A stretch of 57,218 bases of DNA, taken from contig JAICQO010000035.1 of NCBI GenBank assembly GCA_025937835.1, positions 1 through 57,218 of the forward strand, in the 5' to 3' direction. The stretch is from Polyangiaceae bacterium. GTDB lineage: Bacteria; Myxococcota_A; Polyangia; Polyangiales; Polyangiaceae. The notes under the pieces were generated by a model. That model had not been told where the DNA came from. It did not search any database and was given only the letters and a program-made list of their open reading frames with translations. This document shows positions 1 to 57,218 of this stretch, piece by piece. The stretch's first letter is position 1. Every line of letters starts with the position of its first letter. Made by a program: the position numbers and the translations under genes.

Positions 1-285
1 ATGGCCACCTCGACGGCGATCGCGGTGGCCACGGCTGGCGCGGCGATTCTGGTTTACCGGACCGCCGGCGCAGTGGCGGCGCCGCTGACGCTCGTGCGCG
101 TGCTCTTGGCGGCGCTCGCGGCGATCGCGGTCGGGCGCTTTTTGCCGACCGCGGGCCCGGTGGCGACGGTCGGCGGCGCGGTGGTGGTGGTGCTCGCGTA
201 CTTGGTGGTGCTGCTCGCATCGCGGGAGCTCGGCCGCGCGGACCTCGCGACGCTGCGCACCGTGATCGCGCGTCGTCGAAAATGA
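1..285 (+). CDS. C-terminal part of a probable polysaccharide/oligosaccharide flippase
   Basis: The frame is open from the first base and ends at 285, so this is most likely the 3' end of a gene that begins outside the window; the ATG at position 1 may be an internal codon. The 94 visible residues hold about three hydrophobic segments (roughly 5-20, 28-45 and 52-72). They end in a basic tail with an 'RELGRADLATLR' motif, the kind of cytoplasmic tail often seen at the end of Wzx/MATE-like polysaccharide flippases. Such proteins move lipid-linked sugars across the inner membrane. The family call rests on this tail and on hydrophobicity only; another multi-pass membrane protein is possible. Confidence 0.5.
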   Translation: MATSTAIAVATAGAAILVYRTAGAVAAPLTLVRVLLAALAAIAVGRFLPTAGPVATVGGAVVVVLAYLVVLLASRELGRADLATLRTVIARRRK

Positions 286-303
286 TGATCCGTCGTCACT
301 GAG

Positions 304-732
304 CTAGGCGCTGGGCGGCGCGGCCGGGACGCAGGCGTCCGGCACGGGCTCGGCGTCTTTGCCGAGCAAGAAGCCGGCGGGGCGGTACTCGTCACCGAGC
401 TTGACGTACAGGTTGCCGCTGCCGCGGTAGGCGCAGCCGACGAGGTCGTTCTGCTGCCATTCGTTGCCGTAGCGGACGTCGATCGCGTAGGCCATGAAGG
501 CGCGGTCTTTCTTGTCGCGCGAGGGCATCATCTGCAGGACGCGCACGCGGCGCTCGTGCGGCTCGGGGCGACCCCGCGAGAAGCTCGAGCGCTCGAGCTT
601 GGAGAGCGGCTTGACGAGGCCCTCTTGGACGCGGTTGCGGGTCCAGTCGACGATGGTTTCATCGGCCTGCGCGAGGGACGGAACGAACGGGAGCACGATC
701 GCGAGCCAGGACAGTGAACGGAGAGATTTCAT
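304..732 (-). CDS. small secreted hypothetical protein
   Basis: This 142-residue protein starts with a clear signal peptide (basic n-region MKSLR, hydrophobic core, cleavage after AQA near residue 23). The mature part is charged and ends in a Pro/Ala tail with one Cys in the last ten residues and one in the middle (VGCAYRG). I recognise no family. The ATG at 732 was chosen because AAAGGA lies just upstream and the signal peptide begins there; a longer frame to 819 has no such signal. Its start lies inside the end of the DUF2306 gene on the same strand (74-nt overlap), so the two are probably co-transcribed. Confidence 0.65.
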   Translation of the reverse strand: MKSLRSLSWLAIVLPFVPSLAQADETIVDWTRNRVQEGLVKPLSKLERSSFSRGRPEPHERRVRVLQMMPSRDKKDRAFMAYAIDVRYGNEWQQNDLVGCAYRGSGNLYVKLGDEYRPAGFLLGKDAEPVPDACVPAAPPSA

Positions 733-1366
733 TTCCAATCCTTTTGAGAGACACGGAACCAGAGGCGAGCTCGGCCACGAGCGCGCTGAGGAGCACGGGG
801 ACCCAGAGAGAGACGACATAGGCGAGCTCGGGCTCGAACCCGAGCCGATCGAGGCCCAGGATCATCGCCCGCGAAGTGACGGCGACGCTCATCTGGGCCA
901 CGACGTGGTTCATGGCGCGGCGGTGGGCCACGAAATCACGACGGCGCGCGGCCCCGATGCCGAGCACCAGCGCGGCCGCGACGATCGCGCCCGTCAGCAA
1001 GAATCCGACGCTGACGAACGCGCCGCCCTTGGCGTCGAAGGCGAGCACCACGCCGGAAGGAACCAGCAGCGCGAGCACGGCATAGCCCGTGAAGCGGCCG
1101 AGCGAGCGATGCAGGGCCGGGCGGCGCTGGATCCAGCGTGTCATCAGCACCAGGCACAGCGGGAAGGTCACGATCGCCGTCGCGACGTGGATGCGCAGCG
1201 AGGCGAGCCACAGCGCCTCGAACCGCAGCGGCATCTTCTCGATCATGAAGAATGGTCGCGCTCCGAAGTCGAAGTACGACAGGCTCGACAACGTGATGAG
1301 CACTGAGCCGAACAACATCAGGAGCAGAAACGAGCGACGCGGGAGCTGAGCGAGGAAACGGGCCAT
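659..1366 (-). CDS. DUF2306-type predicted membrane protein
   Basis: A 235-residue integral membrane protein with about six hydrophobic segments. The core matches the DUF2306 pattern: a first-helix histidine (RIHVATA), then 'ALHRSLGR', a glycine-rich GF segment, and 'DFVAHRRAMN' before the last helices. The function of the family is unknown; the conserved histidines would suit a heme- or quinone-associated role, but that is inference. The start ATG at 1366 has no obvious Shine-Dalgarno sequence. The last 25 codons overlap the start of the next gene, and the C-terminal tail there is basic and probably unstructured. It lies 150 bp downstream of the ABC ATPase gene on the same strand. Confidence 0.7.
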   Translation of the reverse strand: MARFLAQLPRRSFLLLMLFGSVLITLSSLSYFDFGARPFFMIEKMPLRFEALWLASLRIHVATAIVTFPLCLVLMTRWIQRRPALHRSLGRFTGYAVLALLVPSGVVLAFDAKGGAFVSVGFLLTGAIVAAALVLGIGAARRRDFVAHRRAMNHVVAQMSVAVTSRAMILGLDRLGFEPELAYVVSLWVPVLLSALVAELASGSVSLKRIGNEISPFTVLARDRAPVRSVPRAGR

Positions 1367-1490
1367 GGTGTTTTGCTGTGGCTAGAACGGTTCCGCTCTC
1401 CGTCTGCGACGAAGCGACCCAACGCCATCTGATACGGGCAACGCCGCTCCGGCCTGCCTTCTTTCAGAGGTCCGCGTTTATCTGTTGGGC

Positions 1491-1507
1491 GGGGGTGCCG
1501 CGCCCCC
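1491..1507 (-). terminator. possible weak hairpin after the ABC ATPase gene
   Basis: GGGGG and CCCCC flank a 7-nt loop just past the ABC ATPase stop codon. There is no U-run after it on the minus strand, so factor-independent termination is doubtful. Confidence 0.25.
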
Positions 1508-1516
1508 ATGAATTGA

Positions 1517-2473
1517 CTACTGCGGCGGCGGATCCGAGCGCTGGCCTTCGTCGATGGCTTCGCGGACGAACAGCTCTTCCAGCGTCTCGTGTCGAGGCAG
1601 GACCTCGGTCACGTCGGCGCCGCACTCGAGGGCGAGCCGCAGCGCGTCGGGCACCTTGGCGCTGCCCTCGATCTCGATCACGACGTGCTCGCCGAGGGCG
1701 CGCACGCTGTGGCCGGCTCTGGACAGGCGCTCGAGGCACTCGGAGCTAGCACCCTTGAGGGTGATGTCGGTGCGGCGCACCTCGCGCTTCAAGAGCTCGG
1801 TGAGACGCCCCGAGACCACGACCTCGCCGCGGCGCAAGATGCTGACCCGGTCGCACAGGGTCTCGACGTCGTTCAGGATGTGCGTGGAGAAGAAGATCGT
1901 ACGCCCGCCCTTGCGTTCGTCGACGATCAGGTCGCGCACCTCTTTGCGGCCGACGGGATCGAGACCGCTCATCGGCTCGTCGAGGATCAAAAGCTCCGGA
2001 TCGGCGACCAGCGCCGCGGCGAGGCCAGTGCGCTGCAGCATGCCCTTCGACAGGCGGCGCACCGGGCGATCGGCGGCGTAGGCGATACCGAGCTGAGCGA
2101 GGACGGTGCGGGTGCGGTCGCGGGCCGCCCCCGCCGACATCCCCGAAAGGCGCGCGCACAGCTCCACGAACTCGGTCGGCGTGAGGTACGGGTAGACGTA
2201 CGGGTTCTCCGGCAAAAAGCCGAGCCGCGCGCGGGCGCGGGGGTTCGTGACCTCCTGGCCGAAGAGCCGCGCGCGGCCCGCGGTCGGGCGGATCAGGCCC
2301 GTCAGCATCTTGATGGTCGTGGTCTTGCCGGCTCCGTTGGGCCCGAGGAAGCCGAAGATGTCCCCTCGCCCGACCTCGAACGACACGCCCTTCACGGCCG
2401 TCACGCGGCGCATGAAGAAGCCTTGGCGAAAGACCTTGTGGAGCGCCTCGACCGCGATCAGGGGCTCGGACAC
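1517..2473 (-). CDS. ABC transporter ATP-binding protein (NatA/DrrA type)
   Basis: This 318-residue cytoplasmic ATPase would power an ABC exporter. Walker A is GPNGAGKTT, the signature is LSKGMLQR in place of LSGGQ, Walker B is LLILDEPMSGLDP, and the switch histidine is in FFSTHIL. A roughly 80-residue C-terminal extension is typical of the NatA/CcmA-like ABC-2 group. I chose the GTG at 2473 because the protein begins normally there (SEPLIAVEALHK); the open frame runs on to 2896 but codes only low-complexity sequence. No permease gene is adjacent: the next genes on the strand are DUF2306 and a small secreted protein. The substrate is unknown. Confidence 0.9.
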   Translation of the reverse strand: MSEPLIAVEALHKVFRQGFFMRRVTAVKGVSFEVGRGDIFGFLGPNGAGKTTTIKMLTGLIRPTAGRARLFGQEVTNPRARARLGFLPENPYVYPYLTPTEFVELCARLSGMSAGAARDRTRTVLAQLGIAYAADRPVRRLSKGMLQRTGLAAALVADPELLILDEPMSGLDPVGRKEVRDLIVDERKGGRTIFFSTHILNDVETLCDRVSILRRGEVVVSGRLTELLKREVRRTDITLKGASSECLERLSRAGHSVRALGEHVVIEIEGSAKVPDALRLALECGADVTEVLPRHETLEELFVREAIDEGQRSDPPPQ

Positions 2474-2682
2474 GCTCCGGAGCCTAACCCCATTTTCTCG
2501 TGATCCGAAGCGCCTCCCGCAGGGATGACGCCCGCGGTGGACCAGCCCGAAACCGCGGGGACCGGGGGTTCGGTCGGCCGGCGCCGATCGCGCGGTTCCG
2601 GTGAGGGGCGAAACAATGCTAAAGAACGGGGGGCGTCGAGCTGCGGCGGGTGCCGCGGGGCAAGCATCGGAAGAGGAACTGG

Positions 2683-5028
2683 ATGAACAGGGTTGGTCTG
2701 GCTTGGGTCGTGTGGCTCGGATCGGTTTCTTTTGCGCGGGTGTTGTTCGCTCAGGGGGCGGATCCGCCTCCTTCGGTTCCGCCGCTGGATGCGCCTCCTG
2801 CGCCTCCCCCGGCGCCGCCGTCAGAGACAGCACCGGCTGAAGGTGAGGCCGCGCCAGCGCCGCTGGCACCTCCCCCTCCCCCCGGTGGCCCGGCACCCGT
2901 AGCGGACGCGACGGAAGAGTCCGAGCCGACGCGCAGCGAGGAGGCCGTGGAGTTCGACGCGACCGCGAACGATCGTTCGTCGCGCCGCGCCTCGCTTCGC
3001 GTGCAGAACTCGCTCAGCGGCTCGACCGGCATCCTCTACGTGCCGCAAGCCACGTCGGGCCTCCCCGGCACGTTCCGGCTGTCGCTCAACACGGGCTTCT
3101 ACAGCGGCACCGGCTTCCTCTGCAACACGGACAGCCCTTGTCCCGCGTACGAGGACGAGGAGCCCAACGAGGAAGACGAGCTCAACCACGTCTCGGCGCA
3201 CCTCGGGTTGTCCGCGACGCTGTTCCCGTTCCTCGAGGTGTTCGCGGGGATCCACAACCACGCCTCCTCCAACTCGCGTTCGCGGCCGAAGCTGTTGCAG
3301 GTGCTCGGCGACACGAACATCGGCTTGAAAGCCTTCAACCCGTGGGAAGAGAACAACGTCCTGTTCTTCGGCGGTGAGGCCGAGCTGATGTTCTTGAACG
3401 GCACCGGCGGTGTCGGCCTGGACGGCGCAGGGACGGGGTTCGCGTTCCGCGGCCTGCTCACCTTCGACGGCACCAACCGCGAGAAGCAGGACGACCGCGT
3501 GCCGCTCCGCGCGAGCATGAAGCTCGGGTACAAGGTCGATCGCAGCGCGAAGCTCGTGGAAGAGCTGGAGAACACCGAGCCTCCGCAGGGGCGCGGCGAC
3601 AGCATCACGCGCCTCGAGCGCTTCGGGCTCGGCATCAACCGCGTCGACTTCTTCGAGGTCGGGTTCAGCGCCGAGTACGTGCACCCGATCGCGCGGCCGT
3701 TCTTGCAGTGGTCGATCGACGTGCCCGTGAACCGGCAGGCCTACGTGTGCGACATCGAGTCCTCGGCCGATCGCGGCGAGGAATGCCTGGGCGAGGTCTC
3801 GCAGTTCTCGGTCGCGCCGTCGCGGCTGAGCCTCGGCGTCAACGTCTTCCCCTGGGAACAACGCGGGTTGAACCTGCTCGGCGCCTTCGACATCGGCACC
3901 GGCGCGACCAGCCTGTTCGTGGACGAGGTGAAGCCGGAGCTGCCCTGGAGCTTCTGGCTCGGGATCGGCTACTCCGTCGATACGGAGCCGCCGCCTCCGC
4001 CCAAGGTGATCGTCGAGCGTGCGCCGGCCCCGCCGCCGCGCGATCAGGTCGTGCAGGGCGTGGTGGTCGAGAAGGGCTCGCTCACACCGATCCCGGGCGC
4101 CATCATCAAGTACGAGGGCGTGCGTCTGACCGGTATGGTCAGCGACGACGCGGGCGTGTTCGTCACGACGCCGCTGCCCCCCGGTCCGTACTCGTTCTCG
4201 ATCTCGGCCAAGAACTACAAGGACGGAAACTGCGCCGTCACGGTCGGGCGGGCCGCGCCCGCGGCGCCCCCAGAGCCTGCCGCGCCGCCGCACGAAAGCC
4301 CGATCCCGGGCATGCCCGATCCCCTCGTTCCCGAGCCCAAGCCGAGCAACGGACCGAAGCAGATCCAGCTCCAGTGCGAGCTCGACAAGCTGCCTCGGGT
4401 CGGCACGCTGATCGCCACCATGGTCGACGCCGAGACGCAGGCCGCGGTCGGGGGCGCACGTGTGAAGATCACCGATCGGCTGGGACGTGAGCTCGTGCTC
4501 GAAGGCGACGCTTCCGGCGTGTTCCGCTTCGAGAACATCAGCCCCGGTTCGGTCAAGCTCACGATCGAGGGCCCCGGTTACCTGCCGACGGCGACGGAGC
4601 TGACGGTGAAGGAGTTCGAGGAGCTGCAGAGCCGCATTCCCCTGAACCGGCGCCCCGCGCGCCCGAACGTCGCCCTGCAAGGCACGAACATCACCCTGAA
4701 ACGGCCGATCTTGTTCCAGACGGGTGCCGCGCAGATCGCGCCCGAGTCGATGGCGATCGTCGAGGAGGTCGCGGACTTCCTCAAGAACCGCCCTGATCTC
4801 GGCTCGATCGAGGTGCAGGGCCACACCGACAACGCGGGCTCACCGCTCGGCAATCAGACGCTGAGCGCCAACCGCGCCCAGGCGGTCGCCGACATGATCA
4901 CGCGGCTCGGCGTCGACGCGACGCGGCTCACCGTGCGGGGCTACGGCGACACCAAGCCAGCCGCGCCCAACACGACCGAGGCCGGCCGCGCCAAGAACAA
5001 CCGCGTGCAGTTCGTGATCAAGCGCTGA
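2683..5028 (+). CDS. OmpA-family outer-membrane protein with carboxypeptidase-regulatory-like domains
   Basis: A 781-residue envelope protein. It starts with a signal peptide (cleavage near FAQG, about residue 24), followed by a Pro-rich linker (about 25-85), a region rich in alternating amphipathic segments that fits a beta-barrel (about 110-430), two carboxypeptidase-regulatory/PEGA-like beta domains (about 459-530 and 573-645), and a C-terminal OmpA peptidoglycan-binding domain (about 674-781). The OmpA domain keeps the peptidoglycan-contact residues in 'GHTDNAGS' and 'SANRAQAV'. It would anchor the outer membrane to the wall. The ATG at 2683 is preceded by AGAGGAA. The gene is transcribed divergently from the ABC ATPase across 209 bp, in which I found no convincing promoter, and ends at a strong hairpin. 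Confidence 0.88.
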   Translation: MNRVGLAWVVWLGSVSFARVLFAQGADPPPSVPPLDAPPAPPPAPPSETAPAEGEAAPAPLAPPPPPGGPAPVADATEESEPTRSEEAVEFDATANDRSSRRASLRVQNSLSGSTGILYVPQATSGLPGTFRLSLNTGFYSGTGFLCNTDSPCPAYEDEEPNEEDELNHVSAHLGLSATLFPFLEVFAGIHNHASSNSRSRPKLLQVLGDTNIGLKAFNPWEENNVLFFGGEAELMFLNGTGGVGLDGAGTGFAFRGLLTFDGTNREKQDDRVPLRASMKLGYKVDRSAKLVEELENTEPPQGRGDSITRLERFGLGINRVDFFEVGFSAEYVHPIARPFLQWSIDVPVNRQAYVCDIESSADRGEECLGEVSQFSVAPSRLSLGVNVFPWEQRGLNLLGAFDIGTGATSLFVDEVKPELPWSFWLGIGYSVDTEPPPPPKVIVERAPAPPPRDQVVQGVVVEKGSLTPIPGAIIKYEGVRLTGMVSDDAGVFVTTPLPPGPYSFSISAKNYKDGNCAVTVGRAAPAAPPEPAAPPHESPIPGMPDPLVPEPKPSNGPKQIQLQCELDKLPRVGTLIATMVDAETQAAVGGARVKITDRLGRELVLEGDASGVFRFENISPGSVKLTIEGPGYLPTATELTVKEFEELQSRIPLNRRPARPNVALQGTNITLKRPILFQTGAAQIAPESMAIVEEVADFLKNRPDLGSIEVQGHTDNAGSPLGNQTLSANRAQAVADMITRLGVDATRLTVRGYGDTKPAAPNTTEAGRAKNNRVQFVIKR

Positions 5029-5038
5029 GCGGATCTTC

Positions 5039-5076
5039 GGGGGCGGCTTGCCGAGCTGTTCGGCCGAGCCGTCCCC
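5039..5076. terminator. bidirectional hairpin between convergent genes
   Basis: A two-tier inverted repeat lies between the OmpA-like gene and rbfA. The outer arms GGGGGCGGCT and AGCCGTCCCC pair with one G-U, and the inner arms GCCGA and TCGGC flank a 5-nt loop. There is no T-tract. The position between two converging stop codons supports a shared terminator. Confidence 0.5.
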
Positions 5077-5097
5077 GCGCTGCTTCCCACGCGAGAT

Positions 5098-5472
5098 TCA
5101 CTTGGTTTCTTTGGCGATCTCTTGGAGCAGCTCGTCCACACGCAGGGCCGCATCCTGGCCCTCGTCGTGGTGAAAGCGGAGCTCCGGCGTCTTCCGGAGC
5201 TCGAGCTCGGTGCCGATGGCGCGGCGCAGCCGGTGGGCGGCGCGGCCCAGGCGCTTGAGCAGCGCGCTGCGCTCGCGCGCGTCGTCCACCCCGAGGAAGC
5301 GCGCGCCGACGTCGATGTAAGACAGATCTTCCGACACCTTGACGCGCGTCACGACCAGCAGCGACAGCCGCGGATCGTCGAGCTCGCGCCGCACCACGCC
5401 AGCCAGCCTCTCGCGGACGAGCTCGGCCAGGCGCAGGCCGCGACGTCCGTCGTTGTTGCGCTCCCGGCTCAT
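5098..5472 (-). CDS. rbfA: ribosome-binding factor A
   Basis: RbfA binds the 30S subunit near the 16S rRNA 5' helix and helps its late maturation, notably in the cold. The 124-residue product has the usual family length and the KH-like fold pattern. It begins RLAELVRERLAGVVRREL, followed by 'DPRLSLLVVTRVKVSEDLSYIDV' (split here as DPRLSLLVVTRV and SEDLSYIDV), with 'RKTPELRFHHDEG' near the end. The ATG at 5472 overlaps the stop of the DUF503 gene by four bases (ATGA), so translation is probably coupled. It is the last gene of the rimP-nusA-infB block; truB, a frequent next neighbour in other bacteria, is absent here. Confidence 0.95.
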   Translation of the reverse strand: MSRERNNDGRRGLRLAELVRERLAGVVRRELDDPRLSLLVVTRVKVSEDLSYIDVGARFLGVDDARERSALLKRLGRAAHRLRRAIGTELELRKTPELRFHHDEGQDAALRVDELLQEIAKETK

Positions 5473-5831
5473 TCGAAAGAGTCCTCCGAGCCAGGGCGAC
5501 CGAGCGCGTCCTCTATGCCGCCGCGGATCCCCGAGCCGCCCTCGCCGAACGAAACGATCTCGGTCGCGACGTCCGAGACGAGCGCTTCCCGCAGCCCCTC
5601 GGCGGCGTGGCGGACGAGCGAGGTGAGCTCCTCGCAGTGCGCGGAATCCCGCGCGACCACGGCGACCCCCAGAGCCGCTACCTGGTAGCGCTCGAGATCG
5701 CCGATCTCGGTGATGGAGGCGCTGAGCCGCGCGCGCACGCGATCACGGAACGCGTGCACGACGCGGCGTCGGTCTTTCAGCGAGCGGGCTCCCGGGATGG
5801 ACAGCACGATGCGGGTGACACCCACGAACAT
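5469..5831 (-). CDS. DUF503 (YlxP-like) family protein
   Basis: A 120-residue protein matching DUF503/YlxP: an N-terminal strand 'MFVGVTRIVLSIPGARSLKD', then RRRVVHAFRDRVRAR, then 'EIGDLERYQVAALGVAVVA'. YlxP-type genes sit between infB and rbfA in many bacteria; YlxP of Gram-positive bacteria has been linked to ribosome assembly, but its activity is unresolved. It lies 28 nt downstream of infB and shares an ATGA overlap with rbfA, so all three should be on one transcript. No clear Shine-Dalgarno precedes the ATG at 5831. Confidence 0.9.
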   Translation of the reverse strand: MFVGVTRIVLSIPGARSLKDRRRVVHAFRDRVRARLSASITEIGDLERYQVAALGVAVVARDSAHCEELTSLVRHAAEGLREALVSDVATEIVSFGEGGSGIRGGIEDALGRPGSEDSFE

Positions 5832-5859
5832 GCGCTTTTAGCGAGAGCCCGACCCGAGG

Positions 5860-8654
<2,795 letters not shown>

Positions 8655-8658
<4 letters not shown>

Positions 8659-9260
8659 CCAACCTCCGATGAGATGGACCGCGCGGCGCGCGCCGAAGGG
8701 GCTTTCGGCTCGGGCAACGACGTCCACTCGATCGCCTTTCGAATCTCGCTTGCGAAACGCGGCTCCGTCACGGCGAGCAGCGCCGTGTCGGTGCGTCCCA
8801 GGCAGGCACCGAAGCTTGCCTTGGTGCCGAACGCCTGCGCCCGCCCTGATGCAATCCACGGTTCCAGAAATGCTTGCGACGCCGCGGCCCGCGCGTCCGT
8901 CGCCACGATCACGAGCTCGGCAAAGCCGCGCTCGATGGCCTCCGCCACGGCGCTCGAGCCGGCCTCGAGCTTCTTGGCGCGCCGGGCCGCGCCGATCAGG
9001 CCGAGCGCTCGCCGCTCGGCCGCGTCACGAAACAGCTGAAAAAACTGCGACGGCACGATGCCGAACGCCTGGCGGAACGCCCGATCGGCGCCCCCGCGCG
9101 CCGCCTGCATGAGGCAGCTCGGCTCCGGATGCAGCCACGCGCCGCGTCCGAAAGCGCGACCCGCGAGGTCGAACAACAGCTCGCCCTCGGGCCCAGCCAC
9201 GAGCCGGACCAAGCCTTCCGGGGCGGAGACCGCCCGACAGCCAATGCAGGTTCGATTCAC
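8655..9260 (-). CDS. YlxR (DUF448) and L7Ae-like fusion protein
   Basis: A 201-residue protein with two nucleic-acid-binding parts. Residues 1-75 match YlxR/DUF448 (RTCIGCRAV, then GRGAWLHPEPSCL with paired cysteines). About 85-185 match the L7Ae/L30e fold (LGLIGAARRAKKLEAGSSAV, then AELVIVATDA). In Bacillus these are separate neighbouring genes, ylxR and ylxQ, between nusA and infB; here they are one polypeptide. The start is the GTG at 9260, 5 nt after the nusA stop; upstream in-frame codons lie inside nusA and give only Arg-rich sequence. The 3' end overlaps infB by ATGA. The likely role is RNA binding tied to transcription or ribosome assembly, inferred from family and operon. Confidence 0.9.
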
Positions 9261-9265
9261 TCCGA

Positions 9266-10966
9266 CTACGCCTCCTCGCCTTCCGCGAGACCGTGATCGT
9301 GACCGGCAACGGCGGCCACGTCTGCCTGCGCCTGGGCTTCGAGCTCTGCGCGCTGCTGCTCGATGCGCTCGCGCGCCTCCTGCACTTCGCGCGCGACCGT
9401 CTTCTGGAAGTCGACGGCTCCTTGCCACACCTGACGCGCCTTCTTGTGACCGAGACCGCTCTTGATCGAGAGCCGATCCGGATCCTCGCGCGCGACGTCG
9501 CGGACGCTGCGGTAGCCCGAGTCTTCCAGGGACTGAGCCATGCGCGTGCCCATGCCCGGAATCAAGAGTAATGCTTCACGATCGCTCAGAGCGCCGCCTT
9601 GCTCGACTGCGCGGCGGATCCGCTCCTGGCGCAATCGCTCGAGCGCGCGCTCGGCCGCGGCCCGGAGCTCCTTGGCCCGCTTCTCGTCTTCGACGCCCTC
9701 GATGCTGGCGAGCTCGGCGAGCTCCGCCTCGGCGATCTCGTCCAGGGCGCGGAAGCCGAGGCCGAACAGGTTCTTCGCCAGCTCCTCTTCCATGCCGTCG
9801 ATCTCGGCGAGCTGGGTCATGGCCTCGTCCTCCATCTGGCGGAACTTGCTCTCGCTCACGATGTCGAGGCGCCAGCCGGTGAGCTGCGAGGCGAGCCGGA
9901 CGTTCTGGCCCTTGCGGCCGATGGCCAGGCTCAGCTTCTCGTCCGGAACCACGAGCTCCATGCGGTGGTTCGCCTCGTCGACGATCACGCGGTTGACCTC
10001 GGCGGGCTGGATGGCGTTGATGATGTAGCGCGCCGGATCCTTGTCGTACGGCACGATGTCGATCTTCTCGCCGCGGAGCTCCTGCACCACGGCCTGGACG
10101 CGCGAGCCCTTGATGCCCACGCAAGCGCCGACCGGATCGACGTCCGAGTCGCGCGAGGTGACGGCGATCTTGCTGCGCGAGCCGGGTTCGCGGGCGACGC
10201 CCACGATCTTGACGATGCTCTCGTAAATCTCGGGGACCTCGGCCTCGAACAATTTCTCGACCAGGTTGGGAGACTGGCGGCTGAGGATGATCATCGGGCC
10301 GCGCGCCTCGCGGTCGATGTTCTTGACGAACGCCACGATCCGGTCGCCGGGGCGGTACGTCTCGCGGGGCGTCTGCTCGCGCGCCGGCAGGATGCCCTCG
10401 GTCTTGCCGAGGTCGACGATCAGGTTGTGACCCTTCTCGAAGCGGCGAACGATGCCGCGGATCAGCTGGCCCTGACGGTCCTTGTACTCGTTGTAGATGA
10501 TGTCGCGCTCGGCGTCGCGCACCCGCTGCAGCAGCACCTGCTTGGCCGTCTGGGCCGCGATGCGACCGAACGCGCTGCGGGCCTGCTTCATGTCCAGCAC
10601 CGAGCCGAACTCCTTGTCCTGCTGCCGTGCGCGCTCCGCGTCGCGCGGGTGCCAGAACACCTGGAAGCCCAGGTCCTCCCCCACGTCGGCGTCGAGGCCG
10701 TGGCGCTGGGCGACGTCGAGCGCGATCTCGCGTTCGGGCTGCGCCACCGCCTCGACCACGGTCATGTACTGGAACAGGTCGATGTTGCCCGATTCCGTGT
10801 TGAAGCGCGCTTCGAGCTCACGATTGGGACCGAACGCTGCCTGTGCTGCCTTCAGGATGGCGGCTTCCATCGTCTCGATCAGCACCGCGCGATCGATGCC
10901 TTTTTCCTGCGCGACCTGATCGACGATCATGCCGAGACCTTCGGACATACCGGATGCTTGAGCCAT
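9266..10966 (-). CDS. nusA: transcription termination/antitermination factor NusA
   Basis: NusA binds RNA polymerase and nascent RNA and modulates pausing, termination and antitermination. The 566-residue protein shows the N-terminal polymerase-binding domain (about 1-125), an S1 domain (about 130-200, '[17 protein letters not shown]'), two KH domains (about 205-350, including '[18 protein letters not shown]' and [18 protein letters not shown]), and C-terminal helix-hairpin-helix repeats (about 370-510). The last part is longer than in Gram-positive NusA. The ATG at 10966 has AGGTGAG upstream and lies 3 nt after the rimP stop. Because NusA acts at hairpins, it could regulate its own operon through the leader terminator in front of rimP. 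Confidence 0.97.
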
Positions 10967-10969
10967 TTC

Positions 10970-11563
10970 TCACCTGCTCGTACGTTGCGGCCTCCGGGAT
11001 TTGCTCCCGGAAGCCGGTTTGCCGGCTCCCCCGCGCCTTTCACGCGGGCTCTGCCGGACCGAAGACTCGAACACCAGCCGCGCGCTTTCGATCGCGGCGT
11101 GGTCCAGAGCGATGCGCTCGCCGTTGTCGAGCTCGAGGGCGATCAGACCGCCCTCGTCGACGCCCTGCAGCAAGCCGAACACGACGTACTGACCGGCGTG
11201 CGGCTGCGAGAGCTTCAACCGCGCGGGTTGTCCCGCGAAGCGCGCGTAGTCACCCTTGCCGTAGAGCGCGCGCTCCACACCGGGAGAGCCGACCTCCAGC
11301 CGGTAGCGCCCCGGGATCACGTCGTTCGCGTCGAGCGCCGCCGACACCTCGCGCGAGATGTCGGAGCACAGATCGAGCGTGATGCCCTCACCCGGGATCC
11401 TCGAACCGGGCCGCTCGAGGGTGAGCTCCAACACCCAACCGCCGCGGTCGGTGCGCCACACGAGCTCGACGGCATCCAGCTGATGCGCCGAGAGCACGGG
11501 CGCGACCGCAGCGAGCACCTGCTCGCGGTCGAGGCCATGCAGTTTTTCGTGTGCGACGTTCAT
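10970..11563 (-). CDS. rimP: ribosome maturation factor RimP
   Basis: RimP acts in early 30S assembly. The 197-residue product has the two-domain RimP pattern: an N-terminal 'VLAAVAPVLSAHQLDAVELVW', a central 'LCSDISREVSAALDANDVIPG', then 'YRLEVGSPGVERAL', with a Sm-like C-terminal part and a basic Arg/Gly/Ser tail. The ATG at 11563 begins the protein at the usual point, but no Shine-Dalgarno sequence is present. Instead a run of nine U residues and a terminator hairpin end 5 nt before the start. The in-frame extension to 11659 would read through that hairpin and is unlikely. First gene of the rimP-nusA-ylxR-infB-DUF503-rbfA group. Confidence 0.95.
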   Translation of the reverse strand: MNVAHEKLHGLDREQVLAAVAPVLSAHQLDAVELVWRTDRGGWVLELTLERPGSRIPGEGITLDLCSDISREVSAALDANDVIPGRYRLEVGSPGVERALYGKGDYARFAGQPARLKLSQPHAGQYVVFGLLQGVDEGGLIALELDNGERIALDHAAIESARLVFESSVRQSPRERRGGAGKPASGSKSRRPQRTSR

Positions 11564-11568
11564 TAGAG

Positions 11569-11599
11569 AAAAAAAAACGGACCCACAAGAGCGGGCCCG
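11569..11599 (-). terminator. intrinsic terminator / candidate attenuator in the rimP leader
   Basis: On the minus strand a 7-bp stem (CGGGCCC with GGGTCCG, one G-U pair) and an 8-nt loop are followed at once by nine T residues. Five bases later comes the rimP ATG. The stem plus T-tract is the classic factor-independent terminator. It could end serA transcription, but nothing downstream of it leaves room for a rimP promoter, so transcripts entering rimP must read through it. Confidence 0.8.
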
Positions 11600-11730
11600 C
11601 GAGGGGAATCCCGGTTTTTCGAACGCGCGGAGTCTAGCCAAGCAGAGGGGGTCGCGCAAGCGGGCTCAAACGCTGCGGATTCGCTTCGCTGACGCCCCGG
11701 AACCGGCCCGTTACCCTGCGAGGCACCCGG

Positions 11731-12942
11731 CTACGCCAGGTTCGGCAGGGTGACCAGGTCCACGTGCAGGACCTCGTCGGAGAAGGCCATGATTTCCTGC
11801 AGACAATCCTCGCTCGGGCGGCGACTGAGCCGGATCTTGACGCAGGCGGCGCGCCCGCCCTCGAACACGGTGCTGTCCAGGTCGTGGATGTTGATGCCGT
11901 GCCGCTTCAGCACCGCGAGCACGTTGGCGAGCGCCCCGACCTTGTCGAGGTGCCGAACCACCAGCTGGTAGCGCGACCAGGACGTGGCGCTGATGTTCAC
12001 GACGTTCGGGACCTCGCCCTTGGTCACGAAGCTGCGCAGGATCCGCACGCACTCGGTGGCGATCGCCGTCTGAGCCTCGTCCGTCGAGGCGCCGATGTGC
12101 GGCGTGGCGTAGACGAGGCCGTTCGTCAGCAACGCGTGGCTGTAGCTCGCGCTACGGGCGCCCGGCTCGTCCGGCAACACGTCGAGGCCGACGCGCAGGC
12201 GCTTCTTGGGGATGAGCTCGGCGAGCGCCGCGTAGTCCACGAGCTCGGCGCGGGCCGTGTTCACGAAGATCGCGCCATCTGGCAACGCCTCGAGCACGCG
12301 CCGGCTGACGATCTCTCGCGTCCGGTCGGCCAGCTCGAGGTGCACCGTGAAGATGTCGACCTGGGCAGCCAGGTCTTCGGGGCTCTGGACCCGCACCACG
12401 CCGAGCTCGCTAGCGCGGCTCGACGTGAGCGAGCGGCTGAAGGCGTAGGGCCTGAGCCCGTAGGCCTGCGAGAGCTTGAGCACGGCCCGACCGACGTGGC
12501 CCATCCCGAGGATGCCGATCTTGCGGCCCGACAGCCCGACGGCCCGAGCAAACTCGTGCTTTTCCCACTTCCCGGCGCGCAAGCTGGCGACTGCGTCCGG
12601 AACCCGCCGATCCAGGCTGCCGATCAAGGTGAACGTGAGCTCGGCCACGGCGGAGGCGTTCTTGCCGGGCGTGGTGGCGACGTAGATGCCGCGCTCGCTG
12701 GCCGCGGCGACGTCGATGTTGCTATAGCCGGCGCCGGCGCGGATGATGAGATTCAGGGATTTTCCAGCGCGCACCGCGTCGCCGCTGACCTCGGTGCCCC
12801 GCACCACCAGCACGTTGATGTCGGTCAAGGCCTCGGGGAGCGCGTCCGTCCGAAGGTCGGGCTCGTAAACGACCTCCGCGCCGAGCGCGCGCATCTCATC
12901 GAGGCTCTCCTCACTCAGGCGGTCGGCCACCAGCACTCGCAT
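11731..12942 (-). CDS. serA: D-3-phosphoglycerate dehydrogenase family protein with ACT domain
   Basis: A 403-residue cytoplasmic NAD-dependent 2-hydroxyacid dehydrogenase; SerA oxidises 3-phosphoglycerate as the first step of serine synthesis. The nucleotide-binding motif is GILGMGHVGRAV. The catalytic Arg, Glu and His lie in NTARAELVD, LPDEPGA and TPHIGASTDEAQ. A C-terminal ACT domain (about 325-400, 'LDKVGALANVLAVLKRHGIN') may bind serine for feedback inhibition. The protein lacks the long intervening domain of type I enzymes and is closest in layout to the roughly 400-residue E. coli form. It follows the DUF1285-like gene by 16 nt. A different hydroxyacid substrate cannot be excluded by sequence alone. 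Confidence 0.88.
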   Translation of the reverse strand: MRVLVADRLSEESLDEMRALGAEVVYEPDLRTDALPEALTDINVLVVRGTEVSGDAVRAGKSLNLIIRAGAGYSNIDVAAASERGIYVATTPGKNASAVAELTFTLIGSLDRRVPDAVASLRAGKWEKHEFARAVGLSGRKIGILGMGHVGRAVLKLSQAYGLRPYAFSRSLTSSRASELGVVRVQSPEDLAAQVDIFTVHLELADRTREIVSRRVLEALPDGAIFVNTARAELVDYAALAELIPKKRLRVGLDVLPDEPGARSASYSHALLTNGLVYATPHIGASTDEAQTAIATECVRILRSFVTKGEVPNVVNISATSWSRYQLVVRHLDKVGALANVLAVLKRHGINIHDLDSTVFEGGRAACVKIRLSRRPSEDCLQEIMAFSDEVLHVDLVTLPNLA

Positions 12943-12958
12943 TTGGGGGGGCCTTCTA

Positions 12959-13456
12959 TCACGCTTCGGGGCTTGCGCGCGGTAGCTCCCAACGTAAGTC
13001 GCCGAGTTTGAGGAAAATCGTGCCGCCGGCCCCCTCTTCCAGCCGGTCGAGCAGGGAGAGCTGCGGCTCGCGCCGGAAACGAGCCCGGTATTGCCCGTCT
13101 TTTACCGGCAAATACAGGGCTCCCGAGCGCCCGACGCCGAGCCGGTCGGGCTCGAAGGGCTCGCGCGTGCCGTCCGACAGCTCGACCTCCCGGGGGTCCT
13201 CGAAGACCCGCTCCACGAAGAACGGCGTGTCCTCGACGTGGAAATAGGTCCAGTCGTAGCCGTTGTTCAGGATGAAGCGGCCGTCGTCGGGGTGGCGACC
13301 GACCCAGCTCGCGAACGCTCTCGCCATGCCGGGGTGCGTGACCCGCGCGCCCTCGTGCCAGAAGTTTCCCTCGCCATCGAGCACGATCGTGCTCTCGCGC
13401 GAGCGACCCTCGGGCGGAGGCAGCCGGAAAAACTCGGGGTGGTCGGAGGGCTTCAT
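12959..13456 (-). CDS. DUF1285-like hypothetical protein
   Basis: A soluble 165-residue protein without signal peptide or membrane segment. The pattern 'VLDGEGNFWHEGARVTHPGM', then RFILNNGYDWTYFHVEDTPFF, resembles DUF1285 proteins, small beta-rich proteins of unknown function. That match comes from memory of the family pattern and is only moderately secure. The ATG at 13456 overlaps the rimK stop by four bases (ATGA), so it is very probably translated together with rimK and rimB. A role alongside the glutamate ligase is therefore plausible, but nothing in the sequence shows it. Confidence 0.7.
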   Translation of the reverse strand: MKPSDHPEFFRLPPPEGRSRESTIVLDGEGNFWHEGARVTHPGMARAFASWVGRHPDDGRFILNNGYDWTYFHVEDTPFFVERVFEDPREVELSDGTREPFEPDRLGVGRSGALYLPVKDGQYRARFRREPQLSLLDRLEEGAGGTIFLKLGDLRWELPRASPEA

Positions 13457-14370
13457 TGGAAAACCTTGGCGAGCCCGACCTCGGAGCGCGACGCGCCGGC
13501 CACGTTTTCAAGGTGCTCGAGCACGGCGGAGGCCACGTCTTGCCCCGTGGCGCGTTCGATGCCCTCGAGCCCGGGCGACGCGTTCACTTCCAGCACGAGC
13601 GGGCCGGACCGGCTCTCGATCAGATCGACGCCGGCGAGGTCGACGCCAAGGACGGAAGCCGCGCGCTCGGCGATGCTCACGAGCTCGGGGATGAGCTGCG
13701 CCTTCTCGATCCGACCGCCGCGGTGCACGTTGCTCCGGAACTCGTCGGGGGCCGCGCGGCGCTGCATGCTGGCCACGACGCGGCCGCCCACGACCACCAC
13801 GCGCAGATCGCGCCCGCGGCTCTCCTTCACGAAGTGCTGGACGAGCACGCCCCTCCGCGCGAGCAGCAGCGTCTCGACCACGGCTTCGGCGAGTCGCGTC
13901 GTCTCGGCCAGCATCACGCCCGTTCCTTGCGAGCCCTCGATCGGCTTCAAGATCACCGGCACGCCGCCGACCGCGGCGATCGCAGCGCGTACTCCGGCGC
14001 GCTCGCGCACGAGCACGGTCGCGGGCACTGGTAAGCCGTGCCGGCTGAGCACCTGCAGGGCGCGGAATTTGTCGCGGCAGACCCGGATCGCGCGCGCGCT
14101 CGGCAGCGTCACGACGCCCGCGTGCTCGAACTGTTCGACGACCGCCGTGCCGTAGGAGCTCACCGAGGGGCCGATGCGCGCGATCACGGCGTCGAAGCGC
14201 GACAGCGGCTTGTTGCGGTAAAGCAGGGGCACGCCCTGCCCGACCGCCGGACAGAGCTGCAGCGTGTCGAGCACGCGCACGCGATGGCCGCGGCGATAGC
14301 AGGCTTCGCGCAGGCGCTCGACGCTGTAGCCGAGGCTCAGGCGCGACAGGATGCCGATTTTCAGGCTCAC
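13453..14370 (-). CDS. rimK: RimK-family ATP-grasp glutamate ligase
   Basis: RimK adds glutamate residues to the C-terminus of ribosomal protein S6 or a related acceptor, using ATP. The 305-residue length is normal. N-terminal 'KIGILSRLSLGYSVERLREA' is the pre-ATP-grasp domain. ATP-grasp motifs follow: 'GVPVILKPIEGSQGTGVML', VQHFVKESRGRDLRV, and the metal-binding end 'GPLVLEVNASPGLEGIE'. I chose the GTG at 14370 because it overlaps the rimB-like stop (GTGA) and the protein starts there as RimK normally does; the open frame continues to 14781 as a shadow. Tight coupling to the rimB-like gene supports a RimK/RimB system. Confidence 0.92.
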   Translation of the reverse strand: MSLKIGILSRLSLGYSVERLREACYRRGHRVRVLDTLQLCPAVGQGVPLLYRNKPLSRFDAVIARIGPSVSSYGTAVVEQFEHAGVVTLPSARAIRVCRDKFRALQVLSRHGLPVPATVLVRERAGVRAAIAAVGGVPVILKPIEGSQGTGVMLAETTRLAEAVVETLLLARRGVLVQHFVKESRGRDLRVVVVGGRVVASMQRRAAPDEFRSNVHRGGRIEKAQLIPELVSIAERAASVLGVDLAGVDLIESRSGPLVLEVNASPGLEGIERATGQDVASAVLEHLENVAGASRSEVGLAKVFQ

Positions 14371-14840
14371 GGCGCGCTCCGTCGCAGGGCGCTCACGGCG
14401 GCCGTGCCCGCCTCGCCGCCCAGCAAGTAGCGCCGGCTCGGATCGACGTAGAAGCGCGCGCCGAGCGCGGTGCGCCCGAGCAGCATCCGGTAGATCATGC
14501 GCTGGCGATCGACCAGCCCGAGCTCGGCCGTGAAGGTGGTCGAGCCGACCCGGATCCGGGTCTCGACGAAGATCCGGAGCTCGGACACACCCGATGTCGA
14601 GCGAACGCGCGTGCGCCGCGTCACCTTGGCTTCTACCGTGACGGTGCGCTCGGGATGCCGCCGGTGCAGACGCACGTCGAACCGCACCCGATCCCGCGGC
14701 AGCTCGCGCAGATTGTCCACGTGCAAGGCGCTCGATCGGGCCCCGGTATCGACCTTGGCGCGCAGGCGCAAGACCCGCCAATCCGGCAGGTCGACGTACT
14801 CAGCGAGGCCGATCAGCAGGCGTCGTGGGCGCGCGACCAA
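14367..14840 (-). CDS. RimB-like retropepsin-fold protease (PF05618, 'ATP-dependent zinc protease' family)
   Basis: A 157-residue protein of the PF05618 family. The key motif is 'RLRAKVDTGARSSALHVDNL' with the retropepsin-type Asp-Thr-Gly; the second half carries RMLLGRTAL. In Pseudomonas, RimB works with RimK and trims glutamate tails added to ribosomal protein S6; the same role is inferred here from the GTGA overlap with rimK. The only usable start before the conserved GLAEYVDLPDW segment is a TTG at 14840, two codons after an in-frame stop and without a Shine-Dalgarno sequence. Translation from TTG, possibly leaderless, is therefore likely. Confidence 0.85.
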   Translation of the reverse strand: MVARPRRLLIGLAEYVDLPDWRVLRLRAKVDTGARSSALHVDNLRELPRDRVRFDVRLHRRHPERTVTVEAKVTRRTRVRSTSGVSELRIFVETRIRVGSTTFTAELGLVDRQRMIYRMLLGRTALGARFYVDPSRRYLLGGEAGTAAVSALRRSAP

Positions 14841-14848
14841 GGCAAATC

Positions 14849-14877
14849 ACACTAGGCCACTCGCTCCCACACGGCAA
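14849..14877 (-). promoter_or_regulatory. possible sigma-70-type promoter of the rimB-rimK operon
   Basis: TTGCCG and TAGTGT are separated by exactly 17 bp on the minus strand. The predicted start point falls within a few bases of the TTG start codon, which would give a leaderless mRNA. The -10 match is poor (3 of 6), so this is only suggestive. Confidence 0.25.
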
Positions 14878-14949
14878 GCCGAGCCCGAGACGCCGAGCTG
14901 CGTCATTCCGCGATCGATTTCGGAGCCGCGGCCTGGTATCGCGGTGGTT

Positions 14950-15474
14950 GTGTCCGACGAATTTCCGACGCTCGAAGCGGCGCTAGCCGTATCGCTCGTC
15001 GCGCTGGCGTGGCGGCTCGGACTGCTCGTGGGTGCGCTGAAGCGTGCGCGACGCGACGCTCCGGATCCGTCTGGGGGCCCGCGTTTCCGCAGCCGCGCCG
15101 GAGCCGACCTGGCAATCGCCGCGGTGCTCGCCGGTGCGTTGATCTACGCGGGCACGGGCGGGCTCCAAGTGGGGCGGACGTTCTTCGCGCTCGGCGTGGT
15201 GGCACTTTTGCTCTTGCTCGGCAGCGCGGTCGTCGAGGTTTTGGTCGAGCGAGCTCTGAAAGCCAAGCACGTGCGCGTGCGCCAGAGCCGCGCCCACCTC
15301 GAGCGCGCCGCGTCGGGCGCGCGGCCACGGCTCTGCACCTCGTGCGGCTCGAGCGACGGGCGCAAGGTCGACGGCGAGCTCGGTCCCAAGCTCGCCGAGC
15401 TGGGGGTGGAGGCGTTGTGGTTGTGCACCGAGTGCGGGCACCTCGAGGGTCGCGCCCGGGCCGGGACGTGGTAA
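14950..15474 (+). CDS. membrane protein with C-terminal zinc ribbon
   Basis: I place the start at the GTG at 14950 (another GTG is at 14944), giving 174 residues. Two or three hydrophobic segments occupy about 8-32 and 55-95, and a cytoplasmic tail carries paired CTSCG and CTECG knuckles about 30 residues apart, a likely zinc ribbon. The family is unknown to me. It is the first gene of a plus-strand run and lies 14 nt before the methyltransferase gene. The start is uncertain because no Shine-Dalgarno sequence is obvious. The open frame extends upstream over rimB in antisense, which I regard as spurious. Confidence 0.6.
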   Translation: MSDEFPTLEAALAVSLVALAWRLGLLVGALKRARRDAPDPSGGPRFRSRAGADLAIAAVLAGALIYAGTGGLQVGRTFFALGVVALLLLLGSAVVEVLVERALKAKHVRVRQSRAHLERAASGARPRLCTSCGSSDGRKVDGELGPKLAELGVEALWLCTECGHLEGRARAGTW

Positions 15475-15488
15475 AGGCGGGGCTTCTC

Positions 15489-16229
15489 ATGGACGCCTCC
15501 GGCAGCCACGACGCCAACCGCCGCTACTACGACGCGTTCGCCACTGGGTACGAAAACCAGCGCGGAGACAACGACCCGGGCGGCTACCACGAGTTGCTCG
15601 ACGAGCTCGAGTCGGAGTTCGTACGCCGCTTCGGCGCCGGGCGGGACGTGCTCGAGGTCGGCTGCGGTACGGGTCTCGTTCTGGGACGCATCGCGGGCTT
15701 CGCCAAGAGCGCGACCGGCGTGGACCTGTCGCCCGGCATGCTCGAGCGCGCACGCAGCCGCGGCCTCGAGGTACGCGAGGCATCGGCGACGTCGCTGCCC
15801 TTCGACGATCAGTCGTTCGACGTGACCTGCAGCTTCAAGGTGCTGGCGCACGTCCCGGAAATCGAGCGGGCGCTGGCGGAGATGGCGCGCGTCACGCGTC
15901 CGGGCGGCCACGTGATCGCCGAGTTTTACAACCCGTGCAGCCTGCGCGGCCTCGTCAAGCGCTTCGGGCCCTCGGGGCGAGTCGCCGAGGGCACGCACGA
16001 GGGGCAGGTGTACACGCGCTTCGACTCGCCGCGGCAGGTGAAGAAGCTCGTGCCGGAGGGCTGTCACCTGGTCGCTTCGCGCGGGGTCCGGATCGCGACG
16101 CCGACCGCGCACGTGATGCGGAACCCGCTCGGCCGCCGGCTCTTCGGCTCCGCCGAGCGGCTGCTCTGCGACTCCCCGCTGCGCGTGTTCGGCGGCTTCT
16201 ACATCGTGGCGCTCGAGCGCCGGGGCTAG
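15489..16229 (+). CDS. class I SAM-dependent methyltransferase
   Basis: A 246-residue cytoplasmic methyltransferase of the UbiE/Methyltransf_11 type. Motif I is VLEVGCGTGLVLG, the acidic post-I residue is in TGVDLSPGMLERA, motif II is in SFDVTCSFKVLAHV, and motif III in RVTRPGGHVIAEFYNP. The C-terminal part (LVPEGCHLVASRG) is typical of enzymes acting on small lipophilic acceptors. The ATG at 15489 follows AAGGCGGGG. It sits between the zinc-ribbon membrane gene and a di-iron ferritin-like gene 8 nt downstream; a methyltransferase next to a di-iron protein recalls quinone or natural-product modification, but the substrate is unknown. Confidence 0.85.
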   Translation: MDASGSHDANRRYYDAFATGYENQRGDNDPGGYHELLDELESEFVRRFGAGRDVLEVGCGTGLVLGRIAGFAKSATGVDLSPGMLERARSRGLEVREASATSLPFDDQSFDVTCSFKVLAHVPEIERALAEMARVTRPGGHVIAEFYNPCSLRGLVKRFGPSGRVAEGTHEGQVYTRFDSPRQVKKLVPEGCHLVASRGVRIATPTAHVMRNPLGRRLFGSAERLLCDSPLRVFGGFYIVALERRG

Positions 16230-16237
16230 ACGCAAGC

Positions 16238-17137
16238 ATGAAAAGCCCTGTCTCGGTGAGCGAGCGTCGCGCGGTGCGCGAACGGCCGACCCGATGGTGG
16301 CTCGAAACGCTGGAGCGGCGGCGCGTCCGCCAGTCGGAAGAGCGCCTGGATCTCGCCACGCGGGACGCCTGGCAGACCGACGAGGAGCGGCGCGCGGCTC
16401 ACAAGTTCTTCAACGCCGCGTTCCGCGCCGAAGAGTCGGGCTTGCGCCAGGCGCACGACCTCGCCGCCGACGTCGCCGCCTTCGATCCGGAGCTGTCGGA
16501 GGTGCTGCGGCTGTACGGGGACGAAGAGGGCTGGCACCGCGAGCTGCTCACCGAGTTTCTCGGCGCAATCGGCGGCAAGGTCGAGCCGATGGGGCGCGTG
16601 ACGCGCTCGTTCTACGCGCTCTACGGGCGCGCCAAGCGCATGGAAACCATCGTGCTCACGAACCTGATGTTCGAGACGATCGGTTCCACCACGTATCGCA
16701 TGGCGCTCCGCAACGTCGAGCAGCCGGCGGCGCGCAAGATGCTCACGATCTTGACGCGCGACGAGTCGTTCCACGTGCCGCTCAACGTGCACTTTCTGAG
16801 GAATGTTCTGTCGCGCACGCCCAGGGCGGCGAGGCTCCGGCTCAAGCTCGTTTACCACGCGCTGTTCGTGTCGCTGGTGCTGCTGCCGCTCGCGAGCCGC
16901 CCCAAGGCCAAGGCCTTCGACCGGCTCTCGACGCTCGAGCTGTCGCGCGGCTACGCGAAGATGCTCGCCGGCCTCTTCGAGCGCGAGCCGGATCTCGGCC
17001 TGAACCCGCCGCGCTGGCTCCTGGCGCTGCTCGGCATCCGCCGCGAGGAGCTCGGAGACGAGGCCGTCGGCGCGACGAGCCTGGAGGCCGCCGAGCAGGC
17101 CGCCGATCGGGATCGGATCGAGGTAAGGGCTCTTTAG
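16238..17137 (+). CDS. ferritin-like di-iron carboxylate protein
   Basis: A 299-residue helical protein. Its iron ligands can be read directly: E65/E66 (FRAEESG), E97-x-x-H100 (DEEGWHRE), E146 (MFETIG) and E176-x-x-H179 (DESFHVPL), the arrangement of four-helix-bundle di-iron enzymes. After the bundle a hydrophobic segment (about 205-222, LVYHALFVSLVLLPLA) suggests membrane attachment, as in Coq7-like hydroxylases. The protein could therefore be an oxygen-dependent hydroxylase of a membrane-bound substrate. It follows the methyltransferase by 8 nt. I do not recognise a named family and the reaction is inferred only. Confidence 0.7.
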   Translation: MKSPVSVSERRAVRERPTRWWLETLERRRVRQSEERLDLATRDAWQTDEERRAAHKFFNAAFRAEESGLRQAHDLAADVAAFDPELSEVLRLYGDEEGWHRELLTEFLGAIGGKVEPMGRVTRSFYALYGRAKRMETIVLTNLMFETIGSTTYRMALRNVEQPAARKMLTILTRDESFHVPLNVHFLRNVLSRTPRAARLRLKLVYHALFVSLVLLPLASRPKAKAFDRLSTLELSRGYAKMLAGLFEREPDLGLNPPRWLLALLGIRREELGDEAVGATSLEAAEQAADRDRIEVRAL

Positions 17138-17169
17138 CCCGAGGGGCGTGGTATTGCTGCGGGAACCTG

Positions 17170-18123
17170 GTGCGACTGCGGTTCTCGCTCACGGCGCTCT
17201 TGCTCTCGAGCACGCTCTCCACGGCTCGGGCCGAGCCGCGGCACGCGTTCGCGCCGAAGCCGGTGGCCGAGTCGCTGATCGGCGACGCGAAGCGCGACTA
17301 CGTCGCCGCGCGGCTCCTGTTCGATAGCGGGGACTACCAGGGTGCGCTGCTCAAGTTCGAGAACGCTTACCGGCTGTCCGGAGACCCGCGGCTGCTCTGG
17401 AACCAGGCGGTCTGTGCCAAGAACCTGCGCCGCTACGCGCGCGCGATAGAGCTCGTCCAGCGCTACCTCGACTCGAAGTCCCCGCTCGTCACTCCCGACG
17501 CGGTCGAGGCAGGGCGCGCGTTCCTCGCCGCGGCGCTGCCGCTCACGGCCAAGCTGACGATCACCGCCAGCGTGCCGGGCGCTCGCGTGTACCTCGACGA
17601 TCGGCTGCTCGGCACGCTGCCGCTCGAGCCCGGCCTGCGCGTGGATCTCGGCATGCACTCGCTGCGGATCGAGAAGTTCGACTACGTCGATTTCGACGAG
17701 ACGCTGACCGTCACCGACTCGAAGGAAATCGTGGTGCGCGCCGAATTGCGACGGATCCTGCACCAGGGGACGCTCTCGGTGCAGGCCAAGCCCGGCAACG
17801 CGATCGCGGTCAACGGCTCGGTCGTCGGGGTCGGGCAGTGGCAAGGCACGCTGCGCTCGGGGCGCCACCGGCTGCGCGTCACTGCCCCCGGCGCCCGCCC
17901 GTACGAAACCGAGCTCGTGATCGTCGACAACCAGACGCGCTCCGTCAACGTGACCTTGGAAGAGGCGCGCGGGGGCGGCATCCCGACCTGGGTCTGGATT
18001 TCGGGCGGCGTGCTCCTCGCTTCGGGCCTCGGCGCGGCGGGCTACTACCTGCTCAAGCCGGACGGAGAAGAGCTGCCCCGCGGCTCGATCGCTCACGTCG
18101 GCTTGCCGCTGGTGCGAGAGTGA
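17170..18123 (+). CDS. TPR-PEGA envelope protein
   Basis: A 317-residue protein with a signal peptide (cleavage near ARAEP, about residue 22). A TPR-like region (about 40-105, 'LLFDSGDYQGALLKFENAY') is followed by two PEGA-type beta domains (about 125-190, 'GARVYLDDRLLGTLPLEPG', and about 200-265). One transmembrane helix (about 275-300) sits near the C-terminus. The start is the GTG at 17170, preceded by GGGAA; the frame extends far upstream as a shadow of the ferritin-like gene. PEGA domains are surface or envelope modules in myxobacteria. Its stop overlaps the start of the next lipoprotein (TGATG), implying coupled translation. It resembles the larger protein at 40925-42436. Confidence 0.8.
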   Translation: MRLRFSLTALLLSSTLSTARAEPRHAFAPKPVAESLIGDAKRDYVAARLLFDSGDYQGALLKFENAYRLSGDPRLLWNQAVCAKNLRRYARAIELVQRYLDSKSPLVTPDAVEAGRAFLAAALPLTAKLTITASVPGARVYLDDRLLGTLPLEPGLRVDLGMHSLRIEKFDYVDFDETLTVTDSKEIVVRAELRRILHQGTLSVQAKPGNAIAVNGSVVGVGQWQGTLRSGRHRLRVTAPGARPYETELVIVDNQTRSVNVTLEEARGGGIPTWVWISGGVLLASGLGAAGYYLLKPDGEELPRGSIAHVGLPLVRE

Positions 18124-19862
18124 TGCGCGCCCCCGGGCTCTCCCTTGCCGCCCTCGTCTGCGCGAGCCTGCTCGGCGCGCTGGGCTGCAGCGACTCGCGC
18201 GGCGAGGTCATGGTGGTCGTGACCACGGACATGTCCTTGCCGGGCGATCTCGATCGACTGCTCTGGCACGTCTATCGCGAGGGGGTGGTCACGAACGAGG
18301 GCGAGCTTCCGCTCACGAGCTTCGACAGCCTGCCCGCGACGCTGTCGATCGCCGGCTCCCAAGAGCAAGCCGTGCGCGTCGAGGTGGAGGGGCTCCGCGA
18401 CGGCAAGACGCGGGTGCGGCGCTCGGCGGCCTTCGAGCTACCTGACGACGGCGTGAAAGAGCTGCGGCTCCCGCTCAATTTCCTGTGCAGCGACGCGCTC
18501 GGCGACGAGAGCTGCGGGACCGGAGCGACCTGTCAGGCCGGGCGCTGCGTGCCCGAAGCGCAGGACTCGAAGGCCCTCCTGCCGTTCGACCCGCTACCGA
18601 GCGGCGCGTGCTTCGACGCGGCGGCCTGCATCGTCGGCAACATGATCGCAGCGCCGACGCCGCTGCGCGACCGGGACAGCAACGACTGCGTGCTCACCGG
18701 CAACTCGGTCAGCGGCGACGGCAACGTCAACGTGGCGATCGTGGTCGACACCTCGGTCGTCGGAAACTACGGCGTGTGCGGCGCCGCCGCCTCGTGCGTC
18801 GTCCCGCTCGAGCCCGGCGCGCCCGAAGGCTGGAAGCTCAACGTGGACGATCGCCAGCGGCTCTTGTCGATCAACCTGCCCGAGGTGATTTGCGAAGAGC
18901 TCGGACACAGCGTCCTCCGCCTGCAAACCGCAAGGGTCAGCGCCGACTGTCCCATGAAAGAACCGGACCTACCGCTCTGCGAGGCGCAGAGCGCCTGCAT
19001 CGCTGCAGATATCGGCTGCCCCGAGGGCTGGGATTCGTGGACCTGCACCGGCGCGGCCCAGCCCGTCGATCCCGAAAAAGACTTCCGGTATTGCGGGCAG
19101 CTCGATCTCGATCCGAGCAAGGTGCCGTTCGTGCCCGGACACTGGTGCTGTGCACCCGCGGAGCCCGAGCCCCCGCGTGCCGACCGCGATCCCCTGCTCC
19201 TCGATGACATGACCGGTGGCTCCCAGGTGAAGATCCGAGTTCCTCCCGGATTCACTGCCGGCGGCTGGTACTCCCAGACCGACGACACGCGCTACCCGAT
19301 CTCCCCGCCTCCGTACCCGGCGCTGTTCACGTACCGCGAACGCGACTTGCCGCGCGAGCAACCGCCGGGCGCTCCCGGGCTCGGTAGCGCCGCCTGCCTC
19401 ACGTCCAAGACCGGCTACGAGGGCACCTTCGCCCTGGCCGGGTTCAACTACCTCCTCGACCGGACCAACTTTTTACCAGCCGAGTTCGACGTGAGTGCGT
19501 ACACCGGGGTTCGGTTCTGGGCGGCTGCACCGAACCTGCGCGATGGCGAGCCGCTGTCCTTGCGCGTCAATTTTCCGAACACACAAACGTATACCGAAGC
19601 GAACACCGAGTGCGTCCGGCAAGTCGGAAAGCAGGCCTGCGACCACTTCGGAGAGGATCTGCTGCTCACGAACCGCTGGCAGCAGTACTTCGTGCGCTGG
19701 GACGAGCTCGAGCAGTCGCCGCGCGAGCTCGGTCAGGTTCGCTTCGACGAGTTCGCGCCGCGGCTCTACTCCACGGACTTCATGATCTCGGGTGGTGGCT
19801 CGGGGGTGACCTCGCAGCCGTTCGATTTTTGCATCTCGCAGATCTACTTCACCACGGACTGA
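18123..19862 (+). CDS. large Cys-rich lipoprotein with carbohydrate-binding-like domain
   Basis: A 579-residue lipoprotein: signal peptide with lipobox LGALGC, lipidated Cys near residue 20. An N-terminal beta domain (about 25-120) is followed by a short Cys cluster (CSDALGDESCGTGATC), a middle region with many Cys pairs, and a C-terminal domain (about 360-579). That last domain starts 'LLLDDMTGG' and contains GFTAGGWYSQTDD, resembling galactose-binding-fold (CBM11/CIA30-like) domains. It is translated from the ATG overlapping the upstream stop. Only 3 nt separate it from the GH5-like gene, whose product is also a predicted lipoprotein, so both may act together at the cell surface. The fold call is by pattern only. 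Confidence 0.72.
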   Translation: MRAPGLSLAALVCASLLGALGCSDSRGEVMVVVTTDMSLPGDLDRLLWHVYREGVVTNEGELPLTSFDSLPATLSIAGSQEQAVRVEVEGLRDGKTRVRRSAAFELPDDGVKELRLPLNFLCSDALGDESCGTGATCQAGRCVPEAQDSKALLPFDPLPSGACFDAAACIVGNMIAAPTPLRDRDSNDCVLTGNSVSGDGNVNVAIVVDTSVVGNYGVCGAAASCVVPLEPGAPEGWKLNVDDRQRLLSINLPEVICEELGHSVLRLQTARVSADCPMKEPDLPLCEAQSACIAADIGCPEGWDSWTCTGAAQPVDPEKDFRYCGQLDLDPSKVPFVPGHWCCAPAEPEPPRADRDPLLLDDMTGGSQVKIRVPPGFTAGGWYSQTDDTRYPISPPPYPALFTYRERDLPREQPPGAPGLGSAACLTSKTGYEGTFALAGFNYLLDRTNFLPAEFDVSAYTGVRFWAAAPNLRDGEPLSLRVNFPNTQTYTEANTECVRQVGKQACDHFGEDLLLTNRWQQYFVRWDELEQSPRELGQVRFDEFAPRLYSTDFMISGGGSGVTSQPFDFCISQIYFTTD

Positions 19863-19865
19863 CCG

Positions 19866-21521
19866 ATGCGCGCGCCTTCGACTCGAGCCACGCTCGCCCT
19901 GCTGCTGCCGCTGTGCGGTGCCGCTTGTGGAGACCCGAGCCGGGACTCGAGCCCGATCTTGCACCTCGAGCGGGATCTGCTCGTGGATGGGCGCGGGAAA
20001 CCCGTGGTGCTGCGAGGTGCGGCGTTCGCCAACGGCGCGCTCGAGACGCCGTTCGATCCGAACGACGTCGAAGCCGGCCAGGGCGCCGCCGACTACGCGC
20101 GCATGAAAGCGCTCGGCATGAACCTCGCGCAGCTCTATTTGAACGCGCGGCTCTTCGAGAGCGACCACGCGCCCTACGTTTACTCCGAGGAAGGCTTCAG
20201 GTTCATCGACCAGAACCTCGGGTGGGCCCGAGAAAACGGCGTGTATTTGCTGCTCACGCTGGCCGTGCCCGCGGGCGGCGAGCAGCTCGCCTGCGGCGGG
20301 GACACGCTCTGGGACGAGCCAGAGCTCGCGCGCCGCACGGTGGCGCTCTGGGAAGCGCTGGCGGCCCGCTACGCCGGCGAGCCGTCGATTGGCGGCTACC
20401 GGCTCCTGCGCACGCCGCTGCCCTCGGGAGAGGCGACGGAGTGGCGAGACCTGGCGACCGAGCTCGTGACGCGGATCCGCGCCGTGGACTCCGAACACCT
20501 GATCGTCGTCGATCGCGCCGACGGCGCGCGCTGCGCCCCGGACGATGCGCTCGGCGAATCTTTCGTGGAGCTCGAGGACGCGAACGTGATGCACGCCTTC
20601 GAGTTCCGCTGGCCGTACGAGTTCACGAACCAGCTGATCGACGAGCTCGGCTTCGGTGAACAGGGCCCGTATCCGAACGAGCAGCGCCTGCTCATCGACT
20701 GGAACGAAGCGGAATTTCAGCACGCCTCGTGGGACAGCCGCCCGGGCGAGACGGCGCTGTGGCTGAAACCGGACGAGACGGAGTGGACCGAGAAGCGCTT
20801 CTGGTACACCGTCACCGACCCCGATTTTCAGTTTGCGTTTCCGGATCTGCAATCGCGCAACAACCGCGGCACCGTCTATTTCGACGACCTCGTGATCCGC
20901 GAGTTCGACGAAGACGGCGAGCTCGTGCGCACCGTCGTCGACTACGACGTCGAGACCTCGGGGCCCTGGTACCTGTGGCAGCCGCCGGAAGAGAACGGTA
21001 CCGGCGTGGTCGGGCTCTCGTCCGACAGCCACCGCGGCAGCGCCTCGCTCACGCTCAGCAACACGACGACGGATGCGGCGCTCTCGGCCAGCATGTTGGC
21101 CTTTCGAGTCGAGCTCGGCCACACCTACGAGGTCACGAGCTGGATCAAGGGCGAAGACGTGTCCGACAGCGCCGAGTCGATGTTGCGCCTCGACTTCTGG
21201 ACCTATCCCGGCTCGCTCACCTACTGGAACAAACAGGGGCTTTCGCGGCAGCTCGAGCCGTACCTCGCCTGGAGTCGAGAACGGCGCGCGCCGCTGTTCG
21301 TGAGCGAGTTCGGCAGCTCGCGTCCGACCTTCGACGACAGCCACGGCGGGCTCGCCTGGACGGAGGACGCGCTCGACCTGTTGCTCCAGGGCGGCCTGCA
21401 CTTTTCTTATTTTGCCTACAAGGACCGCGACTTCGGGCTGGTGCCCGCCGGCCCCAACGCCGAGCCCGACCCCGAAAATAGCGCTCTCGCCGAGCTCTTC
21501 GCTCGGAAGCTCCGCCGCTGA
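19866..21521 (+). CDS. GH5-like lipoprotein, acid/base glutamate replaced (probably non-hydrolytic)
   Basis: A 551-residue protein with a lipobox (LCGAAC, Cys near residue 21) and a GH5/cellulase-like TIM barrel: 'LHLERDLLVDGRGKPVVLRG', MKALGMNLAQLYL, and the nucleophile motif APLFVSEFG with E481. Where GH5 enzymes read GYxLLNEP, this protein reads GYRLLRTP, so the acid/base Glu is Thr183 (codon ACG). The frame is intact on both sides, so this is substitution, not a frameshift. Residues about 285-450 form an inserted beta domain like a CBM4/9 module ('TVYFDDLVIREFDEDGE'), placed before the nucleophile strand. It may bind glycans rather than cut them. It follows the lipoprotein gene by 3 nt. 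Confidence 0.75.
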   Translation: MRAPSTRATLALLLPLCGAACGDPSRDSSPILHLERDLLVDGRGKPVVLRGAAFANGALETPFDPNDVEAGQGAADYARMKALGMNLAQLYLNARLFESDHAPYVYSEEGFRFIDQNLGWARENGVYLLLTLAVPAGGEQLACGGDTLWDEPELARRTVALWEALAARYAGEPSIGGYRLLRTPLPSGEATEWRDLATELVTRIRAVDSEHLIVVDRADGARCAPDDALGESFVELEDANVMHAFEFRWPYEFTNQLIDELGFGEQGPYPNEQRLLIDWNEAEFQHASWDSRPGETALWLKPDETEWTEKRFWYTVTDPDFQFAFPDLQSRNNRGTVYFDDLVIREFDEDGELVRTVVDYDVETSGPWYLWQPPEENGTGVVGLSSDSHRGSASLTLSNTTTDAALSASMLAFRVELGHTYEVTSWIKGEDVSDSAESMLRLDFWTYPGSLTYWNKQGLSRQLEPYLAWSRERRAPLFVSEFGSSRPTFDDSHGGLAWTEDALDLLLQGGLHFSYFAYKDRDFGLVPAGPNAEPDPENSALAELFARKLRR

Positions 21522-21585
21522 CGGCGCGCGTCGAACCGGCGCGCACTGGTGCGTCTCCCCCGCCGGGTGTAGTCCTTACGATCGA

Positions 21586-23582
<1,997 letters not shown>

Positions 23583-23605
23583 GCGGTTTCCTCGACAGCG
23601 GAATG

Positions 23606-23622
23606 AGCACGCGCCGTGCCAG
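23606..23622 (-). promoter_or_regulatory. sigma-54 (-24/-12) promoter of the ECF sigma gene
   Basis: On the minus strand CTGGCACGGCGCGTGCT matches the sigma-54 consensus (YTGGCACGRNNNTTGCW) at every fixed position but one: G replaces the first T of TTGC. GG and GC are exactly 10 bp apart. A start point about 12 bp past the GC falls near 23595, just before the GAGGAA ribosome site of the ECF gene. The gene immediately upstream encodes a sigma-54 activator. Confidence 0.8.
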
Positions 23623-23631
23623 CGACGAACC

Positions 23632-23646
23632 GGCGGAATTACCGCC
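23632..23646. promoter_or_regulatory. 15-bp dyad between the sigma-54 promoter and the upstream sites
   Basis: GGCGG-AATTA-CCGCC is a perfect 5-bp inverted repeat around an AT-rich core, about 45 bp upstream of the predicted ECF start point. It differs from the GAGCA-type dyads and could be a second operator or chance. Confidence 0.3.
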
Positions 23647-23672
23647 AGATCGGACGGTCAGCGCGCGCCATT

Positions 23673-23732
23673 GAGCAGGAATTGCTCGACCGCGAGGCGC
23701 CGGTCGAGCAAGCGTTGCTCAACCGCGAGCCG

Positions 23733-23738
<6 letters not shown>
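23673..23738. promoter_or_regulatory. two 33-bp direct repeats, each with a GAGCA-N5-TGCTC dyad (candidate activator sites)
   Basis: Unit 1 begins at 23673 and unit 2 at 23706. Each starts with a 15-bp inverted repeat: GAGCAggaatTGCTC (23673-23687) and GAGCAAgcgTTGCTC (23706-23720). The dyad centres lie 33 bp apart, about three helix turns, and at about -85 and -118 from the predicted sigma-54 start point, the usual place for enhancer-type activator sites. The second unit runs into the activator's own stop codon. Confidence 0.6.
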
Positions 23739-25082
<1,344 letters not shown>

Positions 25083-25090
25083 TCAACGCC

Positions 25091-26068
25091 TCAGAAGCGC
25101 CCCGAGACCCCGAGCGAGAAGCCGTGCGGATCCGCGCGCAGATTCGGGACCACGCGCACGCTCGTTTCCTTGCGCCGCAGGCTCGGCGGGATCTGCCGTT
25201 TGCGTTCCTCGCGGCGCTCCGGCACGAACGACAGCTGGGCCTCGGTGATCCCGAGCACCGCGACGCCGACGAAGGCCCAGGCGCTCACGTCGAGCAGCGT
25301 GTTCCAGGTCTTGAGCACGGCGTTGTTGTCGGGGTTCTGCACCTCGTGCGCCTCGAGCGTGAAGTGCGTCTGCATGGCCAGGGCTGTCAGGGCCGTGGCG
25401 CCGAGCGCGATCTCGCTCGTGAGGAACACCCAGCCGAGCTCGGGGTTCTGGTTCTGGAACTGACCGACGCCGAACGGGATCAGCGCGAGCCAACGGCGGT
25501 TCTTGACGATCACCACCTCGCGTGACGCGAGCTCCTCGAGGGCACGGACGCGCTCGGACTGCTCGCGCGCCTTCAGTGCGCGCTGCTCGGCTTCGCGCCG
25601 CGCACGCTCGACCTTCATTTGCTCAGCCTTGCGGATCTCTTCGTGCAGGGTGTCGCGCACGCGCAGAAAGCGCTCGACCACGGGCCCGGGAAACACCATC
25701 TGGTCCGGCGGCTTCATCTGCGGGTCGGCGAGGATCGCGTCGCGCAGAGGCTGATCCGCCTCGGCGGTGCGCCCGCCGCCGATCAGACAGGAGGCGTGAT
25801 AGATGCGCGCGGTGGCGATCACGTCGGGATCGCGCAGCCGCTCGCGTGCTTTCGGGTCGAGCAGCACCGCGAGCTCCTCGGCACATTGCGCATACTTGCC
25901 GGCCTCGAACAGCCCGACCACCTGCGCGAGCTCGGCCTCGTCCGACATGCGGGTGCGCGCGCCGGCGCCGCCTGTCGACTGCGGCGGTGCCGCCGACGCA
26001 ACTCCGCCGGCACCGACCACTAGAGCTGAAACGAGAACCGCCGCCGCAAAGGAGCGCATCGACCGCAC
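25091..26068 (-). CDS. membrane protein with TPR-like and coiled-coil regions
   Basis: A 325-residue protein with a signal peptide (cleavage near VASAA), a helical TPR-like part (about 40-130, 'LAQVVGLFEAGKYAQCAEEL'), a charged coiled coil (about 135-185), and two or three hydrophobic segments (about 190-275, including 'GWVFLTSEIALGATALTALA'). The start is the GTG at 26068 or the ATG at 26059; both give the same signal peptide. It lies between the kinase gene (15 nt upstream) and the FHA activator gene (8 nt downstream). That order suggests it senses something in the envelope for the kinase-FHA pathway, but no activity can be read from the sequence. Confidence 0.75.
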   Translation of the reverse strand: MRSMRSFAAAVLVSALVVGAGGVASAAPPQSTGGAGARTRMSDEAELAQVVGLFEAGKYAQCAEELAVLLDPKARERLRDPDVIATARIYHASCLIGGGRTAEADQPLRDAILADPQMKPPDQMVFPGPVVERFLRVRDTLHEEIRKAEQMKVERARREAEQRALKAREQSERVRALEELASREVVIVKNRRWLALIPFGVGQFQNQNPELGWVFLTSEIALGATALTALAMQTHFTLEAHEVQNPDNNAVLKTWNTLLDVSAWAFVGVAVLGITEAQLSFVPERREERKRQIPPSLRRKETSVRVVPNLRADPHGFSLGVSGRF

Positions 26069-26083
26069 CCCGGTCAGAAAAAC

Positions 26084-27964
<1,881 letters not shown>

Positions 27965-27968
27965 CTAG

Positions 27969-27980
27969 CCTTCCCTTCCC
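27969..27980 (-). promoter_or_regulatory. strong ribosome-binding site in front of a CTG start
   Basis: Minus-strand GGGAAGGGAAGG lies 4 nt upstream of the CTG at 27964 and about 76 nt upstream of the first in-frame ATG. It decides in favour of the unusual start for the kinase. Confidence 0.6.
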
Positions 27981-27983
27981 GAA

Positions 27984-29387
27984 TCAAGCGAGCTGCTCCA
28001 CCCGCACGGCATTCGTGGCTCCCCGCACTCCGACTCGCGCGCCATACACCATCACGTAACGTTCACCCGATTTGACCAGGCCATTCTGCGTCAAAAACTG
28101 GGTGGTGTCCCGTACTTGCTCTTCGAAGCTGGCCTGCGGAGACATCAGAGAACGGGGCGCTACCCCCCACAGCAGGGCCAGTTGTCGGAGGGTCCGCTGG
28201 TCGGAAGAAAATGCGACGATCGGCACGTTGGCTCGAGCCTTGGAGACGAGCCGGGCCGTGACGCCGGTTTCGGTCAGCGCGACCACCAACTTGGCGCCCA
28301 CTTCTCGTGCGATGGCGACGGCCGCGTGAGCGATCGAGTCCGGGGTAGAGTGGTCGGGCTCGGTCGAAACGGGCTGGAAAAACCGGCTGGCTTCGGCCTG
28401 GCGGATGATGCGGTCCATCATCGAGCAGGCGGCGTGGGGGTGTTTACCCGTGGCGGTTTCCGCCGACAGCATCACGGCGTCGGCTCCGCCGAACACGGCA
28501 TGGGCCACGTCGCTCGCCTCCGCGCGCGTGGGGCGCGGCGAGTCCACCATCGACTGCAACATCTCGGTGGCAACGATCACCGGCTTTCGGTGAATGCGAC
28601 AGGTTCCGATGATCTGCTTTTGGATCACGGGCACGGTCTCGGGCGGGAGCTCCACACCGAGATCGCCGCGCGCGACCATCGCGCCATCGGCCGCGCGCAC
28701 GATGGCGTCGAGCCGCTCGACGGCGCTCGGGGTCTCGATCTTGGCGATGATCGGCGTCGGCCGCCCCTTCTTCTCGCAGAGCTGGCGCAGCTCGTGAACC
28801 TCTTCGGCGCGGCGCACGAAGCTGAGCGCGACGTAGTCGACGCCCTTCGACAGACCGAACTCCAGATCGACCTTGTCCTTCTCGGTGAGCGCCGCCATGC
28901 GCAGCGCACCCGACGGCAGGTTCACCCCCATCTTGGAGCGCATCGGACCGCCGTGCTCGACGCGTACCTGCACGCGGTCCCCCTTCACGTCCAACACCCT
29001 GAGCTCGACCTGACCGTCGGAGAGCAAGATCCGATCGTCGGGGCGGACGTCTTGAGCGAGCGTCGCGTATTCGACCGCGACCGTGCGCTCGTCGCCCTTG
29101 TTGCCGGCGACGAGCTCCACCATTTGCCCGGTTTCCAGGACGGAAGGCCCGACGGTGCCGGTGCGGATCTTCGGGCCGCACAGGTCTTGAAGGATCGCGA
29201 CTGGCTTGCCGAGCGCCTCGCTCTCGGAGCGCACGAGATCGAGACGCGCGCCGTGCTCGGCGTGGCTGCCGTGGGAGAAGTTCAGCCGCGCGACATCCAT
29301 ACCGGCTTCGATCAGCCCGCGAATACCTTCGCGACTCTCGACAGCGGGACCGATGGTGCAGACGATTTTTGCGCGGCGGATGATCAT
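27984..29387 (-). CDS. pyk: pyruvate kinase
   Basis: This glycolytic enzyme makes pyruvate and ATP from phosphoenolpyruvate and ADP. The 467-residue protein starts RRAKIVCTIGPAVESREG and has 'DVARLNFSHGSHAEHGARL', LQDLCGPKIRTG, the active-site 'IIAKIETPSAVERLDAI' with its lysine, 'ARGDLGVELP' and MLSAETATGKHP. The C-terminal regulatory domain is present. The ATG at 29387 follows GGAAGC; the frame to 29480 is a shadow. The gene is divergent from lysA across 141 bp. Since the kinase gene begins 19 nt after its stop, pyk and the signalling genes may share a transcript, an unusual pairing. Confidence 0.96.
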   Translation of the reverse strand: MIIRRAKIVCTIGPAVESREGIRGLIEAGMDVARLNFSHGSHAEHGARLDLVRSESEALGKPVAILQDLCGPKIRTGTVGPSVLETGQMVELVAGNKGDERTVAVEYATLAQDVRPDDRILLSDGQVELRVLDVKGDRVQVRVEHGGPMRSKMGVNLPSGALRMAALTEKDKVDLEFGLSKGVDYVALSFVRRAEEVHELRQLCEKKGRPTPIIAKIETPSAVERLDAIVRAADGAMVARGDLGVELPPETVPVIQKQIIGTCRIHRKPVIVATEMLQSMVDSPRPTRAEASDVAHAVFGGADAVMLSAETATGKHPHAACSMMDRIIRQAEASRFFQPVSTEPDHSTPDSIAHAAVAIAREVGAKLVVALTETGVTARLVSKARANVPIVAFSSDQRTLRQLALLWGVAPRSLMSPQASFEEQVRDTTQFLTQNGLVKSGERYVMVYGARVGVRGATNAVRVEQLA

Positions 29388-29528
29388 TGAGCTTCCGTGA
29401 GAACCGGGGTGAGAGATTGCGGCGGCAGCATGCCACAGCATTGCGCCGCGCGGGGGCCAGCTCGACGGCTCCGCGCGCATTTCGGGCGGCTTGCGACGCT
29501 ACGAGCCCGAAGCTATGAGGCGATAGCC

Positions 29529-30785
29529 ATGTTGGGCTTTCGACGCAATGCGCAAGGCGCTGCCTGTCTCGGCCGTTCGACCGTGCGCGAGTTGCTGGCG
29601 AGCGCCGGCACGAGCACGCCCGCGTACCTCTACGATCTGGACGCGATCCGAAAGACTGCCGAAGATCTGGAAACAGCGCTCGGTCCGGAGCCGCACCTCG
29701 CCGCCTACGCGATGAAAGCCAACTCGGCCGGGACGATCTTGCGCACGCTGCGCGCCGCGGGGCTCGGCGCCGACGTGGTTTCGGGCGGGGAGCTCGCGCT
29801 CGCGCTCGCGAGCGGCTTCAGCGCGGACCAGATTTTGATGAGTGGTGTCGCCAAGTCCGACGCCGAGCTCGATCAGGCGATCGGCGCGGGAATTTTCGCG
29901 ATCCAGGTGGAGAGCGTCGAAGAGATTGAGCGCGTGGCGGCCCGCGCGCGGGCTCTCGGGCGGCGCGCCCGCGTCTCGATTCGAGTCAACCCCGACGTCG
30001 CCATCGATTCGCACGAAAAGATCTCGACCGGCCACAAGTACGCGAAGTTCGGCGTCCCGCTCGCCGACATGCCGCGCGCGTTCGCGAGCATCGATCGCGA
30101 GCCCGAGCTGCTCGCGGGCGTCGGTATCTCCGTCCACATCGGCTCGATGATGACGAAGCCGGAGCCCTACCAGCGCGCTGCTCGCTGCGTGGCGGAGCTC
30201 GCGCGCGCGCGTCGGGAGAGCTCGACCACGCTCGAGTACGTGGACTTCGGCGGCGGCATCGGCATCGACTACGGCGGCGCTCCGGCAGAGCCGCTCGCCG
30301 CGTTCGCACGCGCCGCGCGCCAGGTGATGCGCGAGCTCGGCGTCGCCGATCTGAAGCTCGTGATGGAGCCCGGGCGCAGCCTGGTCGGCCCGCACGGGAT
30401 CCTCGCGGCGAACGTGATCGGCACGAAGCAAACCGCTACCGGACGCTTCCTGCTGCTCGACGCGGGCATGAATGATCTCGTCCGCCCAGCCATGTACGGC
30501 GCAAACCACCGCGTCGAGCCCGCCGATTGGGAGCCCGGGCCCGGGGACTGGCGCGTCGTCGGTCCGGTCTGCGAGAGCTCGGACGACTTCGGCACGCACG
30601 CGATCGGCGAGCGTGCACCGGAGCTGGTCGTGATCCGCGACGCCGGCGCGTACGCGTTCACGATGGCGAGCGAGTACAACGCTCGTCCGCTACCCGCGGA
30701 GCTCTTCGTGAGCGACGGGCAGATCGTCTCGGTGAGCGCGAGCCCGGGCGTCACGAGCTGGGTCGAGCGCCGTCTCAAGGCCTGA
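29529..30785 (+). CDS. lysA: diaminopimelate decarboxylase
   Basis: A PLP enzyme that makes L-lysine from meso-diaminopimelate in the last step of lysine synthesis. The 418-residue protein has the PLP lysine K63 in YAMKANS, 'HIGSMMTKPEPY', the glycine-rich phosphate loop DFGGGIGIDY, MEPGRSLVG, GPVCESSDDFG with the catalytic Cys from the partner subunit, and 'DAGAYAFTMASEYNARPLP' at the C-terminus. The ATG at 29529 follows GAGGCG; a longer frame from 29397 covers the pyk promoter region. It is monocistronic here, divergent from pyk and convergent with the next gene. Confidence 0.96.
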   Translation: MLGFRRNAQGAACLGRSTVRELLASAGTSTPAYLYDLDAIRKTAEDLETALGPEPHLAAYAMKANSAGTILRTLRAAGLGADVVSGGELALALASGFSADQILMSGVAKSDAELDQAIGAGIFAIQVESVEEIERVAARARALGRRARVSIRVNPDVAIDSHEKISTGHKYAKFGVPLADMPRAFASIDREPELLAGVGISVHIGSMMTKPEPYQRAARCVAELARARRESSTTLEYVDFGGGIGIDYGGAPAEPLAAFARAARQVMRELGVADLKLVMEPGRSLVGPHGILAANVIGTKQTATGRFLLLDAGMNDLVRPAMYGANHRVEPADWEPGPGDWRVVGPVCESSDDFGTHAIGERAPELVVIRDAGAYAFTMASEYNARPLPAELFVSDGQIVSVSASPGVTSWVERRLKA

Positions 30786-31009
30786 GCGCAAACGAGCTCC
30801 GTCGCCGGCTCCACGTTTCGAAACCCGTTGTTGGGTGGCCTCGATGATACGGGCGCGACGGGCGGCGCGGAGCGACGAGAGGCAACTAGGAGCGACCAGG
30901 TGAGGAGCAGCAGCCGCGCCTGCCCGACGGATGGGTAGAAGCCTTATCGCTCACATTTTCCGCGTACGGGCACGGGCACGCGCGGGTTTACGGTCAAGCA
31001 GGTAGATGC
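30786..31009. other. 224-bp intergenic region between convergent genes, no recognised element
   Basis: Between the lysA stop and the stop of the Helicase_C_3 gene I see no open frame with family features, no tRNA-like cloverleaf and no clear terminator with a T-tract. Confidence 0.5.
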
Positions 31010-33190
31010 CTAATCCCCGCCGCGCTTGACGGAGCGTGGGGTCACGCTGCGCGGAACCGCCGGCAAGCGCGTGCTGCTCGGCGCGCGGGCGGAGCGCATC
31101 GCCGGCAAGGTGCCGCTCGACTCGGTGCGACGCGCGCCGCTTCCGCGGCCGGGCGTCATCGTGCGCGTCCGGTAGACCGCGCCCTCGACGACGATCTCGA
31201 CGCCGAGCGTGCGGCAGCGCCGCGCCAGCCGATCGAGATCCACCCCCGCCGCGATCAACAGACCGCCGGGCGGCGACGGATCCACGAACAGATCCGAGGT
31301 TTGACGGCGTGTAGACAAGAGCTCCCGAACCTCGGGGTCGTCGACCCACAAGAACCCGACCGTGGGCACGAACTCTCCGCGGCCGATCACTGCGCTGGCC
31401 TGGGTCAGCAAGCGCAGGATCGGATCGGGTAGCGTCGCGAGCTGCTCGAGGCGCGCGCGGATCACGTCCGCTTCGAAGCCGGCGCTCAGGGCGTGCGAGA
31501 CGGCCTGCGGCGTGACGTGCAGATCGAGCGCACCGGCGACCCCACCGATCTCGACGAACGCCGCGAGCGACACCACCGAGCCGACCTTGGCGCCCCGGCC
31601 CACGCGGATCGCCTGGTTGTCGAGGAAGCGGCTCGGCTCGGCGCCGCGACGCGACTCCGGCGCGTCCGACAGGTAGGCGCGGCCGCGCGGCGTGATGCGC
31701 AGCGTGGGGCCGAGCGAGGAAGCGTCGTGCTCCTCGGGATCGCCGAGGTCGACCATTCCCAACGCGTGCAGGCTCTCGAGGGCGATGCGCCGCGCCACCT
31801 CGAGCGGCGTCACGGGCGTGAAGCCGCCGCGCTGTGCCCAGCGCTCGAGCAGGCGCGCGACGCCCGCGGTGCGCGCGTCCGAGCGCACGTAGGCCGCCAC
31901 CGCTTCCCACGGCGCCCAGCGACCGTCGCTGAGCTCGCGCAGCGCCTCGAGCACGAGCTCGCGCACCACGCCCACGGCGCTCGGCTCGCGCGCTTCGGGC
32001 GGCGCGCGCAGCACCTCGTGATCCGGTCGCGCCTCGTCCCAAACGCCACCGCGGCGCCAGGCCTCGAACAGCGCTCGCCCGAGGTCTTGGACGTCGAGCG
32101 AGCCGGGCGACGACGCGAGGCCGACCGCCGACGGATCCCAGAGCCCGATCGCGCGGCTCAGGGCGGCGATGAATCCGACCGTCTCGACGTCACGACCGAA
32201 GCGCGCCGCGAACTTGCCGATCAACGAGCGCGGCGTGCCGACACCCGCCCGCACCTCGACGGCCGGATCGCGCACCAGGAGCGCCATCGCCAGCGCGAGC
32301 GGCGCCGGATCTTCGACGAACCGCGCGCGCCGGGGCGCGTGATCGTCGCCGAGGACGAAGGAGCGGATTTCGTGGCGCTGCGCCTCGCGCTCGGCGCGGC
32401 GCTGCGCGCCCACGTGCTGCGCGACCTCGGCCGGGATCACGTGCCGGTTCGGGTGTACCGGGATCAACAGCCCGCGCCGTTCCAGCGCGAAACCCACGCC
32501 GCGCCGCGAGGGCGTGGCGCCCGTCGCTCCGCGCAGCCGCATCGGCTCCCGCTCCAGATCGAGCAGCTCCTCGGTATCTACTTCACCGCCGACGTGGTCG
32601 ATGGCGAGCAAGAGCTTGCGCTCGAGCGGCGCGAGCTCTTCGATTTCCCGCGCCAGCCGCTCGGGATCGCTCAGCGCCTCCCAGGCGGGCTCGAGGCACA
32701 GCACGACGGGCGGCGTCGCCGGGCGCCCGAGGTAGTGCGCGGCCACGCTGGCCGCGACGTCGGGGTTCAGCTGGTTCAGGAGCGCGCGCACGCCGCGCGG
32801 ATCTTCACCCTCCCACGACTTCAGCACCAAGAGGTGCGCGCTCGGCAGGAGCAGGTCCATGCCCTCGGCGCCGCCGCGCACGAACACCACACCGCGCGCC
32901 ACGAGCGGCTCGACCGCGGCGGGCAGCGTCTGTGTCGGCAACACGCCCTTGGCCTCGGCTATCCGGTACAGGAGCTCGCGCGTCGGCCCCGGCAACAGGC
33001 TGGGATCGCGCAGCTCGGGCAGCTGCACGAGCGAACGGGCCACCTGCGACGGCACGTCGATGCGCTTTGCCTCGTCGACGCGGATCTTCAAGCGCGCGAC
33101 CAGAGAGCCGAGCTCCCGCTCCGGCAGCAGCCGCAACACGTCCACGAGGCGGGTGGGCATGGCGGGCGGGGGACGGTCTGAACGCGGCAT
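31010..33190 (-). CDS. Helicase_C_3 / XPB-N-like domain protein without helicase motor
   Basis: A cytoplasmic protein of 726 residues. The middle part is alpha-helical with repeated winged-helix-like segments. The region near residue 540-620 ('FLDNQAIRVGRGAKVGSVVS' and then PQAVSHALSAGFEADVIRARLEQLA) matches the helicase-associated Helicase_C_3/XPB N-terminal domain found in actinobacteria and myxobacteria. There is no Walker A or DEAD/H box, so it is not an ATPase by itself. The C-terminal tail is basic and Ser/Arg/Thr-rich, suited to DNA or RNA binding. I chose the ATG at 33190; a TTG at 33316 and an ATG at 33160 are alternatives. Function in the cell is unknown. Confidence 0.75.
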   Translation of the reverse strand: MPRSDRPPPAMPTRLVDVLRLLPERELGSLVARLKIRVDEAKRIDVPSQVARSLVQLPELRDPSLLPGPTRELLYRIAEAKGVLPTQTLPAAVEPLVARGVVFVRGGAEGMDLLLPSAHLLVLKSWEGEDPRGVRALLNQLNPDVAASVAAHYLGRPATPPVVLCLEPAWEALSDPERLAREIEELAPLERKLLLAIDHVGGEVDTEELLDLEREPMRLRGATGATPSRRGVGFALERRGLLIPVHPNRHVIPAEVAQHVGAQRRAEREAQRHEIRSFVLGDDHAPRRARFVEDPAPLALAMALLVRDPAVEVRAGVGTPRSLIGKFAARFGRDVETVGFIAALSRAIGLWDPSAVGLASSPGSLDVQDLGRALFEAWRRGGVWDEARPDHEVLRAPPEAREPSAVGVVRELVLEALRELSDGRWAPWEAVAAYVRSDARTAGVARLLERWAQRGGFTPVTPLEVARRIALESLHALGMVDLGDPEEHDASSLGPTLRITPRGRAYLSDAPESRRGAEPSRFLDNQAIRVGRGAKVGSVVSLAAFVEIGGVAGALDLHVTPQAVSHALSAGFEADVIRARLEQLATLPDPILRLLTQASAVIGRGEFVPTVGFLWVDDPEVRELLSTRRQTSDLFVDPSPPGGLLIAAGVDLDRLARRCRTLGVEIVVEGAVYRTRTMTPGRGSGARRTESSGTLPAMRSARAPSSTRLPAVPRSVTPRSVKRGGD

Positions 33191-33436
33191 TTCTGATCTC
33201 GGAACGTGGAGCTTGGGAGGATCGCCCGTGGGTCGCGGCGTGAGGTCCAGAGCCGCTGCTGCCTTCGCCCGGCCCTCGAAGGGTGGACGGGCCAGTGGGG
33301 TATCGTAGCTACTCAAACCCGAATCCCGGCCCTGCGCAAGAGCCGAGGCTTTGCATTCTCGCTAAGATCCAGGCAGCTCCGCCGCCGTTTCCGGGGGGCA
33401 CGCCGGGGGGCGAACGGGCTAGACTCGCGACGCTCA

Positions 33437-34723
33437 ATGATTTTGCGCGATCCGGTGCACGGCTTGGTGACGTTCGAATCGGCCGAAGAGTCGATCGTTC
33501 CGTCTCTCCTGGAGACACAGGAGGTGCAACGGCTGCGCCGCATTCGTCAGATGGGCCTCGCGTCCCTCGCCTACCCCGGCGCCGATCACACCCGATTTTC
33601 CCACGCGATCGGCGCGGCGCACGTGATGACGCGCTTGCTCCGGCGGCTCCGCGCCATCGAGGACGAGCTCCCGCCGGAGGAGCGCGTGACCGAAGAGCGC
33701 GCGCGCGAGGCTCTGGCCGGCGCCTTGCTCCACGACCTCGGCCACGGCCCGTTCTCGCACGTATTCGAAGAAGCTTTGCCCGAGACGCGACGCCACGAGC
33801 TCTGGACCGAGCGCTTCGTGCTCGATCCGGACACCGAGGTGCACCGCGTGCTTTCGCGTTACGACTCGAGCCTGCCCCAGCGAGTCGCCGATCTCGTGCG
33901 CGGCGAGCACCCGATCACCTTCCTGGCGCGCGCCGTCAGCGGCACCTTCGACGTCGATCGTTGCGACTACTTGCTGCGCGACGCGCACTTCACCGGCGTC
34001 GGGTACGGCAAGTTCGATCTGGACTGGTTGCTGCGCAGCTTGCGGTTCGGGGTGCGGCCGAGCTCCGGCGCGCCCGCGCTCGCGATCGACGGCCCGAAGG
34101 GCATGCAGGCGATCGAGTCCTTCATCCTCGCGCGGCTGTTCATGTTCCAGCAGGTCTATTTCCACAAGACCGAGCGAGCCAGCGAGTGGATGTTGCGCTG
34201 CATCTTCGTTCGGCTGCGCGAGCTCTTGCTCGACGGGAGTGAGCCTGCCGGCGTGCCGCCCGCGATCGCGGCGCTCTCGCGCACCGGGGATACGGACCTC
34301 GGTGCGTACCTGGCCGTCGACGACGGCGTGCTGTGGGTCGCGCTGTCCCAACTCGGGGGCTGCAGGGACCGAATCTTGTCCACGCTCTCGCGGCGGCTCG
34401 TGTCTCGAAAGCTGTTCAAGACGCTCGAGCTGTTCGGCGAAAACGCGAGCCCTGCCGGGCGCAGCTCGGCCCTCGAGCGGGCCCGCGACGTGGCCAGGAA
34501 GCGCGGCCTGGATCCCGACGTGTTCGTGGGGCTCGACGCGGCCAGCACGCTGGCGTTCGACGCGGGCGACGATCCGCCGATGGTGGTTTTTCCGAGCGGC
34601 GCGCCGCGCCCGCTGGCCGAAGTGTCATTTTTGCTGGGACGGCTCGCCGGGCAGCGCGTCGAGCGCGTTCGGCTGGTGTTCGCGCCGGAGCTCCGCGACG
34701 ATATCCGGCGCGCCCTGCCTTGA
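33437..34723 (+). CDS. HD-domain phosphohydrolase (SAMHD1/dGTPase-like, COG1078)
   Basis: A 428-residue metal-dependent phosphohydrolase. The N-terminal part reads 'ILRDPVHGLVTFESAEESIV' and 'RIRQMGLASLAYPGADHTRF'. The HD motif is complete: histidine in RFSHAIGAAHV, the His-Asp pair in LLHDLGHGPFSHVFE, and the distal Asp in 'FDVDRCDYLLRDAHFTGVGY'. Related enzymes hydrolyse dNTPs or other nucleotides. The ATG at 33437 gives the usual start; the reading frame extends upstream without family sequence. Its stop overlaps the next start by TGATG. The substrate cannot be told from sequence. Confidence 0.9.
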   Translation: MILRDPVHGLVTFESAEESIVPSLLETQEVQRLRRIRQMGLASLAYPGADHTRFSHAIGAAHVMTRLLRRLRAIEDELPPEERVTEERAREALAGALLHDLGHGPFSHVFEEALPETRRHELWTERFVLDPDTEVHRVLSRYDSSLPQRVADLVRGEHPITFLARAVSGTFDVDRCDYLLRDAHFTGVGYGKFDLDWLLRSLRFGVRPSSGAPALAIDGPKGMQAIESFILARLFMFQQVYFHKTERASEWMLRCIFVRLRELLLDGSEPAGVPPAIAALSRTGDTDLGAYLAVDDGVLWVALSQLGGCRDRILSTLSRRLVSRKLFKTLELFGENASPAGRSSALERARDVARKRGLDPDVFVGLDAASTLAFDAGDDPPMVVFPSGAPRPLAEVSFLLGRLAGQRVERVRLVFAPELRDDIRRALP

Positions 34724-35388
34724 TGCCCCCATCGATGAAGCCCCCGAGTGCCCTCGCGATCGCGCGGCTCGTTCCATTGCTGATCGTGCAGCTCTTTGCG
34801 AGGCTCGCGTCCGCCGAAGAACCGAGCTGGCACCCCGGGCGGCGCACGACCTCGGAGCTCCCCGGAGAGGTGCAGCCGCGGGATGTACCGGATCAAGACG
34901 GCGTGTACGGTCGCTTCGATGGCGACGTCTTCCTGGGCGTCGGCGCGGGCGTCGAGCTCGATGCTGGCGTGCGCGTCGGCGGCGTGGCCCGCGCTCTCTT
35001 CTATCAAAGCGCGGGTCTCGTGGCCGGCCTCGCGCAAGCGACCTCGAGCGATGCCAGCCTCGAGCGCATCGGCTTCGTGGGCGCCGAGCTCCGTCCGTTG
35101 TTCTTGCCGCGCTTCGCGCTCGACCTCGAGGGCATGGGGCCGTTCCTCGACCTGACCCTCGACTCGCTCTCACTCGGCGCGGGCGTGTGTTTCCCCGCCG
35201 AACGGGGGAGCGACCGGGATGCGGCGCTCGAGTTCTCGATGGGGCTCGGGCTCCCGCTCTTTTTGCGGGCAAATGGGCTGTGGCTCGAGGCTCGCGCGGC
35301 GCTCAGGCCCGCGCTCTCCGCCGATTCCGGTCAGCTGTTCCTGCTGCTCAGCTGGTACGAGCCCGTCGAAACCGCGCTCGTGCGCTGA
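34723..35388 (+). CDS. secreted or outer-membrane beta-barrel-like hypothetical protein
   Basis: A 221-residue protein with a signal peptide (cleavage near LASAE, about residue 33 from the ATG at 34723; ATG 34735 is an alternative start). The rest is rich in alternating hydrophobic strands and glycine ('GRFDGDVFLGVGAGVELDAG', GFVGAELRPLFLPRF, ALEFSMGLGLPLFL), as in small outer-membrane beta-barrels. No Cys knuckles or catalytic motif are visible apart from one Cys. Its start overlaps the HD gene stop, so the two are likely co-translated. It converges with the COG3146 gene, whose stop lies 6 nt away. Confidence 0.65.
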   Translation: MPPSMKPPSALAIARLVPLLIVQLFARLASAEEPSWHPGRRTTSELPGEVQPRDVPDQDGVYGRFDGDVFLGVGAGVELDAGVRVGGVARALFYQSAGLVAGLAQATSSDASLERIGFVGAELRPLFLPRFALDLEGMGPFLDLTLDSLSLGAGVCFPAERGSDRDAALEFSMGLGLPLFLRANGLWLEARAALRPALSADSGQLFLLLSWYEPVETALVR

Positions 35389-35394
35389 GCGCCG

Positions 35395-36555
35395 CTACGC
35401 GGGCCGCGGTTTCATGCGCATCTCGCGCCGGACCGCGTCGATCTCGGAGAGCACGCTCGGCTTCTCCCGAGACAGGTAGTCGCGCACCGCGCGATCGAGG
35501 CGCGGGTCTTCGAGGTGATGAGCGCTGTGCGTTTCGGTGGGCTCGAAACCGCGCGACAGCTTGTGCTCGCCGCCGGCGCCCGGCTCGAAGCGCTCGAGGC
35601 CGCGCAAGATCGCCTGCTCGATGCCGCTGTAAAAGCAGACCTCGAAGTGCAAGAAGTTGCGCTCTTGCAGCGCGCCCCAGTAGCGCCCGTAGAGAGCGCG
35701 CTCGCCGAGCACGTTGAACGCGCCGGCCAGGCGTTCCCCGGACGACCTGTCCCGCGCCACGACGAGCAGGATGCGCTCGCGCAGCTTTACCAGGATTTCC
35801 TCGAAAAACTCGCGGTTCAGATAGGGTCGCCCCCAGAAGTATTTATCCACCGTGGAGCGGTAGAACTGGTGCACGAAATCCGCGAGCTCGGCGGACAGAT
35901 CGCTACCGGTGAGCACCTCGATCTCGACACCTTGAGCCCGCACCTCGCGGCGTTCGCGATGGATCTGGTTTCTGCGCTTCGAGTTGAAGCGCTCCAGAAA
36001 CTGCTCGAAGCTCGCGTGGCCGGCGTTGTGCCACTGGAACTGCACGCCGGCGCGGCGCGCCATGCCGGCATCACACAGCCCCGTGACCTCCGCCGCGGTC
36101 GGGAACAGGACGTGCGCGCTCGAGGCCGACAGCTCGCGCGCCACGCGCCGCAACCCCTCGGCGAACGCCGGCAGCAGCCGCTCGCGCGAATGGCCGGGCT
36201 TCACCAGCAACCGGCTGCCAGTGGCGGGCGTGAACGGAACGGCGGCGATCAGCTTCGGGAAGTAGGAGATGCCGAGCGAGCCCTCGGCGAAACGCGCCCA
36301 GGCGTGATCGAAGACGAACTCGCCCTCGCTGTTGCCCTTCAGGTAACACGGCGCGAACGCGACGATTTCCCCCGCCTCGTGCAGGCTCAGGTGACACGGC
36401 ATCCAGCCGCGCTCGGGTGCGACGCAGCCGGTGCGCTCCAGCGTGTCGAGCCAGGCAAAGCTCGTGAACGGCGAATCTCCGGGCGCGCTGACGGCCGCGT
36501 GGGACGCCTCGCCGAGCTCCCGCATCGATGGCCAGGTTCTAAGCTCCATGCTCAT
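35395..36555 (-). CDS. COG3146/DUF482-type N-acyltransferase (GNAT/FemAB-like)
   Basis: A 386-residue soluble protein with the COG3146 pattern: 'DSPFTSFAWLDTLERTGCVA', GWMPCHLSLHE, 'SYFPKLIAAVPFTPATGSRL', 'HNAGHASFEQFLERFNSKRR' and the late 'RGFEPTETHSAHHLEDPRLD'. The family is annotated as predicted N-acyltransferase; its substrate is not established. The ATG at 36555 follows directly on the TGA of the PLD gene (no gap), with a second ATG two codons on, so translation is probably by re-initiation after the PLD gene. That coupling suggests a shared membrane-lipid or envelope task. Confidence 0.85.
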   Translation of the reverse strand: MSMELRTWPSMRELGEASHAAVSAPGDSPFTSFAWLDTLERTGCVAPERGWMPCHLSLHEAGEIVAFAPCYLKGNSEGEFVFDHAWARFAEGSLGISYFPKLIAAVPFTPATGSRLLVKPGHSRERLLPAFAEGLRRVARELSASSAHVLFPTAAEVTGLCDAGMARRAGVQFQWHNAGHASFEQFLERFNSKRRNQIHRERREVRAQGVEIEVLTGSDLSAELADFVHQFYRSTVDKYFWGRPYLNREFFEEILVKLRERILLVVARDRSSGERLAGAFNVLGERALYGRYWGALQERNFLHFEVCFYSGIEQAILRGLERFEPGAGGEHKLSRGFEPTETHSAHHLEDPRLDRAVRDYLSREKPSVLSEIDAVRREMRMKPRPA

Positions 36556-37731
36556 TCACAAAAACTTGCGGAAGCGGTAGGCGATGAGCTCGAGCAAGCG
36601 ATCGCCGAGCGAACGGAAGCGGAAGCCGCGCGGCTCGACCTCCACGCATTGTCCGAGGTCGCTCATGAAGCTGTGCTCCATTCGCGCGCCGAAGTCCTCG
36701 TCGAGCACCGTCACGTTCACTTCGAGGTTCATTCTGAGCGACAAATGGTCCAGGTTGAAGGTGCCGATCGTGCTCCAGTTGCCGTCCACGACCGCCGTCT
36801 TCGAGTGCAAGATGCCACGCGTCCACTGGTAGATGCGGACACCCGAGCGCATCAGCCGGCCCCACACGTGGCGGCTGGCCCAGGCCGTGACCGGGACGTC
36901 GCTCTCACCCGGCACGATGACGCGCACGTCCACGCCGCGGCGCGCGGCGCGGCGCAACGCTCGCACCACGCGCCGATCGGGCACGAAGTACGAGTTCTTG
37001 ATCCACACCCGGCGATCGGCCCGGTAGATCGCGACCAGGTAATTGCTGCCCATGGCGTGACGGCCGCCGATCCCCGCCTCGCCGACCACTTGCACGCGAT
37101 GTCCCTCGGTCCGGACCGGCTGGGGCTCTGGAGCTGCCAGCGCTTCGGCCACGAACTCCGGGAGCTCACCGGCCTGACGCTGCCACGCGCCCGCGAAGCA
37201 GCGCAGGAACCCGTCGACGACCGGGCCCTCGACGCGGATCATGTCGTCGCGCCAGCCGCCGCCTCCCTCCTCCTCTTCTGGCCCCCACTGGTTGGCGAGG
37301 TTGACGCCGCCGGTGAAGCCCAGCGTGCCGTCCACGAGCAGGATCTTGCGGTGGTCGCGGCGAGTCAGCCGAGCGAGGCGAAATCTGCGCCGCCAGGGGG
37401 CCACCGGGTTGTACTCGAGCACGTGAGCGCCCGCGGCGCGGAGCTCGTCGAACATCTCGGGCGAGGCGCCGAGCGAGCCGATCGCGTCGTAGATCACCGC
37501 GACCTTCACGCCGCGGCGCGCGGCTTCGATCAGCGCAGCCGCGAAGGTCCTGCCCACGCGATCCGAGTCGAACCAGTACATCTCGAGCAGCACGCTGTGC
37601 TTCGCGCCGTGGATCGCGGCGAGCATCTCTGGGAATGCCTCGCGCCCGTTGATCAACAAGCGCACGCTGTTCGAGGCGACGAAAAGCTCCTGGGCGCGTC
37701 GAAGACTGCGGGGTACGCGCGCGTCGGGCAT
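36556..37731 (-). CDS. phospholipase D family, cardiolipin synthase-like (ClsB type)
   Basis: A 391-residue enzyme with two HKD motifs: HRKILLVDGTLGFTGG (H127) and HSKTAVVDGNWSTIGTFN (H309). It lacks the two N-terminal transmembrane helices of ClsA and in length matches ClsB-like enzymes, which join phosphatidyl groups to make cardiolipin; N-terminal 'VRLLINGREAFPEMLAAIHG' and the 'FDSDRVGRTFAAALIEAARR' segment fit this. The basic C-terminus may contact the membrane. The divergent M48 protease gene starts only 49 bp away, so the two promoters must overlap. Activity on other phospholipids is possible. Confidence 0.88.
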   Translation of the reverse strand: MPDARVPRSLRRAQELFVASNSVRLLINGREAFPEMLAAIHGAKHSVLLEMYWFDSDRVGRTFAAALIEAARRGVKVAVIYDAIGSLGASPEMFDELRAAGAHVLEYNPVAPWRRRFRLARLTRRDHRKILLVDGTLGFTGGVNLANQWGPEEEEGGGGWRDDMIRVEGPVVDGFLRCFAGAWQRQAGELPEFVAEALAAPEPQPVRTEGHRVQVVGEAGIGGRHAMGSNYLVAIYRADRRVWIKNSYFVPDRRVVRALRRAARRGVDVRVIVPGESDVPVTAWASRHVWGRLMRSGVRIYQWTRGILHSKTAVVDGNWSTIGTFNLDHLSLRMNLEVNVTVLDEDFGARMEHSFMSDLGQCVEVEPRGFRFRSLGDRLLELIAYRFRKFL

Positions 37732-37780
37732 GACCGAAAGGGGAGCTCTAACACTCGTTGGCGAGGACCGCGAACGCGGT

Positions 37781-38821
37781 ATGCTCCGAGCGATGGCTCA
37801 GGTTTCCGGGTTTCGGGCAGCGGCCGCGTTCGGGGTCGTCGCGCTCGCGGTCGTTTCTGCCCCGCTCGCGTGTTCCACCAGCCGCCAAAGCGCCCCACAG
37901 CCGGCGTATTATCCGGCCCCGTATCCCGGTTATGCGGGCACGCCCGGCTACGGGCCGCCGCCGCCGGGCGCGCCACAGCCGGGGGCGCCAGTCGTCGGGC
38001 CTCCGGCGGCTCCGGTCGCCTACGATCCCATCAACGCCATCGACATCGGCTACCTGCGCAACCAAGCGCAGACGACGATGGCCGAGCTCGTCAACAACCT
38101 GCCCGCGCTCCAGCAGTCTCGCGTGCGCGGCATCCCGCTCATCCCCGACGACGAGGTCGGAGAGGTGAACGCCTTCGCCGCCTGCACCCAGGGCGGCAAA
38201 TCGGTCATGGCGGTCAGCGACGGCCTGCTCGACGTGGCCGCGCACCTCGCACAAGCCCGCGCCATCGACGAGACGTTCGGGCTGCGCAAGGTCGATGAGT
38301 ACGTGAGCTTCGTCGCGCGAAACCAGCGCCCGAAGAGCCCGGTCGTGCGCCCGCCTCCCGGCTTCTTCGATCCGGGTCAGACGATGGACGGCCGCAAGGT
38401 GCAGCGGCAGCACCAGCTGCTCGAAGAGACTCTCGGGTTCGTGCTGGGGCACGAGCTCGCGCATCACTATCTCGGGCACCTGCCGTGTACCGCGGGCAAC
38501 GTGACGGCGAGCGAGATCGGGCGTGTGCTCACCGACGTGGTCCCCGCATTCAATCAGCAGTTCGAGCTCGCGGCCGACATGGCCGGGATCAACAACGTGC
38601 TCACCACCGGCGCGCGGCGCGCGGGCTATCACTACACCGAGGGGGGCGCGCTGCTCACCATGCAGTTCTTCGGCGGCGTCGACCAGCTGAGCCCGATCGA
38701 CGTTCTGTTCGGCTTCGAGCTCACGCATCCTCCGGCCGGCATCCGAACGCCCGTGATTCAACAGACGGCGAACGCTTTCCGGGCCACGGGTGGGCAGGGA
38801 TTGCCTATTTTTGGGTTCTGA
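37781..38821 (+). CDS. M48-family metalloprotease, probable lipoprotein
   Basis: About 346 residues. A signal sequence ends in SAPLAC, a fair lipobox (Cys near residue 31; the start may be the ATG at 37781 or 37793). A Pro/Gly/Tyr-rich linker follows (about 35-80), then the protease domain with zinc motif H224-E-L-A-H-H and the third ligand Glu in QQFELAADMAG. BepA/LoiP-like members of this group degrade or assemble outer-membrane proteins in the periplasm. A loop of about 40 residues between the core strands (NQRPKSPVVRPPPGFFDPG) is Pro-rich. It ends before the large repeat region. Confidence 0.88.
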   Translation: MLRAMAQVSGFRAAAAFGVVALAVVSAPLACSTSRQSAPQPAYYPAPYPGYAGTPGYGPPPPGAPQPGAPVVGPPAAPVAYDPINAIDIGYLRNQAQTTMAELVNNLPALQQSRVRGIPLIPDDEVGEVNAFAACTQGGKSVMAVSDGLLDVAAHLAQARAIDETFGLRKVDEYVSFVARNQRPKSPVVRPPPGFFDPGQTMDGRKVQRQHQLLEETLGFVLGHELAHHYLGHLPCTAGNVTASEIGRVLTDVVPAFNQQFELAADMAGINNVLTTGARRAGYHYTEGGALLTMQFFGGVDQLSPIDVLFGFELTHPPAGIRTPVIQQTANAFRATGGQGLPIFGF

Positions 38822-38980
38822 CGCGCTTCGGTGTCTGCAGCGCTTGGCGGTACTGGCTTCGCTGAAGGGTTCTTTTCCTTCTACGGGTGGGTGACTGACG
38901 CGTCTTGCGTCATTCGTGTCCTGAACCACGGCCCCTACCGGCTTCGCCGGTTTGTCCATAGTGAGCGGAGGCTCGGGGTG

Positions 38981-39175
38981 ATCGTGATCTGCTAGTGCTG
39001 AGGACGGGGGCGCTTGGTGGGAAACGCGGTTTGCTTGCGGCTCGTTCGGGGGCGGCTGTTTCGGGCGGCTGTTCACGGCTGTTCCGGTGGACGGCTGCTT
39101 CGGTGGATCGTGATCTGCTAGTGCTGAGGACGGGGGCGCTTGGTGGGAAATGCGGTTTGCTTGCGGCTGGTTCGG
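38981..39175. repeat. duplicated 69-bp block (38981-39049 and 39107-39175)
   Basis: Two direct copies, 126 bp apart, differ at only two positions (C/T at position 45, C/G at position 63). Each begins ATCGTGATCTGCTAGTGCTG. The second copy is embedded in the 16-bp tandem array. Confidence 0.9.
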
Positions 39176-39354
39176 TGGACGGCTGCCTCCATAGACGGCG
39201 GTTCGGTGGACGGCTGTCTCGGTGGACCGCTGGTTCGGTCGACGGCTGGTTCGGTCGACGGCTGGTTCGGTGGACGCTGGTTCCATAGACGGCTGGTTGC
39301 ATAGACGGCTGGTTTGGTGGACGGCTGCCGCGATGGGCGGCTGTTTCAGTGGAC
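39039..39354. repeat. degenerate 16-bp tandem repeat array
   Basis: About a dozen full units of consensus GGCTGGTTCGGTGGAC run from 39165 to 39354, with variants CCATAGAC and GGTCGAC at the unit end and two 15-bp units. Earlier, shorter units occur at 39039-39108. The unit length is not a multiple of three, which argues against a coding repeat. Confidence 0.9.
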
Positions 39355-39455
39355 TGCCTCCGAAGAGGGCTGCCGGCCCGGGGACCTGGGCGCATTGGGG
39401 CGCTCTCTGCTGGGGTTTCTGAACCTTGGGGGCGCTGTGATAACCTGCCCTCGTT

Positions 39456-40928
39456 TTGGACTCGCGGGCTCCGATCGAAGTTGGGACCATCCTCGGGGGG
39501 AAGTTCCGGGTGATCCGGCAGATCGGCTTCGGCGGGATGGGGGCGGTGTACGAGGTCGAGCACACGCTGACCAAGCACCGGCGCGCGCTGAAGCTGCTCC
39601 ACCGGGAAATGGCGGCGATCCCGGCGATCGTCACGCGCTTCTTGAGAGAGGCCTCCGCAGCGGGCCACATCGGCAACCCGCACGTGGTCGAGACTTTCGA
39701 CGCCGGACAGCTGGACGACGGCGAACCGTACATCGTGATGGAGCTGCTCGAGGGCAAGACGCTCGCCGAGCTGCTCGAACAGAGCAAAGTGCTCGGCTTG
39801 CTGGAGACTTGCGAGATCTTGCTGCAGGCCTGCGACGGCGTGGCTGCCGCGCATCAGCGCGGGATCGTCCACCGCGATCTGAAACCCGAGAATCTGTTCC
39901 TGCTCAAGGGGCCGCGCCCGTTCGTCAAGATCCTCGACTTCGGGATCTCGAAGTTCGATCCGGCGCTGACCGGCGCGCAAGGCATCACCCAGGACGGCTC
40001 GACCCTGGGCACGCCCTTCTACATGCCTCCCGAGCAGGTGCGCGGCGAGAAGAGCATCGACGCCCAGGCCGACGTCTATTCCCTGGGAGTGATTCTCTAC
40101 GAGTGCTTGGCCGGCGCCCGGCCTTTCGAAGCCGACACGCTGCCGCACCTCGCCGTGCTGATCGCCGAGGGCAAGTACGTGCCCCCGCGCGTGAAGCGCC
40201 CCGAGCTGCCGCCGGACGTGGACGCCGTGGTCGCGCGCGCCATGGCCTCCGATCGCGCCTACCGTTACCGCAGCGTGGACGAGCTGTGCGCGGCGCTCGC
40301 GGCGCTCACCAGCGCCGGCGCGCGCAGCGGGCCCGCCTCGATGAACTTCGGCGACACGCTGGTCGCGGGCAGCCCGGGTTCGGCGCCACCGCCAGCGGCC
40401 AGCGCCATCCCCCATCAAGCGACCGCCGCCGTCAGCTGGTCGCAGCCCGCCCCGGCGTCACCCGACACGGGTCGCTCGGCTCCAGAGGTCTCGGACGCCA
40501 AGGCACCCGCGCACACCGGAGCGCCGTTTTCACGCACCACCGGCGAAGCCGCGAAGAAGCCGCGTTCCTACGCGGGCCTGCTCGCTGCCCTGATTTTGGT
40601 GGTCGCTGGCGTCGTTGTCGGCTCGCTGCTGCTTCGCAAGAGCGAGCCAGCGGCTACCTTGCCGAGTGCTACGGAAAGCGCGAAGGCCACCGTGGCTGCC
40701 ACGCCCGTCCCCTCGCCCTCGCCGGCGCCGATCCCGAGCTCGACGCCCGCCCCCACGCCCGAGCTCGCAGCGTCCGCGCCTTCGACACCGGCGGCATCCG
40801 CCAGCGCGACGCAAAAAGGCCGCCCCGCTGGTTCGGCCGAGCCGGCGAGGCCGCCCGCGCGCCCCGGCAAGGGTGGCGCCGCGTCGCGCGCCAAAGCGCA
40901 CGGCCTGTCCGAGGAGAACCCGTTTTGA
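39456..40928 (+). CDS. transmembrane Ser/Thr protein kinase with TTG start
   Basis: A 490-residue kinase: glycine loop QIGFGGMGAVY, ATP lysine in RALKLLH, HRDLKPEN, DFGISK and MPPEQ in the activation segment (about 15-285). A linker with Ala/Pro/Ser sequence precedes a transmembrane helix (about 372-392), and the periplasmic tail is Pro/Ala-rich and basic. The only start between the in-frame TAA at 39441 and the glycine loop is the TTG at 39456; no Shine-Dalgarno sequence is visible. Its stop overlaps the TTG start of the PEGA gene, so the two proteins are very probably made together. It follows the repeat region. Confidence 0.9.
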   Translation: MDSRAPIEVGTILGGKFRVIRQIGFGGMGAVYEVEHTLTKHRRALKLLHREMAAIPAIVTRFLREASAAGHIGNPHVVETFDAGQLDDGEPYIVMELLEGKTLAELLEQSKVLGLLETCEILLQACDGVAAAHQRGIVHRDLKPENLFLLKGPRPFVKILDFGISKFDPALTGAQGITQDGSTLGTPFYMPPEQVRGEKSIDAQADVYSLGVILYECLAGARPFEADTLPHLAVLIAEGKYVPPRVKRPELPPDVDAVVARAMASDRAYRYRSVDELCAALAALTSAGARSGPASMNFGDTLVAGSPGSAPPPAASAIPHQATAAVSWSQPAPASPDTGRSAPEVSDAKAPAHTGAPFSRTTGEAAKKPRSYAGLLAALILVVAGVVVGSLLLRKSEPAATLPSATESAKATVAATPVPSPSPAPIPSSTPAPTPELAASAPSTPAASASATQKGRPAGSAEPARPPARPGKGGAASRAKAHGLSEENPF

Positions 40929-42436
40929 GCTCTCGCACATTGCGCCGCATCGGCGCTTCCTTCGCTTTGAGTCTGACGCTGTTCGCGACCCACGCTGCGC
41001 TGGCGCCCGCGCTGGCTCGCGCCGACGACTCTGCCGCGCGCACCGAGGCGCGGGAGCGCTTCGATCGCGGCTTGCGGCTCTTCAATCAGCAAGACAACGA
41101 CGGCGCGCTCGCGGAGTTCCAGCGCGCCTACGAGCTCGCTCCGCACCCGCTCGTGCTCTACAACATCGGCCTGGTCTACGCGGCGATGGGCCGCCCCGTG
41201 GCCGCCGTCGAGGTCTTCGACCGCTTGCTCGCCGCGCCCGAGGGGCTCGACGCCGGGCGCCTCGCCAAGGTCAAGGCCGAGCGCGAGCAGCAGGGCCAGC
41301 GCATCGGCGAGATCGCGATCACGAGCAGCGTGACGGGCGCGCGCGTCGAAATAGACGGGCTCGAAGCCGGCAAGCTGCCGCTCGGCTCGCCGCTGCGCGT
41401 GTCGTCGGGTGTGCACATCGTCGCGGTGGTCGCGACCGGCTACGCGCCGGCGCGGAAGCAAGTCGTCGTGCCGGGCCAGGCCAAGATCGAGGTCAGCTTC
41501 GAGCTCTTGCCCGTCGAAGGTCAACCCGCACACCTAACGCTCGAGACGCGCCTGCTCGACGGCGAAGTGTTCGTGGACGACGCGCCCGTGGGGAAGACGC
41601 CGCTCAGCGCCTCGCTGGCGCTCTCCCCCGGAGAGCACACGATCGAGATCCGCCGCCCCGGCTACCGCAGCGCGAAGAAGACCGTGTCGCTCGGCCCCGC
41701 CAGCAACGGCACGCTCGCGCTCGATCCCGAGCCGGACCCGACGCAGCTCGCCACGGAAGGCGGCACCCTCGAGCTCGTACTGAGCGAGCCGGACGCGCTG
41801 ATCGCGATCGACGGCGTGCCCCGCGGTGGCTACGCCGGGCGGCTCAACCTCCCGCGAGGTCAGCACGTATTGCGCGTCGAGCGCGCTGGCTTCACGCCGC
41901 TCGAGCGCAAGGTGACGGTCCCGAAAGCAGGCTCCGCCCGCGTCGCGATCGAGCTGCAGCCGACCGCAGAATATCGAGCGAACTACCGCTCTCGGACCGT
42001 CACCCAGCGCACGTGGGGTTACATCTCCGTCGGCGCCGGAGCCGCGCTCGCCGCGGCGGGAGTCGGCTTCGTCTTCGTGAACAAGGGCGCCGAGGAAGAC
42101 AAGAAAGCCGAGTTCGACAAGCAAGCCGCCCGCAACGGACCCGGCGGCGACTGCGACAAGGAAGCCGGAGAGCAAACCACGGCCTGCGTGAACCAGCTCA
42201 AGCGGGCGCTCTCCGAGCTGGAGGACGTGCGCTCGCGGGAGAAGTTCGGATGGATCGGCGCGGGCGTCGGCGCGGCCGTGGCCGGGCTTGGCGTGGTGCT
42301 GCTCGTGACCAACGACGATCCGAACCGCTATGAGCCGCGCCCCGAGAGCGACGTCTTCGGCCGGCTCCGCCTGACGCCGACGGCCTGGTTCGACGCCACG
42401 GGCGGCGGATTTGCCATCACGGGCGTGCTGCCCTAG
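40925..42436 (+). CDS. TPR and triple-PEGA envelope protein, TTG start
   Basis: A 503-residue protein with a signal peptide (cleavage near LARAD, about residue 33). A TPR-like region (about 40-125, 'RGLRLFNQQDNDGALAEFQR') is followed by three PEGA domains (about 130-200, 205-270 and 280-345, each with a GxxVxIDG-like strand). Two C-terminal hydrophobic segments flank a Cys-containing stretch (CDKEAGEQTTACVNQLK). The TTG at 40925 has GGAG eight bases upstream and overlaps the kinase stop (TTGA). The kinase may phosphorylate or sense through this protein; that is inference from coupling. It ends at a strong bidirectional hairpin. Confidence 0.88.
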   Translation: MSSRTLRRIGASFALSLTLFATHAALAPALARADDSAARTEARERFDRGLRLFNQQDNDGALAEFQRAYELAPHPLVLYNIGLVYAAMGRPVAAVEVFDRLLAAPEGLDAGRLAKVKAEREQQGQRIGEIAITSSVTGARVEIDGLEAGKLPLGSPLRVSSGVHIVAVVATGYAPARKQVVVPGQAKIEVSFELLPVEGQPAHLTLETRLLDGEVFVDDAPVGKTPLSASLALSPGEHTIEIRRPGYRSAKKTVSLGPASNGTLALDPEPDPTQLATEGGTLELVLSEPDALIAIDGVPRGGYAGRLNLPRGQHVLRVERAGFTPLERKVTVPKAGSARVAIELQPTAEYRANYRSRTVTQRTWGYISVGAGAALAAAGVGFVFVNKGAEEDKKAEFDKQAARNGPGGDCDKEAGEQTTACVNQLKRALSELEDVRSREKFGWIGAGVGAAVAGLGVVLLVTNDDPNRYEPRPESDVFGRLRLTPTAWFDATGGGFAITGVLP

Positions 42437-42476
42437 CCGTCAACCATCGGCCCTTTCGAGCTGATGGCTGACGGCT
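42435..42476. terminator. bidirectional terminator hairpin between convergent genes
   Basis: Arms of 17 bases (42435-42451 and 42460-42476) pair with one mismatch and one G-U around an 8-nt loop. The left arm starts within the stop codon of the PEGA gene. The facing lipoprotein gene stops 18 bp further on. No T-tract. Confidence 0.65.
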
Positions 42477-42493
42477 GATGGCCGAGTGCGCTC

Positions 42494-43939
42494 TCAGTCC
42501 TGCGTGACGGTCAGCACGTACGGCTCTGTCTCGAAGTCGGGGGCCGTGGTGGCCTGGCCCCTCGACATCTGGCCGGTGTAGTAGCGGACGACCACGTAGT
42601 ACTTGCCGCGATCGAGCGAGGTCCATTCGTACGACACGTCCACGCCCGCGGTACCGTAGGTGTTGCCACCCTTCTGCGCGCCGGTCTCGTCGTAGAGGTA
42701 GACGTAGTGGCCGATCGTCTCGGGCTGATCCAACGTGATCTGCATGTTGCCCGCGGCGAGATCCACTTCGTACCAGTCCTCGTCGTTGGTCGGCGCGGTG
42801 GCCGACGCGAAGCCCTGGAAGGCGTGGCCGCGAATCTCTTCGCCGAGCGCGATCGGCTTCGCTTCCTCGCGCGTGTCGTTCGGCTCGTACTCGTCCATGA
42901 GCGGCGTGTAGCTCGCGTAGAACGTGTACTCGGGCGGGATCGCGCTATACATCTTGACCTCGGCGCGGAAGGTCTTACCCGCGGCGACCGGAAGGTAGAC
43001 CACGCCGTTCGCGCCCTGGTAGCCGTAGCCCTGCTGGAGCTGCGCGTTGTCCTCGGTCGAGTAAACCGTCAGGTAGAAGCCGCCGGAGGTCCCCACGTCC
43101 TTCATGCCCACGAGCAGCCAACCGCCCTGCACGGGCTCCTCGGGCGTCGTGAACTCGTACCAATCCGTGTCCTCACGCGACTGCAAGCAGCCGGCAAACT
43201 CCGTGTCGAACTCGTACGGAGTGGCCTCGTCTCGCGAGTCGTTGCCCACGTCTTCGAGGCTGCAATCGTCGCCGCTCGGGGCGCCGCCGTCGCCGGTCTT
43301 GCCGCCCGTGGTTCCACCGGTTCCGCCGCTCGCGCCGCCGGCACCGCCGCTGCCCATGGCCGGCTCACCACCCGCGCCCGCATCGCCCGGGGTGGGCTCT
43401 GACGCGCCGCCGCTGCCGCCGCCGGCGCCGGTGGCACCACCTGCTCCGCCCTCCGAGCCACCGCCCGCCGGGGGCAGGTCGCCGTCACTCCCGACCTCGT
43501 CCTCTTTGGCGCAGACGTTACTGGGAGTGCAGACGGTGTAGTCCTTGATCAGGTTGCAATCGCTGTCGTCGTTGCAGCCGTCCCGACACTCTTGGTCCGG
43601 GCCGCAGTACTGGCCGCCGTTGCAGTCGCGATCCTCCTCACACTCTTTCTCGATCGGGAGCTGGCAAACGCCGGGCTTGTCGGCTTCTTCGGCGTCGTCC
43701 TCTTCACCGGTGACGCAGCGCTGACCCGTCGGGCAATCCCGGTCCGCCGCGCACTGCTTGTGGCAGCGCGAGAACGCGCAAATCAACGGGTCTCCGCAAT
43801 CGGAGTTGAGGCTGCAGTCCTCGCTCAGCTCATCGGTCGTGTTCTTTTCGTCCGATGAGTCGCTGCAACCGCCCAGGGCGCCCGAGAGCGGGGTCGCGGC
43901 CACGATCAGTGCAAGTAAAGCTCGATTGATATTGCGCAT
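42494..43939 (-). CDS. Cys-rich and Gly-rich lipoprotein with two pre-peptidase-like beta domains
   Basis: A 481-residue lipoprotein (lipobox GALGGC, Cys near residue 24). The N-terminal third has repeated Cys motifs of the 'CxxDxDCxxGxxC' type (DRDCPTGQRC, DRDCNGGQYC, DSDCNLI). A long Gly/Ser/Ala linker follows (about 160-225). The C-terminal half has two similar beta domains with 'DTDWYEFTTPEE' and 'NDEDWYEVDLAAG', the pattern of bacterial pre-peptidase C-terminal domains, linked by 'DEYEPNDTREEAKPIALGE'. The ATG at 43939 follows AAGGTG. It is probably an exposed surface protein of unknown binding partner. Confidence 0.8.
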   Translation of the reverse strand: MRNINRALLALIVAATPLSGALGGCSDSSDEKNTTDELSEDCSLNSDCGDPLICAFSRCHKQCAADRDCPTGQRCVTGEEDDAEEADKPGVCQLPIEKECEEDRDCNGGQYCGPDQECRDGCNDDSDCNLIKDYTVCTPSNVCAKEDEVGSDGDLPPAGGGSEGGAGGATGAGGGSGGASEPTPGDAGAGGEPAMGSGGAGGASGGTGGTTGGKTGDGGAPSGDDCSLEDVGNDSRDEATPYEFDTEFAGCLQSREDTDWYEFTTPEEPVQGGWLLVGMKDVGTSGGFYLTVYSTEDNAQLQQGYGYQGANGVVYLPVAAGKTFRAEVKMYSAIPPEYTFYASYTPLMDEYEPNDTREEAKPIALGEEIRGHAFQGFASATAPTNDEDWYEVDLAAGNMQITLDQPETIGHYVYLYDETGAQKGGNTYGTAGVDVSYEWTSLDRGKYYVVVRYYTGQMSRGQATTAPDFETEPYVLTVTQD

Positions 43940-44121
43940 GTTGGGATCACCTTCGACACGAGACGACACGAGCCGCCGAGGGGCTCGCGGCGAGTAGGGC
44001 TACCAGCGTCGCTCATAAGCCGAGCCCGAGCCGCGAATCAAGCGAGGATCCTTGGCTCCCGCGTTTCGTGAGCCTCATTCCAGCCTCATTCCAGCGAGAA
44101 CGCCAACGGCTCGCCGCGCGG

Positions 44122-45306
44122 CTAGTCCGAAGTTCCCTGCTCCACTGCCGCTGAATTCCAGGTCATTCGGCCTCCGTGGTAGTGGGAGAGCGCGAGCTCC
44201 ACGGCGGCATAAGCGCGGCGGTACGGAACCGGGCCATAGACCCGCTCGCCCTGGTCCGCATCGGCCCAAATCGCCTGCTCTACGGACCGCGCGAAGCTCT
44301 CGTGCCTCGAGTACAGGTTCACCTCTTCGTAGGCACCGTGCGACAGCAAGGTGAAGTTCGCCGAGCCGATGTCGACTCGAGCCCCGTCGGCCACGATCGC
44401 CTTGCCGTGGACCATGCGCGGATGCAGCACCACGCGCAGGTGTTCGGGGGAGCGCGTTCGACGCAAGAGCTCGTTGACGGTGTGCAAGTTCAGATCCGCG
44501 ATGATGTTGGCTCGACGCGCGGTGAGCAGCGTCACCTCGACGCCGCGCTCGACGGCGGCTACCAGCGCGTCGGTACAGCGGCGATCACCGAGGTACGCCA
44601 TCTCGATCGTGAGCCGGTGCTTGGCTTCACGCACCAGGCGCAGCCGATCTTCGAGCAGCGATCGCCCTCGCGTCCGGAACGAATGCAGCAGGTAATCGAG
44701 GTCTCGGTCCGGATCGAACCGGGCACGCCCGAGGTAACGATCGCCGAAGCGACGCACGGACTCGCGCCCGCGCACCTCGACCATGAAGTCGACGTTGAAG
44801 CAGCGGAAGTCGTCGCCGATCCCCATGCCGCCGAGCACCAGCACGTCGTCGTCGAACAGGTACAGCTTCGAGTGATCGAAGCGCTTTTCGTGGCGCGAGA
44901 TGGTCACGTTCTGGTGGCGCAGCAAGGCGCTGGCGAGCTCGCTCTCGCGCTGGCGGAACGAGCCCCACTGCCGGTAGCCGGCCATCAAGAACCAGGTCTG
45001 CATCCGCGCCACCAGGTCGACTTCCTTGTGGAAGAAGCTCGAGCGCGTGCCCTCGAGGTACTCGTAGGTGCGGCCGACGCGGTCCTTCAGCACCGTCACC
45101 TCCACGCCGCGATCTGCCGCTTTCAAGAGCTCGCGCGCGACGAGCTCGCCGGTCTCGTCGTCACGCCAGTCGAAGCAACGCATCAGTATCGAGCGCCGAG
45201 AGCCCCGGATCCGCTCGAGGATCCGCTCGAAGGCCAGCTTGCCGCCGGACAGGAGCTCGGGAACCGGGAAGGAAGCCGGTGTTTCGAGCTCGACAGAGGC
45301 CGGCAT
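44122..45306 (-). CDS. phospholipase D family protein (second, divergent copy)
   Basis: A 394-residue soluble protein with two HKD motifs: HSKLYLFDDDVLVLGG in the middle and HGKAIVADGARVDIGSANF near the end. It has no transmembrane helices. The spacing and the flanking sequence differ from the cardiolipin-synthase-like enzyme at 36556-37731, so it is a separate subfamily; N-terminal 'GGKLAFERILERIRGSRRSI' fits PLD-like phosphatidyltransferases. I used the ATG at 45306 instead of the GTG at 45318 because AGGT lies just upstream. It is divergent from the EEP-family gene with 92 bp between. Substrate unknown. Confidence 0.85.
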   Translation of the reverse strand: MPASVELETPASFPVPELLSGGKLAFERILERIRGSRRSILMRCFDWRDDETGELVARELLKAADRGVEVTVLKDRVGRTYEYLEGTRSSFFHKEVDLVARMQTWFLMAGYRQWGSFRQRESELASALLRHQNVTISRHEKRFDHSKLYLFDDDVLVLGGMGIGDDFRCFNVDFMVEVRGRESVRRFGDRYLGRARFDPDRDLDYLLHSFRTRGRSLLEDRLRLVREAKHRLTIEMAYLGDRRCTDALVAAVERGVEVTLLTARRANIIADLNLHTVNELLRRTRSPEHLRVVLHPRMVHGKAIVADGARVDIGSANFTLLSHGAYEEVNLYSRHESFARSVEQAIWADADQGERVYGPVPYRRAYAAVELALSHYHGGRMTWNSAAVEQGTSD

Positions 45307-45398
45307 AGACCTGCGCACCTTATCACACGTCCGCGGCCTGCCCGCCTGCTGCCGATTGGGGCTTCAGTGGAGCTGAAAAACGGGTTAAAGTCCGATGC

Positions 45399-46193
45399 GT
45401 GTTCGCTTCGACGGTCGTCGCGAGTCACAACCTGATGCACGGCAGGCAGCTTTGCGCCCTGCTGCCGCACTACCAGCAGCTCCGTCAGCGAGAGGGGCTC
45501 GACGTGCTGTGCCTCCAGGAGGACCTGGTTTCCCAAGAAGGCCGGCTGTCCGAACGAATTGCGGAGACGCTGGGCCCGGGCTTCGCCGTGGCTCGCGGTG
45601 AAATGCCGGGGCTCGCGCTCGTGTACGACGCCGACCGCGTGCACTGCAGCGAGCAAACGCTCGTGCCGCTGCCGAGGCTCCCGTCGTTGTCGTGGTTCGA
45701 GCGCATGTACATCGCCGGCGGCAAGACCCGCCCGAAGTACGCCTTGCTGGCCGAGCTCACTCCGCGCGGCACGAGCCAGGCGTTCGGCGTGGTTTCATTC
45801 CACCTCGACACGGCGGGGTGCAACCTGCACCGCCGGCGTCAAGTCGAGAGCATCGCGGACGCGCTGTGCCAGCGCGGCCTTCAACACCGCTTCGTCGCCT
45901 GCGGCGACACCAATGCTTTCTCGGTGCGTCGCCAGATCGACAGCCTGCGCCGCGTGCTCGCTCCGCTGGCCCGTTACGGAGCCGAAGATCCGGACGTGAC
46001 TCCGACGCACTGGTTCGGGCGCCAGCGCGAGCCGAAGTTGACGCACCGCGCGTGCGTGGCGCTCGGCCGGCTCGGGCTCGATCTCCCGCGGCGCTACGAC
46101 GTCGTGTGTACCAACCTGTCGGCGCTGGCGCGCGGGCAGCTCCGCACCCCCGCGTCGGATCACGATCTGCTGTGGGCGCGCGTCAGCTCGTGA
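45399..46193 (+). CDS. endonuclease/exonuclease/phosphatase (EEP) family hydrolase
   Basis: A 264-residue Mg-dependent phosphodiesterase-like protein. EEP motifs are visible: SHNL near the N-terminus, the metal-binding Glu in VLCLQED, GVVSFHLDT, GDTNAF and the C-terminal SDHDLLWA. Relatives include DNA-repair nucleases, sphingomyelinases and inositol phosphatases; no feature here picks one. There is no signal peptide, so it is probably cytoplasmic. The start is the GTG at 45399; the nearby ATG at 45395 is out of frame. The SctU-like gene begins 9 nt after its stop. Confidence 0.88.
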   Translation: MFASTVVASHNLMHGRQLCALLPHYQQLRQREGLDVLCLQEDLVSQEGRLSERIAETLGPGFAVARGEMPGLALVYDADRVHCSEQTLVPLPRLPSLSWFERMYIAGGKTRPKYALLAELTPRGTSQAFGVVSFHLDTAGCNLHRRRQVESIADALCQRGLQHRFVACGDTNAFSVRRQIDSLRRVLAPLARYGAEDPDVTPTHWFGRQREPKLTHRACVALGRLGLDLPRRYDVVCTNLSALARGQLRTPASDHDLLWARVSS

Positions 46194-46202
46194 GCAGCGC
46201 GC

Positions 46203-47252
46203 ATGTCCGACAAGACCGAGCAACCCACACCGCGCCGCCTGCGGCACGCGCGCGAGCAGGGCGATCTGGCGGTCTCCGGCGCGCTGACCCAGGCCGTCAC
46301 CTTCCTGGTGGCGATCTCGCTCGTGCCGTCGCTGGTCTCGGCGGGTTTCGGCGTGGCGTCTCGGGCCGTCGCGAACGCGGCGGAAGGCCGCGCGCTCGAG
46401 CCGGCCGAGCTCTCGCTGGCCGTGCTGGCCGTCACGCTCCCGCTGCTCGCAGCGGCGGCCTTCACCAGCTGGTGCGTGGGCCTCGTCCAGAGCGGCGGTG
46501 CCTTCGTGCCGTCGCGGCTCTCGCTGCGCCTCGATCGATTGAACCCGCTGACGGGGCTCACCGGGCTGCTCTCGGCGGAACGGCTCGTGAGCGTGTTGCG
46601 CGCGCTGCTCGCTGCCGCGATCGTCATCGCGCTCACGCTGTCTGCGCTGCGCTCGCACCTACCCGCCCTGGCGGCGACTCCCGGGCAGCTCGGACCAGCG
46701 CTCGGCCTGGTCGAGGTCGTGTCCCGGCGCATCGCCCGCGACGCCGCCCTGGTTTTCCTGGCGCTGGGCGCGCTGGATCTATTGCTGGTGCGCCGCGCCT
46801 TTCTGAAGCGCTGGATGATGACGCGCGCCGAGGTGCAGCGTGACTTTCGGGAGGCCGAGGGCAATCCAGAGCTCAAGGCGGCGCGCCGCCGCGCCCACCA
46901 AGAGGTGCTGTTCAGCGCGCAGCTCGCCGCCGTCGAGCGCGCGCGCGTGGTGATCGTGAACCCGACTCACCTCGCCACCGCGCTCGGCTACGACGAAGCC
47001 GAGGACGCTGCCCCGACGGTCTTGGCCCAGGGGCAGGGCGCGCTCGCCCGCCAAATCCTGGACGCTGCCCGAGCCGCCGGTGTGCCGGTGATCCGCGACG
47101 TGCCCGTGGCGCGCGCCTTGATGGACCTCGAAGTCGGCGAAGAAATCCCGGAAGCCCTCTACGAAGCCGTGGCCGAAATCCTGCGTGAGCTGATGCCCGC
47201 CGACGCCTCCGAGCCTTCGACACCAGAGCCTTCCGGGCCGCCCCCGCGCTGA
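46203..47252 (+). CDS. type III secretion export switch protein, SctU/FlhB family
   Basis: A 349-residue inner-membrane protein. The N-terminus 'DKTEQPTPRRLRHAREQGDL' is the family signature. About four transmembrane helices follow (about 30-50, 75-100, 138-160 and 175-195), then the cytoplasmic linker 'REAEGNPELKAARRRAHQE'. The self-cleaving NPTH motif has N253 at the cleavage site, and the C-terminal part reads AGVPVIRDVPVARAL, then 'LEVGEEIPEALYEAVAEIL'. Such proteins switch substrate classes in flagellar or injectisome export. No other export-apparatus, ATPase or secretin gene lies in the window, so this copy is isolated. It follows the EEP gene by 9 nt. Confidence 0.92.
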   Translation: MSDKTEQPTPRRLRHAREQGDLAVSGALTQAVTFLVAISLVPSLVSAGFGVASRAVANAAEGRALEPAELSLAVLAVTLPLLAAAAFTSWCVGLVQSGGAFVPSRLSLRLDRLNPLTGLTGLLSAERLVSVLRALLAAAIVIALTLSALRSHLPALAATPGQLGPALGLVEVVSRRIARDAALVFLALGALDLLLVRRAFLKRWMMTRAEVQRDFREAEGNPELKAARRRAHQEVLFSAQLAAVERARVVIVNPTHLATALGYDEAEDAAPTVLAQGQGALARQILDAARAAGVPVIRDVPVARALMDLEVGEEIPEALYEAVAEILRELMPADASEPSTPEPSGPPPR

Positions 47253-47303
47253 CGCGCTGAGCGCGGGCCGCGGCGCCAGCGGAGGTGATAGTCTGCGCCG
47301 GTC

Positions 47304-49583
47304 ATGCCTTTGCGACTCGTGATCGGCCGCCGTTCTTCGTGGAAGCTCGCTGCGCTCGGGTGGGCGCTGACCGCGTGCGCCTCACCTCCCCCGGCGCCGC
47401 AGGCTCCCCCGGCACCCGCGCCGGCGCCGGCGCCGGCGCCGGTCGCGACCGCGGCACCGCGGCCAGCGTTCACGAACCCGGGCGGGATGTGGATGCCGTC
47501 GCAGATGCCGCAACAGGCCGAGGTCCTGAAGAGCCTCGGCCTCGAGATCGATCCGCTGCTGCTCTCGGATCCGAAGTCGAGCGTGCTCGGAGCGATCGTG
47601 AATCTCAACGGCTGCTCCGCCTCGTTCGTGTCGAAGGACGGACTCGTCGCCACGAACCATCACTGCTCGACGCTGGCGCTGCAGCGCAACTCCACACCGG
47701 AGCAGAACCTGCTCGAGACCGGCTTCCTCGCCAAGAACCGCGCCGAAGAGCGCTCCGGCGGGCCGGGGATGCGCCTGTCGGTGCTGTCTTCGATGACCGA
47801 CGTCACCGCCAAGGTCCGCCCGGTCTTGCAGTCGATCGTCGATGATCTGGCGCGCAAGCACGAGCTCGACCGGCTGGAGAAGGAGCTGGTCGCCGAGTGC
47901 GAAAAGGGCCGTCCCGGCGTGCGCTGCGGCTTCGTCGCGCTGTACGAAGGCTTGCGCTACTTCGTGGTCGAAACGCTCGAGATCCGCGACGTCCGCATCG
48001 TGTGGGCCCCGGCGCAGGGCATCGGCAACTTCGGCGGTGACATAGACAATTGGCGCTGGCCGCGTCACTGCGGGGACGTCGCGCTGTTCCGGGCCTACGT
48101 CGGCAAGGACGGCCTGCCCGCCGAGTACTCGCCCGACAACGTGCCGCACCGACCGCCCTCGCACCTGAAGCTCGCGACGACGCCGCTCGCGGAAAACGAT
48201 CTGGTGTTCGTCGCCGGCTATCCCGGCCACACCTCGCTCCTCAGCCCCTCGGTCGAGATGCGCGAGGTGGTACACGAGATCTACCCCGAGCGGCTGGCGA
48301 TGTTCGACGCTTACCTCGGGCTGCTCGAGGGCATGGCCAAGGACGACCCGCAGATCGCCATCAAGGGCGCGCGCTGGATGCGCGGCTTCAGCAATTACCG
48401 CATCAAGCACAAGGGCGAGCTCGAAGGACTGGAGCGCGCCGGGCTCCTGCAGAAGAAGCTCGACCAGGAAAAGGCGCTCGCCGCCTACATTGCGAGCGAT
48501 CCCAAGCGCAACGCGGGCTACGGCACGCTGCTCGCCGATCTCGAGAACGCCTACCGCGAGGCGCAAAAGACGCGCGTCTCCGACACCGCGCTCGAGCGCG
48601 AGATGCTCATGCCGCGGCTGTTGTTCGCCGCCTACCGCATCGCTCGGATGGCCGACGAGCGCCAGAAGCCGGACGCCGCACGCGACCCGGCCTACCAAGA
48701 TCGCAACCTGCCGAAGCTCAGGGACGAGCTCAAGGCGATGAGCTCGCAGATCTACGAGAAGCTCGACCGCGCGCTGCTGAAGCTCGCGCTCCAGCGTGAC
48801 CGCGCGCGCTCGCCCGAGGCGCGCACCCCGGCCCTCGCGGCGATCGCCGGCACCGACACCAGCGACGCGGGCCTGGACCGCGCCATCGCCAAGCTGTTCG
48901 AAAAAACCAAGCTCGCCGACGAGAAAGCGCGGCTCGAGCTGTTCGAAAAGGCCAAGCCGGAGGAGCTGGAAAAGAGCCAGGATCCGATCGTGCGCCTGAT
49001 CGCCAAGCTCTACCCGGAGTTTCGCGCGGTCGAGAGCCGCCGCAAACGCTTCCAGGGCAAGATGCTGATCCAGATGCCGCGCTTCCTCGAGATGTTGCTG
49101 GCCTTCAAGGGCGGCGCCGTCGCGCCCGATGCCAACGGCACATTGCGCATCGCCTACGGCACCGTCCAGAAAGCCCCGCCGGGAGCGCCCGGGCACGAAA
49201 TCGGCGCCTTCACCAAGCTGTCCGAGGTCGTAGCCAAGCACACGGGCAAGGAGCCGTTCGACGCGCCGCCCGCGCTGCTCGCTGCCGCCAAGACCAGCCC
49301 GAGCTCGCGCTACGCCGACCCGGCGCTCGGGGACGTGCCGGTCGACTTCTTGAGCGACCTCCACATCACGAACGGCAACTCGGGCTCGGCAACGCTCAAC
49401 GCGCGCGGCGAGCTGGTGGGCCTCGCCTTCGACGGCACCTACGAGTCCGTGGCCTCCGACTGGGTCTTCCTCCCGACCACGCGCAGCATCCACGTGGACC
49501 TCAGGTACGCTCTGTACCTGCTGCAAGAAGTGGAGCGCGCGAGCCCGGAGCTATTGAACGAGCTCGGCGTCAGCGCGCGCTGA
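47304..49583 (+). CDS. S46-family dipeptidyl-peptidase (DPP7-like), lipoprotein
   Basis: A 759-residue serine peptidase that would release dipeptides from oligopeptide N-termini at the cell surface or in the periplasm. The signal peptide ends in lipobox LTAC; an Ala-Pro repeat follows. The catalytic His is in TNHHC (119/120), Asp in GGDIDNWRWPRH (246/248) and Ser693 in GNSGS. Eighteen residues after the serine stands Gly711 (FDGTYES). In characterised S46 enzymes Gly here goes with hydrophobic P1 preference (DPP7) and Arg with acidic P1 (DPP11). GGAGGTGA lies 15 nt before the ATG, further than usual. The stop abuts the pspA-like stop. Confidence 0.93.
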   Translation: MPLRLVIGRRSSWKLAALGWALTACASPPPAPQAPPAPAPAPAPAPVATAAPRPAFTNPGGMWMPSQMPQQAEVLKSLGLEIDPLLLSDPKSSVLGAIVNLNGCSASFVSKDGLVATNHHCSTLALQRNSTPEQNLLETGFLAKNRAEERSGGPGMRLSVLSSMTDVTAKVRPVLQSIVDDLARKHELDRLEKELVAECEKGRPGVRCGFVALYEGLRYFVVETLEIRDVRIVWAPAQGIGNFGGDIDNWRWPRHCGDVALFRAYVGKDGLPAEYSPDNVPHRPPSHLKLATTPLAENDLVFVAGYPGHTSLLSPSVEMREVVHEIYPERLAMFDAYLGLLEGMAKDDPQIAIKGARWMRGFSNYRIKHKGELEGLERAGLLQKKLDQEKALAAYIASDPKRNAGYGTLLADLENAYREAQKTRVSDTALEREMLMPRLLFAAYRIARMADERQKPDAARDPAYQDRNLPKLRDELKAMSSQIYEKLDRALLKLALQRDRARSPEARTPALAAIAGTDTSDAGLDRAIAKLFEKTKLADEKARLELFEKAKPEELEKSQDPIVRLIAKLYPEFRAVESRRKRFQGKMLIQMPRFLEMLLAFKGGAVAPDANGTLRIAYGTVQKAPPGAPGHEIGAFTKLSEVVAKHTGKEPFDAPPALLAAAKTSPSSRYADPALGDVPVDFLSDLHITNGNSGSATLNARGELVGLAFDGTYESVASDWVFLPTTRSIHVDLRYALYLLQEVERASPELLNELGVSAR

Positions 49584-50306
49584 TCAAACCTTCACGCGCA
49601 GCTTCTTCTTCAGCGCGCTGAGCTCGCCCTCGATCTCCGCCGAAGCCGCGGGGGCATCGGCCTTCGACTCGAGCTCGCGAAAACGGGCCTCGACCTCGGC
49701 CGTGCTGAGCCCGGTCGGGCCGCCGCGCTGGAAGACACCATCGAGCTCGCGTTCGGCCTGAACCGAGGCCTCGATGCCCTCGATTTGATCCTCCATCCGC
49801 CGGAGCTCCTCGAGCGGCGTGGGTCCGGCACCGGTGTGCCCGAGGCCGCCCACCCCCGCGCCCGCGCGCGCCATCTGCGCGCCCGCTACGATCGTGGAGC
49901 GACGCGCCTGGACCTCGCCGAGCTTCTTGTCCATGCGCTCGAGCTCCGAGCGCATCTCGAGCGCGAGGGCCCGGTGCTCGGCCGCGAGGGATTCCGCGCG
50001 GTCCCGCTCGCCGAGCGCGCGCCGTTTCTGTGCGAGCGCCTCGCGCGCCAGCGGCTCGTCGCCCTTCTCGAGCGCGAGCGCTGCGCGGTCTTCCCAGCGC
50101 TTGGCCTCGGCCTCGAGCGTCTCGACCTTGCCGCGGAGCTGCTTTTCCATGGCCACGGCGCGCACCACCTCGCCCCGCGCGGCACGCAGCTGCTCCTTCA
50201 TGTCGAGCAAGATCTGATCGACGGATTTTCCCGGATCGTCGAGGCGATCGAGCAGGGCGTTGAAGTTCGACGAGATCACGCGGCCGACGCGATCGAAGAG
50301 GCCCAT
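49584..50306 (-). CDS. PspA/IM30-family membrane-stress protein
   Basis: A 240-residue, mostly coiled-coil protein. N-terminal 'MGLFDRVGRVISSNFNALLD' is the amphipathic helix that binds the membrane. 'DDPGKSVDQILLDMKEQLRA' and long helices rich in Glu, Arg and Lys follow, as in ESCRT-III-like PspA/Vipp1 proteins that protect damaged inner membrane. Near residue 150 there is an unusual Gly/Ala-rich break (RAGAGVGGLGHTGAGPTP) that splits the coiled coil. It lies 45 nt downstream of the YihY gene. Its TGA and that of the facing S46 gene form one palindrome, TGATCA. Confidence 0.92.
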   Translation of the reverse strand: MGLFDRVGRVISSNFNALLDRLDDPGKSVDQILLDMKEQLRAARGEVVRAVAMEKQLRGKVETLEAEAKRWEDRAALALEKGDEPLAREALAQKRRALGERDRAESLAAEHRALALEMRSELERMDKKLGEVQARRSTIVAGAQMARAGAGVGGLGHTGAGPTPLEELRRMEDQIEGIEASVQAERELDGVFQRGGPTGLSTAEVEARFRELESKADAPAASAEIEGELSALKKKLRVKV

Positions 50307-50351
50307 GCGCCGGAATTTGTCACGCGCTCGAGGGTTTTGCCAGCGGCGCCA

Positions 50352-51269
50352 TCAATCGAGCTCGCCGTGCTTCGCCTCTTCGTAAGAAACCAGGAATTCC
50401 GCCCCTGCCAGCACCAGAAAGCACATCAGCCACAGCCAGGCCATGGTCACCGCGACCGCGGCGAGGCTACCGTAGTAGAGCGCGTATTTCGCGAGGCTCG
50501 CCACGTACAGCGCGAACACGGACGAGACGAGCACGAACAGCACGATCCCGAGCGCTGCGCCGATGAACACGCGCCTTCGGATCCGCTGGTGCGGGAGAAC
50601 GACCCAGTAGAAGCCCGCGAGCAGGAGCAGCGCGAGGCCGTACAAGAGCAGCAACGACAGAGGATAAGACGCGACGCCCTCGGTGTCCGGGCGCACGAGG
50701 GATTCGAGCATCTGCACCGGACCGCCCGTGATGAAGAACACGAGCGCGCTCCCGCCGATGAAGATCGCGAGGCTCCCCGTCACCCAGGCGAGTGATAAGA
50801 GCCGGCGCTTCCACCACGGGCGCGGCGGGGTTCCGAGCCTTCGCTCGAGATAGTCCATGCACGTCGCACACGCCGAGGAGCCCAGCCAGAGCGTGACGAG
50901 CACCGCGAGCGGCGCGAGCATCTCGGGCGTCGAGCGCGAGAGCTCGTCCTCGGCCAGGGACTGGACCTGAACCGGAGTCACCCCGAGCAACAAGGCCGCG
51001 GCCCTTTGCCCGCTGCCGTCGGCGACGAGATGCCCGAAGAACCAGCCGGCGAGCGCGAGCAACGGGATCGCGCCCAGGAACAGGTCGAAGGCCATGGCGC
51101 TCGCGCGGTGCAGGAGCGGCCCTTCCAGGCTCTGGGCGACGACCTGAAGGAGCGCGCGCCCGGAGGCGAAGCGCGACAGGCCGCGCCGCACCAACGCGCG
51201 CGGGCGCTTGGAGAGCGCCTCCACCTCCTCGAGCATCGCGCCGAACCGCCCCCGCCTGCTGACTGCCAA
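50352..51269 (-). CDS. YihY/BrkB-family inner-membrane protein
   Basis: A roughly 305-residue membrane protein with about six transmembrane helices. The family pattern is visible: 'HRASAMAFDLFLGAIPLLAL', the cytoplasmic 'YLERRLGTPPRPWWKRRLLS', then 'LLYGLALLLLAGFYWVVLPH' and the C-terminal 'YYGSLAAVAVTMAWLWLMCF'. The role of the family is unsettled (transport or membrane integrity). I list the TTG at 51269; the ATG at 51236 is a reasonable alternative. It sits between lpd and the pspA-like gene, a membrane-stress neighbourhood. Confidence 0.88.
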   Translation of the reverse strand: MAVSRRGRFGAMLEEVEALSKRPRALVRRGLSRFASGRALLQVVAQSLEGPLLHRASAMAFDLFLGAIPLLALAGWFFGHLVADGSGQRAAALLLGVTPVQVQSLAEDELSRSTPEMLAPLAVLVTLWLGSSACATCMDYLERRLGTPPRPWWKRRLLSLAWVTGSLAIFIGGSALVFFITGGPVQMLESLVRPDTEGVASYPLSLLLLYGLALLLLAGFYWVVLPHQRIRRRVFIGAALGIVLFVLVSSVFALYVASLAKYALYYGSLAAVAVTMAWLWLMCFLVLAGAEFLVSYEEAKHGELD

Positions 51270-51317
51270 GACTTCCGCGTTCCGGTTGCTCGCGCTGCTC
51301 GAGTCGGTTGGCCGCGG

Positions 51318-52727
51318 CTAGCGGTTCTGGATGTGGATGGCGTGGCCGAGCGAGTGCGCCGCAGCTTCCATCATCGCCTCGCCGAGCGTCGGGTGCGGGT
51401 GGATGGAGAGCGAAATGTCCTCGGCGGTGGCCACGGTCTCGAGCGCGAGCACGGCCTCGCTGATCAGGTCGCTGGCGTTCGGACCCACGATGTGGATGCC
51501 GACCACGCGCCCGCTCTGGGTGTCGGTGATGATCTTGGTGAAGCCGTCGGTCTCGCCCATGCTCACGGCGCGCCCGAGCGCCGCGAACGGGAACTTGCCG
51601 ACCTTGAACTTTATGCCCTGCTCCTTGGCCTGCGCCTCGGTGAGGCCGGCGGTGGCGATCTCGGGCTCGGTGAAGATCACGCCGGGCACGGTGACCCAGT
51701 CCTTCGCCGACTTCTTGCCAGCCAGGACCTCGGCGCAAATCTCGCCCTCTTTCGTGGCCTTGTGGGCGAGCATCGGCGGACCGCTGACGTCGCCGATCGA
51801 GTACACGCCGCGGATGTTGGTCTCGCAGAGCTCGTTCGAGGGCACGAAGCCGCGCTGGTCGATGCTGACGCCGAGCTGTTCGAGCCCGATGTTCTTCGAG
51901 CGCGGCTTCATGCCGACGGCGACCAGCACCACGTCGCACTCGATCTTGGAGGTGCCCTCGGGGCCGGTGACGGTGACGACCGTCGACCCGTTCGGGCCCG
52001 GCTCCTGCTTCTCGGCGCGGGTGCCCTTCAAGACCTTGCCGCCGCGCTTGGTGATGGTTCGCTCGACGACCTTCGTGCAGTCGGGATCGACGCCGGGGAG
52101 CAAGCCAGGGGTGAGCTCGACGACCGTGAGCTCGGCGCCGAAGCTCTGGTAGACCATGCCGAGCTCGAGGCCGATCACGCCCCCACCGATCACGACCAGC
52201 CGCTTCGGGATCTGACGCAGGCTGACCGCCTCGCGCGCGCCGATGATGCGCTTGCCGTCGAACTCGAAGCCCGGCACCTGGATCGTCGCCGAGCCGGTCG
52301 CGATCACGATCCCCTTCTTGGCGCTGACGCGCTTCTTTTCTCCGGTTTTCGTCGTGACTTCGAGGGTCTTCGCGTCCACGAACGCGCCGCGACCTTCCAG
52401 CAGCTCACCGCCGTTGGCCTTGATCAGGCTGCGGACGTTGCTCGTCATCTTCTTGACGATGCCGTCCTTCCAGTCCTGCATCTTGTTGGTGTCGACCGAC
52501 ACGTTCTGCACCACGATGCCGTGGTCCGCGATGTGCTTGGACTTCTGGAAGAAGTGCGCGTTCGAGATCAGCGCCTTCGACGGGATGCAGCCCCAGTTGA
52601 GGCAGACTCCGCCGTACTCCTCCTCTTCGACACACAACACCTTCAGGCCGAGCTGGCCGGCGCGGATCGCGCAGGGATAACCGCCGGGGCCGCCGCCCAA
52701 CACGATGACATCGTACGAAGCTTCCAT
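51318..52727 (-). CDS. lpd: dihydrolipoyl dehydrogenase (E3)
   Basis: A 469-residue FAD enzyme that reoxidises the lipoyl groups of 2-oxoacid dehydrogenase complexes with NAD. FAD site: VIVLGGGPGGYPCAIRAG. Redox disulfide: GGVCLNWGCIPSK. NAD site: LVVIGGGVIGLELGMVY. The active-site His-Glu pair is in HPHPTLGEAMMEAAAH near the C-terminus. The ATG at 52727 follows GGAG at six bases. It lies 117 nt downstream of the E1-alpha gene on the same strand. E2 and E1-beta are not in the window. Confidence 0.96.
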   Translation of the reverse strand: MEASYDVIVLGGGPGGYPCAIRAGQLGLKVLCVEEEEYGGVCLNWGCIPSKALISNAHFFQKSKHIADHGIVVQNVSVDTNKMQDWKDGIVKKMTSNVRSLIKANGGELLEGRGAFVDAKTLEVTTKTGEKKRVSAKKGIVIATGSATIQVPGFEFDGKRIIGAREAVSLRQIPKRLVVIGGGVIGLELGMVYQSFGAELTVVELTPGLLPGVDPDCTKVVERTITKRGGKVLKGTRAEKQEPGPNGSTVVTVTGPEGTSKIECDVVLVAVGMKPRSKNIGLEQLGVSIDQRGFVPSNELCETNIRGVYSIGDVSGPPMLAHKATKEGEICAEVLAGKKSAKDWVTVPGVIFTEPEIATAGLTEAQAKEQGIKFKVGKFPFAALGRAVSMGETDGFTKIITDTQSGRVVGIHIVGPNASDLISEAVLALETVATAEDISLSIHPHPTLGEAMMEAAAHSLGHAIHIQNR

Positions 52728-52778
52728 GGCGTGCTCCGCATAGCGGAGTTATCCGCGCTGCTCAAGCGATCCCCGGAT

Positions 52779-52800
52779 TTCCGGCGAAATGTCGCCGGAA
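52779..52800. terminator. hairpin between the E1-alpha and lpd genes
   Basis: A perfect 9-bp inverted repeat (TTCCGGCGA / TCGCCGGAA) with a 4-nt loop lies in the 117-bp gap. There is no T-tract on either side, so it may be a processing or pause site, not a full terminator. Confidence 0.4.
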
Positions 52801-52844
52801 TAGCCCGAAACAAACCGACATCAGCGCGAAACGTCGCGTGTCGG

Positions 52845-53888
52845 CTACGCAAACCGAGCTAGCTGTTCGGTCAGGTGCCAGGGCGGCTCGCAGTAGACGT
52901 CTTCGAACAGCGTCTCGAGCGCAGGCGCGGGCTCGTGCTCGAGCTCGCCGAGCGCGTCGTCCACTTCGCGGTCGAGCTCCGCGTCGATCCGCTGGTCGGC
53001 GTCGGGGTCGTGCCGCGATTCGCGCACGAGGTGTCGCCGTAGCCGCTCGAGCGGGTCCCGCTTCTGCCATTGCTCGACCTCGGCCGGGTCCTGGTAGCGG
53101 GACGGATCGTCGCTCGTGGAGTGGGCACCGAGCCGATAGGTCACGCACTCGACGAGCGTTGCGCCCTGGCCGGCGCGTGCCCGCTCGAGCGCGGCGCGCG
53201 CCACCTCGAACACGGCTAGCGCGTCGTTGCCGTCCACACGCACGGCGTTCACCCCGTAGGCGAGCGCCTTGACGGCGAACGAGCTCGAGGCCGTCTGTCG
53301 GGTCGAGGGCACGCTCAGCGCGTATTGATTGTTGGTGCACACGAGCAGGGCGGGAGCTCGAAATACGCCAGCGAAATTCAGGGCGGCGTGGAAATCGGGG
53401 TGGCTCGTCGCGCCGTCGCCGAGGAACGCCACGGCCGCGTCCGAGCCGCCGCGCGCGCGCATGGCCATGGCCGCACCCACGGCCTGCGGCAGCTGCGTCG
53501 CGATCGCGCTCGACCACGACACGACCGACACCGAGCGGCTCGCGACGTGGTTCGGCATCTGCCGGCCCTTCATCGGATCTCGCGCGCAGCCGAGCAGCTG
53601 CGCGAGGTACGTCGCCACCGGCAGACCGCGCACGAACAGCGCGCCGCCCTCGCGCAACGCGGGGAATAGCCAATCGCTCGGCCGCGCCGCCAGCGCCACC
53701 GCAACGGGCGGCGCCTCCTGCCCGGTCGCCGCGCCGTAGAAGCCGATCCGCCCCTGGCGTTGCAGGGCGGTCATGCGCTCGTCGAAGCGACGCAACCGCC
53801 GCATGTGACGGTACAAGTCCGCGCGCGTCTCGAGCGGGAGCGCCGTCTCCGCGACCCCGTCGTCGTCGAGCACGCGCACGAGCTCCAC
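52845..53888 (-). CDS. 2-oxoacid dehydrogenase E1 component, alpha subunit
   Basis: A 347-residue thiamine-diphosphate enzyme subunit of the pyruvate/branched-chain 2-oxoacid dehydrogenase E1 family. The ThDP motif runs from GDGATSHPDFHAALNFAG to TNNQYAL. The conserved phosphorylation-loop region reads YRLGAHSTSDDPSRYQDPAE. 'GFYGAATGQEAPPVAVALA' is the N-terminal signature, closer to the branched-chain/AcoA-like group. The start is a GTG at 53888, 1 nt after the HEAT gene stop. The beta subunit and the E2 acyltransferase are missing next to it, although lpd follows. Substrate preference is unresolved. Confidence 0.9.
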   Translation of the reverse strand: MELVRVLDDDGVAETALPLETRADLYRHMRRLRRFDERMTALQRQGRIGFYGAATGQEAPPVAVALAARPSDWLFPALREGGALFVRGLPVATYLAQLLGCARDPMKGRQMPNHVASRSVSVVSWSSAIATQLPQAVGAAMAMRARGGSDAAVAFLGDGATSHPDFHAALNFAGVFRAPALLVCTNNQYALSVPSTRQTASSSFAVKALAYGVNAVRVDGNDALAVFEVARAALERARAGQGATLVECVTYRLGAHSTSDDPSRYQDPAEVEQWQKRDPLERLRRHLVRESRHDPDADQRIDAELDREVDDALGELEHEPAPALETLFEDVYCEPPWHLTEQLARFA

Positions 53889-53889
53889 G

Positions 53890-54926
53890 TTACTGCCCGC
53901 GCCCCGTCACTGCGTCGCCGTCGAGCAACTCGAGCGCGCGCTTCACGACCTCGGGATCGGCGCGCTCGGGGGCCTTGGCGAGCGCTTCGAGCGCGGGCCG
54001 CGCCGAGTGCAGCCGCGCACGACCGGCGGCTTCGGCTGCGCGCGTGCGGCGTCGAAAACCGAACCGCGAAAGCTCGCGCACGATCGCCGACCGCGCTCGT
54101 TCGTGGCCGAGCCGCGCCAGCGCGAGCAGCGCGTCGTGCGCCAGCAGATCGCGCAACAAGAGGCCGCCGAAGGCGCGGCGCTCGAGCCAGACCACGGCCT
54201 TTTCCAGGCGGAGCTCGCCCGCACGCTCGATCGCCGCCTGCTGATCTTCGAAGCTTGCCCCCCGCGGGCGGCCTGCGATGAGCTCCAGCAGGACACCCTC
54301 GCCGCTCGTGTCGCCGAATTGAGCGAGCGCTAGCGCCGCGGCCGCCTTGACTTTCGGGTCTCCCGTGTCCAGCGCCGCGCGAGCCCGCGCGCGAGCCAGC
54401 TCCGGCAACGCGCTGTCGGCGAACTCAGCTTCGGCCAGCCGAAACGACAAGCGCCGGATCTCCGGATCGGGATCGGTCATCGCCTCGACGATCGCGAAAG
54501 GCGCGGCCTCGGCCTTCAGCTGGTGCAGCGACAGGAGCGCCTGAAAGCGGATCGGCGCTGCCGCGTCGTGCACGGCCTCGCCGAGCACGCGCGAAACGTC
54601 GGAATCCGCCGGCTCGGCCAGCTCGCCGAGCGCGAGGATCGCAAACTGGCGGACATTCGCGGAGGCGTCGTTCTCGAAGGCAGCCAGCAGGGCGTCGCGA
54701 GCGGCGCGGACTTCGGCGTCGGCGAGGCCGAGCGCGGCCTGCGCGCGCAGCTGCTCGAGCGGTTCGTGCTCGAGCAGCCGCAAGAGCTCGTTGGAGGCGT
54801 CTGTTTCGCCGCTTCGAGCCAGGCGGACCAGGTCCGTGAGCGCCGCGGCGCGCACCGCGGGCTTTTCATGCCGAGCGTCGCGCAGCGCCGCCGCCAGATT
54901 TCGCGGAAGCGGCGCGAGCCCCAGCA

Positions 54927-54927
<1 letters not shown>
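53890..54927 (-). CDS. HEAT-repeat protein
   Basis: A 345-residue all-helical protein built of about eight to ten HEAT/PBS-lyase-like repeats, seen as recurring 'VRAAALTDLVRLARSG', 'LRAQAALGLADAEVRAARDA', 'VRQFAILALGELAEP', 'IRFQALLSLHQLKAE' and 'VKAAAALALAQFGD' segments. Such scaffolds bind proteins; no catalytic motif is seen. It has no signal peptide. The ATG overlaps the stop of the Cys-rich lipoprotein gene (TGATG), and its stop lies 1 nt before the E1-alpha start, so the three are tightly coupled in expression. Confidence 0.85.
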
Positions 54928-56044
<1,117 letters not shown>

Positions 56045-56100
56045 CCGCGGTTGTTTTGGTATTCCTTGCGGATGCGCCGCTCGTTGCATAGGCTTCGGGG

Positions 56101-57021
56101 GTGCGAGCGCCGTCCATCCGCAGGCTTCGAGACCGCGCCGGGGTCCCCGCGTGGTGGCCCGGTGCGGCCGCCGCGTGCACGGCCCTGCTCTCGCTGACGC
56201 TGGCCGCATGCTCGGCGGGCAGCACGACCTACACGTCGGACGCCGACCACGGCGCCACCCAGACCTTGATCACGATCGAGCGCCGCGAGACCGTCGGTAT
56301 CCCGGCCGCTCAGACCGAGGTCTTCGCGAGCTTCGTGCGCACCCCGCCGGACGTCGATCCGGGCGCAGTGACGCGCGTGACCGGCCTGGACCTCGGCTTG
56401 CCGGAGCTCGGCGAGTGCAGCACCGCGAGCTCGAGCCGCGACGGTTCGATCCCGCTCACGCCGCTCCGGCGCGTCGAGCTGCTCGACGCGGGCGACGTCA
56501 CGCTCGAGACCGAAGCTGGCCGGCTCGAGCTGGCGCGCCGCGCATTTCCCGCGGTAACGGACCTGATGGCGGGCATCGTGTACACGACGCGCGACCAGTC
56601 CGCCGAGCTCCCGCCGAACTCGAGCTACTCGCTCACGGTCGCCGGTAGCGCTCAGGTGCCGACCTTCGCGACGCGCGCCGACGCGCCGCCCGCGTTCGAG
56701 TCGCTGACCGTGGACGGCGTCCCGTTCGCCTCGGTCACGGAGCTCGACGCGCGCAGCGTGCTCAGCTGGTCCGCGGGCTCGGAGCGCGACACGGTGTACG
56801 TGTCGCTGCAGAGCGCCGAAGTAGCCGGTACCACCGTCTGCGCCTTCCGCGATGCCGCGGGTCAGGGGCGGATCACCGAGCGTGCCCTGCCGCCCGTGGG
56901 CAGGGCCTTGCTGTCCGTGCACCGGCTGCGTTCGGTGCTGCTCAACCCATCGGTCGGAACGGGCGAGCTGCGCTTCGACTTCGAGCAAGCCGTCCCGGTC
57001 CAGATCACGACGGCCGAGTAG
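56101..57021 (+). CDS. hypothetical lipoprotein
   Basis: A 306-residue protein with a long n-region and lipobox LTLAAC (Cys near residue 37). The mature part is beta-rich without a recognisable motif and holds two further Cys (GECSTA and TTVCAFRD) that could form a disulfide. The start is the GTG at 56101, preceded by GGGG; the long basic n-region (RRLRDRAG) is unusual but leads into a proper hydrophobic core. It lies 56 nt after the ferredoxin gene. No function can be proposed. Confidence 0.7.
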   Translation: MRAPSIRRLRDRAGVPAWWPGAAAACTALLSLTLAACSAGSTTYTSDADHGATQTLITIERRETVGIPAAQTEVFASFVRTPPDVDPGAVTRVTGLDLGLPELGECSTASSSRDGSIPLTPLRRVELLDAGDVTLETEAGRLELARRAFPAVTDLMAGIVYTTRDQSAELPPNSSYSLTVAGSAQVPTFATRADAPPAFESLTVDGVPFASVTELDARSVLSWSAGSERDTVYVSLQSAEVAGTTVCAFRDAAGQGRITERALPPVGRALLSVHRLRSVLLNPSVGTGELRFDFEQAVPVQITTAE

Positions 57022-57100
57022 TTGTTCGGCGCGGCGGGCGAGGTGGCGGCCTAAGATGCCGGGACGGACATGACCATGCCCAGAACCTTAAGGACCACCC

Positions 57101-57215
57101 GCCCGGCAAGTTTGCGGTTTTGGCGAGGCTTTCGCGAGCACCGGAGCGGAGCGTAGGTGGCTACGTGAGCACCGGAGCGCAGCGAAAACGAAGCCAAAAC
57201 CCAAAATCGCCGGGC
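57101..57215. repeat. large imperfect palindrome with internal direct repeats
   Basis: The outer arms 57101-57135 and 57182-57215 are imperfect reverse complements; both contain GCCCGGC at the outside and GGTTTTGGC further in. Between them GAGCACCGGAGCG occurs twice (57136-57148 and 57167-57179), flanking a perfect CGTAG/CTACG hairpin (57152-57165). The element looks like a dispersed repeat and may reach to the window edge. It contains no gene. Confidence 0.75.
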
Positions 57216-57218
57216 GTG

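Follow-up and report, generated by a model that had tools for sequence, protein, structure and literature searches.

Attenuation of the rimP-nusA-infB operon at a rimP leader, with transcription starting about 24 nt before a strong intrinsic terminator and with feedback by NusA, was considered the most likely reading, at somewhat better than even chances, of the sequence preceding rimP in the window, i.e., the whole stretch of 57,218 bases that was analyzed. The terminator itself was confirmed. A GC-rich hairpin with a T9 tract had been claimed to lie just before the rimP start codon, and it was found at 11600-11569 of the minus strand, where the hairpin (11600-11577), the T9 tract (11577-11569), the sequence CTCTA and the ATG (11563-11561) followed each other in the 5' to 3' direction, with 5 nt between the end of T9 and the ATG. 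The hairpin, the T tract, the promoter pattern upstream, the linkage to rimP, the near-fixed spacing and the conserved 5' segment were all read from the sequences (Table 1).

Table 1. Features of the rimP locus, given in window positions.
Feature	Position	Strand	Basis
Predicted -35 element TTGCGC	11654..11659	-	TTG[CA]NN-N16..19-TA pattern common to relatives
Predicted -10 element TAGACT, 17-nt spacer from -35	11631..11636	-	Same pattern
5' segment of predicted leader RNA, 24 nt; predicted +1 ~11624	11601..11624	-	Conserved above composition in relatives; alignment A1
Terminator hairpin GCGGGCCCGC-TCTT-GTGGGTCCGT	11577..11600	-	Fold and pairing conserved in relatives
T9 tract	11569..11577	-	Read from sequence
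rimP	10970..11563	-	Pfam RimP_N and DUF150_C, both above curated cut-off; N-terminus common to relatives
nusA, next after rimP	9266..10966	-	Pfam NusA_N, S1, KH_5 and HHH_5 domains
Frame containing infB (IF2)	5860..8859	-	Pfam IF2_N, GTP_EFTU and IF-2

The T9 tract was the sole run of at least eight T or A residues in the entire window. The hairpin folded into 10 bp closed by a 4-nt loop; the 7-bp stem and 8-nt loop described in the earlier note represented one register of the same hairpin rather than its predicted fold. The predicted 56-nt leader had a folding energy of -23.2 kcal/mol, with a z of -2.35 relative to dinucleotide-shuffled sequences, and the fold of the entire 170-nt gap between serA and rimP was unremarkable (z -0.11).

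The order of genes on the minus strand was serA (ending at 11731), rimP, nusA, a YlxR-L7Ae-like frame and infB. At the start of rimP, an N-terminus resembling MxVAHExL was common to near relatives as read by eye from the DNA. In agreement with the earlier note, nusA followed rimP directly, and its Pfam domains were found. The true start of infB is probably located further inside its frame. The frame at 8655-9428 (minus strand), between nusA and infB, combined YlxR (DUF448) and L7Ae/L30e in one protein, resembling a fusion of two small proteins of the operon, the L7Ae/L30e match being just above its cut-off.

The upstream regions of rimP were compared among 97 genomes, including that of the window. 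The rimP gene was found in 94 of them, and the loci of 90 were examined, which together with a duplicate (L031, the same locus as L009) gave 91 loci. Identical leader regions were shared by L034 and L035 and by L062 and L064, and L031, L035 and L064 were set aside as duplicates. A terminator score of at least 24 within 420 nt upstream of rimP was recorded in 80 of the 91 loci (77 of 88 without the duplicates). As controls, 1000 random stretches of 420 nt from the window gave 18 positives with the same scorer, a lenient comparison because such stretches are mostly coding, and ten rounds of shuffling the 91 upstream regions gave 0-2 positives each. When at least five contiguous T residues were required, 75 of 91 loci were retained, compared with 11 of 1000 random stretches. 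The start codons of distant loci were picked automatically. Eleven of the 91 loci had no scored terminator upstream of rimP, among them every one of the five loci sampled from family f6 (L085-L089). In these five genomes nusA followed rimP, and visual inspection revealed no terminator between the two genes either; loss of the leader where nusA had left the operon was therefore ruled out as an explanation. Outside the order, rimP was present in 83 sampled genomes of the phylum, and 42 of the 52 loci examined scored at least 24, although one of the scored set (L151) resembled a tRNA more than a terminator. Many of the hairpins outside the order took the form AAGTGGGC...GCCCGCTTTTTT, and comparable hairpins were thus present in further families of the phylum.

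A model, R1, was built from alignment A1, which consisted of 17 group A-like sequences and excluded L005, L012, L020, L052 and others. In the genome of the window, R1 gave a single strong match, the window site itself (E 1.8e-18); the next match had an E value of 0.67, and hence no second strong site that would point to a regulon was detected in this genome. Matches at E<=1 were obtained in 74 of 98 family genomes, the weaker ones not all at rimP. Among the best 30 matches (E<=7e-8), all 24 with a known rimP position were within about 190 nt upstream of rimP on the same strand; the position was unchecked for the other six, and some of the matched genomes had also contributed to R1.

Further, a promoter pattern was recognized upstream of the hairpin. 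Of 77 loci, 69 had the pattern TTG[CA]NN-N16..19-TA immediately ahead of the hairpin, 61 of them with a 17-nt spacer, compared with a mean of 2.35 and a maximum of 7 in mononucleotide shuffles. This set was without L031, L035, L064 and the loci scoring below 24, and both the pattern and the division into groups A, B, C and O were settled on once the alignment had been inspected. A sigma-70 consensus scan of 11000-12600 yielded no promoter, and the promoter call rests on the pattern common to relatives. The predicted 5' segment measured 21.7 nt (sd 4.7, 68 loci), and the distance from promoter to hairpin thus appeared near-fixed across the order. The distance from the hairpin and T tract to the ATG varied from 2 to 186 nt among relatives, the window being at the short end and its near relative L002 having 10 nt. 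Since the pattern lies just before the hairpin, transcripts from the predicted promoter would have to cross the terminator. In the window, the same would apply to any transcript carrying the rimP start, because nothing fits between T9 and the ATG. The statement that no room was left for a promoter was accurate downstream of the hairpin, but a promoter-like pair was located upstream of it. Another candidate promoter, noticed by eye as TCTAAT ahead of the ATG and overlapping the T tract, was rejected due to a poor -35 match and a start that would fall inside the frame. The Shine-Dalgarno site, for which no room had been noted, was indeed missing in front of rimP; this is normal in these genomes. 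The strict form (GGAG/GAGG) was found in 4 of 89 loci against a shuffled mean of 6.1, with automatic choice of starts, and a looser form in 11 of 89 against 14.3. The absence in the window is hence not special.

Fifty-four loci, assigned by eye to four groups, were scored for conservation above shuffled composition. The 5' segment (0.16-0.67 per nucleotide) and the hairpin arms (0.33-0.74) had the highest values. Some conservation was recorded for the loop (0.02-0.46) and for the spacer between -35 and -10 (0.04-0.17), and the scores were near zero (<=0.07) past the T tract and over the 40 nt that precede -35. The comparison of relatives proposed earlier showed that the pairing of the hairpin was conserved. 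Seven core pairs were paired in 100% of cells among 17 near relatives, versus 11-57% when slid. Double changes occurred at two of the core pairs, in one sequence each, and four pairs were invariant in all 17 sequences and carry no evidence for pairing. The motifs of the 5' segment differed by group, being nACAAYUYGGGUGGAUCC, GGUGGNUGU and ACAACUAGGYGGAUCC, and the leader appears to carry a clade-specific conserved segment of about 20 nt. The 5' segment of the window was a degenerate version of the clade motif (GAAAAACCGGGAUUCC), without the UGG of the motif. The segment was slightly more open than in shuffled sequences (0.61 versus 0.57; higher in 43 of 68 loci). No motif in common with rRNA leaders was seen by eye in the two genomes, of eight asked, that had 16S.

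We proposed that transcription starts at the predicted site about 24 nt upstream of the strong intrinsic terminator and that many polymerases would stop after about 50 nt. Transcription of rimP-nusA-infB would be left to the polymerases that read through. The NusA produced from the operon would act on the nascent 5' segment and the hairpin and favor termination, so that a high level of NusA would turn the operon down. In this scheme we infer the start site, termination itself, its regulation and NusA as the regulator. Attenuation of the operon, as claimed in the earlier note, was supported by the terminator, the promoter pattern and the spacing in relatives. For the feedback, NusA is the most likely factor by analogy with B. 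subtilis and E. coli, and S1 and KH domains were found by Pfam in the NusA of the window. Conservation of sequence, beyond pairing, in the stem and the 5' segment suggests recognition by something, and in the absence of a clear switch it implicates a protein in reading the leader. Several observations speak against the scheme: 11 of 91 loci lack the scored terminator, including those of the f6 genomes, which keep nusA beside rimP; the 5' segment is only slightly more open than shuffled ones; and the 5' segment of the window departs from the motif of its clade. In addition, a U9 tract after a stem of this strength may suffice for termination in the absence of NusA.

A more specific proposal is put forward tentatively and is held as possible rather than probable. 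The rimP leader of the order would be a near-fixed promoter-terminator module in which the 5' segment of about 20 nt would be bound in a sequence-specific manner by a protein, NusA through its S1/KH domains being the most likely candidate, with the clade variants nACAAYUYGGGUGGAUCC, AGUUGGUGGNUGU and ACAACUAGGYGGAUCC. Its placement would let it leave the polymerase just before the hairpin forms, making the leader a minimal autogenous termination sensor. If this is right, feedback of the NusA type on its own operon would extend to a further major group of bacteria. The module, being short and conserved, would then serve as a compact system for studying how NusA recognizes RNA where transcription terminates, and the question of binding could be addressed directly with the 5' segments of the different clades.

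Among the alternatives, a fixed and unregulated partial terminator, which would merely set the level of the operon relative to the promoter, fared best, yet it was judged unlikely. The strong U tract and the fact that no covarying switch was found agree with it, whereas the conservation of sequence beyond pairing suggests recognition, and regulation at the B. subtilis leader has been reported in the available part of a review (PMC12288461). It was considered more doubtful still that the signal sensed is another product of the operon, such as RimP, IF2 or the YlxR/L7Ae-like protein, or else the ribosome. A single protein combining YlxR with an L7Ae-like match is encoded between nusA and infB, and RimP feedback was named as possible by Naville & Gautheret (PMC2965389, in the part available), but NusA alone is the feedback factor reported for this leader in the accessible portions of PMC12288461 and PMC6511841.

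A pairing switch, with the 5' segment acting as an antiterminator by binding to one arm of the hairpin, was regarded as very unlikely. Over 78 loci, the duplex energies of native 5' segments with their hairpins were no better than those of swapped pairs (p 0.91-0.99). By part of the hairpin, the swap test gave p values of 0.56-0.91 for the 5' arm plus loop, 0.90-0.99 for the loop, and 0.12 in group A and 0.81-0.94 otherwise for the 3' arm. The consensus folds contained the hairpin only, with no conserved alternative structure, and the best alternative fold in the window was weak (-8.5 versus -23.2 kcal/mol). Native 5' segments of group A (20 loci) did outperform shuffled ones in pairing with the arms, with -10.4 versus -8.7 (sd 0.6) for the 5' arm plus loop and -10.35 versus -8.7 (sd 0.4) for the 3' arm, and the arms of this group are near-invariant, which leaves the swap test little power there. 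The CCC/GGG antiterminator suggested earlier thus gained no backing from covariation or from the swapped pairs, and the switch was kept as a minor rival because of the result in group A, which slightly reduced the confidence placed in feedback attenuation.

A stand-alone small RNA, with rimP transcribed from a different promoter, was held to be highly improbable. The module is compact, its terminator is strong, and more than 100 nt separate the hairpin from the ATG in some relatives. Against this, the 5 nt in the window and the 2-12 nt between T tract and ATG in nine further loci (with automatic starts) leave no space for a separate promoter, and the genome of the window contains a single strong copy, beside rimP.

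That the hairpin is the 3' terminator of serA, which lies on the same strand about 130 nt upstream in the window, was rejected as hardly tenable, since serA was detected upstream of rimP on the same strand in just 19 of 91 loci (duplicate included; many loci covered no more than about 1 kb upstream, where a more distant serA would escape detection), five loci bearing the leader (L007, L010, L021, L043 and L047) had divergent neighbors, and the promoter pattern falls between serA and the hairpin. Ten upstream frames were considered, and seven were run through Pfam, five of them divergent (sigma-70 family, methyltransferases and response regulators) and two same-strand frames other than serA (L011 and L027). 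A serA-specific terminator, which would have spoken against attenuation, was thus contradicted by conservation across loci in which serA was not detected, and the comparison supports the view that terminator, promoter pattern and spacing track rimP rather than serA.

The Rfam family RF01770 (rimP), built on enterobacterial leaders, shares its gene position with the window feature. Nevertheless, none of 39 genomes gave an RF01770 match over the cut-off, and none was obtained in the genome of the window at E<=1. The model is narrow, exceeding the cut-off in 1 of 14 control genomes. None of four weak matches elsewhere shared a contig with rimP, for which one of the genomes gave no hit at all. At the gathering threshold, Rfam gave no match in the whole window, and matches to other families (two in the window stretch, four in 16 loci) were at chance level.

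The rimP-leader has been described as a stem GGGc(...)gCCC with a T stretch, 4-130 nt from the gene, before rimP-nusA-infB (Naville & Gautheret 2010, PMC2965389). According to the available part of that paper, its general form has no visible antiterminator, and the authors, reasoning likewise from conservation in the absence of a switch, proposed NusA as the factor. The window likewise has an intrinsic terminator with a G-rich 5' arm, a C-rich 3' arm and a T stretch before the same operon, and its spacing falls in the described range, with some relatives (2-186 nt) outside it. No conserved antiterminator was seen in the window or its relatives, although the 5' segment of group A has pairing potential. 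The stem core of the window, GGGC...GUCC, differs by one G-U pair and is extended by CC/GG pairs. With GGGC...GUCC versus GGGc...gCCC, the structure is nearer to the described leader than the earlier note had assumed, although RF01770 gave no match. Within the order, 43 of 88 loci carried a relaxed motif, GG[GA]C..G[TC]CC followed by T4, as did 28 of 52 loci from the rest of the phylum (shuffled means, 1.75 and 1.11). Unlike the published leader, for which the accessible text describes no larger conserved element, a conserved 5' segment of about 20 nt and a near-fixed promoter spacing were found here.

NusA of B. subtilis is reported to be autoregulated by NusA-stimulated termination in the 5' leader (PMC12288461), and E. 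coli NusA controls its own operon (PMC6511841), both as given in the parts of the sources at hand. In common with the B. subtilis leader, an intrinsic terminator lies between the operon promoter, here recognized by pattern only, and nusA. NusA-stimulated termination was reported there and is proposed here, and the predicted leader of 50-60 nt is shorter than the B. subtilis leader of about 180 nt (PMC2965389). No account of a rimP leader in Myxococcota was found in the literature as available, although the species lists of PMC2965389 may include the phylum and the term 'rimP leader' also occurs in PMC5391140 and PMC5955585, and the available part of PMC8060035 contained no mention of rimP, ylxS or autoregulation. 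Judged by its sequence, the window feature is of the known rimP-leader kind and falls outside the RF01770 model; what appears to be new is its spread in Myxococcota, the near-fixed module of predicted promoter and hairpin, and the conserved 5' segment.
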